The notes under the pieces were generated by a model that saw only the letters and a list, made by a program, of their open reading frames with translations, ran no database searches and had not been told where the DNA came from. Below are positions 1 through 64,000 of a stretch of DNA of 64,000 nucleotides, one piece after another. Position numbers and translations under genes: made by a program. The stretch covers positions 762,501 through 826,500 of the forward strand of contig NZ_AP018712.1 of the NCBI RefSeq assembly GCF_014701195.1, written 5' to 3'. Each line of letters begins with the position of its first letter. Within the stretch, counting starts at the first letter, position 1. The DNA comes from Tepiditoga spiralis (lineage in GTDB: Bacteria > Thermotogota > Thermotogae > Petrotogales > Petrotogaceae).

Positions 1-379
1 TAAGGGATGTTGTTTTAAATGGATTATTTTTATAGGTTAAATCCAAACCCGAACAATAAACATCTATTCCATTAAATATTAATTCTTGAATTACTTCTGC
101 TAAATTTTCAGAAAAAAATTGTATTTCATCTATAAAAACTGCGCTTTCATCACCACTTATTTTATTTTTAATTTCTTCTGGATTTGTTATAGGGAAAGCT
201 TTTACTTTTGTATTTGTATGAGAAACTATATGCGTATCATCATATCTATCATCTATTACAGGTTTAAATGCTTTAAATTTTTTTTTACCTAATGAATATA
301 TTTCTACAAACTGTATTAATTCAGAAGTTTTTCCAGAATACATTGGTCCAACAATAACTACAAGCTTCCCTGTTTTCAT
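1..379 (-). CDS. tdk: Thymidine kinase, N-terminal part (cut by window edge)
   Basis: Phosphorylates thymidine to dTMP in the nucleotide salvage pathway, in the cytoplasm. The first 126 codons are visible. A P-loop GPMYSGKTSEL lies at about residues 11-21, and FIDEIQFF, the DExQF motif typical of type II thymidine kinases, is near residue 80. The C-terminal zinc/lasso part lies outside the window. The ATG overlaps the stop of the upstream gene by one base (TAATG), so translation is probably coupled to it. The family assignment rests on both motifs and on the P-loop position. Confidence 0.93.
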   Translation of the reverse strand, partial: MKTGKLVVIVGPMYSGKTSELIQFVEIYSLGKKKFKAFKPVIDDRYDDTHIVSHTNTKVKAFPITNPEEIKNKISGDESAVFIDEIQFFSENLAEVIQELIFNGIDVYCSGLDLTYKNNPFKTTSL

Positions 380-1068
380 TAAAATATTCCCCTTTCATTT
401 ATCTTTATGAATTCTTTTTCTGCTTTTTCCCAAAGTTTATCAAATCCGCATTTGTTTAAAATACTTTCATTTGGTTCTTTAAAATAATAAATATTAGTAT
501 AATTAATTTTTCCAAAAGTAACAAGTGCAAGTAAATACACAATAATTGATTTTAAAGAGTAATGATTATACAATAACTTTATAACTTTAATAAAGTTTTC
601 ATGTGCAACTTTAAAACTACTATTTATTTCATAAAAATCCATTAAAAGTTCATCATAAGTTACTATAAAATCTACATCGAGTTTATTTGGAAATAAACTC
701 AAAATATCGAGTTTTTTAAAACTTTTATTTAAATACTTTCTAACATATACAGCATCCATTAAAACTTCGAATTTTTTATGTTTTCTACCACTCCCAGCCA
801 CTTCAAAAATCTTAGGATGAAACTGTTCGTCTAAAAACATGTGTAAAAAATATCCCATTGCATAATCTGGGCTTATTTTATTTAATTCTTTTAAAAAATC
901 CATATATTTGACATTGTGTAACTTATCTCCTGCATTTTTATAATTTTTGTCTTTTACAACATAAAAAAATGGATCTGGACCCATTAAACCCAAATTAAAC
1001 ATTTTATGATTTTTTATGTCTTTGTACATTCTATTTCCAAAAATTATATGTGTTAACAAATCAGGCAT
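379..1068 (-). CDS. Zinc-dependent phospholipase C-like protein
   Basis: 229 residues resembling the zinc-dependent phospholipase C family (PF00882-like). It opens with PDLLTHIIFG, followed by GPDPFFY near residue 30. A histidine/aspartate series follows: GDKLH, YFLHMFLDEQFHPKIF near residues 70-85, and RKHKKFEVLMDAVY near residue 95. These would supply metal ligands. No signal peptide is seen, so it is probably cytoplasmic and its true substrate is unknown. It sits in a three-gene unit with a HAD phosphatase before it and tdk after it, with one-base overlaps at both junctions. Confidence 0.7.
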   Translation of the reverse strand: MPDLLTHIIFGNRMYKDIKNHKMFNLGLMGPDPFFYVVKDKNYKNAGDKLHNVKYMDFLKELNKISPDYAMGYFLHMFLDEQFHPKIFEVAGSGRKHKKFEVLMDAVYVRKYLNKSFKKLDILSLFPNKLDVDFIVTYDELLMDFYEINSSFKVAHENFIKVIKLLYNHYSLKSIIVYLLALVTFGKINYTNIYYFKEPNESILNKCGFDKLWEKAEKEFIKINERGIF

Positions 1069-1727
1069 TATTTTTTATCTCCATCCAATATTTTCCAATT
1101 TCTTTTTAAAGCCATTTTTTTTAACTTTTTATCGGGTCCAACACAAACTGGATACTTAACCTTTTCAAGTAATGGCATGTCAGTTATAGAATCAGAATAA
1201 AAATAAGCATTTTTTAAAGTATATCCATTTTTCTTACAATAATTTTCTGCAAGAGTAACTTTGTTTTCTTCATAACAATAAACTCCTAAATTACCTGTAA
1301 AAATGTCATCTTTAAATTCAAGTTCAGTACATATTAAATCATCAAATCCTAAATTATCTTTAATTGGTTGACATAAATTTCTTGGAGAAGCAGATATTAT
1401 AACTAAGTTTCCATTATTTTTCTTATGAAATTCTATTTCATCAAGCATACTTTGCCTTATATAAGATTTTACCAATTTTTGATAAGTTTCTTCAGCAAAA
1501 TCAAATATTTCTTTTCTATTCATTCCTTTATATTTTTTTGAAACTTTCCTTGTTATTTTTTCCATATTTATCAAACCTAACTTATATAAAAAAGGATATG
1601 GAACTAATTTTAAAATTTCCCATCTATTTATATAACCTTCATTGTAAAAATTTTTAAAATAAAGTCTTCCAGCATATGTTGTTAAAATAGTATGATCCAT
1701 GTCAAAAAACGCCACATAATCTTTCAT
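1068..1727 (-). CDS. HAD-superfamily phosphatase (subfamily IB, SerB-like)
   Basis: 219 residues with the HAD signature. DMDHTIL supplies the nucleophile D9 and the acid/base D11, ISASPRN near residue 110 is motif II, and YSDSITDMPLL near residue 177 is the Mg-binding motif III/IV. The helical cap between motifs I and II fits subfamily IB (phosphoserine-phosphatase-like). The substrate cannot be read from sequence. The gene is first in a minus-strand unit with the PLC-like gene and tdk. The ribosome site TGAGGTG lies six bases before the ATG. Confidence 0.85.
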   Translation of the reverse strand: MKDYVAFFDMDHTILTTYAGRLYFKNFYNEGYINRWEILKLVPYPFLYKLGLINMEKITRKVSKKYKGMNRKEIFDFAEETYQKLVKSYIRQSMLDEIEFHKKNNGNLVIISASPRNLCQPIKDNLGFDDLICTELEFKDDIFTGNLGVYCYEENKVTLAENYCKKNGYTLKNAYFYSDSITDMPLLEKVKYPVCVGPDKKLKKMALKRNWKILDGDKK

Positions 1728-1885
1728 ATATCACCTCAAAAAATATTATATATAATCATTTCTTTTTTTATTAAATTATACCATATTAAATTATTTTTTT
1801 ATTTTACAATTTTATTCTTCTTTACTATAAAACTTAATCTTTATGGTAAAATAATTATAGTATCCTAAAACTAAGGAGAGTTATA

Positions 1886-2533
1886 ATGAACAACACTTGT
1901 AAGATTTGTGGAAATAAAACAGAAGAATTTTATGATGAGCAAATGAAATCATATTACTATTACTGTTCAAACTGTGAATTTATTTCAAAAGCTGAAGAAT
2001 CTATTCTCTCAATAACTGAAGAAAAAAATAGATATAATTATCACAACAATTCAATTGATGATATAAAATATGTTAATTACTTTAAAAAATTCTTAGATAC
2101 TTCTGTTTTAAAATATGTAAAAGGAAAAGATGGTTTAGATTTTGGTAGTGGTCCATCACCAGTTCTTTCAATGATTTTAGAAAAGGATTATAATTTTAAA
2201 ATGGATATATATGATTTATTTTATGCTCCAAAAAAAGTATATATTGGAAAGAAATATGATTTAATTACATGCACAGAAGTAATAGAACATTTAAAGTATC
2301 CTATGAAATATTTTAATTTATTTAAAAATCTTTTAAATAAATATGGTATTTTAGCTATAATGACATCTTTTCATCCTAAAAGTGTAGAAGATTTTCATAA
2401 ATGGTATTATAAAAAAGATTCAACTCATATTTCGTTTTTTACCGAAAATACCATGAAAATAATATCAAAAAAAACTGGTTTAAATTTATTATTTACAGAT
2501 AATAAAAAGTATTCAATATTTAATGTGAGGTGA
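1886..2533 (+). CDS. SAM-dependent methyltransferase with N-terminal zinc finger
   Basis: 215 residues. CKICG (residues 5-9) and CSNC (about residues 27-30) form a C-x2-C/C-x2-C zinc ribbon. A class I methyltransferase core follows: DFGSGPSP near residue 87 as the glycine-rich SAM loop, then DLITCTEVIEHLKYP, which is typical of Methyltransf_23-type enzymes. The substrate is unknown. The start follows AAGGAGAG with good spacing. Its stop (TGA) lies inside the GAGGTGA ribosome site of the next gene, so the two are co-transcribed. Confidence 0.82.
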   Translation: MNNTCKICGNKTEEFYDEQMKSYYYYCSNCEFISKAEESILSITEEKNRYNYHNNSIDDIKYVNYFKKFLDTSVLKYVKGKDGLDFGSGPSPVLSMILEKDYNFKMDIYDLFYAPKKVYIGKKYDLITCTEVIEHLKYPMKYFNLFKNLLNKYGILAIMTSFHPKSVEDFHKWYYKKDSTHISFFTENTMKIISKKTGLNLLFTDNKKYSIFNVR

Positions 2534-2539
2534 TTTTAA

Positions 2540-2767
2540 ATGGCAGAATTAAAATTTGAAATAATAGAAACATTCGGAACATTATCAGAATCTTCAAAAG
2601 GGTGGGCTAAACAATTAAAAAAAGTAAGCTGGAATGAAAGAGAGGCAAAGTATGATATTAGAGAATGGTCTCCTGATGAATCAAAAATGAGTAAGGGAAT
2701 AACTTTAACTAAGGAAGAATTAATAAAGTTAAAAGATATTTTAAATGGAATGGATTTCAATGAATGA
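2540..2767 (+). CDS. PC4/YdbC-like single-stranded DNA-binding protein
   Basis: 75 residues with the fold signature of bacterial PC4-domain (YdbC) proteins: a short beta region, then KYDIREWSPDESKMSKGITLTKEEL at residues 37-61, where the family has its conserved R-x-W and KGI-x-L-x-x-E elements. Such proteins bind single-stranded DNA as dimers, and a role in transcription or repair is inferred. It lies six bases after the methyltransferase gene and its 3' end overlaps the start region of the next gene. Confidence 0.72.
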   Translation: MAELKFEIIETFGTLSESSKGWAKQLKKVSWNEREAKYDIREWSPDESKMSKGITLTKEELIKLKDILNGMDFNE

Positions 2768-3146
2768 AAATGAATTTTTTTCAACAGAATATCCTAAAAT
2801 ATTAGAAAAAATTAATAAAAATATATACATATACTTATTTACTAAAAATACTATTTTAATAAGCTATTTTTTATTTTTATCCTTTATTTTTTTATTTCTA
2901 TACTTAAAAACATATGTTATATCTTTTATTTTTGTGTCTCTTTCAATGCCTTTGTTTTTTTTAGTAAAAAAAATTTCTTTAAACTTAGATTATAAACTAA
3001 ATAAATTAAACTTATCTCTTCAAAAATTTATTGATTTAAAGATGATGTATGGTAAAAAAGTTGGAAGATACTTAAATGAAAACTCTTTTGAAAAATTTTT
3101 TTCTGATATTAAAAATGAACTAAATAAAAGCAATTTAAAATTTTAA
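2760..3146 (+). CDS. Small two-TM membrane protein, unknown function
   Basis: About 128 residues, not recognised. There are two adjacent hydrophobic segments at about residues 25-70 and a charged amphipathic C-terminus. An ATG at 2745 is also in frame, but neither start has a strong ribosome site, so the 5' end is uncertain. The 3' end of the PC4-domain gene overlaps the start, suggesting translational coupling. It ends in a perfect inverted repeat shared with the convergent gene. Confidence 0.6.
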   Translation: MNENEFFSTEYPKILEKINKNIYIYLFTKNTILISYFLFLSFIFLFLYLKTYVISFIFVSLSMPLFFLVKKISLNLDYKLNKLNLSLQKFIDLKMMYGKKVGRYLNENSFEKFFSDIKNELNKSNLKF

Positions 3147-3174
3147 TGAGTTAGTTAAAACTAACTCATTAAAA
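3141..3174. repeat. Perfect palindrome between convergent genes
   Basis: A 16-bp perfect inverted repeat with a 2-base loop (core GAGTTAGTT..AACTAACTC, flanked by TTTT and AAAA). It covers the ends of both convergent genes. No run of T follows the stem on either strand, so it is not a classical terminator, but it may slow both transcripts. Confidence 0.5.
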
Positions 3175-4866
3175 TGTTTCTATATCTATTGCGTTAAACG
3201 TATCTACTTTTTTTATCATTTTAAAATCAGAATCATAAATATAAATACCTTCATATAAAAGAGATATATAAACTTTATTATTATAGTATTCTATATCAGA
3301 AATTGGCAATTTAAAGTTTATCTCTTTTATTTTTTTTAATTCTTTATTTAATACAATTAATTTATCTTGTATAGAAATAAAAATTTTATCTTTTGAAAAA
3401 AGAATTTTATCTACCTTAGTTTCTGTATTGTAAGACTTTTCAATCTTGAATTGTAAATTTAACTCATCTATACCATCCTCTGTAAGAATATAAATACCTT
3501 CATTATAAAAACTTTCTATTATTCTTTTATTAGATTCATACATTATTTTATTATTTAAATATATTTTTTTGTTTTTAACATAATAATATTTTTTATTAAT
3601 TAATAATATATTTGAAACTAAATTTTCTAATACTTTACTATTATCCTTTAATTTAAAAGCTCCTTCTTTATTTACATAATAAGTTTCATTCAAATCTAAA
3701 ATATTCAAAGCTGAAACTTCATATGTTTTTTTATTGTATAAATCTATTATTTTATCATCATTTAAAAGAAAAATATTTTTATTTGTTTTAATAATTTTTC
3801 CATTTAATTCTTCTTTTTTTAGTATATTAAAATTTTTATCCATATAATATATTTTTTTATCATCTACTGCAAAAAACAAATCATTTATTCCTTTTAATAA
3901 GTAAACTGAATCCATTTTATTGTACTGTTCAATTAATTTTAAAGTATTTAAGTCATATATTTGTAAACCTTTATCATACCTTGTTAAATACATATAATCA
4001 TCAAAAATTTTTATTTTCGTATTTGAAAAATCACCACTTATTATTTTTTTCATTTTATTATCTAAAGTATATATTCCATCTGAAGCTGCAAAATAAATTA
4101 TATTATTATAAAATGCAAAAGAATTTATTGAATAAGATATAGCTTTAAACTCAACTTTATTTTCAAAAAAACTTTCTATATTAAAGGTATAAAATCCCAA
4201 AAATCTATCTAAAAGATATAACTTTCCATCATTTGCCAATATTTGTATTGGAGAAAATAACTTTGTAAAACTTCCAACCTCATTAAACTTTTCATTAAAT
4301 ATTTTTATTCCAATTTTTGGACCAACTACAAAAAGATTATTTTTATACTTAGTCATAGAAGTAACTATTCCATTTATTTTTATATGTTTTTTCAAACGCA
4401 AAAATCCACCAGGTTTAAGTTCAAATACAACAATACCATTTTTACCATCACCAACATAAATTTGATTTTTATCAACGAGCAAGCTTAAAGCATCTCCAAA
4501 AGTATTGTATTCATTTAATAAGGTTATTGAATTTTTATTTATGTTGTATATCTTTAATCCATCTTTATCTGTTAAATACAACGTACTTCCAATTATTTTT
4601 ATGGAATTTACATAGTTTCCAGTATTTATTTGTTTTATTATCTTATTATCCTTTAAACTAAATAAATAAATCCCACTATATCCACCACTTATTACAGCAG
4701 TTTCTTTACCAACATATTCATAATTTGTTGTTTTTTTTATACTTTCACTATTCTTTACATTTGTTTTTAAAATAATTTCATCTGTTTTTATAGTATTAAA
4801 AGCTGTATATATAATCAAAAAAGATATCAAATAAAATACTACTATTTCTAAAAAGTTTTTTTTCAT
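3169..4866 (-). CDS. Membrane-anchored beta-propeller-like protein
   Basis: 565 residues from the ATG at 4866, chosen because AAAGGAGTT lies seven bases before it. A longer in-frame start would run through the fliS terminator. An N-terminal hydrophobic segment at about residues 5-22 anchors it. The rest is a string of about 12-14 short beta repeats of the type KIYLTRYDKGLQIYD or IYVGDGKNGIVVFEL, reminiscent of LVIVD/WD-like propellers. This predicts an extracytoplasmic propeller. The function is unknown. It follows the fliS terminator and is probably a separate unit. Confidence 0.65.
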   Translation of the reverse strand: MKKNFLEIVVFYLISFLIIYTAFNTIKTDEIILKTNVKNSESIKKTTNYEYVGKETAVISGGYSGIYLFSLKDNKIIKQINTGNYVNSIKIIGSTLYLTDKDGLKIYNINKNSITLLNEYNTFGDALSLLVDKNQIYVGDGKNGIVVFELKPGGFLRLKKHIKINGIVTSMTKYKNNLFVVGPKIGIKIFNEKFNEVGSFTKLFSPIQILANDGKLYLLDRFLGFYTFNIESFFENKVEFKAISYSINSFAFYNNIIYFAASDGIYTLDNKMKKIISGDFSNTKIKIFDDYMYLTRYDKGLQIYDLNTLKLIEQYNKMDSVYLLKGINDLFFAVDDKKIYYMDKNFNILKKEELNGKIIKTNKNIFLLNDDKIIDLYNKKTYEVSALNILDLNETYYVNKEGAFKLKDNSKVLENLVSNILLINKKYYYVKNKKIYLNNKIMYESNKRIIESFYNEGIYILTEDGIDELNLQFKIEKSYNTETKVDKILFSKDKIFISIQDKLIVLNKELKKIKEINFKLPISDIEYYNNKVYISLLYEGIYIYDSDFKMIKKVDTFNAIDIETF

Positions 4867-4884
4867 TTTATAACTCCTTTCTTT

Positions 4885-4914
4885 AAAAAATGAACGGGAT
4901 AACTCCCGTTCATT
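4885..4914 (-). terminator. Rho-independent terminator of the fliS operon
   Basis: On the minus strand an 11-bp stem (ATGAACGGGA-type arms) is followed by six T, directly after the fliS stop codon. Confidence 0.9.
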
Positions 4915-4915
4915 A

Positions 4916-5347
4916 TTAAGTTTGTATATCAAATTTTGATTTGTTTGTATTTGCACTCATTTCTTTAAGTGTATTAACAGATTTTTTCATTGCTTCCTTC
5001 CAAGTATCCAATAAATCTTTTATAAGACCTTGTACTTCTTCAATTATTTCAATATCTTTTTTTACATTTGCTTCTAAAAGTCTTCTATACATATAATTAT
5101 ATAAAGATCTTAAATTTTTTGATACTTCTCCACCAACTTCCATATCCAATGAAACATTTAATTCATTTATTATATCTTCAACTCTTATTATTTGTTTATT
5201 TGCTTCAGTAAAATTTTTTTCTTTTATCATTGTTTTAGATTTTTCAAGTCTTTCAACAGCATTTGAATAAAGCATTTCAACGAGCTTAGCAGGAGTAGCA
5301 GTTCTTACTGTATTTTCAAAATAAGTATTGTTGTTTTGATTATACAT
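4916..5347 (-). CDS. fliS: Flagellar export chaperone FliS
   Basis: 143 residues, the usual FliS length. It has the typical N-terminus (YFENTVRTATPAKLVEMLYSNAV) and a four-helix body containing VSLDMEVGGEVSKNLRSLY and YMYRRLLEANVK. FliS binds the C-terminal helix of flagellin in the cytoplasm and prevents its early polymerisation. It is the last gene of a long minus-strand unit, 12 bases after an unknown gene, and is followed by a strong terminator. The ribosome site AAGAGGTG lies eight bases upstream. Confidence 0.93.
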   Translation of the reverse strand: MYNQNNNTYFENTVRTATPAKLVEMLYSNAVERLEKSKTMIKEKNFTEANKQIIRVEDIINELNVSLDMEVGGEVSKNLRSLYNYMYRRLLEANVKKDIEIIEEVQGLIKDLLDTWKEAMKKSVNTLKEMSANTNKSKFDIQT

Positions 5348-5359
5348 TTAAATCACCTC

Positions 5360-5962
5360 TTAATTAAAACTTTCATTAAGTAATCTTTTTCCTTCTTCAA
5401 ATATTTCTTCAAATAATTTTAATATTTCTTCAAAATCAAAATCAACAATATCCGAAAGTTCCAAAGTGTCTTTTTCTTCTTGTGCTTTAAACATTGATTC
5501 TATTACCTTTTTTATTTTTTCAATATCTTCATCTGAGTATATCTTTTTATTTGAAAATATTTCTATTTGTTCAATTATTTTAAGGAGTGACTGAAATCCT
5601 TCTGATAAAGCTGAAAGCATTTTTTGACCTTCTTGTGTATTTAAAAGCAACTCTTTTGAAAAAGATTCTGAATTTTCCTTTACTTTATTCAAATAAACTA
5701 AAGCTTCATCACACAATGTCATTAAAACATCTTTTTTTGGTTTAAATTCTAATACTATATTTTCTCCACCTTCAAAATGAGCATTTTGAAGCTCTGATAT
5801 ATACGAAATTGGAATTTCTTTATCATTTATCTTTAAATAAGTTAGAATTCCTTCTGTTTCATTTGTATATTCTGTAATCATATCATTAAAAGATTGAAAT
5901 TTTTCGGGCTCTACACTCAGTGTTTCATTTTTTATTCCTCTTAATTCTACATTTATATTCAA
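5360..5962 (-). CDS. Unknown protein upstream of fliS
   Basis: 200 residues, not recognised. The N-terminal 75 residues look like a small beta fold (NVELRGIKNETLSVEP; ILTYLKINDKEIPISYI). The C-terminal two thirds are helical and acidic and end with EEILKLFEEIFEEGKRLLNES. The start is TTG at 5962, the only start compatible with the GGGAGG site ten bases upstream. The position between an unknown acidic protein and fliS suggests a flagellar accessory or chaperone role (inference only). Confidence 0.7.
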   Translation of the reverse strand: MNINVELRGIKNETLSVEPEKFQSFNDMITEYTNETEGILTYLKINDKEIPISYISELQNAHFEGGENIVLEFKPKKDVLMTLCDEALVYLNKVKENSESFSKELLLNTQEGQKMLSALSEGFQSLLKIIEQIEIFSNKKIYSDEDIEKIKKVIESMFKAQEEKDTLELSDIVDFDFEEILKLFEEIFEEGKRLLNESFN

Positions 5963-6010
5963 TGCACTGCAACCTCCCTTTTTAGTCTTTAATATATCGA
6001 CTAAAAACCT

Positions 6011-7225
6011 TTAATACTTAAACTTACTTACCTTTTTTCCTATATTCTTTGAATCATTAAATAAGTTCCTATACCATTGTTTATATTCATTTATTTTTTT
6101 ATCTTCTGATACATTATAAATGTTTATAAAATCTTCTTCCAAATTCAAAAACTCAAATAATTTAGAAAGCTTTTCAAATTGATTTAATATCATATCTTTT
6201 CCAAAGTAATTAATTAATTTTAATAAAATTTCTTTTTCTACATCTTCTTTTTCTACATCATCTTTAAACATTTTTAATTCATCTAAAGCGTCTTTTATTT
6301 CAAATTGTATACTTTTTGAGTTTCCAGACAATAATTCATCAAATAATTCTATAAAATCTTCTTCTTCATCAAAGTTTTCATCAAATATTTCCTTCATTTT
6401 ATCTTCAATTTCATCCATATCTTCTATAATAAAATCTAACTCTACCTCTGGAGAAATGAAATCTTCCTCTCTTGTTTCACGAGTCTTTAAAAATTTTAAA
6501 TAATTTATATACTCTTTTAATTCATCACTAGCATTATCTATTTCCAATATTCTTTTCAAATTAACATCATAAATATTAAATATCTCATCTTTTTTATTAA
6601 TTAAATAGTTATATGAAACTTCTTTTGCATTAGAAGCTTCACCATATTCTTTTGTTAATTTATCTATTATTTCTGGTAAAATAGAACTTCTAAATGAATT
6701 AAGTTCTTTTAATAAAGATTTATAAAAATCTAAAAGTTGTTTTTTAGTAAATTTTACAAATAAATCAAAGTAATTCTGATAATCATAAGAAGAAAATAAT
6801 AAATGATGCTCAATATATCTTCCATCTTTTTTTAAATATAAAAAAGTAATATCTGTACTTTCATTCAAAGAATAAATCAAAGATTCCATATCTATTATAT
6901 TTTGAGTTTGATGATCTAATTCTGTAGAAAGTACTGAAACCATATTTTTTTTGTCTGATTCAAGAAATGAATTTATTCTAGTTAAAGTTAAGATAAATGG
7001 AATGTATTCCATATTTATCTTTAATTTATCGAATTCTGTATTTTTTTCAAGATTAAATTCATTATCATACCATACATAATCTCCAGTTTTTAAGCTTACT
7101 TCAAAACTATATTTTTCTAATATATCAGAATCTGAGCTTTTATTTTGATTAAATAGTATTTTTTTTATAAAATTCGGTTTAATTTCAAAGTAATCTCCGT
7201 TTTTTTTCTTGTAAACGGCCAACAC
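6011..7225 (-). CDS. Unknown acidic cytoplasmic protein in the fliS operon
   Basis: 404 residues, not recognised; no membrane segment or signal peptide. It is rich in Glu/Asp, with an acidic stretch near residues 250-300 (VELDFIIEDMDEIEDKM and DEEEDFIELFDELL) and long predicted helices. The start is GTG at 7225 or TTG at 7222, just after GAGGTG, which overlaps the stop of the transferase gene. It lies between glycan genes and fliS, so a link to surface glycans or flagella is plausible but unproven. Confidence 0.7.
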   Translation of the reverse strand: MLAVYKKKNGDYFEIKPNFIKKILFNQNKSSDSDILEKYSFEVSLKTGDYVWYDNEFNLEKNTEFDKLKINMEYIPFILTLTRINSFLESDKKNMVSVLSTELDHQTQNIIDMESLIYSLNESTDITFLYLKKDGRYIEHHLLFSSYDYQNYFDLFVKFTKKQLLDFYKSLLKELNSFRSSILPEIIDKLTKEYGEASNAKEVSYNYLINKKDEIFNIYDVNLKRILEIDNASDELKEYINYLKFLKTRETREEDFISPEVELDFIIEDMDEIEDKMKEIFDENFDEEEDFIELFDELLSGNSKSIQFEIKDALDELKMFKDDVEKEDVEKEILLKLINYFGKDMILNQFEKLSKLFEFLNLEEDFINIYNVSEDKKINEYKQWYRNLFNDSKNIGKKVSKFKY

Positions 7226-7232
7226 TTACACC

Positions 7233-8138
7233 TCACTTATCATATCCATAAAGATTTAATATTTTTCCAAGTATTAAAAATGTTACTATTGAAATTATAG
7301 CACCATAAATTGGAAAATTCCAAGAAAACAGAGATATTAAACCATATGTTATAGAAATTAAATATAAAACAAAGACTGTTAACGGTACAGAAGAATTAAA
7401 TCTTCTATTTAACTTATCATATATATGTTCTCTATCTCCAGAAAATGGTGATTTTTTATTTAAAATTCTTCTTAATATCGCAAAAGAGAAATCAGTTGCA
7501 AAAACTCCTCCTATTATTAAAGATATAAAATATCCTCCATTTCCATGTTTTTGAGTTAAACTCGTTATTGAATAAAACAATGTAAATCCAAGTAAATAAG
7601 ACCCTGCATCACCTAAAAATATCTTAGCAGGATATTTATTATAAATTAAAAAACCTATTAATGCAAAAACTATATAATATAAACTATTATCTCCAAGTAT
7701 AGCAAAAAAGGTTAAAGCTATTGCGGTTATTCCAGAACAAACTCCATCCATACCATCTATCATATTTACTGAATTTATTATTGCAACTCCAGTAATCATT
7801 AATAGAAAAAAATACACAATATGAATATAACCATAAATCATATATATAGTAATTCCCATTAAAATAAATTCCAAAATTAATCTTACTTTAGAATTAACAT
7901 TCTTTATATCATCCCAAAGCCCTAAAAAAGTTATTAATACAGCTGGAAGTATATAAGAAATATTAAAAATAAAAAACGGGATTATAGAAAATAAAACTGC
8001 AACTCCTCCCAAATAGGGTATTGATTTTTTATGCGTTTTTAAGTTTTCATCTGGATTATCAACTATATTAGCTTTCTTTGCTATGAGTATCATTAAAGGT
8101 GTTAAAATTATTGCAAATATCATAGATAAAGCATACAT
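7233..8138 (-). CDS. WecA/TagO-like undecaprenyl-phosphate sugar-1-phosphate transferase
   Basis: 301 residues with about nine or ten membrane segments, of the MraY/WecA/TagO family. Family motifs are in order: GGVAVLFSI near residue 45, WDDIKNVNSKVRL near 76, NSVNMIDGMDG near 122, FLGDAGSYLLGF near 174 and SGDREHIYDKL near 233. It is expected to load a HexNAc-1-phosphate onto undecaprenyl phosphate at the inner membrane and so start synthesis of a glycan. It follows the dehydratase gene, whose stop codon lies inside its ribosome site (AGCGAGGTAA). Confidence 0.88.
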   Translation of the reverse strand: MYALSMIFAIILTPLMILIAKKANIVDNPDENLKTHKKSIPYLGGVAVLFSIIPFFIFNISYILPAVLITFLGLWDDIKNVNSKVRLILEFILMGITIYMIYGYIHIVYFFLLMITGVAIINSVNMIDGMDGVCSGITAIALTFFAILGDNSLYYIVFALIGFLIYNKYPAKIFLGDAGSYLLGFTLFYSITSLTQKHGNGGYFISLIIGGVFATDFSFAILRRILNKKSPFSGDREHIYDKLNRRFNSSVPLTVFVLYLISITYGLISLFSWNFPIYGAIISIVTFLILGKILNLYGYDK

Positions 8139-8142
8139 ATTA

Positions 8143-9999
8143 TTACCTCGCTATATTTTTTCTTATGACTGCCGTTGAATCTGGAATATACTTTTTTATT
8201 AAAGTTTGTAGCATATCCAAATCATCATTTTTTATTGACTTTAAAAGTTCTATTACTAATCCTTCAGTATCTTTTAATACAGTTGAATTTCTTGCTATAT
8301 ATATTCTCTTATTTTGTGTTTTTTCATAATCTTCTTCATTTAAAAATAATTCTTCATAAAGTTTTTCTCCCGGTTTTGTACCGGTATAAACTATTTCAAT
8401 ATCTTGATCGGGAACATATCCAGAAAGCCTTATTAACTCTCTTGCAAGATGATCTATTAAAACAGGTTCTTCCATATCCAATACAAAAACTTCTCCATTT
8501 TTTGCAAAGTTTCCGCTTTGAATAACAAGTGCAACCGCTTCTGGAATAGTCATAAAATATCTTTTCATTTTTGGGTGAGTTACAGTAACAGGTCCACCTT
8601 TTTTTATCTGTTCTTTAAATATTGGAACAACACTTCCACGACTTCCGAGTACATTTCCAAATCTTACAATACCAAAGTTTGTTTTTGAATTTTTTGCAAC
8701 ACTCTTTATTAAAATTTCTCCAAATCTTTTAGACGTTCCCATTATTGAAGTTGGATTTATGGCTTTATCAGTAGATATAAATATAAATTTCTTTACATCA
8801 TATTTATCTGCAAGTTTAGCAAGTTCATATGTTCCAAGTGAATTTACTCTAAAAGCCTCTGTTGGATTTTCTTCCATAAGAAAAACATGTTTATGGGCTG
8901 CAGCATGAAAAACAACATCAAATTTAAATTTTTTAAAAACACTTTCCATTCTTTCTTTATTTGTTATATCACATATTATATCTTCTATTTTTAATTCAGG
9001 AAATCTTTCTACTAACTCTCTTTTTATTTTAAAAATACTATTTTCTCCACGACCCAAGATATATAATGTTTTTGGGTTTAAGGCGCAAACTTGTCTACAT
9101 ATTTCAGAACCAATACTTCCTCCAGCTCCAGTAATTAATATATTTTTTTTATTTATATATTCTTTTATTTGATTAAAATCAACATTTACTTCTTTTCTTC
9201 CCAATAAATCTGATATTTCTACATCTCTTAAAAATCCTAAAGAAAGCTTATTACTTAATATTTCATAAAAACTTGGAAGAGTTTTTACCAAAACTTTTTT
9301 ATTATCTATTTTATTAAAAATTTGTTTTATTTCTTTTGAAGAAGCACTTGGAATCGAAATGATTATCTCATTTATTTCAAGTTCCTTTACGTATTTCATA
9401 ATATTTGATGTATCATCATAAACTCTATAACCATGTATACTTCTTCCTATTTTATTTTTATCATCATCAAGAAATCCTCTAACAATACCAAATTCCGGAT
9501 GCCTTTCAAATTCATTTAAAATCTCTGTTCCAGCTTCTCCAGCACCAATTATAAGTATGTTTTTTGAACTTATGTTTTTCTTTTTAAAGTATCCATTACT
9601 TTTAGCAAACCAAAAAATTCTACTCCATACAATTAAAAAAGTTCCTATTAGTGCTGTCATTGCTGAAATACTAAACGGTAAAAGGAAAAAATCAGTAACA
9701 TACCTTCTTAAAAGTTCCACAAAAACAAAAGAAGATAAAAAACCTATAATACTACTATTAAAAACAACCATTAAATCAGTTAATTTTGCAAATCTCCAAA
9801 TCGAATTATAAACCCCAAATAAATAATATACAAGTATCATTATAAAAGGTAAAATTAAAATAGAAGAAAAATATTTATCCATTTCATTCATATTAAATTG
9901 AAATCTCAATACTAATGATAATATATAAGAAATAAAAAATATTGAAATATCAACTAAAGATAGTATAATCTTACGCCTTGTAAGATATTTCATTTTCAA
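8143..9999 (-). CDS. CapD/WbpM-type UDP-HexNAc 4,6-dehydratase (membrane-bound)
   Basis: 618 residues. It has four N-terminal membrane helices (about 10-120), a CoA-binding-like Rossmann domain (ILIIGAGEAGTEI near 150) and an extended SDR domain with ILITGAGGSIGSEI near 285. FISTDKAINPTSIMGTSKR follows, where the usual SDR tyrosine is replaced by Met as in WbpM/CapD. It is expected to convert UDP-GlcNAc to a 4-keto-6-deoxy sugar, the substrate of the aminotransferase encoded just upstream, whose 3' end overlaps this gene by 29 bases. The pair would make an amino-deoxy sugar for a surface glycan. Confidence 0.9.
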   Translation of the reverse strand: MKMKYLTRRKIILSLVDISIFFISYILSLVLRFQFNMNEMDKYFSSILILPFIMILVYYLFGVYNSIWRFAKLTDLMVVFNSSIIGFLSSFVFVELLRRYVTDFFLLPFSISAMTALIGTFLIVWSRIFWFAKSNGYFKKKNISSKNILIIGAGEAGTEILNEFERHPEFGIVRGFLDDDKNKIGRSIHGYRVYDDTSNIMKYVKELEINEIIISIPSASSKEIKQIFNKIDNKKVLVKTLPSFYEILSNKLSLGFLRDVEISDLLGRKEVNVDFNQIKEYINKKNILITGAGGSIGSEICRQVCALNPKTLYILGRGENSIFKIKRELVERFPELKIEDIICDITNKERMESVFKKFKFDVVFHAAAHKHVFLMEENPTEAFRVNSLGTYELAKLADKYDVKKFIFISTDKAINPTSIMGTSKRFGEILIKSVAKNSKTNFGIVRFGNVLGSRGSVVPIFKEQIKKGGPVTVTHPKMKRYFMTIPEAVALVIQSGNFAKNGEVFVLDMEEPVLIDHLARELIRLSGYVPDQDIEIVYTGTKPGEKLYEELFLNEEDYEKTQNKRIYIARNSTVLKDTEGLVIELLKSIKNDDLDMLQTLIKKYIPDSTAVIRKNIAR

Positions 10000-11236
10000 T
10001 CTCCTCCAAAACTTCTTTTATTTTTAAAACAACATATTCTTGTTCTTGAATAGATATATTAGAATAAAAAGGAATGGCAACAGTCAACGAAGATATTAAT
10101 TCTGTTATTGGATAATCACCATATTCATATCCATATAATTCCTTATAAAACGGTTGTAAATGAACTGGACTAAAGTAATTTTTGCTTTGAACGCCTTTTT
10201 CATTTAACTTCTTTAAAAATAATTTATGTATTTCTTTTATTTTATAAATTAGTTTTTTCCATTCTTCTTTATCTATTTTTTCTGACACTTTAAATTCTTT
10301 AACCCAATTAGGTATTTTTATAAACTTAGAAATCCAGTTTAAATCTAATCTTATAACATAAACAAACCAGCTCATTTTTGTTGTATATTTTTCTATTTTT
10401 GGCAAAATAATTCTACTTTCATCTTTAAATAAATTATGATAATTATCAGCTACTTTTTCACGAAGTAATAAAATTTCATTTATTTTTTTCATTTGAGCAT
10501 ATCCCATAGCAGCTGACATTTCATCTAAACGATAATTATAGCCAATCCTAACATGTTCAAGCCATTCCATTGAATCTCCACGACCTTGATTAGCCATTGA
10601 ACGGCATAGTTTACTTATTTCTTCATTATTTGTTATTATTACGCCACCTTCACCTGTTGTTATTTGTTTGTTTGGGTAAAATGCAAAGGTTCCTGCAATT
10701 CCAAAAGTTCCCGTTTTTTTCCCTTTGTACTCAGAACCAAGAGCTTCACAAGAATCTTCTATTATATCAATATTATTTGGAAGAATTTTATAAACTTCAT
10801 CCCAATCTATAGGTTGTCCAAAAATGTCAACTCCCATAAATGATTTTATCTCATTGTATGGGACTTTTGTTATCTTATTTCCATTTTTTATTAATTTTTT
10901 TAACTCTTCAATAGATATGTTATAAGTATATGGATCAATATCAACAAACACTGGATGTCCATTTTCATAAATTGCTACATTTGAAGAAGATATAAAGGTA
11001 AATGGCGTTACTATCATTCCATTATTTTTAGTAAAACCAGTTGCCTTAAGTATCAACTGTAATGCTGATGTACCACTGTTTACCCCTACACAATACTTTG
11101 ATTTTGTAAATTCAATAAAGCTTTCTTCAAATTTTTTTAAGTACGGACCAAGTGCTAAATAGTTTGAATCTAAAACATTGTTTACATATTTTTTTTCATC
11201 GTTGGTTATATATGGTTTTGATAAAGGAACAAACAC
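9971..11236 (-). CDS. DegT/DnrJ/EryC1-family sugar aminotransferase
   Basis: 421 residues. The fold-I PLP enzyme signature is clear: CVGVNSGTSALQLIL near residue 50, IIEDSCEALGSEYKGKKTG near 160, and the PLP lysine in FYPNKQITTGEGG near 190. The C-terminal half has an extra Lys/Ile-rich insertion (about residues 300-340). It probably transaminates the 4-keto sugar made by the adjacent dehydratase, giving a bacillosamine-, perosamine- or pseudaminic-type amino sugar. Sequence alone does not tell which. Confidence 0.9.
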   Translation of the reverse strand: MFVPLSKPYITNDEKKYVNNVLDSNYLALGPYLKKFEESFIEFTKSKYCVGVNSGTSALQLILKATGFTKNNGMIVTPFTFISSSNVAIYENGHPVFVDIDPYTYNISIEELKKLIKNGNKITKVPYNEIKSFMGVDIFGQPIDWDEVYKILPNNIDIIEDSCEALGSEYKGKKTGTFGIAGTFAFYPNKQITTGEGGVIITNNEEISKLCRSMANQGRGDSMEWLEHVRIGYNYRLDEMSAAMGYAQMKKINEILLLREKVADNYHNLFKDESRIILPKIEKYTTKMSWFVYVIRLDLNWISKFIKIPNWVKEFKVSEKIDKEEWKKLIYKIKEIHKLFLKKLNEKGVQSKNYFSPVHLQPFYKELYGYEYGDYPITELISSLTVAIPFYSNISIQEQEYVVLKIKEVLEEIENEISYKA

Positions 11237-11246
11237 AGTGCGCCCC

Positions 11247-12083
11247 CTATATAAAAGTTTTTATTCTATCATAATCTTCTTTATTTATCTTTTCTTCATC
11301 AAATAATCTTTGTAATATTTTTTTTGCAGTTTCTTTTTTTAAAGCGGTTACTTCTGAAAAAATTTTACTATATTTTTCATCTTCATTTAATTTTTCTATT
11401 TCATTTGTTATTTTAATATATAAATTATCTATTAAAGTATTTATGTCTTCCTTTATTTCTTCTTTTGGAATTTGTACATACTTAGTATAATCTCCACTTG
11501 CAGTACCATTTGCAATATAACACATATCAGTTTCCCTTATAAGATTAAACAAAAGTAACCATTCATAAAAATTCAGTGTTATTATTCTAAAAATCATAGC
11601 TACATTTCCTTCGCGTAGTCTTATAAATCTACTTTTTATTATTTTATTATGTAGTTCTGATTCTTGCATATGCCATTGATCTTTTACTATTCCATTTATC
11701 ATAAAAACATAAGAAATCCATGTAACTGTAAGTGAAATTATAAAAGTTATAGATTTCCATAAAGGATAAGTTTCTACTATTTTTGAGTATTCCGAAGGAT
11801 TGATATCAATAAGTTGATTTGTCATATCTATACTCAAAAAAGCTATAACAAGTGCCGAAATAATGTATAAAATAAATGGTATATAACTCATTTTTATATT
11901 TTTAATTGGAAAATCCCAATTATTTGCATTATAAATTTCTTTCATTTTCTTTATATGTTCATTTCTATTTTTTATTAACGTATGATAAACAAAAAGTATT
12001 ATTGCCATACCTATAAATTGTAAATAAGGTATATACCAAAATATTAATGCTATTAAAATAATGAACGGTTTTAACAAAATCAT
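11247..12083 (-). CDS. Integral membrane protein, unknown
   Basis: 278 residues, not recognised. There are hydrophobic segments near residues 3-32, 65-85, 110-130 and probably 165-185. The C-terminal 80 residues are helical and charged, likely cytoplasmic (IKITNEIEKLNEDEKYSKIF). It starts ten bases after hisS with GTGAGGAAA upstream and is followed ten bases later by the aminotransferase gene, so it is in the same unit. No transport or enzyme motif was found. Confidence 0.65.
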   Translation of the reverse strand: MILLKPFIILIALIFWYIPYLQFIGMAIILFVYHTLIKNRNEHIKKMKEIYNANNWDFPIKNIKMSYIPFILYIISALVIAFLSIDMTNQLIDINPSEYSKIVETYPLWKSITFIISLTVTWISYVFMINGIVKDQWHMQESELHNKIIKSRFIRLREGNVAMIFRIITLNFYEWLLLFNLIRETDMCYIANGTASGDYTKYVQIPKEEIKEDINTLIDNLYIKITNEIEKLNEDEKYSKIFSEVTALKKETAKKILQRLFDEEKINKEDYDRIKTFI

Positions 12084-12093
12084 ATTTTTTTCC

Positions 12094-13359
12094 TCACTTG
12101 TTTTCTAATTTTTCTGTAATTAAATTTATAAACCAACCTTTTTCAACTTGTATTTGTTCACCAGTTTTTAAATCCTTAAAAGAAACAATATTATTTTTTA
12201 CTTCATCTTCGCCTATTATAACAGCAAATTTTGAATTTAATTTGTTTGCATGCTTCATTTGACCACCAAAATTTCTTTTTGAAATATTTAAAAATATTTT
12301 TAAATTTTTTTCACGTAAATCTTTAGCTATTTTTATTGCTTCTTTTTGGGTACCTTCTCCAGAATAAATTATATAAACATCTATTTCATCATTTTCAGGT
12401 ATTTCTACTTTTTCTGCTTTCAATGCTAATACTAATCTTTCTAATCCAAAAGCCATTCCAACTGATGGTGTTTCTTTTCCACCAATTTCACTGACTAATC
12501 CATCATACCTTCCACCACCACCTATTGCAGATTGTGATCCAAGCATTGGGTGTTCTATTTCAAAAGCCGTTCTGTTATAATAATCTAATCCTCTAACTAT
12601 CCTCGAATCTACTTCATAAGGAATTTTAAATTCGTCTAAATATTCTTTTAGTTTATCAAAATGCTCTTTACATCCTTCATCTAAATAATCTAATATTGAA
12701 GGAGCATTTTTTGACTTATCAAGATCTTTTTTACAATCTAAAAGTCTCATTATATTTGTATTAAAACGTTTATTACAATCTTCACATAATTGAGGAAGAA
12801 GAGGTTCATAAAATTCTTTTAAAGCATTTTTATATTCTGCTCTACAATTTTCACAACCTATACTATTTATTTTTATTTTAAAGTTTTTTAATCCAAGTTC
12901 TCTTAAAAAATCATAATTCATACTTATAATTTCAGCATCAGCCATTGGTGTGTTGGCACCAAAAATTTCAGCACCTATTTGATGAAACTGTCTATATCTT
13001 CCAGCTTGAGGTTTTTCATATCTAAACATTGGACCCATATAAAATATCTTCGTTGGAGATCCAAAAGAAGACATTGAATTTTCAACATAAGCTCTAACTA
13101 TTGGTGCAGTTCCTTCTGGTCTTAATGTTATAGATCTTCCACCTTTATCTTCAAAAGTATACATTTCTTTTTGAACTACATCAGTTGTTTCACCAACTCC
13201 CCTTAAAATTAACTTTGTATTTTCAATTATAGGAGTTCTAACTTCATTAAAAGCATACTTTTTTAATACTTTTTTTGCTGTTTCTTCAATATAACTCCAA
13301 TACTTCATTTCTTCTCCATATATATCTTGAGTTCCTTTTATTCTATTATATTTAGCCAA
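12094..13359 (-). CDS. hisS: Histidyl-tRNA synthetase
   Basis: 421 residues, full length for HisRS. Class II motifs: GTQDIYGEEMKYW at the N-terminus, LRPEGTAPIVRAYVE (motif 2) near residue 80, the histidine-specific RIVRGLDYYNRTAFEIE near residue 255, and GMAFGLERLVLAL (motif 3) near 305, then the anticodon-binding domain. It charges tRNA-His with histidine in the cytoplasm. The start is TTG with AGGAGG nine bases upstream. It heads the operon leading to the glycan and fliS genes. Confidence 0.96.
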   Translation of the reverse strand: MAKYNRIKGTQDIYGEEMKYWSYIEETAKKVLKKYAFNEVRTPIIENTKLILRGVGETTDVVQKEMYTFEDKGGRSITLRPEGTAPIVRAYVENSMSSFGSPTKIFYMGPMFRYEKPQAGRYRQFHQIGAEIFGANTPMADAEIISMNYDFLRELGLKNFKIKINSIGCENCRAEYKNALKEFYEPLLPQLCEDCNKRFNTNIMRLLDCKKDLDKSKNAPSILDYLDEGCKEHFDKLKEYLDEFKIPYEVDSRIVRGLDYYNRTAFEIEHPMLGSQSAIGGGGRYDGLVSEIGGKETPSVGMAFGLERLVLALKAEKVEIPENDEIDVYIIYSGEGTQKEAIKIAKDLREKNLKIFLNISKRNFGGQMKHANKLNSKFAVIIGEDEVKNNIVSFKDLKTGEQIQVEKGWFINLITEKLENK

Positions 13360-13423
13360 CTTAAATTCCTCCTATTTTTAAAAAAACTATTTCTCTTCAA
13401 ACTATTTTACCATAAATATATAT

Positions 13424-13449
13424 AAACAAAAAGGAGCCTTTGGCTCCTT
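13424..13449 (-). terminator. Terminator after the S1-domain gene
   Basis: On the minus strand the hairpin AAGGAGCC-AAA-GGCTCCTT is followed by TTTGTTT. It separates the S1-domain gene from hisS. Confidence 0.85.
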
Positions 13450-13458
13450 GATTGTTTT

Positions 13459-13824
13459 TTATCTCTTTTTTCCGCCTCTTTTTTTATCTCTAGATCTTCT
13501 AAACTCTGAAATTTTTCTATCGCTGTCCTTTAAGAACATAGAAAGTCTTTTTTCAAAGTTGTCATCTTTTACAGGCGCATCATTTTTTATATCTTTTAAT
13601 GAAATTTCAAGTTTTCCATCTTTTGTTTTGCCTATAACCTTACCTTCAACAACTTTTCCAACTTCTAAAAAGTCAGTGATGTTCTTTACATAATTTTTTG
13701 AAACCTTAGATATATGTACAAAACCATCCTCGCCACTGTTTTCTACTTTGACAAATGCTCCGAATTTTTTAATATCAACTACTTTTACCTTAACAACAGT
13801 GCCCTGAACTATACCTTCACTCAC
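13459..13824 (-). CDS. S1 RNA-binding domain protein (YabR/GSP13-like)
   Basis: 121 residues. An S1 domain fills residues 5-75 (GTVVKVKVVDIKKFGAFVKV, GFVHISKVS, LEVGKVVEGKVIGKT), followed by a basic tail ending in RDKKRGGKKR. Such proteins bind RNA and often associate with ribosomes. The start is GTG with a weak AAAGGG site 14 bases upstream. The only strongly GC-rich element of this neighbourhood lies directly upstream, so RNA-level control is possible. Confidence 0.85.
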   Translation of the reverse strand: MSEGIVQGTVVKVKVVDIKKFGAFVKVENSGEDGFVHISKVSKNYVKNITDFLEVGKVVEGKVIGKTKDGKLEISLKDIKNDAPVKDDNFEKRLSMFLKDSDRKISEFRRSRDKKRGGKKR

Positions 13825-13856
13825 TTATATAACCAGCCCTTTCAAAAAGAATTTCT

Positions 13857-13930
13857 CACATGAACCTTGCTAAGCCGTGATTTCGCCAATGGCGGCCCGG
13901 GTCCAGGCTACGGTATTCACCTCCGAAAAA
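13857..13930 (-). ncRNA. Unidentified GC-rich structured RNA candidate
   Basis: About 70 bases at roughly 55-60% GC inside a genome near 28%, in the gap between rpmE and the S1-domain gene. On the minus strand it can fold into CGCC-AUU-GGCG, GCCU-loop-GGGC and an outer CCGU/ACGG pairing. UGAA..CC/GG..UUCA pairing can close the whole. It ends about 33 bases before the S1 gene start. Apart from tRNAs nothing else in the window is this GC-rich. I could not match it to SRP RNA (no GGAA apical loop), 6S, TPP, SAM, c-di-GMP, ydaO or T-box elements. The strand is not certain. Confidence 0.55.
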
Positions 13931-13988
13931 ATAATTATTATTAAGCATCTGAAAATTTCTTAAAGAAAATGCAAGGATCAGATGCTTT
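13930..13988 (-). terminator. Terminator-like hairpin after rpmE
   Basis: The arms AAGCATCTGA (13943-13952) and TCAGATGCTT (13978-13987) pair perfectly, with further pairing inside the loop. The minus strand continues into TTAATAATAATTATTTTTT. Confidence 0.7.
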
Positions 13989-14010
13989 AAAAACTTTTTA
14001 TTTTTTTTAT

Positions 14011-14226
14011 TTAGTTTTCAAGGAACTTTTTATACTTGTTCTTGAATCTTTGTACTCTACCTTCAGTATCGAGTATTTGTGCTCCTGTTTCACCTTTATA
14101 GAAAGGATGACATTTTGAACACACATCAAGTCTCATGTTTTCAACTGTAGAATAAATTTTGTGTTCTGCACCACATGCGCATTTAACAGTTATTAACTTC
14201 ATTTCAGGATGTATTCCTTTTTTCAT
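14011..14226 (-). CDS. rpmE: 50S ribosomal protein L31 (zinc-binding type)
   Basis: 71 residues, the full L31 length. It has [10 protein letters not shown] at the start, CACG near residue 16 and [10 protein letters not shown] near residue 36, so the zinc-binding C+ form is present. It binds the central protuberance of the large ribosomal subunit. GAGGTGG precedes the ATG and a strong promoter lies 44-73 bases upstream. Confidence 0.97.
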
Positions 14227-14269
14227 AGCTTCAATCCACCTCTTGTATATTTAGTTTTATTTCCCTGCT

Positions 14270-14299
14270 ATTATAGCATATTCGTTTTTATAGTGTCAA
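14270..14299 (-). promoter_or_regulatory. Sigma-70-type promoter of rpmE
   Basis: On the minus strand, TTGACA (14299-14294), an 18-base spacer, then TATAAT (14275-14270). Both hexamers are perfect. Confidence 0.85.
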
Positions 14300-14442
14300 G
14301 GCTAAAAATATTAATTAATATTAAATTAACTTATCATTCACTATATTGAACTATATAACAAATAACTTTTACCAATTATATTGTATATTATATAAAAATA
14401 TGTTAGAATTTAAAAAAATTAAAGTTTTGAAAGGAAGTATAT

Positions 14443-15180
14443 ATGACTATAAAAACTTACATAGAAATAAATAATAAAATGAAAGAAATTTTTTTTGATG
14501 TAAACTCACAAGAATACAAAGAACTATTGGATAAAAACTTAGTTAAAAAAAACGAATTAAATTTAAAGCTATTTACTAAAGATAAAAAGGTTCAAGATGT
14601 TTGGCGATACAATTATATTCCAGAAAAAGGCGTTATTAATAACAAAACCTCAGACTTTAATTCTAAATTTAATGATAAAAAAATTCCACTTGACATTAAA
14701 AACTCAATAATTTTATTATTAGAATCACCTCATAAAGATGAATATCAAAAAAACAACTTTATTCCAATAGCTCCAGCACAAGGTGCAACTGGTAGAGCAA
14801 TAGAAAAGTTTAAAGATAGGAACAGCTCAAAAACCTTAAAATATCTAACAATTGAAGACTTACTAAAAAAAACAAACATTATAGAAAAATCACCAATACT
14901 TTTAGTTAATCCCGTTCAATATCAAGCATCTTTAGGAAGTTTTACTAAAAAATTAAATAAAAACTTAAGAAATAATTTATGGAAATCATTATTTAATGAA
15001 TTAAAAAATGATTTTATCTCAAGAATAACTATCTACAAACCTTTATTAATAATAAACGGCTGTACAAATGATTTAAAAGATGAAGTTAATAATTGTATAA
15101 ATACAAACAAAATAATAAATGTTCCACACCCTTACAATTGGTCCTTTGGTGGAATACGTAATCCAATTTACTTAAAATAA
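14443..15180 (+). CDS. Unknown protein, possible uracil-DNA-glycosylase fold
   Basis: 245 residues. The order of short motifs is reminiscent of the UDG superfamily: ILLLESPHKDEYQ near residue 88, PIAPAQGATGRAIEKF near 105, ILLVNPVQYQASLG near 147, LLIINGC near 202, and VPHPYNWSFGG near 228, where UDGs carry the HPS/HP loop. This is a pattern judgement, not an established match. It is a single gene with AAGGAAG seven bases before the ATG. A DNA-repair or nucleotide-handling role is possible; otherwise unknown. Confidence 0.5.
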   Translation: MTIKTYIEINNKMKEIFFDVNSQEYKELLDKNLVKKNELNLKLFTKDKKVQDVWRYNYIPEKGVINNKTSDFNSKFNDKKIPLDIKNSIILLLESPHKDEYQKNNFIPIAPAQGATGRAIEKFKDRNSSKTLKYLTIEDLLKKTNIIEKSPILLVNPVQYQASLGSFTKKLNKNLRNNLWKSLFNELKNDFISRITIYKPLLIINGCTNDLKDEVNNCINTNKIINVPHPYNWSFGGIRNPIYLK

Positions 15181-15226
15181 TCATAAAGTTTCAATTATAC
15201 TTAAAATATTTTTATTTGTATAAAAT

Positions 15227-15258
15227 AATAAAGAATCGACTTATGTCGATTCTTTATT
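15227..15258. terminator. 14-bp hairpin serving two convergent genes
   Basis: A perfect stem of AATAAAGAATCGAC and its complement with a TTAT loop. It lies 46 bases after the plus-strand gene and just after the 36-codon minus-strand gene. On minus it is followed by ATTTTAT. Confidence 0.75.
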
Positions 15259-15279
15259 TATGGGGGAGATTATATCTTT

Positions 15280-15390
15280 TTAAAAAAAGATTTTGTATTC
15301 GTATGCAAAAATAGTTTCTTTATTTAATCTTTCTTCATTTACTAAGTTTACTTTTGTTCCAAATAATGTGTTTTTAATTTTTTTAATCAT
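15280..15390 (-). CDS. Small protein of 36 residues, unknown
   Basis: An intact 36-codon frame beginning MIKKIKNTLFGTK and ending EYKIFF, basic at the N-terminus and aromatic at the C-terminus, without Cys. The start at 15390 has a perfect GGAGG eight bases upstream. An ATG six bases earlier is too close to that site. A -35/-10 promoter lies about 46-76 bases upstream and a 14-bp hairpin follows the stop, so this is a complete stand-alone unit. The function is unknown; a leaderless peptide, a toxin-like peptide or a membrane-associated peptide are all possible. Confidence 0.6.
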   Translation of the reverse strand: MIKKIKNTLFGTKVNLVNEERLNKETIFAYEYKIFF

Positions 15391-15435
15391 TGACATCGCC
15401 TCCGTTTAAGTTGTTTTATTTTTATTTTCATTTAT

Positions 15436-15466
15436 AGTATAATCCGTGGTCTTTACTGCATGTCAA
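15436..15466 (-). promoter_or_regulatory. Promoter of the 36-codon gene
   Basis: On the minus strand TTGACA (15466-15461) is followed by ATTATA at 17 bases or TATACT at 19 bases. It points at the small gene. Confidence 0.65.
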
Positions 15467-15579
15467 TACTAAAAAAACTAATTTTTTGGTAAATTGTTTG
15501 TAAATAGTGGAGTGCTATGTCTATTTTTATTTTAAAGAAATAAAAGAAATATTATTGCATACTTCGAAAACATTATTTA

Positions 15580-15613
15580 ATAATAAAGAGATGAACTTAA
15601 TGTTCATCTCTCT
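15580..15613 (-). terminator. Terminator of the TPR protein gene
   Basis: The arms AGAGATGAAC and GTTCATCTCT (15587-15611) with a five-base loop; on minus they are followed by TTATTATTAAAT. It lies directly after the gene. Confidence 0.8.
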
Positions 15614-15616
15614 TAA

Positions 15617-16327
15617 TTAATTTTCATTTAATTTTTTTAACTCTAATTTTACCAGTTCAATAGTTTCTTTTCCTTGTGCAATCCAATCTGGATGAAAATC
15701 CATTGTTAAAACTTTTTCAAATTCTTTTTTTGCTAAATCTTTTTTATTTATTTTTTCATATAAAATACCAAGTTCGTAATGAATATTTGAATATTTTGGA
15801 TTTAATTCCAATGCTTTTTTTAAATATTCTTCAGATTTATTCATATTATTTAATGGCCAAGGAACATCTCTATATCTCATACCAAGAGCTATATATGTAT
15901 AACTATAATTTGGATTCAATTCCAATGCTTTCTTTAAATATTTATCAAAATCACCAAGCATAAATAAACTCTCTATTATTCCTTTAAATTGAGCCAACCT
16001 TCCAATTGCAGTTCCCGTTACATAATTCGCATAATAACTCTTCGGATTTAGCTTAACTGCTTTTTTCCCATATTCTATTGCTTTTTCATATGTTTTAATT
16101 CTTTCAGATTCATCTTTTATACCCCAATTTGCTAATTCAGTTAAAGATTGACAGAGTATTGAAAGATTTTCAGAAGTTTTAGTAGCAGTATTTAGAATTC
16201 TTATTAAAGAATTCATTTCTTCAACACTTCTAATACTGTTTGCATGTAAAAATAGTTTTTGATAATCTTGTGTAAAATTTAAACTCACTAAAATAATAAA
16301 AAATAAACTTATAAAAATTTTTTTCAT
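15617..16327 (-). CDS. Secreted TPR-repeat protein
   Basis: 236 residues. A Sec signal peptide (KKIFISLFFIILVSLNFT) is followed by at least three tetratricopeptide-like helix pairs: YGKKAVKLNPKSYYANYVTG, KKALELNPNYSYTYIALG and KKALELNPKYSNIHYELG, each with the TPR Leu-Asn-Pro turn. It is expected in the periplasm as a protein-interaction scaffold. It stands alone, with its own terminator. Confidence 0.82.
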   Translation of the reverse strand: MKKIFISLFFIILVSLNFTQDYQKLFLHANSIRSVEEMNSLIRILNTATKTSENLSILCQSLTELANWGIKDESERIKTYEKAIEYGKKAVKLNPKSYYANYVTGTAIGRLAQFKGIIESLFMLGDFDKYLKKALELNPNYSYTYIALGMRYRDVPWPLNNMNKSEEYLKKALELNPKYSNIHYELGILYEKINKKDLAKKEFEKVLTMDFHPDWIAQGKETIELVKLELKKLNEN

Positions 16328-16434
16328 AAATCCACCCCCTTAAAAATATTTTATCATAATTTACACTCTTTTTACGATTTTACTGTATAATACTATTGTA
16401 CTATCAGTAAAAAAATACAAAAGGATGTGAAATT

Positions 16435-17442
16435 ATGTCTATACTTATAACAGGTGGAGCTGGTTACATTGGAAGTCATACATGTGTTGAATTTTTAAAT
16501 GCTGGTTATGATATTGTAGTTGTAGATAATCTTTCTAACAGTAAAAAAGAATCTTTAAACAGAGTTGAACAAATTACAGGAAAAACTTTAAAGTTTTATC
16601 ATACCGATATTTTAAATAAAACCGAATTAGAAAAAGTATTTGAAGAAAATAATATAGAAGCAGTCATACATTTTGCAGGTTTAAAAGCAGTTGGAGAATC
16701 AGTTGCTATACCTTTAAAGTACTATCATAATAATATAACTGGAACACTTATCTTAAATGAAGTAATGCAAAAATATAATGTAAAAAAAATGGTTTTTAGT
16801 TCTTCTGCAACTGTTTATGGTGATCCTGAATCAGTACCTATTTCTGAAGATTTCCCTTTACATGCAACAAACCCTTATGGAAGAACAAAGTTAATGATCG
16901 AAGAAATATTAAGAGACTTATATATTTCAGATAATGATTGGAGTATCGCACTTTTAAGATATTTTAATCCAATAGGAGCGCATGAAAGTGGAAGGATAGG
17001 AGAAGATCCAAATGGAATACCTAATAATTTAATGCCTTATATAACTCAAGTTGCTGTTGGTAAAAGAGAAAAGTTGAGTGTATTTGGAAATGACTACAAC
17101 ACTCATGATGGAACTGGTGTAAGAGATTATATACACGTTGTTGATTTAGCAAAAGGACATTTAAAAGCTCTTGAAAAAATAATGAAAACAAAAGGAATAG
17201 ATGCTTACAATTTAGGAACTGGAACTGGATACAGTGTTTTAGATGTTGTTAAAAGTTTTGAAAAAGCAAATAATATAAAAATACCTTATATAATAACAAA
17301 AAGACGCCCTGGAGATATAGATAAATGTTATGCTAATCCAGAAAAAGCATTAAAAGAACTTGGATGGAAAGCAGAAAAAAATCTCGAAGATATGTGTAGA
17401 GATTCTTGGAATTGGCAGAAAAACAATCCAAAAGGATATTAA
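16435..17442 (+). CDS. galE: UDP-glucose 4-epimerase
   Basis: 335 residues, full length. NAD-binding GGAGYIGSH at residues 7-15, VVDNLSNS near 32, [11 protein letters not shown] near 122, and the catalytic YGRTK near 149 identify an extended SDR epimerase. [18 protein letters not shown] is characteristic of GalE. It interconverts UDP-glucose and UDP-galactose for sugar use and surface glycans. AAAAGGATG precedes the ATG, and a bidirectional terminator follows at once. Confidence 0.95.
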
Positions 17443-17468
17443 AAAAAGCATCTTACGATGCTTTTTTT
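17443..17468. terminator. Bidirectional terminator after galE
   Basis: AAAAAGCATC-TTAC-GATGCTTTTTTT; runs of A and T on both sides let it serve galE and the convergent transporter gene. Confidence 0.9.
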
Positions 17469-17470
17469 AA

Positions 17471-18019
17471 TTATAATGGTAAAACTTTTTTATTGTATAC
17501 TTCATTTAATGTTTGTGCCATAGCTCCATAAATTGCAGAAAATCCACAGAAAATACCTTCATATCCAGCAATCGTCTTTATAACTGATATTCCTGTAAAA
17601 TCTCCAGCAGCTAATAAGAAAAATAAGATTGTTAAAGAACCAAAGATAACTTGATTAGTTTTATTTTGTTTTAGTGTTCCAATAAACATATATAAAGTAA
17701 AAATTCCCCATAACAATAAGTACCAAGCTACTGATTTTGCGTCAGCTAAAGGACCCATATTTATACCATTCAAAGTCCATATTCCAACTAAAGAAAGCCA
17801 AAATAATCCGTAAGATGTAAAGGCCAATGCTCCAAATGTATTTTCATTTTTAAATTCCATTATACCAGCAATTACCTGTGCCAATCCACCATAAAAAATT
17901 CCCATAGATATTATAACTACACTTAATTTTAAAAATCCTGCATTATGTAAGTTTAACAAAACCGTAGTCATTCCAAATCCCATTAATCCTAATGGAGCTG
18001 GATTTGCTTTTTTATTCAT
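17471..18019 (-). CDS. GPR1/FUN34/YaaH (SatP-type) acetate transporter
   Basis: 182 residues with six membrane helices and the family motif NPAPLGLMGFGMTT at residues 6-19. The length matches bacterial SatP/YaaH (about 188). It likely carries acetate or succinate with protons across the inner membrane. GGGAGGG precedes the ATG. A single gene, convergent with galE. Confidence 0.9.
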   Translation of the reverse strand: MNKKANPAPLGLMGFGMTTVLLNLHNAGFLKLSVVIISMGIFYGGLAQVIAGIMEFKNENTFGALAFTSYGLFWLSLVGIWTLNGINMGPLADAKSVAWYLLLWGIFTLYMFIGTLKQNKTNQVIFGSLTILFFLLAAGDFTGISVIKTIAGYEGIFCGFSAIYGAMAQTLNEVYNKKVLPL

Positions 18020-18120
18020 AAATTTTCCCTCCCAAAGTTTTTTTCAATTCATTTTACTCATTGAGTCTATACTTTAAATTAAATATTTGTTGCTTTGTGT
18101 ATCTTTTTATTTAAGTTTAA

Positions 18121-20952
18121 TTATTTTTTGAGAAAATGTTCTAAAAGCAAAAGCCATGTATAAGTTTTATTTTTTATAGAAATTTCAAGTTCCTCTAATC
18201 TTTTTCTTTCAAAAATTTCTTCATTTAATTTATCTAATTCCATTATTTTTTTTTCATAAATATCTCTATATTCTCTCCATAAAACTAGGCACTCATTTTT
18301 AAAAAAGCCAAAGTAATCTATATCATTTTTATGAAAATTTAAAGCTTCTGCTTTTTTTATTATTTTAATTATTTGTTCATCATTTATTACACTATTTTTT
18401 TCGTATATGAGATTTTCTAAAAATAAATTATATTTATCTTTTTCTTTTTCAAAAAGACTAATTTTCTTTTCATATTTTTTTAACTCTAAGAACTTACTTT
18501 TAAATTCTTCAAAATTATTTAATATATACCTTAAAGCTGTTATTTTCATATTTAATTCTTCTGACAATTTAGAGTTCAAGTTTGAAAAATATTTAATGTA
18601 TTCTTCTGTTTTTTCTATAATTTTTTTATTAGAACTATACTTCATAAGATGATTTTTTATTATTAGTATTCTTTTTGTTTCTTTTATAAAAAAATTATTA
18701 AGATAATAAGATATTTCATCTATACTCTCTACCATATGATTATTTTTTTCTATTATCCCCAAACTTTTTAATTTATAAATTAAAGCTGATAATTCCTTAA
18801 TATTAAGCTCTTTTTCTTTTATTTTTTTTATACTCATTTTTTTTAAATAAGCAATAGACGCTTTTCTTTCAATAGATTTTGTATCTCCTATTATTTCTAT
18901 TTTTCCTAATTTATATAGTACTGAAATTATAAATATAGTAGTTATTTCTTTCCAACCATATGGAGATTTTTTTAACTCTTCACATATGTTTTTTATTTCT
19001 CCTTCTGGAATCTCAATATTTTCAATATTATACTGCAATAACTTCCTTTTATCTGTTATAAATACTTTTTTTATGTCTTCTTCTTTTATTTTAAAATTTA
19101 TAAAAGAAGTATATATAGTTTCAAACATTTCGTTTTTAACGAACTTCTTTATGAATTCATTAAAATTTTTTATCTTTTTTTCTCCATATCTATAATAAAA
19201 TATTTTTGAATCATTTAAAGCATCTTTTATCTTCTTTAAAATTCTCTTTTCTAAATCTGAAATTAAAATCTCTAAATACTCATCTTTTTCAAAATTTTCA
19301 GCCATTTTCAAAGCAGTATACTCTTCTAAATCTTTTTGAAAGTTTATATTTATCATTACATAAGCAGTATACTTATCTTCTATTGATATTTTTTTTATAT
19401 CTTCTTTTTTAGTTATTATATTAATTCGTATTTCAGTATCTTTTGTTTTCTTTACTTCTTCTCCATCTATTAAAATATTAAATGTTCTTTGAACTTCATT
19501 TATTTTAAATGACAAATCATTTGGTAATGATTTTGATATTAATTTTTTTAAATTCTTTTTTCTATTTCTAAAAAATTCTTTTTCTTCATACATTTTTTTT
19601 ACTATTTTTAAAACTTCTTTTTGTTTTTTAGACAACAATTTCCAAATGTCTCCATTTTTATAAACAATATTTTCATCTTTTAATTCATTTAATTTTTCTT
19701 CAACTTCTTTTTTGTTATTTTTATATTTAATTGAATTAGTTAATAATTTAAACAGTTCAATTGTTTTAATTCCATTTTTAAAAGTTGTTGTTTTTTCTGT
19801 CAATTTTAAGATTTTTAATAAGTTTATTTTCATTAAATCATTTTCTTTCAAAGGAAAATCAACTATAAAATCATAAAATTCATATATTGAAATTATATCT
19901 CCTACTTTCCATTCTTTATTTAAAATAGAATTAAAGATATAAAGTATATTTCTCTTTTCAAGATCTGAATTTTCATATATTTCTGTTATTAACTTTATAG
20001 TTTCAGGATAAAAAGGATAAAACTTTGCAAACAACTTTGAAGATTCTTCAACATCATTTTCATTAAAAGATTCAAATTTATCAAGAGTATTTAAAAGTAT
20101 ATCTATTGAATTTTCTTTATAAATAACCTTAAAATAATTTTCATCTTTCTTTTTTAAAAATCTTTCTAAAACTATATATTCTATATCTTCAGCAGTTAAT
20201 TCTAACTTAGTTTTAAATCTATCTTTTATAATAGAGAATTTATCGTCATTTAATGAACTTTGAGAAATTGCTAATAAATGTACGTTTTTATACTTATCAA
20301 AAGAATGAAGCAACCCTTGTAACTCTAATATTCTTTCATTATTTCCTGTAATAAAATGTTCTACTTCATCTAAAATAAAAATTACTCTTTTATATTTAAT
20401 ATTCAAACTGCTCTTTAAATATTCTTCTATAATATCTGATAACTCGTCTGTATTTATTAATTCCATACTATCTTTTTTTATAAAATCAAATAAATCTTTT
20501 TGAAATTCATTCCATTCTAATTTTCCACCATATCCTATATTTTTTAAAAATTCAATTAATAAAATATCACTTATTTTTTTATTGCTTCCTGCAAATGTCG
20601 AAAGATCTATTGCAACTGCCAATACATCATCTTCTATTTTATCCACTAATGTATAAAGATCTTTCATATTTTTAACTTTTTCTAAAAATAACTTTTTAAA
20701 AACTCCATTATTTAAAAAAATATTATAAATTATTTTTGCAAAATTCGATTTACCAGAACCAAAAAAACCTGAAACCCAAGTTCCAGATACTCTTTTATTA
20801 AAATTATTAAAAAATTTTACTAAATTTTTCTTTATGTTATCTGTAATAACATATTCATTAACTAACTCTTTTATATCATCGGCATTTTGTATTTTTATAA
20901 CATCTTCAAAATGAGTAGAAAAATCATGCAAAAATTCTTTTTTTAATTCCAA
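18121..20952 (-). CDS. BrxC/PglY-like P-loop ATPase, solitary
   Basis: 943 residues. The N-terminus has the layout of BREX BrxC ATPases: a helical lead (LVNEYVITDNIKKNLVKFF), then GTWVSGFFGSGKSNFAK with Walker A at residues 62-69, IDLSTFAGS near 116, and Walker B VIFILDEVEHF with DE at 195-196. A long helical, partly coiled-coil C-terminus follows. BrxC proteins are usually 1,100-1,250 residues and act with BrxA, BrxB, PglX and PglZ; none of these is in this window. The start is TTG with GAAGGAG upstream, and TATAAT lies at 20990-20985 on minus. It ends with no obvious partner and adjoins a tRNA cluster, a common site for defence genes. The family call is by motif recognition. Confidence 0.7.
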   Translation of the reverse strand: MELKKEFLHDFSTHFEDVIKIQNADDIKELVNEYVITDNIKKNLVKFFNNFNKRVSGTWVSGFFGSGKSNFAKIIYNIFLNNGVFKKLFLEKVKNMKDLYTLVDKIEDDVLAVAIDLSTFAGSNKKISDILLIEFLKNIGYGGKLEWNEFQKDLFDFIKKDSMELINTDELSDIIEEYLKSSLNIKYKRVIFILDEVEHFITGNNERILELQGLLHSFDKYKNVHLLAISQSSLNDDKFSIIKDRFKTKLELTAEDIEYIVLERFLKKKDENYFKVIYKENSIDILLNTLDKFESFNENDVEESSKLFAKFYPFYPETIKLITEIYENSDLEKRNILYIFNSILNKEWKVGDIISIYEFYDFIVDFPLKENDLMKINLLKILKLTEKTTTFKNGIKTIELFKLLTNSIKYKNNKKEVEEKLNELKDENIVYKNGDIWKLLSKKQKEVLKIVKKMYEEKEFFRNRKKNLKKLISKSLPNDLSFKINEVQRTFNILIDGEEVKKTKDTEIRINIITKKEDIKKISIEDKYTAYVMININFQKDLEEYTALKMAENFEKDEYLEILISDLEKRILKKIKDALNDSKIFYYRYGEKKIKNFNEFIKKFVKNEMFETIYTSFINFKIKEEDIKKVFITDKRKLLQYNIENIEIPEGEIKNICEELKKSPYGWKEITTIFIISVLYKLGKIEIIGDTKSIERKASIAYLKKMSIKKIKEKELNIKELSALIYKLKSLGIIEKNNHMVESIDEISYYLNNFFIKETKRILIIKNHLMKYSSNKKIIEKTEEYIKYFSNLNSKLSEELNMKITALRYILNNFEEFKSKFLELKKYEKKISLFEKEKDKYNLFLENLIYEKNSVINDEQIIKIIKKAEALNFHKNDIDYFGFFKNECLVLWREYRDIYEKKIMELDKLNEEIFERKRLEELEISIKNKTYTWLLLLEHFLKK

Positions 20953-21066
20953 TTATTTTCAAACTCCTTCTTTGTGTTTTTTTCATTATATCAAAAATTT
21001 ATTAATTTAAGAAAAATCTAAGCTATTTATAAGCAAACTTTAAGTTTAGTTTTTTATAATATTAGT

Positions 21067-21126
21067 GTAATCCCCCTTTGAAATAAATAAATCCCCATTT
21101 TATACTCCGAAAGGAGTATTTTTTTT
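21067..21126 (+). ncRNA. Possible short RNA with terminator and C-rich single strands
   Basis: TATAAT at 21055-21060 (the -35 is weak) is followed about 40 bases later by a good terminator, ATACTCC-GAAA-GGAGTAT-TTTTTTT (21102-21126). The predicted unstructured part contains TCCCCC and TCCCC, which could pair with ribosome-binding sites as in C-rich-motif sRNAs of Firmicutes. No reading frame is present on this strand. The alternative is that the hairpin merely stops antisense transcription towards the tRNA genes. Confidence 0.35.
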
Positions 21127-21137
21127 ATGAATTTTAA

Positions 21138-21166
21138 TAAAAAAAAGACGCTTTTAAGCGTCTTTT
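21138..21166 (-). terminator. Terminator of the four-tRNA cluster
   Basis: A 10- to 12-bp stem around GACGC/GCGTC followed on minus by TTTTTTTTATT, immediately after the CCA of tRNA-His. Confidence 0.9.
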
Positions 21167-21243
21167 TGGGGTGGCTAGTGGGATTTGAACCCACGACATT
21201 CGGAGTCACAGTCCGATGTTCTACCAACTGAACTATAGCCACC
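21167..21243 (-). tRNA. tRNA-His (GTG)
   Basis: A cloverleaf with the anticodon loop CTGTGAC, an encoded extra 5' G (G-1) pairing with discriminator C73 as is typical of tRNA-His, and an encoded CCA. It is last in the cluster. Confidence 0.97.
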
Positions 21244-21281
21244 ATTCATAATTTACAAATTAATGTAAAAAATATAAAAAG

Positions 21282-21358
21282 TGGCGGGCCTAGAGAGGCT
21301 CGAACTCCCAACCCCCGGATTAGAAATCCGATGCTCTATCCTGTTGAGCTATAGGCCC
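21282..21358 (-). tRNA. tRNA-Arg (TCT)
   Basis: Acceptor GGGCCTA/TAGGCCC, anticodon loop TTTCTAA, T-loop TTCGAGC and an encoded CCA. Confidence 0.97.
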
Positions 21359-21368
21359 GTACTTTTTA

Positions 21369-21444
21369 TGGAGCGGCAAACGAGACTCGAACTCGCAACC
21401 CTCGGCTTGGAAGGCCGATACTCTACCAATTGAGCTATTGCCGC
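21369..21444 (-). tRNA. tRNA-Gly (TCC)
   Basis: Acceptor GCGGCAA/TTGCCGC, anticodon loop CTTCCAA, T-loop TTCGAGT and an encoded CCA. Confidence 0.97.
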
Positions 21445-21453
21445 ATGTTCATG

Positions 21454-21529
21454 TGGTCGGAGCGACTGGGATCGAACCAGCGACCTCCGGTTCCCAAGAC
21501 CGGCGCGCTACCGGCTGCGCTACGCTCCG
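21454..21529 (-). tRNA. tRNA-Pro (TGG)
   Basis: Acceptor CGGAGCG/CGCTCCG, anticodon loop CTTGGGA, T-loop TTCGATC and an encoded CCA. First in the cluster. Confidence 0.97.
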
Positions 21530-21542
21530 TCTTACGGAATAT

Positions 21543-21571
21543 ATAATATCACAGTTTAGGTACTTTGTCAA
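21543..21571 (-). promoter_or_regulatory. Promoter of the tRNA cluster
   Basis: On minus, TTGACA (21571-21566), 17 bases, TATTAT (21548-21543), placed 14 bases before tRNA-Pro. Confidence 0.88.
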
Positions 21572-21646
21572 CAGTTATTTTTTTCAAATTCTTATAAAAT
21601 TCGTTAACTTTAAGTGACTGTTTTTATTTGTTATTTTTATAAAATC

Positions 21647-21677
21647 AAAAAAACACTTATTTAATCAATAAAATAAG
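21647..21677 (-). terminator. Terminator after the MFS gene
   Basis: CTTATTT/AAATAAG arms with an eight-base loop, followed on minus by TGTTTTTTT. Confidence 0.65.
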
Positions 21678-21682
21678 ATTTT

Positions 21683-22879
21683 TTATCCTTTTTTTATTTT
21701 ATATAAATTCAAAGTTTTTTTCTCTTTTCTTAATGGATAAAAAAATTTCAAATAAACAAAAAAATTCAAAAGATAAAAAACTGTACTTATTAAAAACAAA
21801 TTTCTATATCCATTAGTAGTTCCAACAATAAATCCAAACATTGCAGTAGCTATTGCTCTCGTTGAATTATTTAAAAGATTATTCAAACTATTTATTGTTG
21901 TTATTTTATCTGAAGGAAGATTCGACATAACAAGAGTTGTAATAACTGGAATAGTCATATTCATAAATGAAAATCTTAAAGCATATAATCCTGTAAAAAT
22001 ATATGGTTCTCTAACAAATGCAAATGCAAGAATTAATGGAACAACTAAAAATTGTAAAAACAATGTATACTCAAGTGGTCCAAATTTTTTAGAGAGATAT
22101 GGAGAAGCAAAAGATCCCAATGCTGTTCCAACCTGAGCTATAGAAATAGCTACTCCTATCATTGTAGGTGACATAGAAAACAAATCTTTAAAAATTAAAT
22201 TTCCAAAATGTATGAATAGTCCTGCACCAAATCCTATTAAAAATGTTGATAATAAATATCCCTTTAATATATGAAGTTCATTTTTAGGTATAGTTTTAAA
22301 ATTAAATAATTCTGAAAATTTTTGTTTCTTTTTTATTTTAACATCTCCAACTTTTAATAATGTAGTTGTTGAAAGTATATATATTATAGATGAAACTATC
22401 AATGTGTTTTTTAATCCAAAAGTATCTCCCATAACTCCACCAATCATATTACCTATTAAACCGCTACCCATCATTATTCCAAAATTATATCCAAAGGCTT
22501 TTGCTCTGTTACTATGATCTGTAACTTCTACTATAAAAGTATTTAATAGTATCATTCGTGATGCAAACAAACCTCCATTAAAAAAGGCTAACCACAATAA
22601 CAATGTTTCAAATGGAAAAATTGCTCTTATTAAAATAACTAATCCTGAAATATATGAAGTTATTAAAAGCATTTTTTTTCTTCCATACTTATCTCCAAAC
22701 ATACCCAATATCATTCCAAGTATTGCTGATCCCCATAGTTGTAAAGACATCAATCCACTTATAAAAACATTATCCATATTTAAATCTCTTAAATATAAAT
22801 TAAAAATTATTTGATACATATTCCAAGATGCACTACTTAAAAACGAATACCAAAGTATATTCTTCATTCTTTTAGGCAT
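21683..22879 (-). CDS. MFS transporter
   Basis: 398 residues with about 12 membrane helices. The MFS loop motif GDKYGRKKMLL follows helix 2 (residues about 62-73). The N-terminus (NILWYSFLSSASWNMYQIIFNLYLRDL) and a Met/Ser-rich C-terminal half fit drug- or sugar-efflux type MFS proteins. The substrate cannot be predicted. It is a single gene, divergent from apt. Confidence 0.88.
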   Translation of the reverse strand: MPKRMKNILWYSFLSSASWNMYQIIFNLYLRDLNMDNVFISGLMSLQLWGSAILGMILGMFGDKYGRKKMLLITSYISGLVILIRAIFPFETLLLWLAFFNGGLFASRMILLNTFIVEVTDHSNRAKAFGYNFGIMMGSGLIGNMIGGVMGDTFGLKNTLIVSSIIYILSTTTLLKVGDVKIKKKQKFSELFNFKTIPKNELHILKGYLLSTFLIGFGAGLFIHFGNLIFKDLFSMSPTMIGVAISIAQVGTALGSFASPYLSKKFGPLEYTLFLQFLVVPLILAFAFVREPYIFTGLYALRFSFMNMTIPVITTLVMSNLPSDKITTINSLNNLLNNSTRAIATAMFGFIVGTTNGYRNLFLISTVFYLLNFFVYLKFFYPLRKEKKTLNLYKIKKG

Positions 22880-23077
22880 TTCATCACCTCATTTTAATTA
22901 GGATAGCTAACTTTATTATAGCATATATACAAAGATAATAACTATTTAATTTTTATTATCTTTTTGTAAACTTTGTTGAAAAAAATTTTAGAATCAAATC
23001 AACAAATTTTTTTATAAACAAAATATAATATTTTTGTGATAAAATTTATAGTATAAAAAGTTTAAGGAGGAAAAATT

Positions 23078-23590
23078 ATGGATGTAAAAAAATATGTAAG
23101 AGACGTAAAAGACTTTCCAAAAGAAGGTATTATTTTTAAAGATATAACCCCTGTACTTAGTAACCCTGAAGTATTCAAATTTGTTATAGATGGTATGATA
23201 GAAGATATTAAAGATTGGAACTTTGATACTATAATTGGTCCAGAAGCAAGAGGCTTTATTTTTGCTGCACCACTTGCTTATAAAATGGGGAAAAAATTTG
23301 TTCCTGTTAGAAAACCTGGAAAACTTCCTTATAAAAAAATAAGCGCATCATATGATTTGGAATATGGAAGTGCCACCTTAGAAATGCATATTGATGCTAT
23401 TGAAAAAGGCGAAAGAGTCATTATCGTTGATGATGTTCTTGCAACAGGCGGAACAACCGCTGCCATTGTAGAATTAGTTAAAAAAGCTGGCGGAATAGTA
23501 GAAGGTGTTTATAATTTTGCTGAATTGAGTTTCTTAAATCCAAGAGAAAAATTAAATGATATAAAAGTAGGTTCTTTAATAGAATATTAA
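23078..23590 (+). CDS. apt: Adenine phosphoribosyltransferase
   Basis: 170 residues, the standard APRT length. The PRPP-binding loop VIIVDDVLATGGTTAA is near residue 110, and DFPKEGIIFKDITPVL and GPEARGFIFAAPLAY are also family signatures. It makes AMP from adenine and PRPP. AAGGAGG lies eight bases before the ATG. It is first of a three-gene unit with pgi and coaE. Confidence 0.96.
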   Translation: MDVKKYVRDVKDFPKEGIIFKDITPVLSNPEVFKFVIDGMIEDIKDWNFDTIIGPEARGFIFAAPLAYKMGKKFVPVRKPGKLPYKKISASYDLEYGSATLEMHIDAIEKGERVIIVDDVLATGGTTAAIVELVKKAGGIVEGVYNFAELSFLNPREKLNDIKVGSLIEY

Positions 23591-23612
23591 ATTTATGAGG
23601 GAGGGATTATTT

Positions 23613-24986
23613 ATGAAAGGTATAAAGTTTGATTTTACAAATTTATTTAAGCCTAATGTAAATTCCGGGGTTACAGAAGCTGAAATAGATGATTACAAAG
23701 AAGAAATAACAAAAATAATAGAAAATATTTTTGAAGAAAAACCAGGATTTTTAGATGTTCCTTTTACAAGAAAATGGACCGATAGTGTTTTAGATATTAA
23801 AAATTGGGTTCAAAAATTTGAAAGTGTTGTTATTCTTGGAATTGGTGGTTCAGCTCTTGGAAATCAAGCTTTACAAACTGCTTTAAACCCATTAAACTAC
23901 AACTCTATGAGTAAAGAAGAAAGAAAATCTCCTAAAGTTTTTATTATTGATAATGTTGATCCTGATTTTGTTTCTTCAATTTTAGATCAAATAAATCCAA
24001 AAACAACTTTATTTAATGTAATATCAAAATCTGGAACAACCGCTGAAGCCATGTCTAACTATTTAATAGCAAGAGGATTAATAGATACTTATGGATTAAA
24101 TCCATCAAAACATCTTTTATTTACAACCGATCCAGAAAATGGAGTTTTAAGAAAAATAGCTATTGAAGAAGATATTAGAACTTTAGAAATACCTCAAAAT
24201 GTTGGAGGAAGATTTAGCGTTTTAACTCCTGTTGGCTTACTCTCTGCTATGGCTGGAAATATTGATATAATTGATTTATTTAATGGTGCAAGAGATATGC
24301 AAAAAATACTAAATAATAAAAATGTATGGGAAAATCCTGCTGCATTAAATGCTTTAATACACTTTATTTTAAATAAAAAAGGATTTTCTATGTCTGTAAT
24401 GATGCCTTATTCAAATAGATTATATCTACTTGCAGATTGGTATCGTCAACTTTGGGCAGAAAGCATTGGAAAAAAAGTTAATTTAAAAGGTGAAGTTGTA
24501 AATGTTGGACAAACACCTATAAAAGCACTTGGTGCAACAGATCAACATTCACAAGTTCAATTGTACAATGAAGGACCTAATGATAAGATTATTACTTTCT
24601 TAAAATTAGAAAACTTTGAAAGAGATATAACTATTCCTTCAATTCATTCAGATATTGAAGCATTAAAATACCTTGGAGGAAAGAAACTTTCTGAACTATT
24701 AAATACAGAATTAACTGGTACTGAATATGCTTTGGTTGAACACAATAGACCAAATATGAAAATAATATTCCCTGCAATAAATGCATATAATATAGGTCAA
24801 TTCCTATTTATGTATGAGTTTTCAACCGCAGTTATGGGAAGTTTACTAGAAATAAACCCTTATGATCAACCTGGTGTTGAATTGGGTAAAAAAGTAACTT
24901 ATGCTTTAATGGGAAGAAAAGGTTATGAAGAAATGGCAAGTGATGTCAATAAAAAGTTAAGTGAAAAAAAGAAGGTTATAATATGA
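23613..24986 (+). CDS. pgi: Glucose-6-phosphate isomerase
   Basis: 457 residues from the ATG at 23613, which has GGGAGGG nine bases upstream; an ATG at 23595 has no such site. Sugar-phosphate-binding features: VVILGIGGSALGNQAL near residue 70, NVISKSGTTAEAM near 135, and GATDQHSQVQLYNEGP near 305. It interconverts glucose-6-P and fructose-6-P in glycolysis. The stop overlaps the coaE start by four bases (ATGA). Confidence 0.96.
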   Translation: MKGIKFDFTNLFKPNVNSGVTEAEIDDYKEEITKIIENIFEEKPGFLDVPFTRKWTDSVLDIKNWVQKFESVVILGIGGSALGNQALQTALNPLNYNSMSKEERKSPKVFIIDNVDPDFVSSILDQINPKTTLFNVISKSGTTAEAMSNYLIARGLIDTYGLNPSKHLLFTTDPENGVLRKIAIEEDIRTLEIPQNVGGRFSVLTPVGLLSAMAGNIDIIDLFNGARDMQKILNNKNVWENPAALNALIHFILNKKGFSMSVMMPYSNRLYLLADWYRQLWAESIGKKVNLKGEVVNVGQTPIKALGATDQHSQVQLYNEGPNDKIITFLKLENFERDITIPSIHSDIEALKYLGGKKLSELLNTELTGTEYALVEHNRPNMKIIFPAINAYNIGQFLFMYEFSTAVMGSLLEINPYDQPGVELGKKVTYALMGRKGYEEMASDVNKKLSEKKKVII

Positions 24987-25585
24987 TAATAGGACTTACT
25001 GGACCAGCTGGTTCTGGAAAGTCTACTGTTTCTAACATAATAAAAGAAAATTATAAAAATGTTGAAATAATTGATGTTGATAGGGTGGGACACTACGTAC
25101 TCACCCTTTCTTTTGTTAAACAAGAGTTGAAAAAAGTTTTTGGAAGTGATATATTTGAATGTTATAGAGAAATATCTGAAAAAGAATTATTACAAAAAAA
25201 TATTTCCAGAAAAAAATTGGGACAATTAGTCTTTTCTAATAAAGAAAATTTAAAAAAACTTAATGCCATAGTTCATCCCGTTATTTTTAATGAAATTAAA
25301 AATAATATAAAAATTTTATTAAAAAAATATGATATAATAGTAATTGACGCTGCTTTATTAAATGAAATAGGATTAAGTAAATTGTGTAATAAAATAATCT
25401 ATGTAACTGCCCCCAAAGAATTACGAATAAAAAGACTTGTAGAAAACAGGCACTTACCTTTAAATACAGCACAAAGTATTGTTAAATCACAAAAAAATAT
25501 GTTATTTGAATTTTTTGATTATAAAATTATTAATGATTGTGACAAACAAACCTTAAAAAAAATTGTTGCCAACATATTAAATTAA
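24983..25585 (+). CDS. coaE: Dephospho-CoA kinase
   Basis: 200 residues. P-loop GLTGPAGSGKST at residues 3-14, IIDVDRVGH near 30 and the lid-type RLVENRHLP near 152 match CoaE. It phosphorylates dephospho-CoA in the last step of CoA synthesis. Its start overlaps the pgi stop. Confidence 0.93.
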   Translation: MIIGLTGPAGSGKSTVSNIIKENYKNVEIIDVDRVGHYVLTLSFVKQELKKVFGSDIFECYREISEKELLQKNISRKKLGQLVFSNKENLKKLNAIVHPVIFNEIKNNIKILLKKYDIIVIDAALLNEIGLSKLCNKIIYVTAPKELRIKRLVENRHLPLNTAQSIVKSQKNMLFEFFDYKIINDCDKQTLKKIVANILN

Positions 25586-25604
25586 ATTCAGGGAGGTGTA
25601 GTTG

Positions 25605-26897
25605 GTGAAAAAGTTATTGGTAGTTTTATTAGCATTATTGGTAGTATCTATTGCCTTTTCCGATAAAGTAGTTTTGGAATTCTGGCATGCTATGGGTGGA
25701 GGACTTGGTGAAACTTTAGAAACTTTAGTTGAAAATTTCAACAAGGAAAACCCAGATATTGAAATCAAACCTATTTACGTTGGAAATTATGGTGCATTAA
25801 ACCAAAAGTTACTTTCTACTATAACAGCTTACAACCAAGGATCTAAAGATGGTCTTCCAGTTATTGCACAATCTTATTCTAACTGGACAGCAAAATTTTT
25901 ATTTTCAAAAGTTATTCAAGATTTAAATGGTTATATCTTAGACGATCCACAAATGAAAAAAGTTTGGGATACGCAAGTTTATGATGTATTTAAAGATATG
26001 ACAATGTGGGGAGATAAAATATATGCTATTCCATTCAATAAATCAACCTATGTCTACTATTACAACACAGACTTATTTGACTTATATGGTATAGAACCAC
26101 CAAAAACATATGAAGACTTTATGGATACTTTAAACACTTTAAATGAAGATATTGATGGCGATGGTCAAATCGATCAATATGGTATAGGTATTAGAACAAC
26201 TGTTGATGATTTTCAAACTTTCTTGTATGGAATGAATGGAAAAGTTTTAGATTATGCAGGAAATGGACAATACAAAATAGTTTTAGATAAAGATTTAACA
26301 ATAAAAACTCTTGAAATGCTTCATAATATAAAAGCAAACGATTTAGCAATAATGCAAGGTGGATATTTAAATGATCCATTTGGATCAGGACAAATAGCAG
26401 CTTACATGGGTACAATAGCTGGAAAAAAATATGTTGATAAATCATCAAGAGGAAAACATGGCTGGAATTGGGCTTACTTGCCATCAGTTGATGGAAAACC
26501 ACATTCACCAATTGCTGGTACAGATTTAATCATGTTTAATTGGGGAACAAAAGCTCAAAGTGACGCAGCTTGGAGATTCATGAAATATTGGTTAGATCCA
26601 ATCAATCAAGCTTATTGGGCAATAAATTCTGGTTACGTTCCTGTTAGAAAAGATGTTGTTGAAACAGAACAATGGAAAAAATATGTAGCAAATGATGAAA
26701 AACCAGTAATAGCTTTAAATACTCTTAAAACAGCTGTTGCAGATCCTAAACCAGCTGCATGGTATGATATAAGAAAAGAATTCGGAAGCATCTTTACTAA
26801 TTATTTAAACGATCAATTTGGTGCTGAAGAAGCTTACAACAGAATGATTACATCATTAAAAACTATGTTAGATGAAACCAATGAATTAGCAAAATAA
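25605..26897 (+). CDS. ABC transporter sugar-binding protein (family 1)
   Basis: 430 residues from GTG at 25605, eight bases after GGGAGG; TTG at 25602 is also possible. A signal peptide (KKLLVVLLALLVVSIAFS) precedes VVLEFWHAMGGGLGETLETLVENFNKENP, the classical start of mature UgpB/MalE-like proteins. A Cys is not present at the cleavage site, so it is a soluble or otherwise anchored protein. It would bind a sugar or glycerol-3-phosphate-like ligand outside the membrane. No permease or ATPase gene follows; a terminator does, so its partners lie elsewhere. Confidence 0.9.
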   Translation: MKKLLVVLLALLVVSIAFSDKVVLEFWHAMGGGLGETLETLVENFNKENPDIEIKPIYVGNYGALNQKLLSTITAYNQGSKDGLPVIAQSYSNWTAKFLFSKVIQDLNGYILDDPQMKKVWDTQVYDVFKDMTMWGDKIYAIPFNKSTYVYYYNTDLFDLYGIEPPKTYEDFMDTLNTLNEDIDGDGQIDQYGIGIRTTVDDFQTFLYGMNGKVLDYAGNGQYKIVLDKDLTIKTLEMLHNIKANDLAIMQGGYLNDPFGSGQIAAYMGTIAGKKYVDKSSRGKHGWNWAYLPSVDGKPHSPIAGTDLIMFNWGTKAQSDAAWRFMKYWLDPINQAYWAINSGYVPVRKDVVETEQWKKYVANDEKPVIALNTLKTAVADPKPAAWYDIRKEFGSIFTNYLNDQFGAEEAYNRMITSLKTMLDETNELAK

Positions 26898-26907
26898 ACA
26901 AGAACAA

Positions 26908-26938
26908 AAAACCGGTTGTATAAACAACCGGTTTTTTT
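26908..26938. terminator. Bidirectional terminator
   Basis: ACCGGTTGT-ATAA-ACAACCGGT flanked by A and T runs; it serves the binding-protein gene and the convergent 259-residue gene. Confidence 0.92.
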
Positions 26939-26939
26939 A

Positions 26940-27719
26940 TTAAAAATTAATATTTTCAATATCCTCAATTATTTTATCTATTTTTTTAATAAAATCCACA
27001 TATAACTCCAAAAAATTATACTTTAAAATATCTTCTACTTTTACTTTAAAAATCGATAGTATTCTTTGATTTATCTTCATTGCTGGATCTTTGTATGTTT
27101 TTTGTATATTTTCATACTTTAAAATAATTTTATCTTTGAATATTGATCCAATCTCTGTTGCCAAAGCTTTTTGAGAAAAACTATATTTTTTAGGCATTAA
27201 AAATACTATATTTACTTCTCCATTAAATGGATAAAAAAACACATTAGAATTCCACTTTTTATAATTTTTTACTATAAAGTTAACCTTTTCTTCAGTCATA
27301 TACTTATACAGTGAAAAGTACCTTTCACCACGTATTTTTTCAGAAAAAGTAAGTTTTTTTATTAAAGTTTCGTTACCCTCTAGTTTATAAGCATATACTT
27401 TAAAAGGTGATTGACATATTCCACCTATAATTTCAGTTTTTACACTTATACCATAATTTTCAGCTATATTCACATAATCTTTTTCTATTTTTTCTGTATT
27501 TTTAGAAACAATATTAAACATAGTACTCATTACAGATTTAGGAGAATCTGGACCAAAAACCTTTAAATAACGCCCTTCTTCATCAATATAATAAGTAATA
27601 TACGGAAACTTATCATCTTTATCATGAACTGTTATATAAACAAGGTGTTGAAACTCATCTGCTAATTTTCCTTTATTATTTTTTAAATGACTGACACACT
27701 CTTTTATTAACTCATCCAT
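26940..27719 (-). CDS. Unknown protein downstream of uvrC
   Basis: 259 residues, not recognised; soluble, without signal peptide or clear catalytic motif. A mixed alpha/beta N-terminal half contains FPYITYYIDEEGRYLKVFGP, and the C-terminus is helical (LELYVDFIKKIDKIIEDIE). The ATG lies two bases after the uvrC stop with GGAGGAAAG inside the uvrC end, so it belongs to the prmA-DUF501-uvrC unit. Confidence 0.7.
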   Translation of the reverse strand: MDELIKECVSHLKNNKGKLADEFQHLVYITVHDKDDKFPYITYYIDEEGRYLKVFGPDSPKSVMSTMFNIVSKNTEKIEKDYVNIAENYGISVKTEIIGGICQSPFKVYAYKLEGNETLIKKLTFSEKIRGERYFSLYKYMTEEKVNFIVKNYKKWNSNVFFYPFNGEVNIVFLMPKKYSFSQKALATEIGSIFKDKIILKYENIQKTYKDPAMKINQRILSIFKVKVEDILKYNFLELYVDFIKKIDKIIEDIENINF

Positions 27720-27721
27720 TT

Positions 27722-29443
27722 TTACTTTCCTCCAAAACTTTCTTTTATTCTCATTGAAAGCTTTTTATTTTTTATTATTTTATCTATTTCTTCTACTGTT
27801 GCATTTTTTATGCCAGTTAATCCTCCAAACTCTTGAATTAAAAGTTTTTTTCTCTTTGGGCCTATACCTTCTATTTCATCTAATTTTGTTTTTTCAAACC
27901 TTTTACTTCTAAGCTTTCTATTAAATCCTATTGCAAACCTATGAGTTTCATCTCTCATATATATTAAAAGTCTTAAAACAGGGTGATCAAGTGGTAAGTG
28001 TAAGTCATTAAAATCCCCTGGAAATACTATTCTTTCATCTTCTTTTGCTATTCCAACAACATCAACATCATTTAAAGTAAAACCAATTTCATTTAATGCT
28101 TCAACTGCAGAGTTTACTTGCCCCTTTCCTCCATCTATAAATAACAAATCAGGAAGTTCATGCTTTGAATATCTTCGTTTTATTACAGTTCTTATACTTT
28201 CAAAGTCATTTGGTTCTTTAAATTCATCAAGTCTATATCTTCTATAATTATTTTTATTTGGTTTTCCATCTTCAAAACTTATTAAAGAAGCCACTGTATA
28301 CATTCCTTGAAGATGCGAAATATCTATTCCTTCTATTTTTTGTGGTATTTTTTTCAATGATAATATTTCTTTTGCTTGCTTTAAAATATTTCCAAGATTT
28401 GTATATCTCTTTATTTCTTCTTCTAAATTTTTAAATGCTATCTTAAATATATTATTATTTTTATTTATTGTTGTAATTCTTTTTAAACCATGTTTTTTCA
28501 AAAGATCTAATACACTTTCATTTATACTTTCATCGTACATAGTCATTATTTCTATTGGCAATTGATTTTTTCTAACTATATAAAACTGTTTTAAAAACTC
28601 ATTAATTTCATCGCTCAACGTAAAGGTTAACTTTGATATCAAATACCCTCTTCTTACTCTCAACAATACATATATAGGGTCTTCATACATTATTATATCA
28701 ACATTTTTACTTGTTTTAAATTCAACTCCAAGAGGTATAAATAATTTATCTAATTTAAATAATGTATCCCTCATTTGAGCAGCTCTTTCAAAATTAAGTA
28801 CTTTAGCATATTTTTTCATTGCTTCTTCAAGATATTTTTTTACTGATTCAACATCTCCATTTAAAAATTTTATTACTTTTCCAACACTTTTTTGATACTC
28901 TTGAAAATCTACTTCCTTATAACATGGACCATAACACATTCCCAAATGATATAAAAAACATGGTTTACTCTTTTTTTCAACATTTCTTTCACAATTTCTT
29001 ATACCATAAACTCTTTGCAATACTTCTATTACTGATTTTACAAAATATACGTTTGAGTACGGCCCAAAATACTTTCCTCTTTCACTCTTATTTCTTACAT
29101 ATTTTAAAGTTGGATACTTTTCATTTGTAACTAATATGTATGGATAAACCTTAGTATCCTTTAATAAAACATTGTACTTTGGTTTGTATTCAAATATTAA
29201 ATTCCCTTCAAGAATTAATGCTTCTTCTTCACTCGTTGTTACTATATAATCTATTGTTTCAGCATATTTCATTATATTAAAAACTTTTTCTGATTTTAAT
29301 TGATTGGATTTATTAAAGTATGAACTCACTCTTTTTTTTAAGTTTTTAGCCTTTCCAACATAAATAATTTTTTCTTTTTTATTTTTATATATATACACAC
29401 CAGGTTTATTTGGCACATCTTTTAAAACTTCTCTTTCAAGCAT
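27722..29443 (-). CDS. uvrC: Excinuclease ABC subunit C
   Basis: 573 residues from the ATG at 29443, which follows GGGAGAGAG; the in-frame ATG 42 bases earlier lies within the preceding gene. A GIY-YIG nuclease domain is at the start (PGVYIYKNKKEKIIYVGKAK), then the Cys region (CERNVEKKSKPCFLYHLGMCYGPC), the UVR motif and the RNase-H-like C-terminal nuclease (GIDISHLQG, LLFIDGGKGQV). Terminal helix-hairpin-helix motifs (IEGIGPKRKKLLIQEFGG) end it. It makes both incisions in nucleotide excision repair. Confidence 0.96.
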   Translation of the reverse strand: MLEREVLKDVPNKPGVYIYKNKKEKIIYVGKAKNLKKRVSSYFNKSNQLKSEKVFNIMKYAETIDYIVTTSEEEALILEGNLIFEYKPKYNVLLKDTKVYPYILVTNEKYPTLKYVRNKSERGKYFGPYSNVYFVKSVIEVLQRVYGIRNCERNVEKKSKPCFLYHLGMCYGPCYKEVDFQEYQKSVGKVIKFLNGDVESVKKYLEEAMKKYAKVLNFERAAQMRDTLFKLDKLFIPLGVEFKTSKNVDIIMYEDPIYVLLRVRRGYLISKLTFTLSDEINEFLKQFYIVRKNQLPIEIMTMYDESINESVLDLLKKHGLKRITTINKNNNIFKIAFKNLEEEIKRYTNLGNILKQAKEILSLKKIPQKIEGIDISHLQGMYTVASLISFEDGKPNKNNYRRYRLDEFKEPNDFESIRTVIKRRYSKHELPDLLFIDGGKGQVNSAVEALNEIGFTLNDVDVVGIAKEDERIVFPGDFNDLHLPLDHPVLRLLIYMRDETHRFAIGFNRKLRSKRFEKTKLDEIEGIGPKRKKLLIQEFGGLTGIKNATVEEIDKIIKNKKLSMRIKESFGGK

Positions 29444-29444
29444 A

Positions 29445-29972
29445 CTACTCTCTCCCACAAATGCAGTTACTACACTCCTTTTCATTTAAGCTATCCCAAA
29501 CTTTTTTTCCAATTGGATTATCTATTCCACCAAGATATGAAGCTAAATGTAAGTGCAAGCATTTGATAGTTTTAAAATTTTGTATTCCACCTATTCCAAC
29601 TGTTTTTAATTTTTTCTGCATATTTTCTGGTAAACTTGTTATTTCATTTTCTAATATTTCTAATCTTTCTTTTATTTCTTGATTATGTGCTTTATCCATT
29701 TTTTCTTGAAGGGTTTTATCTTCCATCAACTCTTTTTCAAATAACTTTATTGAATGAACTTCTTCTATTTTAGATACTTGTTCTATTAAAAATGGACAAC
29801 TTAACCAATGCAATGTTGGAAATGGTTTTTTATCTTTTAATGGATAATTTTTTATTACCTGTGGATATCCATATGAACATCTTTTTACAACCTTTATATC
29901 ATTTATTATTTTTCTATTTAATTGTTTTTCTATTACACTCAAATCTTTTTCTGAAATTTCAAACCTACCCAT
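29445..29972 (-). CDS. DUF501-family protein
   Basis: 175 residues with the DUF501 landmarks RCSYGYPQVIKNYPL near residue 32 and KPFPTLHWLSCPFLIEQV near 50, and a Cys cluster at the end (CSNCICG). The role is unknown; the Cys/His content suggests metal binding. It overlaps the prmA 3' end by 34 bases, and its stop is one base from the uvrC start. Confidence 0.82.
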   Translation of the reverse strand: MGRFEISEKDLSVIEKQLNRKIINDIKVVKRCSYGYPQVIKNYPLKDKKPFPTLHWLSCPFLIEQVSKIEEVHSIKLFEKELMEDKTLQEKMDKAHNQEIKERLEILENEITSLPENMQKKLKTVGIGGIQNFKTIKCLHLHLASYLGGIDNPIGKKVWDSLNEKECSNCICGRE

Positions 29973-30784
29973 ATATCTTCCTCCATTCGTTCAACAGGAT
30001 AAAGATTGTGTTTTTTTGCTTCATCCTTTACCATTTGTTCTTTTTCATTCATTATTCCAGTTAAAATTACAAAAGAATTATCTTTTAACACATCATCAAA
30101 TTTATTATCTTTTAACAATCCCATCAATATTTCTGCCACCATATTTGAAACTAATATATCAAATTTTCCATCTACATTAGACAAATAATCAGATTGTTTT
30201 ATTTCCACATTAACATCATTTATTTCTAAAGTTTCATGGGCTTTTTCAACAGCTAAAGGATCATAATCAACGCCAACAACTTTATTCGCTCCAAGTTTTT
30301 TAGATAAAATTGATAAAATTCCAGTTCCACAACCAACATCAAGAATATCTTTTTGGAAACAATCAGTTTTTTGTAACATTCTACCAGCAAGCTTTGTTGT
30401 ATTATGAAGCCCCGTTCCAAATGCTGTTCCGGGAATTATATTTATTACAATATCTTTTTTTAATTTTTTTTCTGGAAATGGATTTACCCAAACACCTTCA
30501 ACAAATTCAAATGGGCTCAAAGTATCTAACCAAACCTTTAACCAATTTTTTTCTTCTACTATCTTATGGCTGAGTATCTCAAGATTAAATTTTTCTATTA
30601 TTATTTTTAATAACTCTTCATCTGGATTATCATAAGACATATAAAATTTGAGTGTTATTAACTTTTCATCAACTTGATAATCTATAAAATATTCATCAAA
30701 GTTTCTTGTTAAAAATTCATCTATTATGCTATCTTCCATTTCTTTATTTAACAAAAATATGTACTCATGAAATTTCATTTTCAT
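29939..30784 (-). CDS. prmA: Ribosomal protein L11 methyltransferase
   Basis: 281 residues. IPGTAFGTGLHNTTKLA near residue 118, DVGCGTGILSILSKKLGA near 144 (SAM loop) and DILVSNMVAEILMGLL near 210 (NPPY-like position) are PrmA signatures. It trimethylates L11 using SAM. GGAGGG precedes the start. First gene of the prmA-DUF501-uvrC unit. Confidence 0.88.
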   Translation of the reverse strand: MKMKFHEYIFLLNKEMEDSIIDEFLTRNFDEYFIDYQVDEKLITLKFYMSYDNPDEELLKIIIEKFNLEILSHKIVEEKNWLKVWLDTLSPFEFVEGVWVNPFPEKKLKKDIVINIIPGTAFGTGLHNTTKLAGRMLQKTDCFQKDILDVGCGTGILSILSKKLGANKVVGVDYDPLAVEKAHETLEINDVNVEIKQSDYLSNVDGKFDILVSNMVAEILMGLLKDNKFDDVLKDNSFVILTGIMNEKEQMVKDEAKKHNLYPVERMEEDIWVGLKFQKKI

Positions 30785-30920
30785 TTTTTCCCTCCATGCA
30801 CATTATAGTTATGTATAAAAGAATTATACAGAAAAATTTGCTATTAATCAAACTTTATTTCTAATTTTTTATTATTAATATTAATATTAATATTAGCATT
30901 TTTAAGCAAAAATTTATTTA

Positions 30921-30955
30921 TAAAAAGATATAATCCCAAAGCTACAGGGATTATA
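30921..30955 (-). terminator. Terminator of AAA/PD-(D/E)XK gene copy 1
   Basis: TATAATCCC/GGGATTATA arms with a nine-base loop; on minus TCTTTTT follows. The stem begins within the gene's stop codon. Confidence 0.82.
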
Positions 30956-32477
30956 TTTTTTCTATTTTGTATTCGTTTATATTTCTCTTTTCTGAGTTTA
31001 TGTTTATTCCTATTATGTAAATTTCTTTCCCTTTGTACTTTTCATAGTACTTCATTTCTTTTATTTGATTCAAAGCCTTTTCTGCACTTTTGTCTATCTT
31101 TATTTCCATTATGTATATAGTGTCTTCCTCTATTACTATATCGCTTCTTCCTAAGTTCGTTAATTCTTCTGCTGTTACGTTCAGTCCCGCTGATGCAAGT
31201 ATTGTGTATATCAATGAGTGATAGTAGCTTTCTTCTTTTTTATGCAAGTTGTATGGTATTGCACTTATTATTCTTTTTATTTCTTTTATTATTCCTTCTA
31301 TGTCTTTTTCATATATTCTTTCATATATTGTGGTTTCTATTTGTTCTATTTCTCTTATTCCATAGTTTGCTTCTAATATTATCTTTGAAAAGCTGTTCTT
31401 TACTTCTATATTTGGATAGTCTAATATGTACTTTTCCCTCAATCCTAATCTTTTTATTCCTTTAAAGGTCAAGTATCCTGCTTGTGTAAAGAATATACTT
31501 GCATTTGCTTCTTCTATTTCTCGTGTTGAAAAATCGAGTTCGCTCACTGGATACTTCACTAAGTCTTCATATCTTATCTTCTTCCCTTTTATGTATTCGT
31601 ACAAGAATGATGGTGATCCACTTTCAAACCAATAGTTTTGAAACTTTCTTTCATTAAAAAATCTTAATATTGAAAATGGATTGTATACACTATCTTCTCC
31701 ATCAAATGAAAATCCATTGTAGTACATCTTTAAGTTTTTTAATAACTCTTTTTCTTCCATCTTCATTTCAATTGCTGTTTCTTTTATGTGCTCTTTAAAG
31801 TTACTTTCTAACTCTTCTTGTGTATACCCCAACATCTGTGCGTATTTTTTATTCAACGATATATCATTTAAGTTGTTCAATGCAGAAAATACTCCTGTTT
31901 TTGTGAACTTTGTTATTCCTGTCATGAATACAAACTTTATGTATTCATCTTTTGATTTTATGCTCACATAAAAGTCTCTCAATATTTCTCTATACTTTTC
32001 TGCTTTTTCTTTGTTGTTTATATTGTCTAATATTGGTTTTTCATATTCATCTACTAATATTACTACTCTTTCTTTTTGGGATAGTTTTATTATTAGTTCA
32101 TTGAATGCAAACTTATAGTCTGTTTCTGTTATTTCTATTCCATTTCGCTTTCCTTCTAATTTTATTATCTTTGTTAGACTTTCTTTCATTCTTTCCACAT
32201 TATCTGTTGCTACATCTAAAAGGTTTATCCTTATTACTGGATACTCTTTGAACTCCCATTTGTCGTATATGTATGTTCCTTTAAATAAGTCTTTTTCTCC
32301 TTTAAATAGATAGTACAGTGTTGATATCGTTAAACTCTTTCCAAATCTTCTTGGTCGAGATAAAAAATAAAATTTTCCACTTGTTATTAATTCATATAAA
32401 TATTTTGTTTTATCTATGTATATATAATCTGTTATTAATTCTTTAAAGTCTTGTACTCCTATTGGTAGTTTTTTCAT
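30951..32477 (-). CDS. AAA-ATPase/PD-(D/E)XK nuclease family protein, copy 1
   Basis: 508 residues from the ATG at 32477 (GAGGTG six bases upstream); a GTG three codons earlier lies in that site. The N-terminal AAA-ATPase-like domain (PF09820 type) starts LPIGVQDFKELI. Walker A is the family variant FLSRPRRFGKSLTI near residue 42, and Walker B is VVILVDEYEKPI near 140. The C-terminal PD-(D/E)XK nuclease domain ends with SDIVIEEDTIYIMEIKID (D..E-x-K). Two paralogs lie at 47733-49529 and 57548-59257. The biological role of the family is not established; defence or mobile-element behaviour is suspected. Confidence 0.85.
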   Translation of the reverse strand: MKKLPIGVQDFKELITDYIYIDKTKYLYELITSGKFYFLSRPRRFGKSLTISTLYYLFKGEKDLFKGTYIYDKWEFKEYPVIRINLLDVATDNVERMKESLTKIIKLEGKRNGIEITETDYKFAFNELIIKLSQKERVVILVDEYEKPILDNINNKEKAEKYREILRDFYVSIKSKDEYIKFVFMTGITKFTKTGVFSALNNLNDISLNKKYAQMLGYTQEELESNFKEHIKETAIEMKMEEKELLKNLKMYYNGFSFDGEDSVYNPFSILRFFNERKFQNYWFESGSPSFLYEYIKGKKIRYEDLVKYPVSELDFSTREIEEANASIFFTQAGYLTFKGIKRLGLREKYILDYPNIEVKNSFSKIILEANYGIREIEQIETTIYERIYEKDIEGIIKEIKRIISAIPYNLHKKEESYYHSLIYTILASAGLNVTAEELTNLGRSDIVIEEDTIYIMEIKIDKSAEKALNQIKEMKYYEKYKGKEIYIIGININSEKRNINEYKIEKI

Positions 32478-32575
32478 CTTTATCACCTCTAATCTTTATT
32501 CATTTTATTATATCATAATCTCTAATAAAAGAATATTCTATATATATTTTTTTCACAAAAAAAGTGTTAACCATT

Positions 32576-32746
32576 TTAAAAAAATATTGCAAAAAACAAA
32601 ACTAAAAAAATAAATAAAACAGGTAAAGTGAAGTAATATAAAAAACACAATAAAAAAATAAACGTAAAAATATTTAAGTTAAAATGAATTGTTAACCACA
32701 CAGCAAATAACAATTCTAAAACTATAACAACATCTTTTAAATTCAT
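32576..32746 (-). CDS. Small hydrophobic protein of 56 residues
   Basis: An open frame starting MNLKDVVIVLELLFAVWL, with two hydrophobic stretches (about residues 6-20 and 26-56) separated by a short polar turn. AGGGA lies about 11 bases before the ATG. It lies on the same strand as, and downstream of, the CRISPR array, and upstream of AAA/PD-(D/E)XK copy 1. The T-rich sequence makes chance open frames of Phe/Leu likely, so this is tentative. Confidence 0.35.
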   Translation of the reverse strand: MNLKDVVIVLELLFAVWLTIHFNLNIFTFIFLLCFLYYFTLPVLFIFLVLFFAIFF

Positions 32747-32818
32747 AAGTTATCATTCCCTTTTTTTATTTTAAGAAAGTTTTTTTAGAGAAGAAATTTT
32801 ACCAAAAATAAAAAATGA

Positions 32819-35800
32819 ATTTTTAACCCTCTAAGGATAGATAAGGACAAAATTTTACTCTAAATAAACAAACAACAAAATATTTTGTTTTTAACCCTCT
32901 AAGGATAGATAAGGACAATCTAACAAAAGACGCAGAGTTTAAAATGACAACAGGAGGTTTTTAACCCTCTAAGGATAGATAAGGACTGATATGGTAGCTT
33001 TATTAAAACGTAGTAGTAAATATGAGTTTTTAACCCTCTAAGGATAGATAAGGACTAATATAAACGTGTCAGCAAACCAATTAGGGGTTACTGAAGTTTT
33101 TAACCCTCTAAGGATAGATAAGGACGAAGTTGAAAAACAACAAATTATGCAAAACGCACAAGTTTTTAACCCTCTAAGGATAGATAAGGACTGTATCTAC
33201 ATTAAGAGGTAAGGCAATTACACCTTAGTTTTTAACCCTCTAAGGATAGATAAGGACTTGAGTACTACGTTTGGAAACGGGGGAATATTTCCCCAAGTTT
33301 TTAACCCTCTAAGGATAGATAAGGACAAAATTTTACTCTAAATAAACAAACAACAAAATATTTTGTTTTTAACCCTCTAAGGATAGATAAGGACGAAACA
33401 TTGAAAAAGTTACCTTACAACATGTTAAATAATGTTTTTAACCCTCTAAGGATAGATAAGGACTTACTGCAACGGAAATTATTTTGGAGCCGGAGATTAT
33501 TAGTTTTTAACCCTCTAAGGATAGATAAGGACGTAGCGAATATACGGCAAATGCTGAAACCATGGAAGAGTGTTTTTAACCCTCTAAGGATAGATAAGGA
33601 CTCTCTTAGATGAGGAAGATAAAAAAAAGGAGGCTAAAAAAGTTTTTAACCCTCTAAGGATAGATAAGGACAATAATATCCTCTGCAGTTATAAAAAATT
33701 TTAAAAAGTTTTTAACCCTCTAAGGATAGATAAGGACGTATAACGGCAATAGCCGTTATGCCCAAGCTTGGGCAAAGTTTTTAACCCTCTAAGGATAGAT
33801 AAGGACATGTTAGTAAAGTTGAATATATGAGTTTTATGTTTGCAAAGTTTTTAACCCTCTAAGGATAGATAAGGACAAAAAGGAAATACTTGATATGGTA
33901 GCTTTATTAAAAGTTTTTAACCCTCTAAGGATAGATAAGGACAAATTTAAATTTATAGTACTTTTCCAATACATATATTGTTTTTAACCCTCTAAGGATA
34001 GATAAGGACGATATTTTCTGGTCTCATCAACAAATTCCAGAAGAAGTTTGTTTTTAACCCTCTAAGGATAGATAAGGACAAATTATAAATAGTGCTCAAA
34101 CTTACTTTGATATTGAGTTTTTAACCCTCTAAGGATAGATAAGGACTTGTGTTCCTAGGAACATACGCTCTTGCCAAAGCAAAGTTTTTAACCCTCTAAG
34201 GATAGATAAGGACACAGAAACACATTTACACGAATGCAAAGGGTTTATAAGTTTTTAACCCTCTAAGGATAGATAAGGACAAAAAAAAGTTATACGATAG
34301 TTACTTTTAAAATAGAGAAGTTTTTAACCCTCTAAGGATAGATAAGGACAATTTCCAACCTTGTTTTTATTATACCGTTATTTATTAAGTTTTTAACCCT
34401 CTAAGGATAGATAAGGACGTGCATACATTTTGACAAGCACTATAAAAAAATTTAAAAAGTTTTTAACCCTCTAAGGATAGATAAGGACCAAAGAAATGGA
34501 ATGCATGACAACAAAATTCATTTTAGTTTTTAACCCTCTAAGGATAGATAAGGACAAAAAATGTTTAAAGTTGATGATTCTCTTATTGGTATAGTTTTTA
34601 ACCCTCTAAGGATAGATAAGGACCAAAAGTACACTTAGAAGAACAATTACAAAAAAGAGAGTTTTTAACCCTCTAAGGATAGATAAGGACCCATTCAAAA
34701 TTAATTTGTATTGGTACATCAAATTTTGGTTTTTAACCCTCTAAGGATAGATAAGGACATGGGAAGATTTCAACTGCATCTATTAAATACTTCCCAGTTT
34801 TTAACCCTCTAAGGATAGATAAGGACTATTGCTAATAAGATAGTTGCTAATCTCCAAAATAGTTAGTTTTTAACCCTCTAAGGATAGATAAGGACAAAAA
34901 TGGATACATTAATGATAAATATTCATAAAGGAGTTTTTAACCCTCTAAGGATAGATAAGGACCCAATCGGAAATTGGGATGTTTCTTCAGTCATCAAAAT
35001 GGTTTTTAACCCTCTAAGGATAGATAAGGACATTAGAACATGTAGCAGAAGATTTATTTTACAATCCAATGGTTTTTAACCCTCTAAGGATAGATAAGGA
35101 CAAGTATTTAACAACAAAGTTAATTCACTAAGTAATCAGTTTTTAACCCTCTAAGGATAGATAAGGACGAATTTAAAAGCAATTGAAATGAAAGATAGTA
35201 CCGCATGTTTTTAACCCTCTAAGGATAGATAAGGACCAAAACATGTTATAATTAAAAATATAGAGGAGAAAAGTTTTTAACCCTCTAAGGATAGATAAGG
35301 ACCTTTATACATTTAAATCATCCACCTTTAAAAGTTTTTGTTTTTAACCCTCTAAGGATAGATAAGGACGATGTAGAATTTTCATATATAAATTTTGAAA
35401 ATTTTAAGTTTTTAACCCTCTAAGGATAGATAAGGACTTGTTCCACCAAGAATTGCTCCAAGAGGTGCAGTTCCTGTTTTTAACCCTCTAAGGATAGATA
35501 AGGACAATTCTAAGCCCTTTATAGCCTCATACAGCGATTTTAGTTTTTAACCCTCTAAGGATAGATAAGGACAATTATTTCAAAAGAAGAAAATAAAAAA
35601 AAGATTTTCGAAGTTTTTAACCCTCTAAGGATAGATAAGGACAATAACCAGTAACAAATACTTAATAAAAGTGAAATGGTTTTTAACCCTCTAAGGATAG
35701 ATAAGGACTATTTATAGAACATGCTTGAAATGAATAGTTACGAAAAGAGTTTTTAACCCTCTAAGGATAGATAAGGACTAGTATGGATGATAAGCAGTTT

Positions 35801-35912
35801 AGTTCTGCTAATAACGTTTTTAACCCTCTAAGGATAGATAAGGACAAAAAGATAATAATGCTATTTATTATTTAGTATTCGAGTTTTTAACCCTCTAAGG
35901 ATAGATAAGGAC
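32819..35912 (-). CRISPR. CRISPR array, 46 repeats of 30 bases and 45 spacers
   Basis: As written on plus, the repeat is 30 bases, starting GTTTTTAACCCTCTAAGG and ending ATAGATAAGGAC. All 46 copies are identical except the first (32819), where base 1 is A instead of G. Spacers are 36-40 bases. I assign the direction as minus. A consensus promoter reads into the right end, the degenerate repeat is at the left end, the cas operon has the same direction, and most spacers are sense-coding on plus, so minus-strand crRNAs would be antisense. Read that way the repeat starts GTCCTTATC and the likely 8-base crRNA handle is TTAAAAAC. The newest spacer would be 35846-35882. Spacers 1 and 8 are identical; spacers 3 and 16 overlap by 22 bases. 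Confidence 0.97.
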
Positions 35913-35945
35913 AGTAACTATATTTCTTTTAAAATATGCATTAAA

Positions 35946-35974
35946 ATTATAACACACCAAATTTTTGGTGTCAA
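35946..35974 (-). promoter_or_regulatory. CRISPR leader promoter with palindromic operator-like spacer
   Basis: On minus, TTGACA (35974-35969), 17 bases, TATAAT (35951-35946), both perfect, 33 bases from the last repeat. The palindrome ACACCAAA-TT-TTTGGTGT (35954-35971, plus strand) fills the spacer and overlaps the -35 box, as a repressor operator would. The predicted start is near 35939. Confidence 0.88.
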
Positions 35975-36375
35975 ATAATACTACATTTTTTTATTACAAA
36001 AAAGAAACTTAATATTACAAAAAAATCTTTTTGCTTTTTTTTACTTCTATAACACAGTGTTTTTAGGTATTACATGGTTTTACTAAAATGTAATATTTTT
36101 TACAATTGTAATATTTGTTTTTGGAAAAATAAAAAGTTTACATAAATTTGTTCTTTTTTTAGAACTTATTTAAAATTCAAAAAAACAGTAAAAATCAGGT
36201 TTTAAGATTTTAAGTTATCTTTATTTTAAAATTTATTTATAATAAAATATAAAAATCAACAATAGAATAAAAATTCTATTTTTTTGTTACTTAATAAATT
36301 TGTAATTTTATGAGTATATACCCCTTGAATATTTTATACATATTCATAACAATTATATCATACTTTTTATAATAA
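35975..36375 (-). other. AT-rich CRISPR leader region without genes
   Basis: About 400 bases without a convincing reading frame between the cmr operon terminator and the array promoter. The motif TGTAATATT occurs at 36089-36097 and 36107-36115 and its complement AATATTACA at 36011-36019. ATTACAAAAAA occurs twice (near 35993 and 36014). These could be protein-binding sites used in spacer integration or transcription. Confidence 0.55.
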
Positions 36376-36404
36376 ATATCCTTCCAAAAGTTTTGGAAGG
36401 ATAT
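36376..36404 (-). terminator. Terminator of the cas6-cmr operon
   Basis: A 14-bp near-perfect palindrome centred on CCAAAAGTTTTGG with CCTTCC/GGAAGG arms, directly after cmr6; a weak T-rich tail (TTATTAT) follows on minus. Confidence 0.75.
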
Positions 36405-36415
36405 AAATAAATTAT

Positions 36416-37414
36416 TTAATTTTTTATTTCTTCAAATCTTCCATATCCATTTGATGTTTTTGCACCCAATCCATATATTTCTAAAAATTCTAAAAATAGT
36501 TCTCTAGTTTTTTCTATTTTTTGTTCATCAAATTTTTTTCCATTTATTATTAAATCAAATCTAAACTCACTATCTTCTCCAACACTTAAATAAGACAATG
36601 GATTTGGATTATATACATCATTTGGAGGTTTTTTACCTGAATAATATTCTCCAAAGTGTGGTGTTTGATATTCTTCAAATATTTTCGGATTATTTAATGG
36701 GATTGCTTCTAAAAATTCTATCTTTCCACTTTCTTCTTGAGTTCCAAATATAATTTTTATCAAATCTTTTAGTTCTTGTTTTTCTTCAAATTCATTTTTT
36801 GTTTCTAAGTAATGTCTAAATGCACCTTTTATTGCACTTCCTGGTATTGTTGGAATTCCATAATTTCTATTCCAGTAAAATCCTATTTCGTCCATTGAAG
36901 GTATTCCTGCTCCTATTAAAAATGGTGTTGTGTTTTTTGCTATTATTGTGATTGATTCTTTTTTTTGAATATTCAATAATGATCTAAGCATTTTTATTCT
37001 TATTGATTTTAATTTTTTAAATAATCCATCAAATTCTATTGCTTTTATATTTTCTTTGTATATTATTTTACTGAATTTTTTTTCATCTAAAATTCTCGAT
37101 TCGTTTACACTTTTTAATATATTTAATGTAAATCTTTCTTCTTTTTTTATTTGTAACTTTGAATTTTTTTGATTACTAACTACGTCTGAACGAATTTTTG
37201 TTATTTGTATTTCTTTTAGTTTTGGATTTACTTTATCGGCTATTTCTTTGCTAACTTCTTGTCTTTTTTTTTCGTCAAAATTCTTTTTTATACCTAATTC
37301 TTCTTTTATTATTTCAAAATCTTTTTTTAAATTTTTTTGTATTCTAAAAGAGAGTTTATCATAGTATAAAGAGGCATTTTTTATGTCTTTGATTGTATCA
37401 TTATAAAATTCCAA
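36416..37414 (-). CDS. cmr6: Type III-B RAMP protein Cmr6
   Basis: 332 residues. RAMP features: PFLIGAGIPSMDEIGFYWNRNYG near residue 170, IPTIPGSAIKGAFRHYLE near 192, and the C-terminal glycine-rich loop EIYGLGAKTSNGYGRFEEI. It caps the 3' end of the crRNA in the Cmr complex. The N-terminal 120 residues are an extended helical, basic region. The start is TTG at 37414 after AGGAGGTG. Last gene of the operon. Confidence 0.9.
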   Translation of the reverse strand: MEFYNDTIKDIKNASLYYDKLSFRIQKNLKKDFEIIKEELGIKKNFDEKKRQEVSKEIADKVNPKLKEIQITKIRSDVVSNQKNSKLQIKKEERFTLNILKSVNESRILDEKKFSKIIYKENIKAIEFDGLFKKLKSIRIKMLRSLLNIQKKESITIIAKNTTPFLIGAGIPSMDEIGFYWNRNYGIPTIPGSAIKGAFRHYLETKNEFEEKQELKDLIKIIFGTQEESGKIEFLEAIPLNNPKIFEEYQTPHFGEYYSGKKPPNDVYNPNPLSYLSVGEDSEFRFDLIINGKKFDEQKIEKTRELFLEFLEIYGLGAKTSNGYGRFEEIKN

Positions 37415-37430
37415 ATTTTTTCACCTCCTA

Positions 37431-37877
37431 TTAATCTTTATCTTTTTCTATAAATATATCTGCATATCTTCTATACCAACCAACAAAGCTCAATATTCTA
37501 TCTTGAAATTCTTTTAAATTTCCTTTTTCTAAAAATTCTAAAAAATTATTATAATTATCTTTTTCAATATTTTCAAAATCATAAAATTCTTCAAAAAATG
37601 CACATAAATCATCTAAAATATATTCAATATATTTTTTTTCATCAGCTTTTTTATTTTTTTCTTTGTCTTTTTTTTCTGATTTCGGATTCATCTTAGAACG
37701 ATAAAAAATAACTGTTCCATACAAACCATTTTGAATAATCATAGAACCCAAACCTTTTATTGTTGATTTATAAGCTTTTAATAATTTATCTTTATTTTCA
37801 AAATTTTCACAGTTTTCTAATGTATTTAAAATACAGTCTTTTGCCAATTCTTGTACACTTTTATCTATTTTTAGCAT
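37431..37877 (-). CDS. cmr5: Type III-B small subunit Cmr5
   Basis: 148 residues, helical. It starts LKIDKSVQELAKDCILNTLENC and contains YKSTIKGLGSMIIQNGLYGTVIFY near residue 50, the typical Cmr5 core where an alpha-helical protein pairs along the target RNA channel. A Lys-rich loop (KKDKEKNKKADEKK) interrupts it near residue 83. It lies between cmr4 and cmr6. Confidence 0.88.
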   Translation of the reverse strand: MLKIDKSVQELAKDCILNTLENCENFENKDKLLKAYKSTIKGLGSMIIQNGLYGTVIFYRSKMNPKSEKKDKEKNKKADEKKYIEYILDDLCAFFEEFYDFENIEKDNYNNFLEFLEKGNLKEFQDRILSFVGWYRRYADIFIEKDKD

Positions 37878-37890
37878 AAAATATCATCTC

Positions 37891-38739
37891 CTATAAATAT
37901 TTTATATAAGTAAATCCTTTTCCTATAGTTGATTTACCTCCTATATTTACAAATTGTTTATCTGTTTCTTTTGTTAGTATATCAAGTCCATGATCTTTTA
38001 ATAATGTTTTTACTATAAAGTACATTATTGTATCTTGTGGTAAGTATTCTTCATACCAAAGACCTCCTGTTTTTTTATCAACAGTTCCTGTTTCATCTAT
38101 TTTTATTCTTGCCATAATTTCTGTAGATCCTTTTACAAAAAATCTAAAATCTTCATCTGATATTATTAATACTCTTTCTTTTAATTTATTTTGTAATGTT
38201 TCATCTGGTAATATTTTTTTTATTGAATTTAAAAAGTCTACTAATTCTTTTGAATATTCTGGAGTTACTTTATATTCTTCTAAATTTATTTCAGTTTTAT
38301 TTGTTGAATAATATTCTTTGTCTGATTTTATAGTTTTTAATAAATTACTAACTTTTGTTTCTAAATCTTTGTTTCCAAACATTTTAAAAAGTATATTTAC
38401 TCTGCTTAATATCATAGGACACGTAATCCATACAAATCCTTCTGTAATACTTCTTACTGGAAATAAAAATATTTTAGCTTCTGAAAAAGATACGCTTCCT
38501 GATTGATCTTCTGTTCCTTTTTCTTTTTCTTTTGGACTTCCAAAGATTTTTATATCTTTATCTCCTTTAAATACTTCTTCAAATTCATTTCTAAATGCAC
38601 CTTTTATTCCAGATATTATAGGGAAGTCTGTATGTACTTCTCTTTGTATTGGTAAATCTACTACTCCCGAATCAAATCCTTTTCCTGCATGTAATTGAGA
38701 AACTGCATATAAAAATCCTATTTTACCATTTTTACTCAT
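37891..38739 (-). CDS. cmr4: Type III-B backbone protein Cmr4 (RNA-cutting subunit)
   Basis: 282 residues. VSQLHAGKGFDSGVVDLPIQREVHTDFPII near residue 13, ISGIKGAFRNEFE near 42 and FVNIGGKSTIGKGFTYIKYL at the end define Cmr4. An Asp in the HAGKGFDSGVVD region is the expected catalytic residue for cutting target RNA at six-base steps. It forms the helical backbone of the complex. AAGGAGG precedes the ATG. Confidence 0.92.
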   Translation of the reverse strand: MSKNGKIGFLYAVSQLHAGKGFDSGVVDLPIQREVHTDFPIISGIKGAFRNEFEEVFKGDKDIKIFGSPKEKEKGTEDQSGSVSFSEAKIFLFPVRSITEGFVWITCPMILSRVNILFKMFGNKDLETKVSNLLKTIKSDKEYYSTNKTEINLEEYKVTPEYSKELVDFLNSIKKILPDETLQNKLKERVLIISDEDFRFFVKGSTEIMARIKIDETGTVDKKTGGLWYEEYLPQDTIMYFIVKTLLKDHGLDILTKETDKQFVNIGGKSTIGKGFTYIKYL

Positions 38740-38762
38740 ATATAGTCCTCCTTCGCGTGTTA

Positions 38763-39767
38763 TTATTTTTTTAATTCTATGTATTTTCCAAAACCATAAT
38801 AATCATATTTGTCTGTTAATGTATTAATTTCACCTTTTGTATAATAACATGATCCAACTGGTACTACTTTCATTAATTCACCAGGTTTATTTTCGACGCC
38901 ATTCCAAAAACCTATTGTTTCTGGTTTGTAATTTGCTATTGCAATTATATTTTCATTATTTTTAGGTAAGATTCCACTTTCAATAAAACTTGGAGTTAAT
39001 GTATATAATATTTTTTCTTCATCATTAACTTTATCAAAGATATTAGTTTCTATTTCTATTATTTCAAGTCTTGCTAATTTTCCTTTTGTTCCTAATTTTA
39101 TTGTGTTATACTTTTCTAATAATTTTAATTCATCTTTTTCTACAAAGAAACAAAAACCAGAATTTTCTTCAAATCTAAAGTAGTTTAATGAATAAAGGCC
39201 GCCTTTTTTTGTGTATCTTTTACCTTTTTCAATTTCTATTCCTATTTTTCTTTCTATTTTATATGGTATATTTGATGGTGTATTTTTTTCTGTGTCTATT
39301 ATATTTACATATCCTTTTTTTAATTCTTCTAATTCTTTTAAGGTTATATAGTTTTTGTTTAAATCATCTAAATTATTCATTTTTTCATATCTTAATCCGT
39401 TTAATTCTTTTGTACCTATTTTGAATTTTATATTTTCATCTATATATGCTTTATATATTTTTTTTGAATGTGTTTCATTTGATTCTTTTTCTTTTTTTAA
39501 TATTGCTGGTTTTTTAAAAAATATTTCTGTTTCACCGTTATTTTGTTTAAATACAAATGGTCCTGTTATATCTAATTTTCTTTCTTTCATTAATGTTGAT
39601 ATTTCTTTTGCTGATTTTTCTTCAAAGTTATATAAATTCCCATATATTGCACCTAAAAATGTTTTTAAATTAGGAAAATGTGTATCTTCACTTGTTGAAA
39701 ACGATTTAGCTGCTCTAAATGCAACCCAATCAAGTGGTTTTATTAATAATAATTTTTTTTTCATCAT
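38763..39767 (-). CDS. cmr3: Type III-B RAMP protein Cmr3
   Basis: 334 residues. It starts KKLLLIKPLDWVAFRAAKSFS, followed by HFPNLKTFLGAIYGNLY near residue 30, which is typical of Cmr3. It binds the 5' handle of the crRNA with Cmr2. The double ATG at the start overlaps the cas10 stop (ATGATGA), so translation is coupled. Confidence 0.9.
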   Translation of the reverse strand: MMKKKLLLIKPLDWVAFRAAKSFSTSEDTHFPNLKTFLGAIYGNLYNFEEKSAKEISTLMKERKLDITGPFVFKQNNGETEIFFKKPAILKKEKESNETHSKKIYKAYIDENIKFKIGTKELNGLRYEKMNNLDDLNKNYITLKELEELKKGYVNIIDTEKNTPSNIPYKIERKIGIEIEKGKRYTKKGGLYSLNYFRFEENSGFCFFVEKDELKLLEKYNTIKLGTKGKLARLEIIEIETNIFDKVNDEEKILYTLTPSFIESGILPKNNENIIAIANYKPETIGFWNGVENKPGELMKVVPVGSCYYTKGEINTLTDKYDYYGFGKYIELKK

Positions 39768-42220
39768 TCACCACCTCTTTTTGGTTTTTTAGCTGAATAT
39801 TCTAATTCTTCTAATATATCTAATATATCTTTTAATTCTAAATTTTTATTTTTACATAAGTTTAATATTTTTTTAGTTGGTTCAATTAAGTTTCCTAAAT
39901 TCATTCTTTCTTTTATTATAAATGGAACAACTTTTTTAATAAATTCTTCATCTTTTAAAATTCTTTTATTATTTGAAAAACACAAACTTTCATATTCATA
40001 TTTTAATTTACTTATAAATGCTTGTTCAGATTTTTTATTTTCTTCTAATTTACTTATTAGACTATTAGCAGTTTCTATTATGTCTTTTTTTGGAACTATA
40101 TTAATATCCCATTTTGATTTAGCTATTTTTATTTTTCCAGATCCCCTTATTGAAGATATTGCAAATGAATCTCTGTCTACTTTTTTTTGTTTGTTATCTT
40201 TATCCATTTCAACTTCATAATTACTTTTAGCTATTTTTTCAAGTTCTCTTGCTTTGTTTAATGCTAATTTTAAATTGTATGATGGATTAAATGTCAATAA
40301 TCCTGCACTCATAGTTGCTCTATGTCCCATCATATTTGAAATCATTTTTCCATCTTTGTACATATATCCTTTATTGAATTTTAAGTTTTCTAATTCTAAA
40401 TTATCTACACCAGAATATGCTTTTCTTATATCGTTTGCTGCTTGAGCTAACTTATTAGAAGGTAAGATGGCAAGAACATCATCACCACCTGCATATATTA
40501 ATGTTCCTTTATAATTGTTTATTATTTTTGGAACTAATTTTGAAAATTCATTCAATGTTCTTGATATTGTTCTTTGATAAGAAGGTGTTATAAATTGAAG
40601 TTCTTCCAATTTTTCTAAGTATTTTTTATCTATTCTTTCAAGACGACTTATAGCATTTTTATGTAATCGTTGATAAAGAACAGGAGCTTTTTTACCTGAA
40701 ATCCATTCTCCCATTTTATCTCCATCCATCATTAATATTGATGCATTATAATCTTTTGAAATTTCTGTTATATCATCTTTAGTATTTTTTTTAGTATTTT
40801 TTAAACTTTTACTTGCTTCTTCATACAATGTTTCTTTTTCAAGATAATTTGGTAAGTATCTTTTTATTAAAGTAATTGCAGATATATTTTCAGTTTTTTC
40901 TTCGTCATCGTATATTGTAATTTCTTTTATCAAAGCTTTTTCATTTCCAGATATTTCATCGCCAGGGTTTGAATTTTGTTCTATATAGCCAATAAAATCT
41001 CTTGTTGTTTTTCTAATTCCTGATTTTATCCCTAATAATTCTGAGTTATATGAATAATATTGATAATCTTTAACAGTATATGTGTTTTCTAATTTTTCAA
41101 AGCTTTCTTTTAAAGGAGTAAGATCTATTCCTGTATAATCTTTATATTGCATATTTAAAGAATTAAAATTTTCTAAATTTTGAACTGTTGCTACTATAGT
41201 TGGAAATTGTTTTACTTGCTTTTTAAATTCTTTTGTTATTTGTTCTTTACTTAGTCCATGTTCTGTAATTAATTCAAAGCTAACATTACTTTTTAATTCA
41301 TTCAATGTATTATTATTAATTTTTTCTAAAAAGAAATTTATAATATTATCTCTTTCAAGTAATATCCATTCTTTAATCTTATTTATTACTAATTCAACAT
41401 CACTTTTTGGAATTATAAAAGAAAATACATTTGGAAGAGATGCTACTGCAGGGTCTATTTCTAACTCTTTTGTATAAAATCCCAAATCTTTTGCAACAAA
41501 GTAATTGTCCCTCATTGAAGGAAATATAATACAATCATATCCATAATTTTGTCCAACATATTTAATTCCTTGATAAGTTAAGTATGAAAGTAAATAACTT
41601 CCATTTCTAAGATCTGATATTTTTCTTCCTGCTGCTATAAAGTCTTGTACTGGGCCAATTGAAATCATTACTATTGAATAATTTTCTGTTGTTACACTTG
41701 AAAATGCTGCAGTTGTATCTAAATGATCTATTATTGATACATCTGGTACTCTTGTGTCTGCTGGTAATAAATATGATTGTTCTACTGATTTTGGTAGATA
41801 CCACCAAATGTAATTGTATAATTTTTTTGCACTTTTTACATCATTAACATCAAGTTTTTCTTTTTCTATATATTTTTTTATATCTTCATAAAATTTATTT
41901 GATTGAGATAATATATCTTTTTTATTTAATTGTTTATCTAATATGTCTTTACTTACTTTTTCACCAGTTAAAGGATGAATTATATAAAATTCATTACTAT
42001 TAACATAAACTCTTTGTTTATCTGAATTTGTTTGTTCATTTGGAAGTGGTATTCTTTCAATAGAACTGGCAATTACATCTGCTTTTGGTTTATTTGGAGT
42101 TATATTTAATTCACTTATTCTTTTATTTTGTAATGCTTCATGAGTTTTTATTGTATATACCTTTTCCACTGGATCGTGTAATAAAGCATTTATTTTTCTA
42201 TGCCAAAATTTAATAGCCAT
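39764..42220 (-). CDS. cmr2: Cas10/Cmr2 with HD and GGDD motifs
   Basis: 818 residues. HD at residues 15-16 (INALLHDPVEK) gives the single-strand DNA nuclease motif. A first palm domain follows ISIGPVQDFIAAGRK near residue 190, then LMMDGDKMGEWISGK near residue 495 and TLIYAGGDDVLAILP near residue 577, the cyclase palm with an intact GGDD. Both the nuclease and the cyclic-oligoadenylate synthase activities are therefore predicted. No CARF-domain effector gene is seen in this window. GGAGGG precedes the ATG. Confidence 0.95.
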   Translation of the reverse strand: MAIKFWHRKINALLHDPVEKVYTIKTHEALQNKRISELNITPNKPKADVIASSIERIPLPNEQTNSDKQRVYVNSNEFYIIHPLTGEKVSKDILDKQLNKKDILSQSNKFYEDIKKYIEKEKLDVNDVKSAKKLYNYIWWYLPKSVEQSYLLPADTRVPDVSIIDHLDTTAAFSSVTTENYSIVMISIGPVQDFIAAGRKISDLRNGSYLLSYLTYQGIKYVGQNYGYDCIIFPSMRDNYFVAKDLGFYTKELEIDPAVASLPNVFSFIIPKSDVELVINKIKEWILLERDNIINFFLEKINNNTLNELKSNVSFELITEHGLSKEQITKEFKKQVKQFPTIVATVQNLENFNSLNMQYKDYTGIDLTPLKESFEKLENTYTVKDYQYYSYNSELLGIKSGIRKTTRDFIGYIEQNSNPGDEISGNEKALIKEITIYDDEEKTENISAITLIKRYLPNYLEKETLYEEASKSLKNTKKNTKDDITEISKDYNASILMMDGDKMGEWISGKKAPVLYQRLHKNAISRLERIDKKYLEKLEELQFITPSYQRTISRTLNEFSKLVPKIINNYKGTLIYAGGDDVLAILPSNKLAQAANDIRKAYSGVDNLELENLKFNKGYMYKDGKMISNMMGHRATMSAGLLTFNPSYNLKLALNKARELEKIAKSNYEVEMDKDNKQKKVDRDSFAISSIRGSGKIKIAKSKWDINIVPKKDIIETANSLISKLEENKKSEQAFISKLKYEYESLCFSNNKRILKDEEFIKKVVPFIIKERMNLGNLIEPTKKILNLCKNKNLELKDILDILEELEYSAKKPKRGGE

Positions 42221-42231
42221 TATTTCCCTCC

Positions 42232-43569
42232 TTAATCTACTATTTTTAAATTTTTTAAAGTATCAAATACCATTTTTAGATTTTCGTTTCCTTTAACTTT
42301 AAATTCATTTTTTCCTTTATTAAATTTAATATCTTCTATTTTTTTCCCATTTACAAAGCTATTTTTATTTGTAATTTTACTTCTTATTAAGCTAATTCTA
42401 TACCTGTATTTTCCATTTTCTTTATATATTTTTATAAACATTTGAGAAGCTTTTCTTCCTTCACTATTAGATAGAGTATAATTTCCACTATTTATACCTT
42501 TAAATTGTCTATCTCCAATTTTATAATTAATAGGTAATCCTAAAAAAGATTGTACAAATTGAATAGATTGATTTTCATGATTTTTTATTGAGTATATACC
42601 TTTTCTAAACGAATCTTCATCTAATTTTTCATTTGATTTTATTTTTCCTTCTTTTATAACATATTTTCCTCTAAGCACTTTTTTTAATTTTATATACATT
42701 CCTACATTTAATTTTAACGAATTATCTTTATTTAAATATCTTGTTTTTGGATCTGGTTTGTATAAATAATCATATAATTCAAGAAAAGTATCAAATTTAT
42801 TTTTTGATTCTAATATTACATATTTTTTAGAAAGTAATGTTGGATATGTAGGGCTAGATGTAAAATTTTGTATATCATAATCAATATTGTTTAAATCATA
42901 AAAATTCTTTTTTAAAGTTTTATCTTCAAAGATATACTTTTCATTATTATAATTTTTTTTCATATTTTCTATTATTTCTTTTAAAACTTCTTCTAAATTT
43001 TTTATTAAGTTACTTTTTGTATTAATTATTTTATATTCATTAGATTTTATAATTTCAAAACTTCCAAATCCTTTTCTTGATTTAGCTCCAAATCCTCCTA
43101 AATAAGAGGTAAGATTCAATAGATAAAATAAAAGCTTATCTAATCCACTTATATTTTTTTTAATAATAAACTTTATATTTATTTTTGAATTTTCTTTTAA
43201 ATAATATCTATCTTCTTGTCCATATAAAGCATATTTATTATATTTATCATTTGTTAAAGACTTTCCTTGTTTATCTGAAATATCTTTTTTATCATATTTC
43301 ACAAGTACATCAAATGGTGATTTTATTTCTGTTGATCCAAATATATAACTTTCTATATCTTTTAATAATTTATAATTCCAAAAACATTCTTCACCTTTTA
43401 ATTTTGAATTTCCATTATTATCTACAATATTTACAACTCTTGGTAGTATTGCTCTAAACCAAAATCTAAGTACACCTCTAACACTTTGTGGAGTTAATGC
43501 AAATTTTTTATCCCCTCTTCCAGAAAACATAGGAGATATAGTTTTTATTTCTATATCCAATTTTTTCAA
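42232..43569 (-). CDS. cmr1: Type III-B RAMP protein Cmr1
   Basis: 445 residues from TTG at 43569, placed after GGAGGTG; a GTG at 43578 overlaps that site. IKTISPMFSGRGDKKFALTPQSVRGVLRFWFRA, split over residues 10-40, then CFWNYKLLKDIESYIFGST and LGGFGAKSRKGFGSFEI are Cmr1 signatures. It contacts the 3' end of the crRNA with Cmr6. Second gene of the cas6-cmr operon. Confidence 0.92.
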   Translation of the reverse strand: MKKLDIEIKTISPMFSGRGDKKFALTPQSVRGVLRFWFRAILPRVVNIVDNNGNSKLKGEECFWNYKLLKDIESYIFGSTEIKSPFDVLVKYDKKDISDKQGKSLTNDKYNKYALYGQEDRYYLKENSKINIKFIIKKNISGLDKLLFYLLNLTSYLGGFGAKSRKGFGSFEIIKSNEYKIINTKSNLIKNLEEVLKEIIENMKKNYNNEKYIFEDKTLKKNFYDLNNIDYDIQNFTSSPTYPTLLSKKYVILESKNKFDTFLELYDYLYKPDPKTRYLNKDNSLKLNVGMYIKLKKVLRGKYVIKEGKIKSNEKLDEDSFRKGIYSIKNHENQSIQFVQSFLGLPINYKIGDRQFKGINSGNYTLSNSEGRKASQMFIKIYKENGKYRYRISLIRSKITNKNSFVNGKKIEDIKFNKGKNEFKVKGNENLKMVFDTLKNLKIVD

Positions 43570-43589
43570 TTTAATCACACCTCCATAAT

Positions 43590-44306
43590 TTATATTGTTT
43601 CAATCATTCCAAATCCTTGTGAATTTCTTAATCCTAATCCCCAATCAAAAGCTAATTTTAATACTTCGTTATTACCATATATTTTGTATGTTCCTTCCCA
43701 AGCTTCAAAGGTTGTTGTTTTGTATTTTAATACTCTTTTATTAGTTGGGTTAATTCTTTGTGGAATAATATTAAAGGTTTCTGTATTAATTCCCAATGCC
43801 TTTCCTTTTGTAGACATATTATATTTAATAATTTCACAAAACTCTGGATCTTTTGGATTGTATCTCAGTAACTTTCTTTCTCCATTTACTCTTAATACCT
43901 TTTCATATACTAATATTGGAGATAATGTTTTAACTAGTGCATAATTATCAAAAGTGTATCTTAATCTTCTTATACTACTAATGTTCAAAAAGTTATTTCC
44001 TATTCTTATATTGTTTAATTCTGTTAATTTTTCTAAAAATTCTTCCAATAAAATTTCAAAGGGTGAAGAAAAATATATCCATATTTCATCTCCAAAATAA
44101 ATACTATTATCTTTAACTTCATATCTTTTGCAAAATATTTTAGAATAAGAGAAAGGCTTCATAGTCTTAGAATCAACTATTATACCTTCATCATGTAAGT
44201 AATCAAATTTTTTAGTTACCAAGTTATAAAATAATCCTTGTAAATAATACTGATAAGAAATTGGTAATACAATATTTTTACCTGATAAGTTAATTTTCAC
44301 TCTCAA
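43590..44306 (-). CDS. cas6: CRISPR repeat endonuclease Cas6
   Basis: 238 residues from TTG at 44306, with AGGTGA six bases upstream, which gives the usual start (M)RVKINLSGKNIVLPISYQYYLQG. The C-terminus LAFDWGLGLRNSQGFGMIE is the glycine-rich RNA-binding loop of Cas6. It cuts the array transcript inside each repeat to give crRNAs with an 8-base handle. It has its own promoter upstream and heads the cmr operon. Confidence 0.92.
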   Translation of the reverse strand: MRVKINLSGKNIVLPISYQYYLQGLFYNLVTKKFDYLHDEGIIVDSKTMKPFSYSKIFCKRYEVKDNSIYFGDEIWIYFSSPFEILLEEFLEKLTELNNIRIGNNFLNISSIRRLRYTFDNYALVKTLSPILVYEKVLRVNGERKLLRYNPKDPEFCEIIKYNMSTKGKALGINTETFNIIPQRINPTNKRVLKYKTTTFEAWEGTYKIYGNNEVLKLAFDWGLGLRNSQGFGMIETI

Positions 44307-44350
44307 TTTAATCACCTGATATATTAATTTTTTTTAATAACTCACTTATT

Positions 44351-44379
44351 ATTATATCATTTAAATTTTAATTTATCAA
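44351..44379 (-). promoter_or_regulatory. Promoter of the cas6-cmr operon
   Basis: On minus, TTGATA (44379-44374), 17 bases, TATAAT (44356-44351), about 45 bases before cas6. It separates interference genes from the cas1-cas2 unit. Confidence 0.8.
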
Positions 44380-44391
44380 TAATTGTTTTTA

Positions 44392-44655
44392 TTATAAAAA
44401 TTTTTCATATTTATTTTTCTCAATACCAGTAATATCAAAGGTTAAATTTTTCTTTGTTAAAGTTTCAAAGTATATTATGCTATCTTCATTTTCTTTAATT
44501 ATAATTTTTAGTTTTCTTTTTAATTCATTAAACTTCTTTTCAGTAATAGACCCTTCAAAAACTGAATTTTGTATCCAATTAAGATATTGTTTTATAATTT
44601 TATGAACCTTTCCTACTCTTTTTGTATTTATGTCATACATTAATACAATATACAT
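44392..44655 (-). CDS. cas2: Cas2, second tandem copy
   Basis: 87 residues from the ATG at 44655, which has AAAGGAGCG eight bases upstream; an upstream in-frame ATG lies inside the preceding cas2. YIVLMYDIN at the start carries the conserved Asp, and QYLNWIQNSVFEGSIT is a Cas2 signature. It is roughly 60-65% identical to the copy at 44702-44965, with the same length and end (EKNKYEK-x-L). Cas2 dimers bridge two Cas1 dimers during spacer integration. Confidence 0.93.
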   Translation of the reverse strand: MYIVLMYDINTKRVGKVHKIIKQYLNWIQNSVFEGSITEKKFNELKRKLKIIIKENEDSIIYFETLTKKNLTFDITGIEKNKYEKFL

Positions 44656-44674
44656 TTTTATCGCTCCTTTAATT

Positions 44675-44701
44675 AAAATAAAAGCAGGAGTTATCCTGCT
44701 T
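44675..44701 (-). terminator. Attenuator-like hairpin between the two cas2 genes
   Basis: AAGCAGGA/TCCTGCTT arms with a four-base loop, beginning right after the first cas2 stop and followed on minus by TTATTTT. It probably reduces expression of the second cas2. Confidence 0.75.
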
Positions 44702-44965
44702 CTACAAAATTTTTTCATATTTATTTTTTTCTAAACCAATTACATTATAAAATATATCTTGTTTTCTTGTAGTCTTTATATATACAACACTATCTTCATT
44801 TGCTTTTGTCATGGAATTTATTCTATCTTTTAATTCATTTAATTTTTTTTCAGTAATGGATCCTTCAAAAACTGAATTTTGTATCCAATTAAGATATTGT
44901 TTTATAACTTTATAAACTTTACCTACTCTTTTTTCATTTATATCATATACTAAGATTACATACAT
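44702..44965 (-). CDS. cas2: Cas2, first tandem copy
   Basis: 87 residues starting YVILVYDINEKRVGKVYKVI, with the conserved Asp in YDIN and QYLNWIQNSVFEGSIT. It starts four bases after the cas1 stop. It is closely related to the second copy downstream, so the pair arose by tandem duplication. Either homodimers or a heterodimer could form; both keep the key residues. Confidence 0.95.
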   Translation of the reverse strand: MYVILVYDINEKRVGKVYKVIKQYLNWIQNSVFEGSITEKKLNELKDRINSMTKANEDSVVYIKTTRKQDIFYNVIGLEKNKYEKIL

Positions 44966-44969
44966 ATTA

Positions 44970-45944
44970 TCAAACTTCTTCCATATACGGAATATAGTTA
45001 GTACTTTTTTTATTAATATATTTTTTTAATCTGTATAAATCAATTCCAATTAATTCCTTATATGATACATATTTTTTTAAGTTTTTTAAATAGATTGTTT
45101 GAGATAATTTTTCATCATATGATTTAATAAATTTTTGTTTTCCACTTTTATTTAAATAGATTCCATGTTTTTTATTTTCAAAATCTGATTTTTTAAATTC
45201 ATTTTCTTTAAACATATCAAAAACTATTCTATCAACAATGAGTGGCTTAAAAATTTCTGATATATCTAAGCTTAATGCATTTTTTCTATCATTTGAATGT
45301 AAATAACCTATTGAATTAAATAAGCCAACATTATTTATCGTTCTTACACATTCTGAATAAAAAACACTATTTCCAAAACTTATAACAGAATTTATTTCAT
45401 TTTCTGGTGGTCTTTTAAGTCTTTTTTCAAATTTAAAATTATCATTATTTATTATTTTATCAAAAAATGAATAATAATATCTTCTAAATTCTGCTTCTAT
45501 TATCATTAATATGTCTACTGATTCTATTTCGTTTAATTTTAAAATCATATTTTTAATTTTTTCTTCATCATATTTCATTTTATACAACTTAAAATTTGAC
45601 CTCATATTATTCATTGCTGCAAATAAAATCATTTTTACTAAATTTATTCTTTCTTCGTATATTTGATAACTGTTAACTTGATTAATTAAAGTTTTCCCTT
45701 CATAATTTAGATTATCTGGTATATAGCTTCCTAAATAGTTTTTATAATAAGAAAACATATGCATTACAATTTTATATTTTGATAAAAGGTGTAAAAAGCT
45801 ATCATTAAACTTAACATTTGAAAACACTTTTATATCTTGAATATTGTTTATTGGTAGTATTTTTTTACGTTCTTTTGTAATAAATTCTATTGTATTATTT
45901 TTTCTTTTTAATTCACCATTTGAAAATATATAAATATTATCCAT
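44970..45944 (-). CDS. cas1: CRISPR integrase Cas1
   Basis: 324 residues, the usual length for a stand-alone Cas1, with no reverse-transcriptase fusion. The likely metal ligands are E150 (MIIEAEFRRYYY), H216 (SIGYLHSNDR) and D227/E230 (ALSLDISEIFKP). It begins YIFSNGELKRKNNTIEF, the N-terminal beta domain. It integrates new spacers with Cas2. TAGGAGGTG precedes the ATG. Confidence 0.95.
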   Translation of the reverse strand: MDNIYIFSNGELKRKNNTIEFITKERKKILPINNIQDIKVFSNVKFNDSFLHLLSKYKIVMHMFSYYKNYLGSYIPDNLNYEGKTLINQVNSYQIYEERINLVKMILFAAMNNMRSNFKLYKMKYDEEKIKNMILKLNEIESVDILMIIEAEFRRYYYSFFDKIINNDNFKFEKRLKRPPENEINSVISFGNSVFYSECVRTINNVGLFNSIGYLHSNDRKNALSLDISEIFKPLIVDRIVFDMFKENEFKKSDFENKKHGIYLNKSGKQKFIKSYDEKLSQTIYLKNLKKYVSYKELIGIDLYRLKKYINKKSTNYIPYMEEV

Positions 45945-45995
45945 GTTTCACCTCCTAATACAATATATTCTTTTATAAAATTATTTTTAAATATT

Positions 45996-46032
45996 AAAAA
46001 TAAGAAGAAATCTTGTTAACCAAGATTTCTTC
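45996..46032 (-). terminator. Terminator of the envelope-protein gene
   Basis: GAAGAAATCTTG/CAAGATTTCTTC arms with a five-base loop; TTATTTTTAAT follows on minus. Confidence 0.85.
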
Positions 46033-46044
46033 AAAAATTACATT

Positions 46045-46920
46045 TTAAAATGAAAAACCCATTGTAAACCAAGGAACAACATAAATAGTAAATAATCCAA
46101 TTGAAAAAGAATTATCTTTATTTATATATTCTATACCAACACCACCATAAGGAACTATTAATCCTAAAGTACCCCAATACCAATAAGAGTTCCAAGCATC
46201 ATATTTTAAAGGTTCAAAATAATTTCTTTCACTATATCCAATGCCTAAATTATATCCACTGTATCCTATAATTTTTCCATCTTTATTTAATTTTTTATTT
46301 GTAAAAAAACTCAAAGTTGCTATATCAATCTTTTCAATTTTAGTATCAGAATAATTTAAATAATCAGAAGTATTAGGAATAGTTGTTTTTATAATAATGT
46401 TCTTTTTTATATCATTAATCATATAAGTAAAAAGTAATTTTCTATTTTTTATATTACTATTTATAGATTTTATCTTCCATCCACTACCTAAGCCAAATAA
46501 ATTATTATATTTATTTGTAGAAAGATTTGTATAATAATAAATATGAGATTTAGGAACTGCTATTTCATTAAATGTATCATTAGGCAATATTACAGATGGA
46601 ATTTGATGTAAATCTGAACTAATATATTTTTGATTTTCATGAATTAATACAACGTTATTATTATAGTTATCAGTAAATGTACATTCATCCCATACTATTT
46701 TTAAAACAGAATTTGTTAAATTTAAAATTTTTAAACGTAAAACAGTTTGATTAAAAATTCCATTTTTTACATTATCAATGTATATTTTTAATTTTATATC
46801 ATTGTTTTCAAAAGTTTTTAATAAATAAGGATAATTAATTGATGTAGAATTATTAGTTGTTTTTTCACCAAAAAATAGTAAAGTTGTTAATAAAAATAAT
46901 ATTAATACTACTTTCTTCAT
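46045..46920 (-). CDS. Secreted protein with C-terminal envelope domain, unknown
   Basis: 291 residues. A signal peptide (KKVVLILFLLTTLLFFG) is followed by a beta-rich middle part and a C-terminal 90-residue domain with KIIGYSGYNLGIGYSERNYF, AWNSYWYWGTLGL, PYGGVGIEY and a final MGFSF. The same domain makes up almost all of the 120-residue protein at 49869-50231. Alternating polar/aromatic strands and a terminal Phe are what outer-membrane beta-barrel proteins show, so location in the outer envelope is inferred. Its start region is nearly identical to that of the next gene upstream. Confidence 0.6.
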   Translation of the reverse strand: MKKVVLILFLLTTLLFFGEKTTNNSTSINYPYLLKTFENNDIKLKIYIDNVKNGIFNQTVLRLKILNLTNSVLKIVWDECTFTDNYNNNVVLIHENQKYISSDLHQIPSVILPNDTFNEIAVPKSHIYYYTNLSTNKYNNLFGLGSGWKIKSINSNIKNRKLLFTYMINDIKKNIIIKTTIPNTSDYLNYSDTKIEKIDIATLSFFTNKKLNKDGKIIGYSGYNLGIGYSERNYFEPLKYDAWNSYWYWGTLGLIVPYGGVGIEYINKDNSFSIGLFTIYVVPWFTMGFSF

Positions 46921-46967
46921 ACTCTAACCTCCTAAATTTTTTTGATGTTTCAAATTATTATTCGACA
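46904..46967 (-). repeat. 64-base 5' region repeat, copy A
   Basis: Matches 47378-47441 at 62 of 64 positions. It covers the ribosome site (TAGGAGG), the first codons of the signal peptide and about 47 bases of upstream sequence. Confidence 0.9.
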
Positions 46968-46974
46968 TTTTTAA

Positions 46975-47394
46975 TTATTTTATCCAAGTAGTTCCATCAT
47001 CAAATTTTACTTCAACAATTTCAGTTTTAATATATTTAACTGTTCCAGCATAAACACTAGACCAATAAGTTTTATATCCATAAGTTTCACTTGGTTTAAT
47101 ATTTATATTTTGTACAATGCCTTTTAATGTATCTACAAAATCAATTGTTACTTGTTCATCAAAAGAATTATAACCTTTGATATCAACTTTATAGGCTATA
47201 ATTGTTTTACTTGAAATATTTTCTACAAATACTTGAAATTTTTTTTGAGTAATTCCATATATTGTTTCACTGGATACCTTTGTACCAATAATTTTTAATG
47301 GTGATGGATTACTAAGAGTTTTATCCAAAGGTTTTGTACAGCTAACTAATAAAAAAGATGATAATAATAAAACTACTAATACTGCTTTCTTCAT
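46975..47394 (-). CDS. Lipoprotein, unknown function
   Basis: 139 residues. Signal peptide KKAVLVVLLLSSFLLVSC with lipobox LVSC, so Cys19 is the likely lipid-anchored residue. The mature part looks like a single beta-sandwich (FQVFVENISSKTIIAYKVDI, then VDTLKGIVQNINIKPSETYG), similar in pattern to FxLYD-type domains. It lies upstream of the envelope-domain gene, and both share a duplicated 5' region, so they are likely expressed alike. Confidence 0.75.
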   Translation of the reverse strand: MKKAVLVVLLLSSFLLVSCTKPLDKTLSNPSPLKIIGTKVSSETIYGITQKKFQVFVENISSKTIIAYKVDIKGYNSFDEQVTIDFVDTLKGIVQNINIKPSETYGYKTYWSSVYAGTVKYIKTEIVEVKFDDGTTWIK

Positions 47395-47441
47395 ACTTTA
47401 ACCTCCTAAATTTTTTTGATGTTTCAAATTATTATTCGACA
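47378..47441 (-). repeat. 64-base 5' region repeat, copy B
   Basis: The partner of 46904-46967 (62 of 64 identical), spanning the start of the lipoprotein gene and its upstream region. Confidence 0.9.
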
Positions 47442-47472
47442 AAATAAAAAATATTAAGTATTTTTGTTTATT

Positions 47473-47518
47473 AAATCATAAAAAAAGATGACTTCTGTTC
47501 ATACAGAAATCATCTTTT
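47473..47518 (-). terminator. Terminator hairpin about 215 bases after AAA/PD-(D/E)XK copy 2
   Basis: AAAAGATGA.TTCTG/CAGAA.TCATCTTTT arms with one mismatch; TTTTTTTATG follows on minus. I see no gene in 47519-47732. Confidence 0.75.
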
Positions 47519-47732
47519 GCATTCTTAAATTTTTATTTTATTCTCATTTTAAACTTTTCTTTATTCTGAGAATATTTCACACTTACACACTTTTTTTAAA
47601 TAATTATTATTTATGTTTAATTAGTATATACTTTTCCATTTAATTATTTTTTAGATATATTCTATCTTTTAATTCTAAATAATTTTTTCTAATTATTAGT
47701 AGACAAAAATAAAAAATATGCTTTTTAATTTA

Positions 47733-49529
47733 TTATAAATTTCTTTTTCTTATTTTTTTTAATGTAACTAATGATATTCCAGTTGATTTTGATACTAAGT
47801 TAATATCAGCGCCATTTTTTAAAAGATTTAAAGCTATTTTTTCTATCTCTGTTAATTCAACATCTTTATCCAAATTACTAACAATTTCAATTTCTTTTTT
47901 ATCAAAGGATATTGCTACTTTTATTATATCGTTTATTCCATAACTTTTTATTTCTTCTTCATACTTCTTTTCATTTATTTGTTTTAGTCCATTTTGTGCA
48001 CTGTCTTTTAAACTTTTATCTTCATCTCTATTGTACTTTTTAAACTCTATTATTATTCCTTTATCTGTTTTATCTTTTGGAATTAATATAACATCAGCTC
48101 TTCCAAGTCCTGTTTCTCTATTACTCTTTATTATGTACTCTTCTTTTAATCCAACACTCATTCCAAGTATTAATCCATGATAAAACCTTTCCGGTTCTTT
48201 TCCACTAACATCAAAGTAACTCAATGTATTCATCGTTAAATCTTTAAATTGGTCTGTAAAGGTCTTTATTCTTCCTACTTTTAAATTCAAAAGCATATTT
48301 TCAATACTTATATTTGATTCTCTCAACATATTTCTAACTGTTTGTACAAAAAAATCTTTTACTTCTTCATTTGGTATCTTTACTTTATACATTGTTATAT
48401 TATTTTTTCTTTTTTTACTCGTCCACTTTAAGTAACCACTAAATAAAAATAATGTCCAAATTGCGCTTTCACTATTTAAGTTTAAATCACCATAAACCAT
48501 TGTTTCTATTATTTCGCACTCTACTTCTTCTCCATTTATTAATTTTTCTACACTATCTTTTATATTAACAGTTCCTTCTTTTATTAACTTTCTTATTAAG
48601 TAATTTCCACTCGTATTCATCCAATATGGTCTTATCTTTTTTTCGTCTACTAAGTTTATTATAGAAAAAGGATTGTATATCTCTACTCCACCAAAGTTAT
48701 AACCATTGTACCAATCTATAACTTCATTTTCTTCATATTCAAGTTCATAATACTTTAATGTTTCTTCTACTTCTTCTTTAGTTAAACCATACTTATCATT
48801 GAATAGTTCATTCAATACAGTAGAAACCTTTAAGTTATTCACACCAGTAAAGATACTTTCTTTAGATACTCTTGTTATACCAGTAAGAACTGCTTTTTCA
48901 AGATATACATTGTCTTTTAATGCCATGCCAAATAAGTTACCAATTAAAGATATTATTTCATCATAGTAACCATGTAAGTAAGCTTGTTGAATGGGAGTAT
49001 CATATTCATCTATTAATATTATTACCTTTTTACCATAGTATCTTTCCATATACTTTGATAAGTTTCTTATAGAGTTTTCATACTTTGCATCATCTGCTGT
49101 TTCTGAAATTATTGATTTATATACTGATTTTTCCTTTTCATCCAATACATCTAAAACATACTTATGATCAATGTATAAAGATGAAAGTTCCATGGCTAAT
49201 AAGTCATGCATCTTTTTTAAGTTATTAGACTTTAAATCTTTAAAGGTGATGTATATAACTGGATATTTATTTAAATGTTTTTCTATTATATTTTTTTCTT
49301 TATATATCTTTAAATCTTTAAAGAGGTGTTCGTTGTTTTGAGTAATATCAAAAAAGTACTTCATCATAGATTGACTGAGAGTTTTACCAAACCTTCTTGG
49401 TCTTGTTATTAATAAAACATCTCCACTTTCAATAACTTCTTTGATTAACAAACTTTTATCTACAAAATACATATTGTCTTCTATTAATGATTTAAAATCA
49501 CTTCTTCCTATTGGAAGTCTTTTTTTCAT
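47733..49529 (-). CDS. AAA-ATPase/PD-(D/E)XK nuclease family protein, copy 2
   Basis: 598 residues from the ATG at 49529 after GAGGTG. LPIGRSDFKSLIEDNMYFVDKS starts it; Walker A is LLITRPRRFGKTLSQS, Walker B is VIILIDEYDTPIQQA near residue 165. The nuclease motif is GRADVILIPKDKTDKGIIIEFKKY (D..E-x-K), here in two pieces around residue 500. Unlike copy 1 it ends with a helix-turn-helix-like tail (LLKNGADINLVSKSTGISLV) found on many Rpn/PD-(D/E)XK proteins. The -10 region TATGATATAAT and leader resemble those of copy 1. Confidence 0.85.
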   Translation of the reverse strand: MKKRLPIGRSDFKSLIEDNMYFVDKSLLIKEVIESGDVLLITRPRRFGKTLSQSMMKYFFDITQNNEHLFKDLKIYKEKNIIEKHLNKYPVIYITFKDLKSNNLKKMHDLLAMELSSLYIDHKYVLDVLDEKEKSVYKSIISETADDAKYENSIRNLSKYMERYYGKKVIILIDEYDTPIQQAYLHGYYDEIISLIGNLFGMALKDNVYLEKAVLTGITRVSKESIFTGVNNLKVSTVLNELFNDKYGLTKEEVEETLKYYELEYEENEVIDWYNGYNFGGVEIYNPFSIINLVDEKKIRPYWMNTSGNYLIRKLIKEGTVNIKDSVEKLINGEEVECEIIETMVYGDLNLNSESAIWTLFLFSGYLKWTSKKRKNNITMYKVKIPNEEVKDFFVQTVRNMLRESNISIENMLLNLKVGRIKTFTDQFKDLTMNTLSYFDVSGKEPERFYHGLILGMSVGLKEEYIIKSNRETGLGRADVILIPKDKTDKGIIIEFKKYNRDEDKSLKDSAQNGLKQINEKKYEEEIKSYGINDIIKVAISFDKKEIEIVSNLDKDVELTEIEKIALNLLKNGADINLVSKSTGISLVTLKKIRKRNL

Positions 49530-49820
49530 TTTTATCACCTCGTTTTCTCGTTTTATTATATCATAGTCTTCAATAAAAAAGAATTTAATAATTTTAAATT
49601 ATAATGTTTTCAGCATTTTTTTATAGTTAAAATCTTTGAAAGAAATAATCTAAGAAGAATCAAGAACCATAATTATATTTCTTTTATAATAAGCTTTAAA
49701 ATTATACTTAATCAAAAATTTTGTAATGGATAATACTATATTTTTCTTGAAAATCTTTATTTGCATAATACCTATACATAATTTAGTCATAATAATTTTG
49801 GTTTTGACTTTTACTAGAAA
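49530..49820. other. Intergenic stretch, promoter of copy 2 only
   Basis: On minus an extended -10 (TATGATATAAT) lies about 30 bases before copy 2. The rest is AT-rich. A 62-codon frame on minus runs through a terminator and has no ribosome site, so I do not call a gene here. Confidence 0.5.
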
Positions 49821-49849
49821 AAATAAAAAAGCAGGCATTTCTGCCTGCT
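49821..49849 (-). terminator. Terminator of the small envelope-protein gene
   Basis: AGCAGGC-loop-GCCTGCT followed on minus by TTTTTATTTTTTC. Confidence 0.9.
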
Positions 49850-49868
49850 ATATTTTGTTTAAATACTA

Positions 49869-50231
49869 TTAAAAGTTTACACCCAAAGCTACGTATGGAG
49901 CAAAATAAAAAGTTCCTATATCAAAGAAAAAACCATTATCTGCTACATATTCAGTTCCTATTCCTACATAAGGAAATAATAACATAACTGTTCCCCATTG
50001 CCAATAAGGATTCCATGCATTAATTTTTAATTCATCAAAATAATTTACCGAAGAATAACCTAATAATATATTAAAACCAGAATATCCTATAATATTTCCT
50101 TCTGAATTATGTGTTGCCCACCCTAATGTTGGTAATCCAGTTCCTATTTTTGTTTCCATGTTTTTTGCTAAACTTATTGCATTTGAAAAAGAAAACATAC
50201 TTAATAATACTATTAATACTACTTTTTTCAT
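49869..50231 (-). CDS. Small envelope protein, paralogous to the C-terminus of 46045-46920
   Basis: 120 residues from the ATG at 50231 (an in-frame ATG eight codons earlier precedes the signal peptide; neither has a good ribosome site). A signal peptide (KKVVLIVLLSMFSFSNA) is followed by NIIGYSGFNILLGYSSVNYF, AWNPYWQWGTVML, PYVGIGTEY and the end ALGVNF. These align with the C-terminal domain of the larger protein at 46045-46920. A terminal Phe and alternating residues suggest a small beta-barrel or barrel fragment in the outer envelope. Function unknown. Confidence 0.65.
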   Translation of the reverse strand: MKKVVLIVLLSMFSFSNAISLAKNMETKIGTGLPTLGWATHNSEGNIIGYSGFNILLGYSSVNYFDELKINAWNPYWQWGTVMLLFPYVGIGTEYVADNGFFFDIGTFYFAPYVALGVNF

Positions 50232-50377
50232 AAAAACACATCTACAATTAGTCACTAATTAAATTTCTTTTAGGTTACATGATATATTATTTTTGCACAA
50301 TGACATAATAACATAGTCATTATATCATTTATTTTTTATTTTGTCAATAGTTTTATCTATTATAAAAAATAAAATTC

Positions 50378-50406
50378 TTGACAAAAAAAAAGATGTGATA
50401 TATAAT
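50378..50406 (+). promoter_or_regulatory. Promoter of tRNA-Ala
   Basis: TTGACA (50378-50383), 17 bases, TATAAT (50401-50406); perfect consensus. Confidence 0.93.
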
Positions 50407-50418
50407 TAACTTATAAAA

Positions 50419-50494
50419 GGGGTCGTAGCTCAATTGGGAGAGCGCTACCGTGGCACGGTAGAGGCCGTGGGTTCGAGTCCCATCGACTCCACCA
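50419..50494 (+). tRNA. tRNA-Ala (GGC)
   Basis: A cloverleaf with anticodon loop GTGGCAC, acceptor GGGGTCG/CGACTCC including the G3-U70 pair that identifies alanine tRNAs, T-loop TTCGAGT and an encoded CCA. Confidence 0.97.
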
Positions 50495-50523
50495 AAAAAA
50501 GAGGGATTTATCCCTCTTTTTTT
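50494..50523 (+). terminator. Terminator of tRNA-Ala
   Basis: AAAGAGGGA-TTTA-TCCCTCTTT followed by a T run. Confidence 0.92.
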
Positions 50524-50600
50524 ATCATTAACAACTTTTTTTACTTTGAATTTTAAGCTTAATAAGGTATAATTTACTTAGAAAAATTGTATTGGAGTGA

Positions 50601-50864
50601 TTGAAGTTGTCAAAGAAGGATATTATAAACAGATTAAGAAGAGTTGAAGGTCAAGTGAGAGGTCTTCAAAAGATGATAGAAGAGGAAAGAACGTGTTCTG
50701 ATATATTAACTCAACTTTCAGCAGTTAGTGGAGCTCTTCAAAAAATTGGAGAATTAACTATGAAAGAGTATACAAAGGGTTGCATTATGGAATACGAACA
50801 AAATCACAATGAAGATCTTTTAAATGATTTAATTGAAACGATTTCAAAGTTTAAAAAAATATAA
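50601..50864 (+). CDS. CsoR/RcnR-family repressor, CstR-like
   Basis: 87 residues, helical, of the DUF156 metal-sensitive repressor family (RLRRVEGQVRGLQKMIEEER). Cys32 and Cys61 are kept with the family spacing, but the copper-ligand His four residues before the second Cys is Tyr57. That pattern matches CstR-type persulfide sensors rather than Cu(I)-binding CsoR. The start is TTG (50601 or 50607) after GGAG. It lies 12 bases before the protease gene and may control the operon in response to sulfane sulfur or redox state (inference). Confidence 0.85.
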   Translation: MKLSKKDIINRLRRVEGQVRGLQKMIEEERTCSDILTQLSAVSGALQKIGELTMKEYTKGCIMEYEQNHNEDLLNDLIETISKFKKI

Positions 50865-50885
50865 TTATAAAGGAGTATGATTTTT

Positions 50886-52163
50886 GTGAGTAGAAAAGTT
50901 AAAAAAATTATATCTGTTTTTTTAATAGTTGGCGTAGCTGCAACCAGCTGGGTTTTTGGTAATTCTGATAAGCGCTCTATAGAAGATATATATTATAATC
51001 AATATAGAGAACCTATTGTAAGAATGCTTGCTTATATAAATCAATATTATTATGGTAAAGATGATGTTGATTATTCAAAAATTTTAGATTCTCTTTTAAA
51101 AGGTATGGTTGATGGTATCGGTGATCCTTTTGCATGGTATTTTGATGCAAGACAAACAACAGAAAACCATATAGATGAAACTGGTAAATATGGTGGATTA
51201 GGTATTACAGTAAGATATGATTCTCCTACAAAATCCATTGTTATAGTTAGTCCTATGTATGGTACTCCTGCAGAAAAAGCTGGATTAATGGCTAATGATT
51301 ATATAATATCAGTTGACGGTTCTCCTGTATCAGAAACTGGGTATATGAAAGCAATAGATAGAATGAGAGGTAAGCCTGGAACTCCTGTAAAGATTAAGGT
51401 TATTAGAGAAGGGTGGAAAAAAGCAAAAGAAATTGAAATAGTTAGAGCTTTAATAGAAACAAAGACCGTAAAATATACAACCTTTGAAAAAGATTCTGAA
51501 AAAATTGGTTATATAAGATTAACAAATTTTGGAGATAAAAGCGATGTTGAAATGAATAATGCTCTAAAAGATTTATCAACTAAAAATATAAATGGATTAA
51601 TATTAGATTTAAGAAATAATCCTGGAGGACTTTTACACATAGCCATAAATATAGCTTCAATGTACATTAAAAATGATGTAATTGTTTATTTAAAGTATAG
51701 TGACGGCTCAGAAGAAACAACAACACCTATACCAGGAAAATATTTTGACTTTTTAAATGGATTACCTATTACAGTTTTAGTAAATAAAGGTTCTGCATCA
51801 GCTTCTGAAATTTTAACGGGAGCTTTAAAAGATAATAAAATAGCAACAATAATTGGTGGAACAACTTATGGTAAAGCAGCTGTACAAAGACCATTTACAT
51901 TTCCAAATGGTGGTGAAGCTTGGATACCAATAGGTCATTATTTTACACCAAATAAAATAGATATTCACTTAAAAGGAATTGAACCTAACATTAAAATAGA
52001 TAATCCTGTTAAAGAAGTAAAATCATCTATTGATATAGAAAAAGAAAAAAATGAAGCTTTAAATCAAACAACAAATAAAGTTTATTTAAACTTTAAAAAT
52101 GATTTACAATTAAATAAAGCAATAGAAGTTATTTTAGAAAAATTAGGTGAAAAAGTAAATTGA
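50886..52163 (+). CDS. C-terminal processing protease (S41 family)
   Basis: 425 residues from GTG at 50886; an ATG at 50877 touches the ribosome site AAAGGAG. It has an N-terminal signal/anchor (IISVFLIVGVAATSWVFG), a PDZ domain (YGGLGITV, AGLMANDYIISVDG) and an S41 peptidase core. The catalytic Ser is in NKGSASASEILTGAL near residue 305 and Lys in GTTYGKAAVQ. It cleaves C-termini of proteins outside the inner membrane. It lies between the repressor and two small membrane protein genes. Confidence 0.93.
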   Translation: MSRKVKKIISVFLIVGVAATSWVFGNSDKRSIEDIYYNQYREPIVRMLAYINQYYYGKDDVDYSKILDSLLKGMVDGIGDPFAWYFDARQTTENHIDETGKYGGLGITVRYDSPTKSIVIVSPMYGTPAEKAGLMANDYIISVDGSPVSETGYMKAIDRMRGKPGTPVKIKVIREGWKKAKEIEIVRALIETKTVKYTTFEKDSEKIGYIRLTNFGDKSDVEMNNALKDLSTKNINGLILDLRNNPGGLLHIAINIASMYIKNDVIVYLKYSDGSEETTTPIPGKYFDFLNGLPITVLVNKGSASASEILTGALKDNKIATIIGGTTYGKAAVQRPFTFPNGGEAWIPIGHYFTPNKIDIHLKGIEPNIKIDNPVKEVKSSIDIEKEKNEALNQTTNKVYLNFKNDLQLNKAIEVILEKLGEKVN

Positions 52164-52849
52164 GAATATATGGATGGGTGATGATTTTTTTTGTCACCCT
52201 TCTTGTTCTTTCTACTTCATTATATATAGTATTTGCAAACTCAAAGGTTCAATACATGGAAATTGAAAAAACACCTGTATTGTCATTTGAAGGTAAAATA
52301 AATATACAACCTTATGAAAACAGACTTAAAACTATTAAAAATATGTCTGAATTTTTTTATGGACTTATAGATTATAATTTGTTTGTTGGAAATATAGATT
52401 ATAATTTTGATAAAAATATCATCAGTATAGAACCTTTAATTAAGGATCTGTATTATGATTTGAAAAGTCTTGTAATTTCTATAGATAAAAATTACAAAGA
52501 AGAAAAAAAAGATATTGAATTGTATGGATTAAAATTACCTTATTATCAAATAAAAACAAAAAATTTTTATATAAAATTAACTCCTAAAATTTTAATATCA
52601 GATTTATCTAAAATCAATCATAATGATTTAAATTATTTAAGAACACGTTACTTTATTTTTAGTGAAGAAGATTACAAACCATATGACTTTAATAAAAATT
52701 TTTTAAATGGTTTAAAAGATTATGGTGGAGTTGTTTTAGATGAAAAATTAATTTCAAAACCTGCAGTTGCTCCATTATTAGATACATTAAAGGGGATGGG
52801 AATTACTGTAGAAAAGAACTTAAAAATAATAAGATTTAAAGGTGAATAA
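52160..52849 (+). CDS. Membrane-anchored protein, unknown
   Basis: 229 residues, not recognised. One N-terminal membrane segment (WVMIFFVTLLVLSTSLYIVF) and an extracytoplasmic domain. The end LKDYGGVVLDEKLISKPAVAPLLDTLKGMGITVE looks like an alpha/beta unit. The start is TTG overlapping the protease stop (AATTGA), so it is translationally coupled to ctp and probably works with it or the exporter downstream. Confidence 0.65.
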   Translation: MRIYGWVMIFFVTLLVLSTSLYIVFANSKVQYMEIEKTPVLSFEGKINIQPYENRLKTIKNMSEFFYGLIDYNLFVGNIDYNFDKNIISIEPLIKDLYYDLKSLVISIDKNYKEEKKDIELYGLKLPYYQIKTKNFYIKLTPKILISDLSKINHNDLNYLRTRYFIFSEEDYKPYDFNKNFLNGLKDYGGVVLDEKLISKPAVAPLLDTLKGMGITVEKNLKIIRFKGE

Positions 52850-52850
52850 T

Positions 52851-53237
52851 ATGTTTAATAATATGCTTGTAGACTTTTATAATTCTCTATTTGTTCCTAA
52901 AAAACTTTTAAACTCTGAAAAAGGAAGTATATTAATTCCATTTATCATTATGGGAGTTTATCTTATATCTCCTAATATGAATTTAAAAAAACTTTTTTTA
53001 ATATTTTCTTTAAGTTTTTTAAGTTCAGGATTACGTATATTATTTGCTAAAAAATATGCATATTATTCTTATCTTGCTTCAAGTAGTACATTATTACTTT
53101 TTGCTTTAAATTTTTATTCTATATCTTTTTTTTGGAATATTCTTTTAAAAACCTACATAGATATAAAAGAAAAAAACTTTTATTCTTTTATAATAGGGAC
53201 ATTTTTTGATATTTTTCTTTTTTGGTGGTTAATTTGA
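52851..53237 (+). CDS. Small integral membrane protein, unknown
   Basis: 128 residues, not recognised, with four likely membrane segments (FIIMGVYLISP, LIFSLSFLSSGLRILF, YLASSSTLLLFALNFY and FIIGTFFDIFLFWWLI). The ATG at 52851 has AAAGGTG upstream. Its start region overlaps the previous gene's end and its 3' end overlaps the exporter gene, so all are in one transcript. Confidence 0.65.
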   Translation: MFNNMLVDFYNSLFVPKKLLNSEKGSILIPFIIMGVYLISPNMNLKKLFLIFSLSFLSSGLRILFAKKYAYYSYLASSSTLLLFALNFYSISFFWNILLKTYIDIKEKNFYSFIIGTFFDIFLFWWLI

Positions 53238-55660
53238 AAGATTTTTATTTTAATTTTACAAATTTTATATTAAAAAATTCAAAAAAAATTATCTTAATTG
53301 TTGCTGTTCTAACAGCAATTTTAGGTTATTTTTCTACAAAAATAGGCGTTGATTCAAATATGTTTAGAATGCTTCCTAAAAATCATCCTATTTTAAAAGA
53401 ATATAATAAGGAACAAAAACTCATGGACACAAATGAAATAATGGTAACTGTCTTTTATTTAAATGATAATATAAAACCACTTGAAATCGCTCAATATTTT
53501 TCAGATGAAATGAACAAAATATCTTCTTTTTCAGGATTTACAACTGATATAAATTTTTTATTATCTTATGGTTTTTTATACTTAGATAATACTTCTTTAA
53601 TTCAAAGTATATCCGATAGTGTGAACAATATAACTAAAACTATCTCTCGTTCAAATGCTTTAGACTTTAAAACTATGCAATACTTAGACAAAGCAATAGG
53701 AAATGTTTATGAACTTGAAAATAATTTAAAAAAGAATAATTCTGAAAACATATTAAAATCTTACTACATAATTTCTCCAGATAAAAAAATAATGCTTATG
53801 GGTGTTTCTTTTACAACACCCACATCAAATTTGAGTTTTGTAAGTAAAATTGTGCCTAAAACAAAAAGTATATTAAAAAAAATAAATAGCAAATTTAATA
53901 TAAAAACTGGTTTAACTGGAAGTTATATTACAGAATATGAATCAAACAAATCAGTTTCTGAAGATTTTAAACTTACTTCTGTAATAACTATACTTTCTAT
54001 TTTAATACTTTTTTTCATTTCATTTGGAGATATAATTGTTACTTTAATTGTTTTTGCTTCACTTGGAATATCTTTTTTATTAACTATGGGTATAACACAA
54101 ATTATGTTCAAAGAATTAAATATAATTACAAATTTTATGGCTGCTGTAGTTTTAGGATTAGGTATTGACTATGGAATTCATATTGTTACAAGAATAATAA
54201 ATGAAATTAAGTCTGGAAATTCTTTTGAAAAATCTCTTGAAATAACTTATGAAACAGCGCTTTTACCACTGTTTTTTAGTCTTTTAACAACTGTTGCCGT
54301 ATTCTTATCATTAGTTATTATGGGGTTACCTGCATTTACTGAAATGGCTTTTATAAGTAGCATTGGATTAATTGTATTTTTTTGTATAATGTTATTTTTT
54401 GTTCCTTCTGTAATTTATTTGATAAAAAATAAATTAAAAATAAATAATTTTATTGAAAAAATAAATAAAGTATTTAAATTATTGAGTATATTTATTCCAA
54501 ATCATTCAAAAAAAATAAAATATATAATTTATCCATTTCTTGTTTTTTTTGTCATAATTGGTTTTTATAACACTTCAAACTTTTTCTACACGGCACCTGG
54601 TCTTATTCCAAAAAATTCAGAATCTGTAATAGTTGGAAATGACATAGTTAAACATATGGGTAAAGTTGATTTATTTGATGATTTAAAATATAAAATTTCT
54701 GTTGATGATGATGTTGATAAAATAGAACAAAAGCTTTTATCCAGCGGTGTAATCAAAAACGCTCAAAGTTTATCAGATATAATAGAAAAACAAATAGGTG
54801 ATTTTTCCACTCTAAAATCTCGTGTAACTGACTTATCTCAAATGATAAATAATCCATTAGCTGTACCTATTTTAAAAAAATATAATATGTATTCTGATAG
54901 TTTAAAACTAATTGAAATATCTGCAAAATCAAAAGATTTATATCAATTTTCATTAAATTCACTTGATATAATTCCATCACAATTTAAATCAAATTTTTTA
55001 ATTGAAGATAATGGAAAAAAATATATGTTATTAAATATAAAACCAGCATTTAATTTATGGAAAAATAATGGTATAAAAATTTTTTATGAAAAACTTGGAA
55101 AAGATGGAAACAATGTATTAAATACTACAAAAACTATTTATAAATTAATGAAATTAGTAAAAGAAAAATTTATAGCTCCTGTAATAATTGCTTTTATATT
55201 AATAGCATTTTTAACTTACATATCAAGAAAAAGTTTTGTAGAAACATTCCAAACATTTGTAGGATTACTCTTTGTTGCTCTATCTACTTTTGGTATTGTT
55301 TATTTTTTTAATATACGAATGACATTTATAACTATGCTAACATTTCCATTGATTTTTGGAATTGGGGCAGATGGATTTATTCATATATTCCATGCTATTG
55401 ATGAAGATAAACAGCATTATTGGCAAACTTTAAAATCTGTCACTTTATCATTTGCAACTTCCATTTTATCTTTTTTGAGTTTTCAAGTTGCTCGTGGTGA
55501 TTTATTAAAACAATTTAGTTTAAGTATGGTTATAGGAATACTTTTAACGTGGATATTTACAGTAATTCTAATACCTACAATTAAGTTTAAAACAATCAAA
55601 AAATTCTATAAAAAATTGGATAAAACGCTCGTTAACAAAAAGTTATCAAAAAACAAATAA
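53222..55660 (+). CDS. RND-superfamily (MMPL-type) exporter
   Basis: 812 residues with 12 membrane helices arranged as two RND halves, each with a large extracytoplasmic loop. The TM4 motif GLGIDYGIHIVTR near residue 315 and the TM10 motif GIGADGFIHIFHA near 720 hold the proton-relay Asp residues. The type resembles exporters of lipids or hydrophobic compounds. The start is GTG at 53222 or TTG at 53234, both inside the previous gene. The substrate is unknown; coupling with a protease and two membrane proteins suggests an envelope-maintenance unit. Confidence 0.87.
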   Translation: MVVNLKDFYFNFTNFILKNSKKIILIVAVLTAILGYFSTKIGVDSNMFRMLPKNHPILKEYNKEQKLMDTNEIMVTVFYLNDNIKPLEIAQYFSDEMNKISSFSGFTTDINFLLSYGFLYLDNTSLIQSISDSVNNITKTISRSNALDFKTMQYLDKAIGNVYELENNLKKNNSENILKSYYIISPDKKIMLMGVSFTTPTSNLSFVSKIVPKTKSILKKINSKFNIKTGLTGSYITEYESNKSVSEDFKLTSVITILSILILFFISFGDIIVTLIVFASLGISFLLTMGITQIMFKELNIITNFMAAVVLGLGIDYGIHIVTRIINEIKSGNSFEKSLEITYETALLPLFFSLLTTVAVFLSLVIMGLPAFTEMAFISSIGLIVFFCIMLFFVPSVIYLIKNKLKINNFIEKINKVFKLLSIFIPNHSKKIKYIIYPFLVFFVIIGFYNTSNFFYTAPGLIPKNSESVIVGNDIVKHMGKVDLFDDLKYKISVDDDVDKIEQKLLSSGVIKNAQSLSDIIEKQIGDFSTLKSRVTDLSQMINNPLAVPILKKYNMYSDSLKLIEISAKSKDLYQFSLNSLDIIPSQFKSNFLIEDNGKKYMLLNIKPAFNLWKNNGIKIFYEKLGKDGNNVLNTTKTIYKLMKLVKEKFIAPVIIAFILIAFLTYISRKSFVETFQTFVGLLFVALSTFGIVYFFNIRMTFITMLTFPLIFGIGADGFIHIFHAIDEDKQHYWQTLKSVTLSFATSILSFLSFQVARGDLLKQFSLSMVIGILLTWIFTVILIPTIKFKTIKKFYKKLDKTLVNKKLSKNK

Positions 55661-55678
55661 ATAAGTAATATTAAAGTA

Positions 55679-55707
55679 TTGACAGATACCATTTTTAATG
55701 TTATAAT
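55679..55707 (+). promoter_or_regulatory. Promoter of the tRNA-Leu/fMet/Met cluster
   Basis: TTGACA (55679-55684), 17 bases, TATAAT (55702-55707); perfect consensus, 20 bases before tRNA-Leu. Confidence 0.93.
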
Positions 55708-55727
55708 TATTTACGTAAAATAAGGTT

Positions 55728-55816
55728 GCCCGGGTGGCGGAATTGGTAGACGCTACGGACTTAAAATCCGTTGGGTAGGAATACTCGTGTGGGTTCGAGT
55801 CCCACCCCGGGCACCA
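55728..55816 (+). tRNA. tRNA-Leu (TAA)
   Basis: A class II tRNA with a long variable arm, anticodon loop CTTAAAA, acceptor GCCCGGG/CCCGGGC and an encoded CCA. Confidence 0.97.
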
Positions 55817-55842
55817 TTATTTTTTTGTCAACTTATATACGG

Positions 55843-55919
55843 TGCGGGGTGGAGCAGCCAGGCAGCTCGTCGGGCTCATAACCCGAAGGTCATAGGTTCA
55901 AATCCTGTCCCCGCTACCA
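55843..55919 (+). tRNA. Initiator tRNA-fMet (CAT)
   Basis: Anticodon loop CTCATAA on a stem with three G-C pairs (CGGG..CCCG) and a non-pairing T1/T72 at the acceptor end, both initiator traits; an encoded CCA. Confidence 0.95.
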
Positions 55920-55924
55920 TATCT

Positions 55925-56001
55925 GGCGAGGTAGCTCAGTTGGCTAGAGCATGCGGTTCATACCCGCAGAGTCGGGGGTTCGAATCCCTTCCTCGCTACC
56001 A
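55925..56001 (+). tRNA. tRNA-Met (CAT), elongator
   Basis: Anticodon loop TTCATAC, acceptor GGCGAGG/CCTCGCT and an encoded CCA. A tRNA-Ile whose CAT is modified to lysidine cannot be excluded by eye. Confidence 0.88.
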
Positions 56002-56005
56002 TAAC

Positions 56006-56034
56006 AAAAAAGCACATCTAAGATGTGCTTTTTT
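56006..56034. terminator. Bidirectional terminator after the tRNA cluster
   Basis: A GCACATC-TAA-GATGTGC stem between A and T runs; it also serves the convergent Cys-rich protein gene. Confidence 0.92.
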
Positions 56035-56035
56035 G

Positions 56036-56284
56036 TCATTTTAACTTCAATTTTCTAATTCTCATTGGATTAAAGAAATTTAAACAACACCCAGAGCCAA
56101 ACATTTTTATTTCTTGATTTTTTTCGTTTTCATATATTTCATTGTACTTTGAACATAAATAATTTTCTGTTAAAAAATTGCATGAGCTATAATCATCATT
56201 CCATTCACCATAATAACATGGATTTTGAATACAACAAAAACCACATTGAATACATTCTGGACAGTCTGTATTAAAATTTTCCAT
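56036..56284 (-). CDS. Cys-rich metal-cluster protein (YkgJ/CxxCxxCC-like)
   Basis: 82 residues with 10 Cys, including CPECIQCGFCC near residue 8 and CSKY and CC later, the pattern of the YkgJ zinc/iron-chelating family. It probably binds a metal or Fe-S cluster. No partner gene is seen; it is single, with a GGGAGTG ribosome site. Confidence 0.75.
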   Translation of the reverse strand: MENFNTDCPECIQCGFCCIQNPCYYGEWNDDYSSCNFLTENYLCSKYNEIYENEKNQEIKMFGSGCCLNFFNPMRIRKLKLK

Positions 56285-56331
56285 TTTTACACTCCCTTAC
56301 AATATTTTATTTTAAAAATATAGGTGATATT

Positions 56332-57513
56332 ATGCTATCTTTATTAATTATAATTTTTATAATATTTTTATCTTTTAAAAAAATTCCTTTATGGAAATCA
56401 ATGTTCTTTAGTTCTATTATTTTATTAGTATTAAAACAAATAAATTTAAAAGAAGCCATACTTTCAATAAATTTTGAAATTATAATTTTTTTAATTTTTA
56501 TGTTTATAATAGGTGAATCAATGATTCAAAGTGGATATATTGAACATTTATCTTTTATAGTTTTTAAACATACAAAAACTACAAAATCTATTGTCTTTAA
56601 TTTAATATTTATAATGGGATTTATGTCTGCAATAATGATGAATGACACTGTTGCAATTATTGGAACTCCACTTGTTTTACACTTATCAAAAAAATTTAAT
56701 ATAAAAAGTGAAATACTATTATTTACTCTTGCCTTTTCTGTAACAACAGGAAGTGTTTTTAGCCCCATTGGAAATCCTCAAAATTTAATAATAGCCCATT
56801 ATTTAAATAAACCTTTTATAACTTTTATAAAATTCTTATTCATTCCAACTATAATAAACTTATTTTTTCTTTATTTTATAGTATTAATATTTTATCATAA
56901 AGATTTGAATAAAAAAATTATACATATAAGTGATCCTATAAAAAAAAATAAATTATTTTTTTATTCAAGAATATCATTCATTTTAATTTTATTACTTACT
57001 TTTATTAAAATCATTTTTTCTTTTTATGGTATTAATTTTAAATTAGTATATATTTCTATAATTGCTTCATTTCCTTTAATTTCAAACTTTAAATTTCTAA
57101 TAAAAAAAATAGATTGGAAAACTATAATATTTTTTATTTCAATGTTTATTGTTATGAAAAGCGTTGGAAATAGTGGTATCTTTCAAACATTTATATCAAA
57201 AAATATTAGTATTCCATTAATCATGCTATTAAGTATCATTGTAAGTCAATTTATATCAAATGTTCCTCTCGTAACACTGTTTGCTCCATTATTGAGCATA
57301 TCACATATAAAGCTAATGGCTTTAGCATCTGGAAGTACAATTGCTGGGAATTTACTGATATTGGGTGCAGCGAGCAATATTATAATACTTCAAGTTGCGC
57401 AAAAAAATAAAGAATCATTTAATTCTTTTAAATTTTTTAAAATAGGTTTAATCATAACTATTTTTAATATAATTACTTTTTTATCTTTTTTTGCTATAAA
57501 TAAATTTATTTAA
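56332..57513 (+). CDS. Ion-transporter-superfamily permease (ArsB/NhaD/SLC13-like)
   Basis: 393 residues, about 11 membrane helices. MNDTVAIIGTPLVLHL near residue 103 and SVTTGSVFSPIGNPQNLI near residue 135 are the conserved hairpin/ion-binding motifs of the IT superfamily (ArsB, CitM, NhaD). A matching second-half motif is near residue 305 (SQFISNVPLVTLFAPLL). It moves an anion or Na+/H+ across the inner membrane; which one is open. Single gene. Confidence 0.85.
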   Translation: MLSLLIIIFIIFLSFKKIPLWKSMFFSSIILLVLKQINLKEAILSINFEIIIFLIFMFIIGESMIQSGYIEHLSFIVFKHTKTTKSIVFNLIFIMGFMSAIMMNDTVAIIGTPLVLHLSKKFNIKSEILLFTLAFSVTTGSVFSPIGNPQNLIIAHYLNKPFITFIKFLFIPTIINLFFLYFIVLIFYHKDLNKKIIHISDPIKKNKLFFYSRISFILILLLTFIKIIFSFYGINFKLVYISIIASFPLISNFKFLIKKIDWKTIIFFISMFIVMKSVGNSGIFQTFISKNISIPLIMLLSIIVSQFISNVPLVTLFAPLLSISHIKLMALASGSTIAGNLLILGAASNIIILQVAQKNKESFNSFKFFKIGLIITIFNIITFLSFFAINKFI

Positions 57514-57547
57514 TACTATATGCTATAATTAATTTGAGGTGATCAAA

Positions 57548-59257
57548 ATGAAAAAAGTGCCATATGGACTTCAAAATTTTGAAGATTTAATATTGGAAAA
57601 TTATTATTATGTAGATAAAACTAAATATATAGAAGTATTAGAAAATATGCCTGAAAAATATATATCATTTTTAAGACCAAGAAAGTTTGGTAAGAGTTTG
57701 TGGCTAGATACTATAAGTAAATACTATGATGTTAAATATTCAGATAAGTTTGATACTATCTTTAAAGATTTGTACATTCAAAAACATCCAACACCTAAAA
57801 AGAGTAGTTATCATATTTTAGAGTTTAATTTTTCTGGATTGAATACAGACAGTAAAGAAGAGTTGAAATTTGACTTTAATTCAGAAGTTTATAGAAAAAT
57901 TTCTAAATTTATATCTAATTATAAATTGAATATAAAATTAATTGAAAATATAAATGAACCTTCTACATTATTTAGAGATTTTTTAAATAAATATGAAGAA
58001 TTAAACTTAAAAACAAAAATCTACTTATTAATAGACGAATACGATCACTTTGCAAATGAACTTTTGAGTTTTAAACTCGATGAATTCAAAAATATTGTTA
58101 GTAAAACAGGTTTTGTTAGAAAGTTTTATGAAGTAATAAAAGAAGGAACACGATCTGTTATAGACAGACTATTCATAACAGGAGTAGCACCAATAACCTT
58201 AGATAGTTTAACGAGTGGATTCAACATCTCAAAAAACATGTCAACAACATTAGAGTTAAATGAAATGATGGGATTCACTGAAAGTGAAGTCAAAGATATT
58301 CTCAAAGAGTATCAAATAAATGATTATATTTTACAAGATATGAAGTTTAGCTACAATGGATACATGTTTAATGAACGTGCAAGTGAAAAGGTTTACAACA
58401 GCGATATGGTCTTATACTTTATTTCTGAATACAACAGAGAGAAGAGAAAACCAAAAGATGTAATAGATATGAACATAGCAAGTGATTATAAAAAGATTCA
58501 AAATTTATTCAAACTTGGTGAAGTTGTTGGAATAAATAATATAGACAATGAAAAAGAAGCAATAGGAAACCTTTTAAATGAAATATTAATGACAGACAAA
58601 ACAGAAATAGAAGAGTTAACAAGAGCATTTAACCTTGAAAGAAAGATGGAAATAGACGATGTTAAAACCTTACTCTTTTATTTAGGCTTTTTAACAATAG
58701 AATCAAAAGGGTTTGTAATGAACTTAAAAATACCAAACTATTCAATAAAAAAGATATACTCAGAATACTTCTTAGAAATGATAAAAACAAGAGCAAAAAA
58801 CTATATAGATACAGGAAAGATAAAGATAGCAATAAGAAAGTTGTTAGTAGATGGAAATATAAACTCGTTAGCAAGTGAAATAGAAGATGTATTAAAAAAA
58901 CTATCAGACAGAGACTTTCAAAGCTTTAGTGAAAAGCACATAAAGATGCTACTGTTTAGTTATTTAATCTTAACACCATGGGCATACGTTAAAAGTGAGT
59001 ATCCAGTAGAAGGAGGATACATAGACTTAGCAATGTTTAAAAGATACGAAGAAGTACCATACAATGCAATAATAGAGTTAAAATACATAAAGAAAAAAGA
59101 TTATACAGAAAAAGTATATCAAGAAAAGATAAAAGAAGCAGTAAATCAAATAAAGAGATATGAAAAAACCATAAACAAAGAGTTTAATGGACCATTAAAA
59201 AAAGTAGTGATGGTCTTTGTTGGCAGAGAGTTAAAGTATCTTGATGAAATTGAATAA
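57548..59257 (+). CDS. AAA-ATPase/PD-(D/E)XK nuclease family protein, copy 3
   Basis: 569 residues from the ATG at 57548 after GAGGTG. VPYGLQNFEDLILENYYYVDKT starts it; Walker A is FLRPRKFGKSLWLDT, Walker B is IYLLIDEYDHFANEL near residue 155. The nuclease motif is GGYIDLAMFKRYEEV followed by AIIELKYI (D..E-x-K) near residue 510. It is more diverged from the other two copies (NMPEKY insertion before Walker A). Same start architecture (GTG-ATx-AAR-ATG). A terminator follows. Confidence 0.85.
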   Translation: MKKVPYGLQNFEDLILENYYYVDKTKYIEVLENMPEKYISFLRPRKFGKSLWLDTISKYYDVKYSDKFDTIFKDLYIQKHPTPKKSSYHILEFNFSGLNTDSKEELKFDFNSEVYRKISKFISNYKLNIKLIENINEPSTLFRDFLNKYEELNLKTKIYLLIDEYDHFANELLSFKLDEFKNIVSKTGFVRKFYEVIKEGTRSVIDRLFITGVAPITLDSLTSGFNISKNMSTTLELNEMMGFTESEVKDILKEYQINDYILQDMKFSYNGYMFNERASEKVYNSDMVLYFISEYNREKRKPKDVIDMNIASDYKKIQNLFKLGEVVGINNIDNEKEAIGNLLNEILMTDKTEIEELTRAFNLERKMEIDDVKTLLFYLGFLTIESKGFVMNLKIPNYSIKKIYSEYFLEMIKTRAKNYIDTGKIKIAIRKLLVDGNINSLASEIEDVLKKLSDRDFQSFSEKHIKMLLFSYLILTPWAYVKSEYPVEGGYIDLAMFKRYEEVPYNAIIELKYIKKKDYTEKVYQEKIKEAVNQIKRYEKTINKEFNGPLKKVVMVFVGRELKYLDEIE

Positions 59258-59260
59258 ACT

Positions 59261-59298
59261 AAAAGTCCAAAAAATTAAGTGTTTTTTGGGCTTTTTTA
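59261..59298 (+). terminator. Terminator after copy 3
   Basis: AAAAGTCC-AAAAAA paired with TTTTTT-GGGCTTTT, then TTATA. Confidence 0.8.
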
Positions 59299-59358
59299 TA
59301 TAAATCTTTATAAAAAATATTAGAAACTTAATTGTTAAAAAAAATTAATCAAATAATG

Positions 59359-59387
59359 TTGACAAAAAACATTACATATGATAAAGT
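59359..59387 (+). promoter_or_regulatory. Promoter of the arsR operon
   Basis: TTGACA (59359-59364), 17 bases, TAAAGT (59382-59387). Confidence 0.75.
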
Positions 59388-59424
59388 ATATTAGAATTTA
59401 ATAATATTTAGAGGTGGAAAAGTT

Positions 59425-59697
59425 ATGGAAGATAAAAGAATACGTATTTTAAAAGCTCTTGCTCATTCTGAAAGATTAAAAATTATAGAAATGCTAAAAA
59501 AAGAACCAACTTGTGTTTGTGAAATGAATGAAAAAAGTAATTTTTCTCAATCAAATATATCTCAGCATTTAAAAATATTGAGAGATGCAGATCTTGTTAA
59601 ATACACAAAAGACGGAAATAAAGTTATTTATTCTTTAGCTAACGAAAAACTAATGGAAGTAATTAACTTAATTACGAAGATTTCTAACGAATTATAA
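59425..59697 (+). CDS. ArsR/SmtB-family repressor
   Basis: 90 residues, a winged helix. TCVCEMNEK near residue 32 matches the ELCVCDL-type metal/metalloid-binding helix of ArsR, and FSQSNISQHLKILRDADLV is the DNA-recognition helix. It is expected to release its operator when As(III)/Sb(III) or another soft metal binds the Cys pair. GAGGTGG precedes the ATG. It is first of an operon with a permease and a thioredoxin-like protein. Confidence 0.92.
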   Translation: MEDKRIRILKALAHSERLKIIEMLKKEPTCVCEMNEKSNFSQSNISQHLKILRDADLVKYTKDGNKVIYSLANEKLMEVINLITKISNEL

Positions 59698-59700
59698 AAC

Positions 59701-59735
59701 AAAAAACATCTGAACATTATGTTCAAATGTTTTTT
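59701..59735 (+). terminator. Hairpin after arsR
   Basis: An AAAACAT.TGAACA/TGTTCA.ATGTTTT stem with one mismatch followed by T; it could be an attenuator before the permease gene. Confidence 0.75.
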
Positions 59736-59782
59736 AATAATAATATTAGTATTTTATAAAATTATAAAAATGAGGTGAAGTT

Positions 59783-60739
59783 ATGTTTGTGTGGTTAGAT
59801 AAATTAATTACCCTATTAGTTAAAAATTTCTTTAAATTAGATGTAAACACAAGAGTTGGATCTTCAGTACATTTTTTCTTTTATGATAGTATAAAAATAA
59901 TAATTTTATTATCTATAATGATTTTTATTATTTCTTATATTAGGTCCTACTTTCCGCCAGAAAAAACCAAAAAAATATTAGAAAAATTTTCTGGTATAAG
60001 TGGAAATATAATGGCATCATTACTTGGTATTGTAACTCCATTTTGTTCTTGTTCTTCAGTACCAATTTTTATTGGTTTCATAGAAGCTGGAATTCCTCTT
60101 GGAGTAACCTTTTCATTTTTAATTACTTCCCCAATAGTAAATGAAGCAGCATTTGCAATTTTACTTGCATCGTTTGGTTGGAAAATTGCATTGTTATACG
60201 TTGTATCTGGAGTAGTTATTGGAGTTATTGGAGGAATAATAATAGGAAAATTAAATATGGAGCATCATGTAGAAGAGTATGTTTATAATATAAAAATGGG
60301 AAATACGGAAATTGAAAAATTAAATCAAAAGCAAAGACTGAGCTTTGCGTGGGAAAATGTATACGATATAGTTAAAAGAATTTGGATATTCCTTTTAATA
60401 GGTATTGGAATTGGAGCTTTAATTCATGGATATGCTCCTGCAGAATTTTTAGCAAGAACTGCAGGTCCTAAAAATCCATTTGCAGTTATAGTATCTACAA
60501 TAGTTGCAGTTCCATTATATTCAAATGCGCTTGGAACAATCCCTATAGCAGAAGCTTTAATTGGAAAAGGTGTTGGAATTGGAACTGCTCTTGCATTCAT
60601 GATGGCAACAACTGCTCTTTCTTTTCCAGAAGGTGTTCTTTTAAGAAAGGTAATAAAACCAAAGTTAATAGCAACTTTTTTTATAATAACTTCAATATCT
60701 ATAATATTAACTGGTTATATGTTCAACGTAATAATATAA
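59783..60739 (+). CDS. Permease of the DUF318/ArsP type
   Basis: 318 residues, about eight membrane helices. TPFCSCSSVPIFIGFIEAGIPLG near residue 90, split by the membrane, and SPIVNEAAFAILLASFGWK are the family hallmark; CSCSS provides Cys residues as in ArsP. A second PLYSNALGTIPIAEALIGKG motif is in the other half. It probably exports organoarsenicals or a related soft toxicant, given the arsR gene upstream and thioredoxin downstream. Confidence 0.87.
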   Translation: MFVWLDKLITLLVKNFFKLDVNTRVGSSVHFFFYDSIKIIILLSIMIFIISYIRSYFPPEKTKKILEKFSGISGNIMASLLGIVTPFCSCSSVPIFIGFIEAGIPLGVTFSFLITSPIVNEAAFAILLASFGWKIALLYVVSGVVIGVIGGIIIGKLNMEHHVEEYVYNIKMGNTEIEKLNQKQRLSFAWENVYDIVKRIWIFLLIGIGIGALIHGYAPAEFLARTAGPKNPFAVIVSTIVAVPLYSNALGTIPIAEALIGKGVGIGTALAFMMATTALSFPEGVLLRKVIKPKLIATFFIITSISIILTGYMFNVII

Positions 60740-60768
60740 ATAAAAAATATTAATTTGGAGGTGCAAGT

Positions 60769-60999
60769 ATGAAAATAAAGATTTTAGGTAGTGGTTGTCC
60801 AAACTGTAATAGATTGGAAAAAAATTCAATTGAAGCTTTAAAAGAATTAGGTAAAAGTGTTGAAGTAGAACATATTAGAGATTATGGTGAAATTATGAGT
60901 TATGGGGTAATGAGAACACCAGCTCTTGTTATTAATGAAAAGGTAGTAATAGCTGGAAGAGTTGCTAAAAAAGATGAAATAAAAGATCTATTAAAATAA
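60769..60999 (+). CDS. Thioredoxin-fold small redox protein
   Basis: 76 residues, the size of redox-active disulfide protein 2. It has the GSGCPNCNRLEK active site (Cys-Pro-Asn-Cys) near residue 10 and the cis-Pro in MRTPALVIN near residue 49. It is found with DUF318 permeases in many genomes and probably supplies electrons or thiol chemistry to it. GGAGGTG precedes the ATG. Confidence 0.92.
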   Translation: MKIKILGSGCPNCNRLEKNSIEALKELGKSVEVEHIRDYGEIMSYGVMRTPALVINEKVVIAGRVAKKDEIKDLLK

Positions 61000-61026
61000 A
61001 AAATGCAGTTGTCAACTGCATTTTTT
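60998..61026. terminator. Bidirectional terminator
   Basis: AAAAAATGCAGTT-GTC-AACTGCATTTTTT; it serves the thioredoxin-like gene and the convergent tRNA-Arg. Confidence 0.92.
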
Positions 61027-61054
61027 ATTTTAATATGTGTTATAATTTAATATA

Positions 61055-61129
61055 TGGTGTCCCCACGAGGAATCGAACCTCGATTTGCGGATTAGGAATC
61101 CGCCGTTCTATCCGTTGAACTATGAGGAC
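61055..61129 (-). tRNA. tRNA-Arg (CCT)
   Basis: Anticodon loop TTCCTAA, acceptor GTCCTCA/TGGGGAC, T-loop TTCGATT and an encoded CCA. Confidence 0.96.
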
Positions 61130-61183
61130 ATTAACGCAGTTATTATATCAAAAATGATACAAAAAGTCAATGGAGGTGAAAGT

Positions 61184-61948
61184 ATGTCTTTAAGCGATCC
61201 AAAGATTCTTTTTGAAAATGATGAACATAAATTTATAATGCTCGGTATGGAAACTGGAGATGAACATGGAATATATACAAATCAATATTTGATTCTACAT
61301 AAAGATGAAGGTGTTTTATTAGATCCAGGTGGAGTACATGTTTTTCCTAAGGTTCTTGCAAATGTAAGCGAGTTTATAAATCCCGATAAAATAACGGGAA
61401 TTTTTTATTCTCATCAAGATCCTGATGTTTCTTCTGGTATAGCACTTTGGAGCAATGTAACTAACGCAAAAATATATGCTTCAAATCTTTGGGAAAGATT
61501 TTTACCTCATTTTGGTGTTTTTGATGAAAAAAAATTTATTGCTTTGAGTGATAAAGGGGGAAATATTCCTTTTAAAGATGGATTAAAATTAGAAATAGTC
61601 CCAGCACATTTTATGCATTCAGTAGGAAACTTTAATATTTATGATCCAATATCAAAGATTTTCTTTTCAGGAGATGTTGGTGTTGGTGTTGTACCTCCAA
61701 GTGAAAGAAGTATATTTGTTGAAAGTTTTGAATCTTATAAAAAATATATTGAAGGATTTCATGTTAGGTATATGACATCAAATAAAGCTTGTAAAAAATA
61801 TGTGGATCTTTTAAATAAATATGATATTAATATTCTTGCTCCTCAACATGGTTCTTTGTATAAAGATAATGATGTTAAAAAATTTTTAAATTGGCTTTCT
61901 GGTATAAAATGTGGTGTTGATATAATAGATAAAATTTATGGGATGTGA
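61184..61948 (+). CDS. ODP-type di-iron oxygen-sensor protein (metallo-beta-lactamase fold)
   Basis: 254 residues from the ATG at 61184, with a perfect GGAGGTG seven bases before it; a longer in-frame start would read through the antisense of tRNA-Arg. An MBL fold with ligands expected for two irons: H77, D79 and D81 in SHQDPDVSSG, a His in VPAHFMHSVGNF near 145, Asp in FFSGDVGVG near 166 and His in LAPQHGSLY near 229. This is the flavodiiron site without a flavodoxin domain, as in ODP chemotaxis sensors. It lies five bases before a soluble receptor gene. Confidence 0.82.
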   Translation: MSLSDPKILFENDEHKFIMLGMETGDEHGIYTNQYLILHKDEGVLLDPGGVHVFPKVLANVSEFINPDKITGIFYSHQDPDVSSGIALWSNVTNAKIYASNLWERFLPHFGVFDEKKFIALSDKGGNIPFKDGLKLEIVPAHFMHSVGNFNIYDPISKIFFSGDVGVGVVPPSERSIFVESFESYKKYIEGFHVRYMTSNKACKKYVDLLNKYDINILAPQHGSLYKDNDVKKFLNWLSGIKCGVDIIDKIYGM

Positions 61949-61953
61949 TTTAA

Positions 61954-62793
61954 ATGGGAAATCAAAAAGAACTTATTAAAAAATTAGCTGTCAATACATA
62001 CCATGAAAGTGTTTTAACTTCTTTTATAGATAACTTAGATAGTGTATTAATGGAAAGATTTAGAGGGTTAGTTGTAAAGGCTGATGACGTTGAAAAAACG
62101 TCTGTTGAATCCATAGAAAATTTCACTAAAATATCTGAAGAACTTCAAAGTTTTATTGAAAATGGTGAAGTAAAATCAAAAATAATGGCTGAAACAAATA
62201 CTAAAATAATAGAAAAAATAGAAAGTCTTGGTACGAGTGTTGATAAAATAGATTCAGATATAGAAGTAAATATAAACAATATATCTAACGTACTTGAAAG
62301 ATTCAATAATGTTCAAGAAATGACTCAAAACATAAATAACATTGCAAAACAAACTAATATACTTTCCATAAATGCTTCAATAGAAGCAGCAAGAGCTGGA
62401 GAAGCTGGAAAAGGTTTTGCTGTTGTTGCCGAAGAGGTTAAAAAATTATCATTTGAAACAAATTCATCCTCTAAAAAAATAGGAGAAAGCGTTAAATTGC
62501 TATCAAAGGATGTTAAAAATGTTTTAGATAATATGAATCACTTATTTGATTTGTTTAAAGTTTTATCTGAATCTTCCAAAGAGTCCATGCAAGTTATGAA
62601 AGAAAATGTTGAGTTCATAAACACATTAGTTTCTAGACTTAAAAATAATACTGAAGTAATAAACAACAGCACAGAAAGTTTAAACATATCTAAAGATGAA
62701 ATAAATGAACTTGTAAATTCAATAAATTCAATATCTACTGTATTAAATACTGTTTTAAAAATGCAAAGTGCTATAAAAAATATTAAACTGTGA
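61954..62793 (+). CDS. Soluble methyl-accepting chemotaxis receptor
   Basis: 279 residues, entirely coiled coil, no membrane segment and no N-terminal sensor domain. The signalling tip [40 protein letters not shown], in pieces around residue 150, is the MCP hairpin that binds CheA/CheW. The N-terminal 50 residues are not part of the hairpin and could dock the di-iron protein encoded just upstream. Together they would form an oxygen or iron taxis receptor. The ATG follows a weak GATTTAA region; coupling is likely. Confidence 0.88.
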
Positions 62794-62801
62794 GGTAAAG
62801 T

Positions 62802-64000
62802 ATGATAGTTGTAATTGGTGGTGGGGCTTCTGGTTTAATGGCAGCCATTTCTGCAGCAAAACTTGGAGCTAAAGTAACTATCTTAGAAAAAATGAATAAA
62901 CCGGGAAAAAAAATACTTGCATCAGGAAATGGAAAGTGTAATTACACAAACATAAATACAAACATAAATAATTATCATGGAAAAGATAAAAAGTTTATTG
63001 AAAGTATAATAAATAATTTTAATGTAAACTCTACAATTGAATTTTTTAAACAAATAGGGGTATATCCTAAAATAGATAGTGAAGGAAGGGTATACCCTTT
63101 TTCATTGCAAGCATCTTCTGTAGTTGATAATCTTTTGTATGAGTGTAAAAAACACAATGTAAATATTGTTTGCAATGCAAAAGTTACCAATATAAAGAAA
63201 AAAAATAATTTATATGAAGTATATTATAATGATACTAAAATAAAAGCAAACTCATTAATAGTATCTGTTGGCGGAAAATCATCTTCAAAACTTGGTTCTG
63301 ATGGAAGTTTATTTAATACAATAAAGTCATTAAATCATAATTTTTCTCCAATGTATCCAGCAATAGTTCAATTAAAATTAAAAGGAAACTTTAAAGAAGT
63401 TAAAGGCGTTAGAGTTCGTGGTGAAGTTACCTTATATGATGAAAAAAAATTAATTGCTAAAGAAAAAGGAGAACAATTATTTACTGATTATGGAATATCT
63501 GGAATTTCTGTTATGAATTTATCTGGATATGTTCATAGTTTAAAAAAACCTATTTTAAAATTAGATTTTTTCCCAAACTTTTCTTTAAACGAATTAATTT
63601 CTTTATTATTATCTCGAAAAAAGAACATGCCTCATAAAACATTTAAAGAATCTTTCATTGGTTTATTAAATTCAAAATTAATACATTTAATATTTAAACT
63701 TTCAAATATTAAAGATAAAAAATACTCTAATGTATCTATTGATGAAATAAAAAAAATATCAAAAATATTAAAAGAAAGTACCTTTGATATTGTTGGAACT
63801 AAAGATTTTGAAAACTCTCAAGTTACGGCTGGTGGTTTATTAACTTCTGAAATAAACTCAAAAACTTTAGAATCAAAAATAAATAAAAATTTATACTTTT
63901 GTGGTGAAGTATTAGATGTTTATGGAGATTGCGGAGGATATAACCTTCAATGGGCATGGAGTAGTGGATACATAGCTGGAAAAAGTGCAGGAGGAAAATA
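62802..64000 (+). CDS. BaiN/HI0933-like flavoprotein (runs to window edge)
   Basis: 399 codons seen, nearly complete (the window ends two bases into the next codon, TA, possibly a stop). It starts IVVIGGGASGLMAAISAAKLGA, a GxGxxG FAD-binding site, then NKPGKKILASGNGKCNYTN near 45, and VGGKSSSKLGSDG near 155. At the end GGLLTSEIN and FCGEVLDVYGDCGGYNLQWAWSSG complete the family pattern. It is an NAD(P)/FAD oxidoreductase of unknown substrate. GAGGTAAAG overlaps the end of the receptor gene, so it is in the same unit. Confidence 0.9.
   Translation, partial: MIVVIGGGASGLMAAISAAKLGAKVTILEKMNKPGKKILASGNGKCNYTNINTNINNYHGKDKKFIESIINNFNVNSTIEFFKQIGVYPKIDSEGRVYPFSLQASSVVDNLLYECKKHNVNIVCNAKVTNIKKKNNLYEVYYNDTKIKANSLIVSVGGKSSSKLGSDGSLFNTIKSLNHNFSPMYPAIVQLKLKGNFKEVKGVRVRGEVTLYDEKKLIAKEKGEQLFTDYGISGISVMNLSGYVHSLKKPILKLDFFPNFSLNELISLLLSRKKNMPHKTFKESFIGLLNSKLIHLIFKLSNIKDKKYSNVSIDEIKKISKILKESTFDIVGTKDFENSQVTAGGLLTSEINSKTLESKINKNLYFCGEVLDVYGDCGGYNLQWAWSSGYIAGKSAGGK

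What the first reader, a model, noticed from the sequence alone, without database searches (positions are those of the whole stretch)
32819..35912. Spacers are strongly biased to plus-strand coding sense, so leftward crRNAs would be antisense to mRNA
By eye about 30 of the 45 spacers give an uninterrupted, natural-looking codon frame and an A-rich strand on plus (for example LEHVAEDLFYNPM, VSTLRGKAITPL, NINVSANQLGVTE); only one (near 35438-35475, GTAPLGAILGGT) reads clearly better on minus. A Cmr complex must pair with RNA, so this orientation fits minus-strand crRNAs. The bias is notable because Cas1 here has no reverse-transcriptase fusion; it implies strand-selective acquisition or strong selection.
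Basis: partly seen in the sequence, partly recalled or inferred. Interest (0 to 1): 0.7.

Follow-up and report, generated by a model that had tools for sequence, protein, structure and literature searches.

The report
CRISPR spacers aimed at messenger RNA
The 45 virus memories stored in this bacterial CRISPR array mostly lie in the one orientation that lets their guide RNAs pair with viral messenger RNA, as expected for an RNA-targeting CRISPR system whose wrongly oriented memories are probably weeded out by selection.

Summary
The strand bias is real. A codon model (90.5% correct on held-out 38-mers) reads 34 of 44 distinct spacers as plus-strand sense; the estimated fraction of leftward crRNAs antisense to mRNA is 0.85 (0.71-0.96). 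Stop codons alone hardly show it, and 3-6 spacers read clearly better on minus, not one. Leftward transcription is well supported: a 12-of-12 promoter faces the array from the right, the mutated end repeat lies at the left, and the cmr operon runs the same way. A second III-B system in the same genome gives 0.86-0.92 (77 spacers); 328 spacers from I-B-like arrays (own genome and four relatives) give 0.48 (0.42-0.54), so the method does not lean. No DNA protospacer was found. Four spacers match known protein motifs (SSB, T4-like terminase, two DUF285 repeats), all plus-sense. The genome has no detectable reverse transcriptase. Coding-strand bias in type III arrays, RT-free ones included, is published; in Thermus it came from selection, naive uptake using both strands. 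A pyrimidine-rich acquisition motif could give about 0.70-0.78 without selection and is not excluded. A good example of a known kind.

The parts
32819..35912 (-). CRISPR array, 46 repeats, 45 spacers; crRNA strand inferred to be minus (repeat as crRNA: GTCCTTATCTATCCTTAGAGGGTTAAAAAC)
   Evidence: only array with this repeat in the genome
32819..32848 (-). leftmost repeat with its outer base changed (G to A on plus): inferred leader-distal end
35946..35974 (-). leader promoter TTGACA-17-TATAAT, 12 of 12 with TG before the -10, about 34 bases before the array, reading left into it
   Evidence: no plus-strand promoter match at the left flank
35954..35971 (.). perfect palindrome ACACCAAA-NN-TTTGGTGT between the -35 and -10 hexamers (operator-like)
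32917..32956 (+). spacer 2, peptide NLTKDAEFKMTTG, resembles the SSB N-terminal motif (RLTRDPEIRMTTT), sense on plus
33192..33227 (+). spacer 6, peptide VSTLRGKAITP, matches T4-like terminase large subunit motif STLRGKAIT, sense on plus; no open frame on minus
33807..33846 (+). spacer 15, VSKVEYMSFMFA, DUF285 repeat, sense on plus
34963..35001 (+). spacer 32, PIGNWDVSSVIKM, DUF285 repeat, sense on plus
32987..33025 (+). spacer 3, overlaps spacer 16 by 22 bases, same strand and frame (KKEILDMVALLKRSSKY)
33877..33912 (+). spacer 16, overlaps spacer 3; its target's flank on the crRNA 5' side reads ...CTACTACG
36416..37414 (-). cmr6
37431..37877 (-). cmr5
37891..38739 (-). cmr4
38763..39767 (-). 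cmr3 (98.5 bits, just under the curated cut-off 100.4)
39764..42220 (-). cas10/cmr2 with N-terminal HD and GGDD motifs
42232..43578 (-). cmr1
43590..44315 (-). cas6
44392..44718 (-). cas2 (second copy)
44702..44965 (-). cas2
44970..45944 (-). cas1 (Cas1b-type, 324 aa, no RT fusion)

Best explanation
This is a complete type III-B (Cmr) CRISPR locus whose array is transcribed leftward from a promoter at its right end. About 85% of its spacers yield crRNAs antisense to viral mRNA. Most likely the conventional Cas1-Cas2 takes up DNA spacers from both strands (inferred). Only those whose crRNA pairs with a transcript activate Cmr and protect the cell, so cells carrying them survive and the array keeps an antisense excess (inferred from published experiments). 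Shown here: the bias, its direction, its presence in a second III-B system of the same genome, its absence in I-B-like arrays of the same family, and the absence of a detectable reverse transcriptase. A contribution from a sequence preference at acquisition is possible.
For: Strand estimate 0.85 (0.71-0.96) for the array, 0.86-0.92 for 77 spacers of the second III-B system, 0.48 (0.42-0.54) for 328 I-B-like spacers. Classifier 81-98% correct on AT-rich viral/prophage regions of relatives. Peptide homologies of spacers 2, 6, 15 and 32 all plus-sense; spacers 3 and 16 overlap in one frame. Promoter, end repeat and operon direction. No RVT_1 domain in the genome while the control search finds it in E. 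coli. No trend along the array (rho = -0.03). Literature: PMC8482600, PMC7515739, PMC5576922.
Against: No protospacer was found, so target strand is inferred from codon statistics and four peptide homologies. Selection was not observed here. A C/T-rich adjacent motif could on its own give about 0.70-0.78 antisense in such genomes, which the data disfavour only weakly (2 delta lnL 5.1-5.8 against 0.71, 3.5-4.0 against 0.75). The first crRNA spacer base is T in 30 of 44 (p = 6e-4, best of 24 columns examined, so about 0.06 after full correction), hinting at some acquisition preference.
Confidence: 0.78

Rival explanations
1. The bias is set at acquisition by a sequence preference, not by selection. 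Cas1-Cas2 chooses prespacers next to a pyrimidine-rich motif or with T at the integrated end; since viral template strands are pyrimidine-rich, most spacers come out antisense.
For: In viral genes of relatives a TC, TTC, CC or TCT motif on the crRNA-like strand would alone give 0.69-0.775 antisense. First crRNA base T in 30/44, p = 6e-4 uncorrected.
Against: Estimates of 0.85-0.92 lie above that range, though the intervals reach it. The one target flank that can be read (spacer 16, from spacer 3) is ACG, not such a motif. I-B-like arrays in the same family show no bias. The second III-B system shares the bias but not the 5' T preference: 33 of 77.
Confidence: 0.12
2. Transcription-coupled or RNA-derived capture: spacers are taken from transcripts or from displaced single strands by an unrecognised polymerase.
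For: A CRISPR-associated primase-polymerase-like gene (AEP-TOTE domain with TPR) lies in the genome's other III-B locus, and such enzymes are implicated in adaptation (PMC8211822).
Against: No reverse transcriptase found in the genome; no such gene among those tested next to this array. Published RT-free type III systems take both strands, or favour the coding strand, which is the non-functional direction.
Confidence: 0.06
3. The bias is a composition artefact: A-rich spacers are merely read as coding.
For: A/T skew alone gives 26.6 of 44 plus calls in dinucleotide shuffles.
Against: 34-35 observed, none of 200 shuffles reaches the mean score, frame signal z = 7.6 on plus; the same method gives 0.48 on 328 I-B-like spacers; homologies agree.
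Confidence: 0.04

Closest known systems
Coding-strand bias of natural type III spacers (Vink et al. 2021, PMC8482600)
   Same: Excess of spacers whose crRNA pairs with mRNA; strongest in type III; Moraxella III-B 88%.
   Different: There measured on mapped protospacers; here inferred from codon statistics. Here about 0.85 against their type III average of 65%; I-B-like arrays here show no bias, theirs 55%.
RT-free type III-A/III-B adaptation in Thermus thermophilus (Artamonova et al. 2020, PMC7515739)
   Same: Conventional Cas1, no reverse transcriptase, strong antisense bias in retained spacers.
   Different: There selection was demonstrated during phage infection; here it is inferred.
RT-Cas1 type III-B of Marinomonas mediterranea (PMC5576922)
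   Same: Cmr effector needing crRNAs antisense to the target RNA.
   Different: Has RT-Cas1; new spacers only marginally favoured the antisense direction. No RT here.
Marinitoga piezophila CAPP-Cas1-Cas2-Argonaute locus (PMC8211822)
   Same: The second III-B locus of this genome has a CAPP-like gene, cas1 and an Argonaute related to 5i4a over its full length (E 5e-200).
   Different: Not the locus of the finding, which has plain cas1 and two cas2.

Membership tests
Type III-B (Cmr) CRISPR-Cas | cas10/cmr2 plus cmr1, cmr3, cmr4, cmr5, cmr6 | tested here: met
   All six found by NCBIfam models, cmr3 at 98.5 bits against a cut-off of 100.4
Type III-B (Cmr) CRISPR-Cas | Array of repeats and unique spacers beside the operon | tested here: met
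   46 repeats, 44 distinct spacers
Type III-B (Cmr) CRISPR-Cas | crRNAs antisense to target transcripts | tested here: met
   0.85 (0.71-0.96) by codon model; four peptide homologies agree. Inferred, since no protospacer is known
Type III-B (Cmr) CRISPR-Cas | RNA cleavage and cyclic oligoadenylate synthesis | not testable with these tools
   HD and GGDD motifs present in Cas10; activity needs an assay
RT-Cas1 type III systems | Reverse transcriptase fused to or beside cas1 | tested here: not met
   Cas1 324 aa, cas1 models only; no RVT_1 in the genome
Selection-driven type III spacer bias | Both-strand acquisition without selection, antisense excess after selection | not testable with these tools
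   Needs acquisition experiments; published for Thermus
Type III-specific coding-strand bias | Bias in type III arrays and little or none in type I arrays | tested here: met
   Two III-B systems 0.85-0.92; I-B-like arrays 0.48, n = 328; type of the relatives' arrays assigned by repeat similarity only

The most novel reading that the evidence does not exclude
An RT-free type III-B Cas1-Cas2 itself takes up spacers strand-selectively, by an end or adjacent-motif preference or by transcription-coupled capture, so that most new spacers are functional before any selection.
Probability: 0.14. Interest if true: 0.6.

Novelty: new member of a known kind. Interest (0 to 1): 0.3.

Why it matters
It gives one genome with two RT-free III-B systems, both strongly antisense-biased, next to I-B-like arrays of the same family without bias. 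It shows that strand use can be measured from codon statistics when no protospacer is known, which matters for hosts whose viruses are unsampled. It also raises a confound: in such AT-rich genomes a pyrimidine-rich acquisition motif alone would give about 70-78% antisense spacers, so a bias of that size need not mean selection.

Tried and rejected
Protospacer searches at the DNA level: phages and plasmids, nothing below E = 0.02; 21 family genomes and 103 genomes of the phylum, only weak matches (best 86-89% over about 35 bases) outside the array. Codon-degenerate patterns in IMG/VR for spacers 3/16, 33, 2, 18 and 39: none; spacer 6 gave four terminase ORFs. Ungapped peptide comparison of all spacers with 1971 ORFs from prophage regions and viral contigs, and with 974 ORFs of T4-like phages, gave no overall strand signal (20 vs 21 better on plus/minus; 3 vs 4 above threshold), being dominated by chance matches. 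The repeat was not found in other genomes. Cas10 relatives found elsewhere are 21-31% identical and not informative. Repeat folding does not decide the strand.

Full report
What is there. The array at 32819-35912 has 46 copies of a 30-base repeat and 45 spacers of 36-40 bases, 44 of them distinct. It is the only array with this repeat in the 2.5 Mb single-contig genome. To its right, on the minus strand, lies a full III-B operon: cmr6, 5, 4, 3, 2 (cas10), 1, cas6, two cas2 and cas1. Cas10 has HD and GGDD motifs.

Which strand is transcribed. Three independent features point left. A 12-of-12 sigma-70 promoter with an extended -10 sits at 35974-35946 on the minus strand, about 34 bases before the array. 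Exact matches of that kind are rare in the window: 5 found, 0.16 expected. The left flank shows no plus-strand promoter match. The only changed repeat is the leftmost one, as usual for the leader-distal end (established knowledge). The operon runs the same way. The crRNA tag would be TTAAAAAC (inferred from the repeat, last 8 bases).

Is the bias real. A codon model with position-specific trinucleotides, 90.5% correct on held-out 38-mers, reads 34 of 44 spacers as plus-sense. The maximum-likelihood fraction is 0.85 (0.71-0.96), or 0.92 (0.75-0.99) when a non-coding class is allowed. Viral training gives the same. The model is 81-98% correct on AT-rich viral and prophage regions of relatives and worse on GC-richer ones; the spacers have 27% GC. 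Skew alone accounts for 26.6 of 44 plus calls and not for the frame signal.

Controls. The genome has two further cas1 loci. One belongs to a I-B system with 12 spacers. The other is a second III-B system with a CAPP-like primase-polymerase, cas1, cmr genes and an Argonaute related to 5i4a over its whole length, with 77 distinct spacers in several arrays. In crRNA orientation the second III-B system is 0.86-0.92 antisense. The I-B array and repeat-related arrays of four relatives, 328 spacers, are 0.48 (0.42-0.54). So the method has no built-in lean, and the bias goes with the III-B systems. Caveats: the relatives' arrays were classed by repeat similarity alone, and one of them (G011) leans the other way (0.33, 0.20-0.48).

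Targets. No protospacer was found at the DNA level nor with most codon-degenerate patterns. Peptide homology suggests four targets: spacer 2 resembles the SSB N-terminal motif; spacer 6 carries STLRGKAIT, whose four IMG/VR matches all lie in terminase large subunits of T4-like kind, in frame; spacers 15 and 32 match DUF285 repeats. All four are plus-sense. Spacers 2, 15 and 32 were recognised by eye after the fact, so they support rather than test. The pattern for spacer 6 was written in the plus reading, but that spacer has no open minus frame. Spacers 3 and 16 overlap by 22 bases in one frame and one strand. A blind peptide comparison of all spacers gave no strand signal, being dominated by chance matches.

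Mechanism. A Cmr complex is activated by RNA complementary to its crRNA, so only antisense crRNAs defend (established; PMC5576922). In RT-free Thermus, spacers came from both strands without selection and were strongly biased after it (PMC7515739). Across databases type III spacers are 65% coding-strand, Moraxella III-B 88% (PMC8482600). Selection is thus the best explanation here as well. It was not observed directly.

A rival that the data only weakly disfavour. In viral genes of relatives the template strand is pyrimidine-rich. A motif such as TC, TTC or CC on the crRNA-like strand would by itself yield 0.69-0.775 antisense spacers. The first crRNA base is T in 30 of 44 (p = 6e-4, best of 24 columns examined in the two systems, so marginal after correction). 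The second III-B system has the bias without this T preference. The lower limits of the estimates reach the motif range.

Verdict. Observation partly confirmed: direction and size right, details off. Interpretation partly supported: antisense crRNAs yes, notable for lack of RT no. A new instance of a known kind.

Noticed in passing
window 35954-35971: Perfect palindrome ACACCAAA-NN-TTTGGTGT exactly between the -35 and -10 of the leader promoter: an operator-like site that could regulate array transcription. No other copy in the window or in fetched loci outside this place.
   Followed up: partly
L014, L015, L247-L249 (G000:C1:2017906-2079980): Second III-B system with CAPP-like gene, cas1, Argonaute and cmr genes, with at least five arrays. 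Its spacers are richer in hairpins (23 of 77 with MFE below -6, against 28 of 328 I-B-like) and contain families of near-identical or palindromic spacers built on TTCTTAGCTAAGCTAAGAA; compare the reported hairpin preference of type III adaptation. Part of the difference may be spacer length.
   Followed up: partly
window 44392-44965: Two adjacent cas2 genes, overlapping by 17 bases, with nearly repeated sequence (..YLNWIQNSVFEGSITEKK..).
   Followed up: no
window 30951-32486 and 47733-49538: Two AAA-ATPase-like/PDDEXK_9 genes flank the CRISPR locus on both sides.
   Followed up: no
window 32849-32886 and 33327-33364: Spacers 1 and 8 are identical, a duplication or repeated capture inside the array.
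   Followed up: no
L012 11858-12686 (G000:C1 about 114858): I-B spacer TCTTAAAGCGTCTATCCAATGATTATTTTTGTCCTC reads EDKNNHWIDALR on its other strand and matches EDKDNHAIDAIR in an ORF (L065:42-512) in or beside the terminase gene of a prophage region (score 49, well above the shuffle maximum of 38).
   Followed up: partly
L254 (G011): The I-B-like array of this relative leans to the mRNA-avoiding strand (0.33, 0.20-0.48).
   Followed up: no

Follow-up and report, generated by a model that had tools for sequence, protein, structure and literature searches.

A strong leader promoter of the type III-B CRISPR array of Tepiditoga spiralis carries a perfect dyad, an unproven candidate operator

Introduction

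Does the palindrome in the promoter that faces the type III-B CRISPR array of Tepiditoga spiralis make this promoter a switch, or is the promoter simply a strong start site for crRNA synthesis? CRISPR leaders are described as AT-rich regions holding a promoter that drives pre-crRNA synthesis (PMC8616872), and from the sequence alone a preliminary description of this DNA had proposed two things: that the array is transcribed from right to left, and that a dimeric repressor can close its promoter by binding a dyad that overlaps the -35 box. Here, we followed up both proposals in the window, by which we mean the whole 64-kb stretch of DNA analysed, and in the complete genome (2,502,404 bp searched), together with the genomes of relatives.

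Results

The array promoter and its surroundings

The promoter, read on the minus strand from 35974 to 35946, consists of TTGACA CCAAAAATTTGGTGTGT TATAAT (in full, TTGACACCAAAAATTTGGTGTGTTATAAT), with both hexamers perfect and a spacing of 17. As read from the sequence, the -35 hexamer occupies positions 35969–35974 and the -10 hexamer, immediately preceded by the TG of an extended -10, positions 35946–35951, which leaves a gap of 33 bases (35913–35945) up to the last repeat, ending at 35912; in these respects, the preliminary description was accurate to the base. Perfect promoters are common in this genome: the window holds six with spacers of 15–19 (0.3 expected from a Markov shuffle), and 36 with a spacing of 17 were found genome-wide, whereas the reversed control had none. 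Promoters of perfect or near-perfect consensus are likewise present in three other CRISPR leaders, belonging to unrelated arrays near homologous cas1 genes, and in the leader of another Petrotogaceae array; in two of the former and in the Petrotogaceae leader they lie at similar distances. Finding such a match in a leader is therefore unsurprising by itself.

The array (32819–35912, minus strand) comprises 46 repeats and 45 spacers, with the crRNA-sense repeat GTCCTTATCTATCCTTAGAGGGTTAAAAAC, and the promoter is held by the repeat-proximal part of its leader (35913–35990, minus strand), between the cas genes and the array and at the non-degenerate end of the latter. Rightward from the array, and all on the minus strand, follow cmr6, cmr5, cmr4, cmr3, cas10/cmr2, cmr1 and cas6 (36416–44315) and then the adaptation genes, two cas2 and one cas1 (44392–45944). 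Given that Cmr1 to Cmr6 with Cas10/Cmr2 are all present, the locus belongs to type III-B, even though Cmr3 scores slightly under its curated cut-off (98.5 vs 100.4 bits) while the remaining Cmr proteins pass. The two cas2 genes (44392–44718 and 44702–44965) overlap in tandem beside the single cas1. Upstream of cas6 lies a near-perfect promoter, TTGATA-17-TATAAT (44351–44379, minus strand), suggesting that the effector genes can have a transcript of their own, separate from cas1–cas2. Adjoining cas1, a 291-aa protein is encoded at 46045–46920 for which Pfam, PHROGs, NCBIfam and PADLOC gave no match.

Direction of transcription

Several features argue for transcription from right to left, as had been proposed. 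The sole altered repeat among the 46 is the leftmost one, in which a single base is changed, a pattern expected of the leader-distal end. When aligned with the repeats of relatives, the minus-strand repeat fitted better than the plus-strand repeat in 19 of 20 cases (16.0 vs 13.9 of 30 positions). Moreover, the cas genes run in this direction too, with the array on their downstream side, an arrangement shared by nearly all oriented array loci adjoining related cas1 genes, and a homologous relic leader described below has the same orientation.

The spacers point the same way. Using a codon model built from the genes of the window, we assigned the coding sense to the plus strand for 32 of 44 spacers and to the minus strand for 12 (25 vs 2 among the clear cases), so that minus-strand crRNAs would be antisense to the mRNA of their targets. 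Type III interference requires pairing between the crRNA and the mRNA. This pairing is deduced from coding statistics, as the search for spacer targets in phages and plasmids returned weak matches alone (E-values of at least 0.02) and no confident protospacer. The same test gave no significant bias for most other arrays of the family; the same strand bias was seen in the arrays of this genome that are linked to PrimPol, Cas1 and Argonaute, and in two further arrays to which neither a type nor a direction is assigned. Within the array itself, the leader-distal spacer (32849–32886) is identical to the eighth (33327–33364), and spacers 3 and 16 share overlapping sequence, as if derived from one target.

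The PrimPol-linked arrays belong to a third CRISPR locus of this genome (L075:2591-10008 and L074, at about 2.02–2.04 Mb), which has 36-base repeats and encodes Cas6, a CRISPR-associated PrimPol, Cas1 and Argonaute. In the assumed direction, the spacers of its two L074 arrays are strongly antisense-biased (26 vs 4), and those of the L075 array less so (12 vs 6).

A left-to-right array, for which the site at 35946–35974 would make antisense RNA, is very improbable: the plus-strand repeat likewise starts with GTTTTTA and ends with C, which makes the repeat ends alone ambiguous, but the degenerate repeat at the left, the coding bias of the spacers, the repeat alignment and the co-direction of the cas genes all oppose it, and within 180 bases to the left of the array the best promoter match reaches only 8 of 12 positions (4+4). 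As judged from the sequence, right-to-left transcription is thus well supported, and the promoter appears to point into the array in the crRNA sense. We conclude that the type III-B array very probably has its main promoter at this site in its leader and is read from right to left; this degree of confidence covers the promoter and the direction, and does not include an operator.

A perfect dyad between the promoter hexamers

The spacer of this promoter contains the perfect 8-bp dyad ACACCAAA-TT-TTTGGTGT (35954–35971), which shares three bases with the -35 box and whose arms match at all 8 positions, just as the preliminary description had it. Among the 36 perfect promoters of the genome, the CRISPR leader dyad is the only one with an 8-bp arm. 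How readily could such a dyad arise by coincidence or neutral drift in an AT-rich spacer, given that the -35 box supplies the outer ACA for free? In simulated spacers with the hexamers held fixed, an arm of at least 8 bp occurred with a probability of 0.010 per promoter, corresponding to 0.37 expected over all 36, which is compatible with coincidence. However, requiring at least three G/C per arm lowered this value to 0.00012 per promoter and 0.004 over the 36, a threshold that was chosen after seeing the dyad. The palindrome is real, and may well not be due to pure chance. The failure of the dyad to be kept in the relic leader or in the leaders of relatives, as detailed below, favours coincidence, and overall we consider this reading close to an even prospect.

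Conservation of the leader and its dyad

The only homologous leader that we found is a paralogous relic in the same genome (49649–49745, minus strand), which retains part of one repeat. Its -35 region reads CCATTA and the dyad is absent, with 5 of the 8 dyad pairs kept, mostly in the A/T core. Comparing the live and relic leaders, we observed that the island formed by the -35 box and the spacer matches at 10 of 23 positions, as opposed to 48 of 55 elsewhere (Fisher p = 0.00013), whereas the repeat-proximal 40 bases and a block upstream of -35 are conserved between both copies. From this comparison, the island appears to change independently of the remaining leader, which implies neither that one copy represents the older state nor that the dyad is under selection. 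The preliminary description had held that absence of the dyad from an otherwise conserved leader would speak against its operator. The relic does lack it, but is a weak test of conservation, since the loss extends to the -35 box and to the greater part of the repeat. The relic leader lies upstream of an AAA-ATPase/PDDEXK_9 gene (47733–49538), and a second such gene (30951–32486), likewise arranged, adjoins the live array; this pairing of gene and array suggests an old duplication.

Among 41 relatives and 103 Thermotogota genomes, searches for homologous leaders yielded the same-genome relic alone, plus short AT-rich matches. One of the candidates considered, at 2026850, was rejected as a leader homologue, being short, AT-rich and most probably part of a coding gene. 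When GTDB genomes were scanned for cas1, the nearest match had 43% identity. In a survey of 56 leaders from arrays close to related cas1 genes, the best promoter match was overlapped by a dyad of 7 bp or longer in two; both of these dyads are AT-rich, unlike the dyad at 35954–35971, which itself was not found in the leaders of relatives.

Could the dyad be an operator?

Alternatively, the dyad could be a lineage-specific operator at which a dimeric regulator covers the -35 box and the spacer, blocks the polymerase and stops the production of crRNAs independently of the cas genes. The perfect 8-bp arms with three G/C each, the centring of the 18-bp site in the spacer and its uniqueness among the 36 perfect promoters fit this reading. 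So does the strong divergence between the two leader copies, which is confined to the island of -35 box and spacer, as would be expected of a control element specific to one copy.

The distribution of the site in the genome argues against an operator. The preliminary description had looked to copies of the dyad elsewhere, but across the 2.5-Mb genome no second site with at most one mismatch was found, and hence neither a regulon nor a repressor gene regulating itself through such a site. Sites with two mismatches number six genome-wide, as compared to one in the control, and the context of four was inspected: two are copies of a single sequence found where two reading frames meet, one lies within a reading frame and one is intergenic, so that these sites fall mostly inside reading frames or at their boundaries. 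No candidate regulator gene was found near the CRISPR-cas locus, and together with the missing second site this speaks against the common design of a self-regulated repressor. Likewise, the genome encodes no Csa3-type CARF-HTH protein above the cut-off; there were only sub-threshold HTH matches, the best of which proved ArsR-like on recheck and was discarded as a Csa3-type regulator. Taken with the loss of the dyad from the relic leader, these results make the operator a tentative reading, and neutral coincidence is at least as likely. The right-to-left array of the preliminary description is thus supported, while its dimeric repressor closing the promoter is the weaker proposal, the site being single-copy, the dyad not kept in the relic and no local regulator having been found.

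Two further roles for the dyad were considered. As RNA, it could form a hairpin in read-through transcripts of the cas operon that helps to insulate the array promoter. On the minus strand it is indeed terminator-like, with a 7-bp stem and a 4-base loop (-10.9 kcal/mol when folded with its flanks). However, the stem is weak, the T-run is poor (GTTATAATTT) and the fold z-score is only -1.8, and a far stronger terminator-like hairpin (36376–36404, minus strand, -16.3 kcal/mol) already follows cmr6 and sets the cas mRNA apart from the leader. As the dyad lies upstream of the start site, its hairpin would also be outside the array's own transcript. We therefore regard this role as improbable. It is also quite improbable that the dyad has no part in transcription control and serves instead as a place where the machinery of spacer integration docks: leaders do carry sites for integration factors, such as IHF in type I-E systems (PMC8616872), but the leader blocks conserved between the two copies exclude the dyad.

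Discussion

The site at 35946–35974 is best described as an ordinary, strong CRISPR leader promoter that carries an unproven, lineage-specific candidate operator. Judging from the sequence, RNA polymerase carrying the housekeeping sigma factor would start about 26 bases ahead of the first repeat, at the predicted start site, and move from right to left; the resulting pre-crRNA would be cut by Cas6 into guides that are predicted to be complementary to the mRNAs of invaders. Like CRISPR leader promoters in general (PMC8616872), the T. spiralis promoter lies within the leader, where it would drive pre-crRNA synthesis, but it differs from them in the perfect 8-bp dyad of its spacer, with three G/C in each arm.

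As for the candidate operator, the nearest precedent is MM_0565, a dimeric CARF-wHTH protein that binds the CRISPR leaders of Methanosarcina mazei (PMC7465815). The likeness to what is proposed for the T. spiralis dyad consists in a dimeric DNA-binding protein acting at a CRISPR leader. The two differ in that the site of MM_0565 has neither a defined motif nor a measured effect on array transcription, and in that T. spiralis yielded no Csa3-type CARF-HTH protein above the cut-off. Silencing by H-NS differs from control at the candidate dyad in being a matter of nucleoid binding to AT-rich DNA, with no compact perfect operator. H-NS and LRP are described as repressors of CRISPR-cas in Escherichia and Salmonella, with H-NS also binding the array leader (PMC10013973, PMC8616872); here, the shared idea is the repression of CRISPR-cas transcription. 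Dedicated CRISPR regulators are known from Sulfolobus, namely Csa3a and Csa3b, yet the footprints described for them are on cas promoters (PMC7480081), the promoters concerned are archaeal, and no counterpart was found in T. spiralis. In a limited search of the literature, we came across no account of a CRISPR array promoter that contains a compact perfect operator. Among the forms that control by the candidate operator could take, a dedicated dimeric repressor of host or phage origin that reads this single dyad and gates the supply of type III-B crRNA separately from the cas genes is an unlikely one.

If the dyad is an operator, control of type III-B crRNA production in this organism would act on the array itself, and our limited search of the literature found few examples of such a control point. 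Even without an operator, the locus is a clean case in which the direction of an array can be read from the sequence, including the bias of its spacers toward guides that would be antisense to mRNA.
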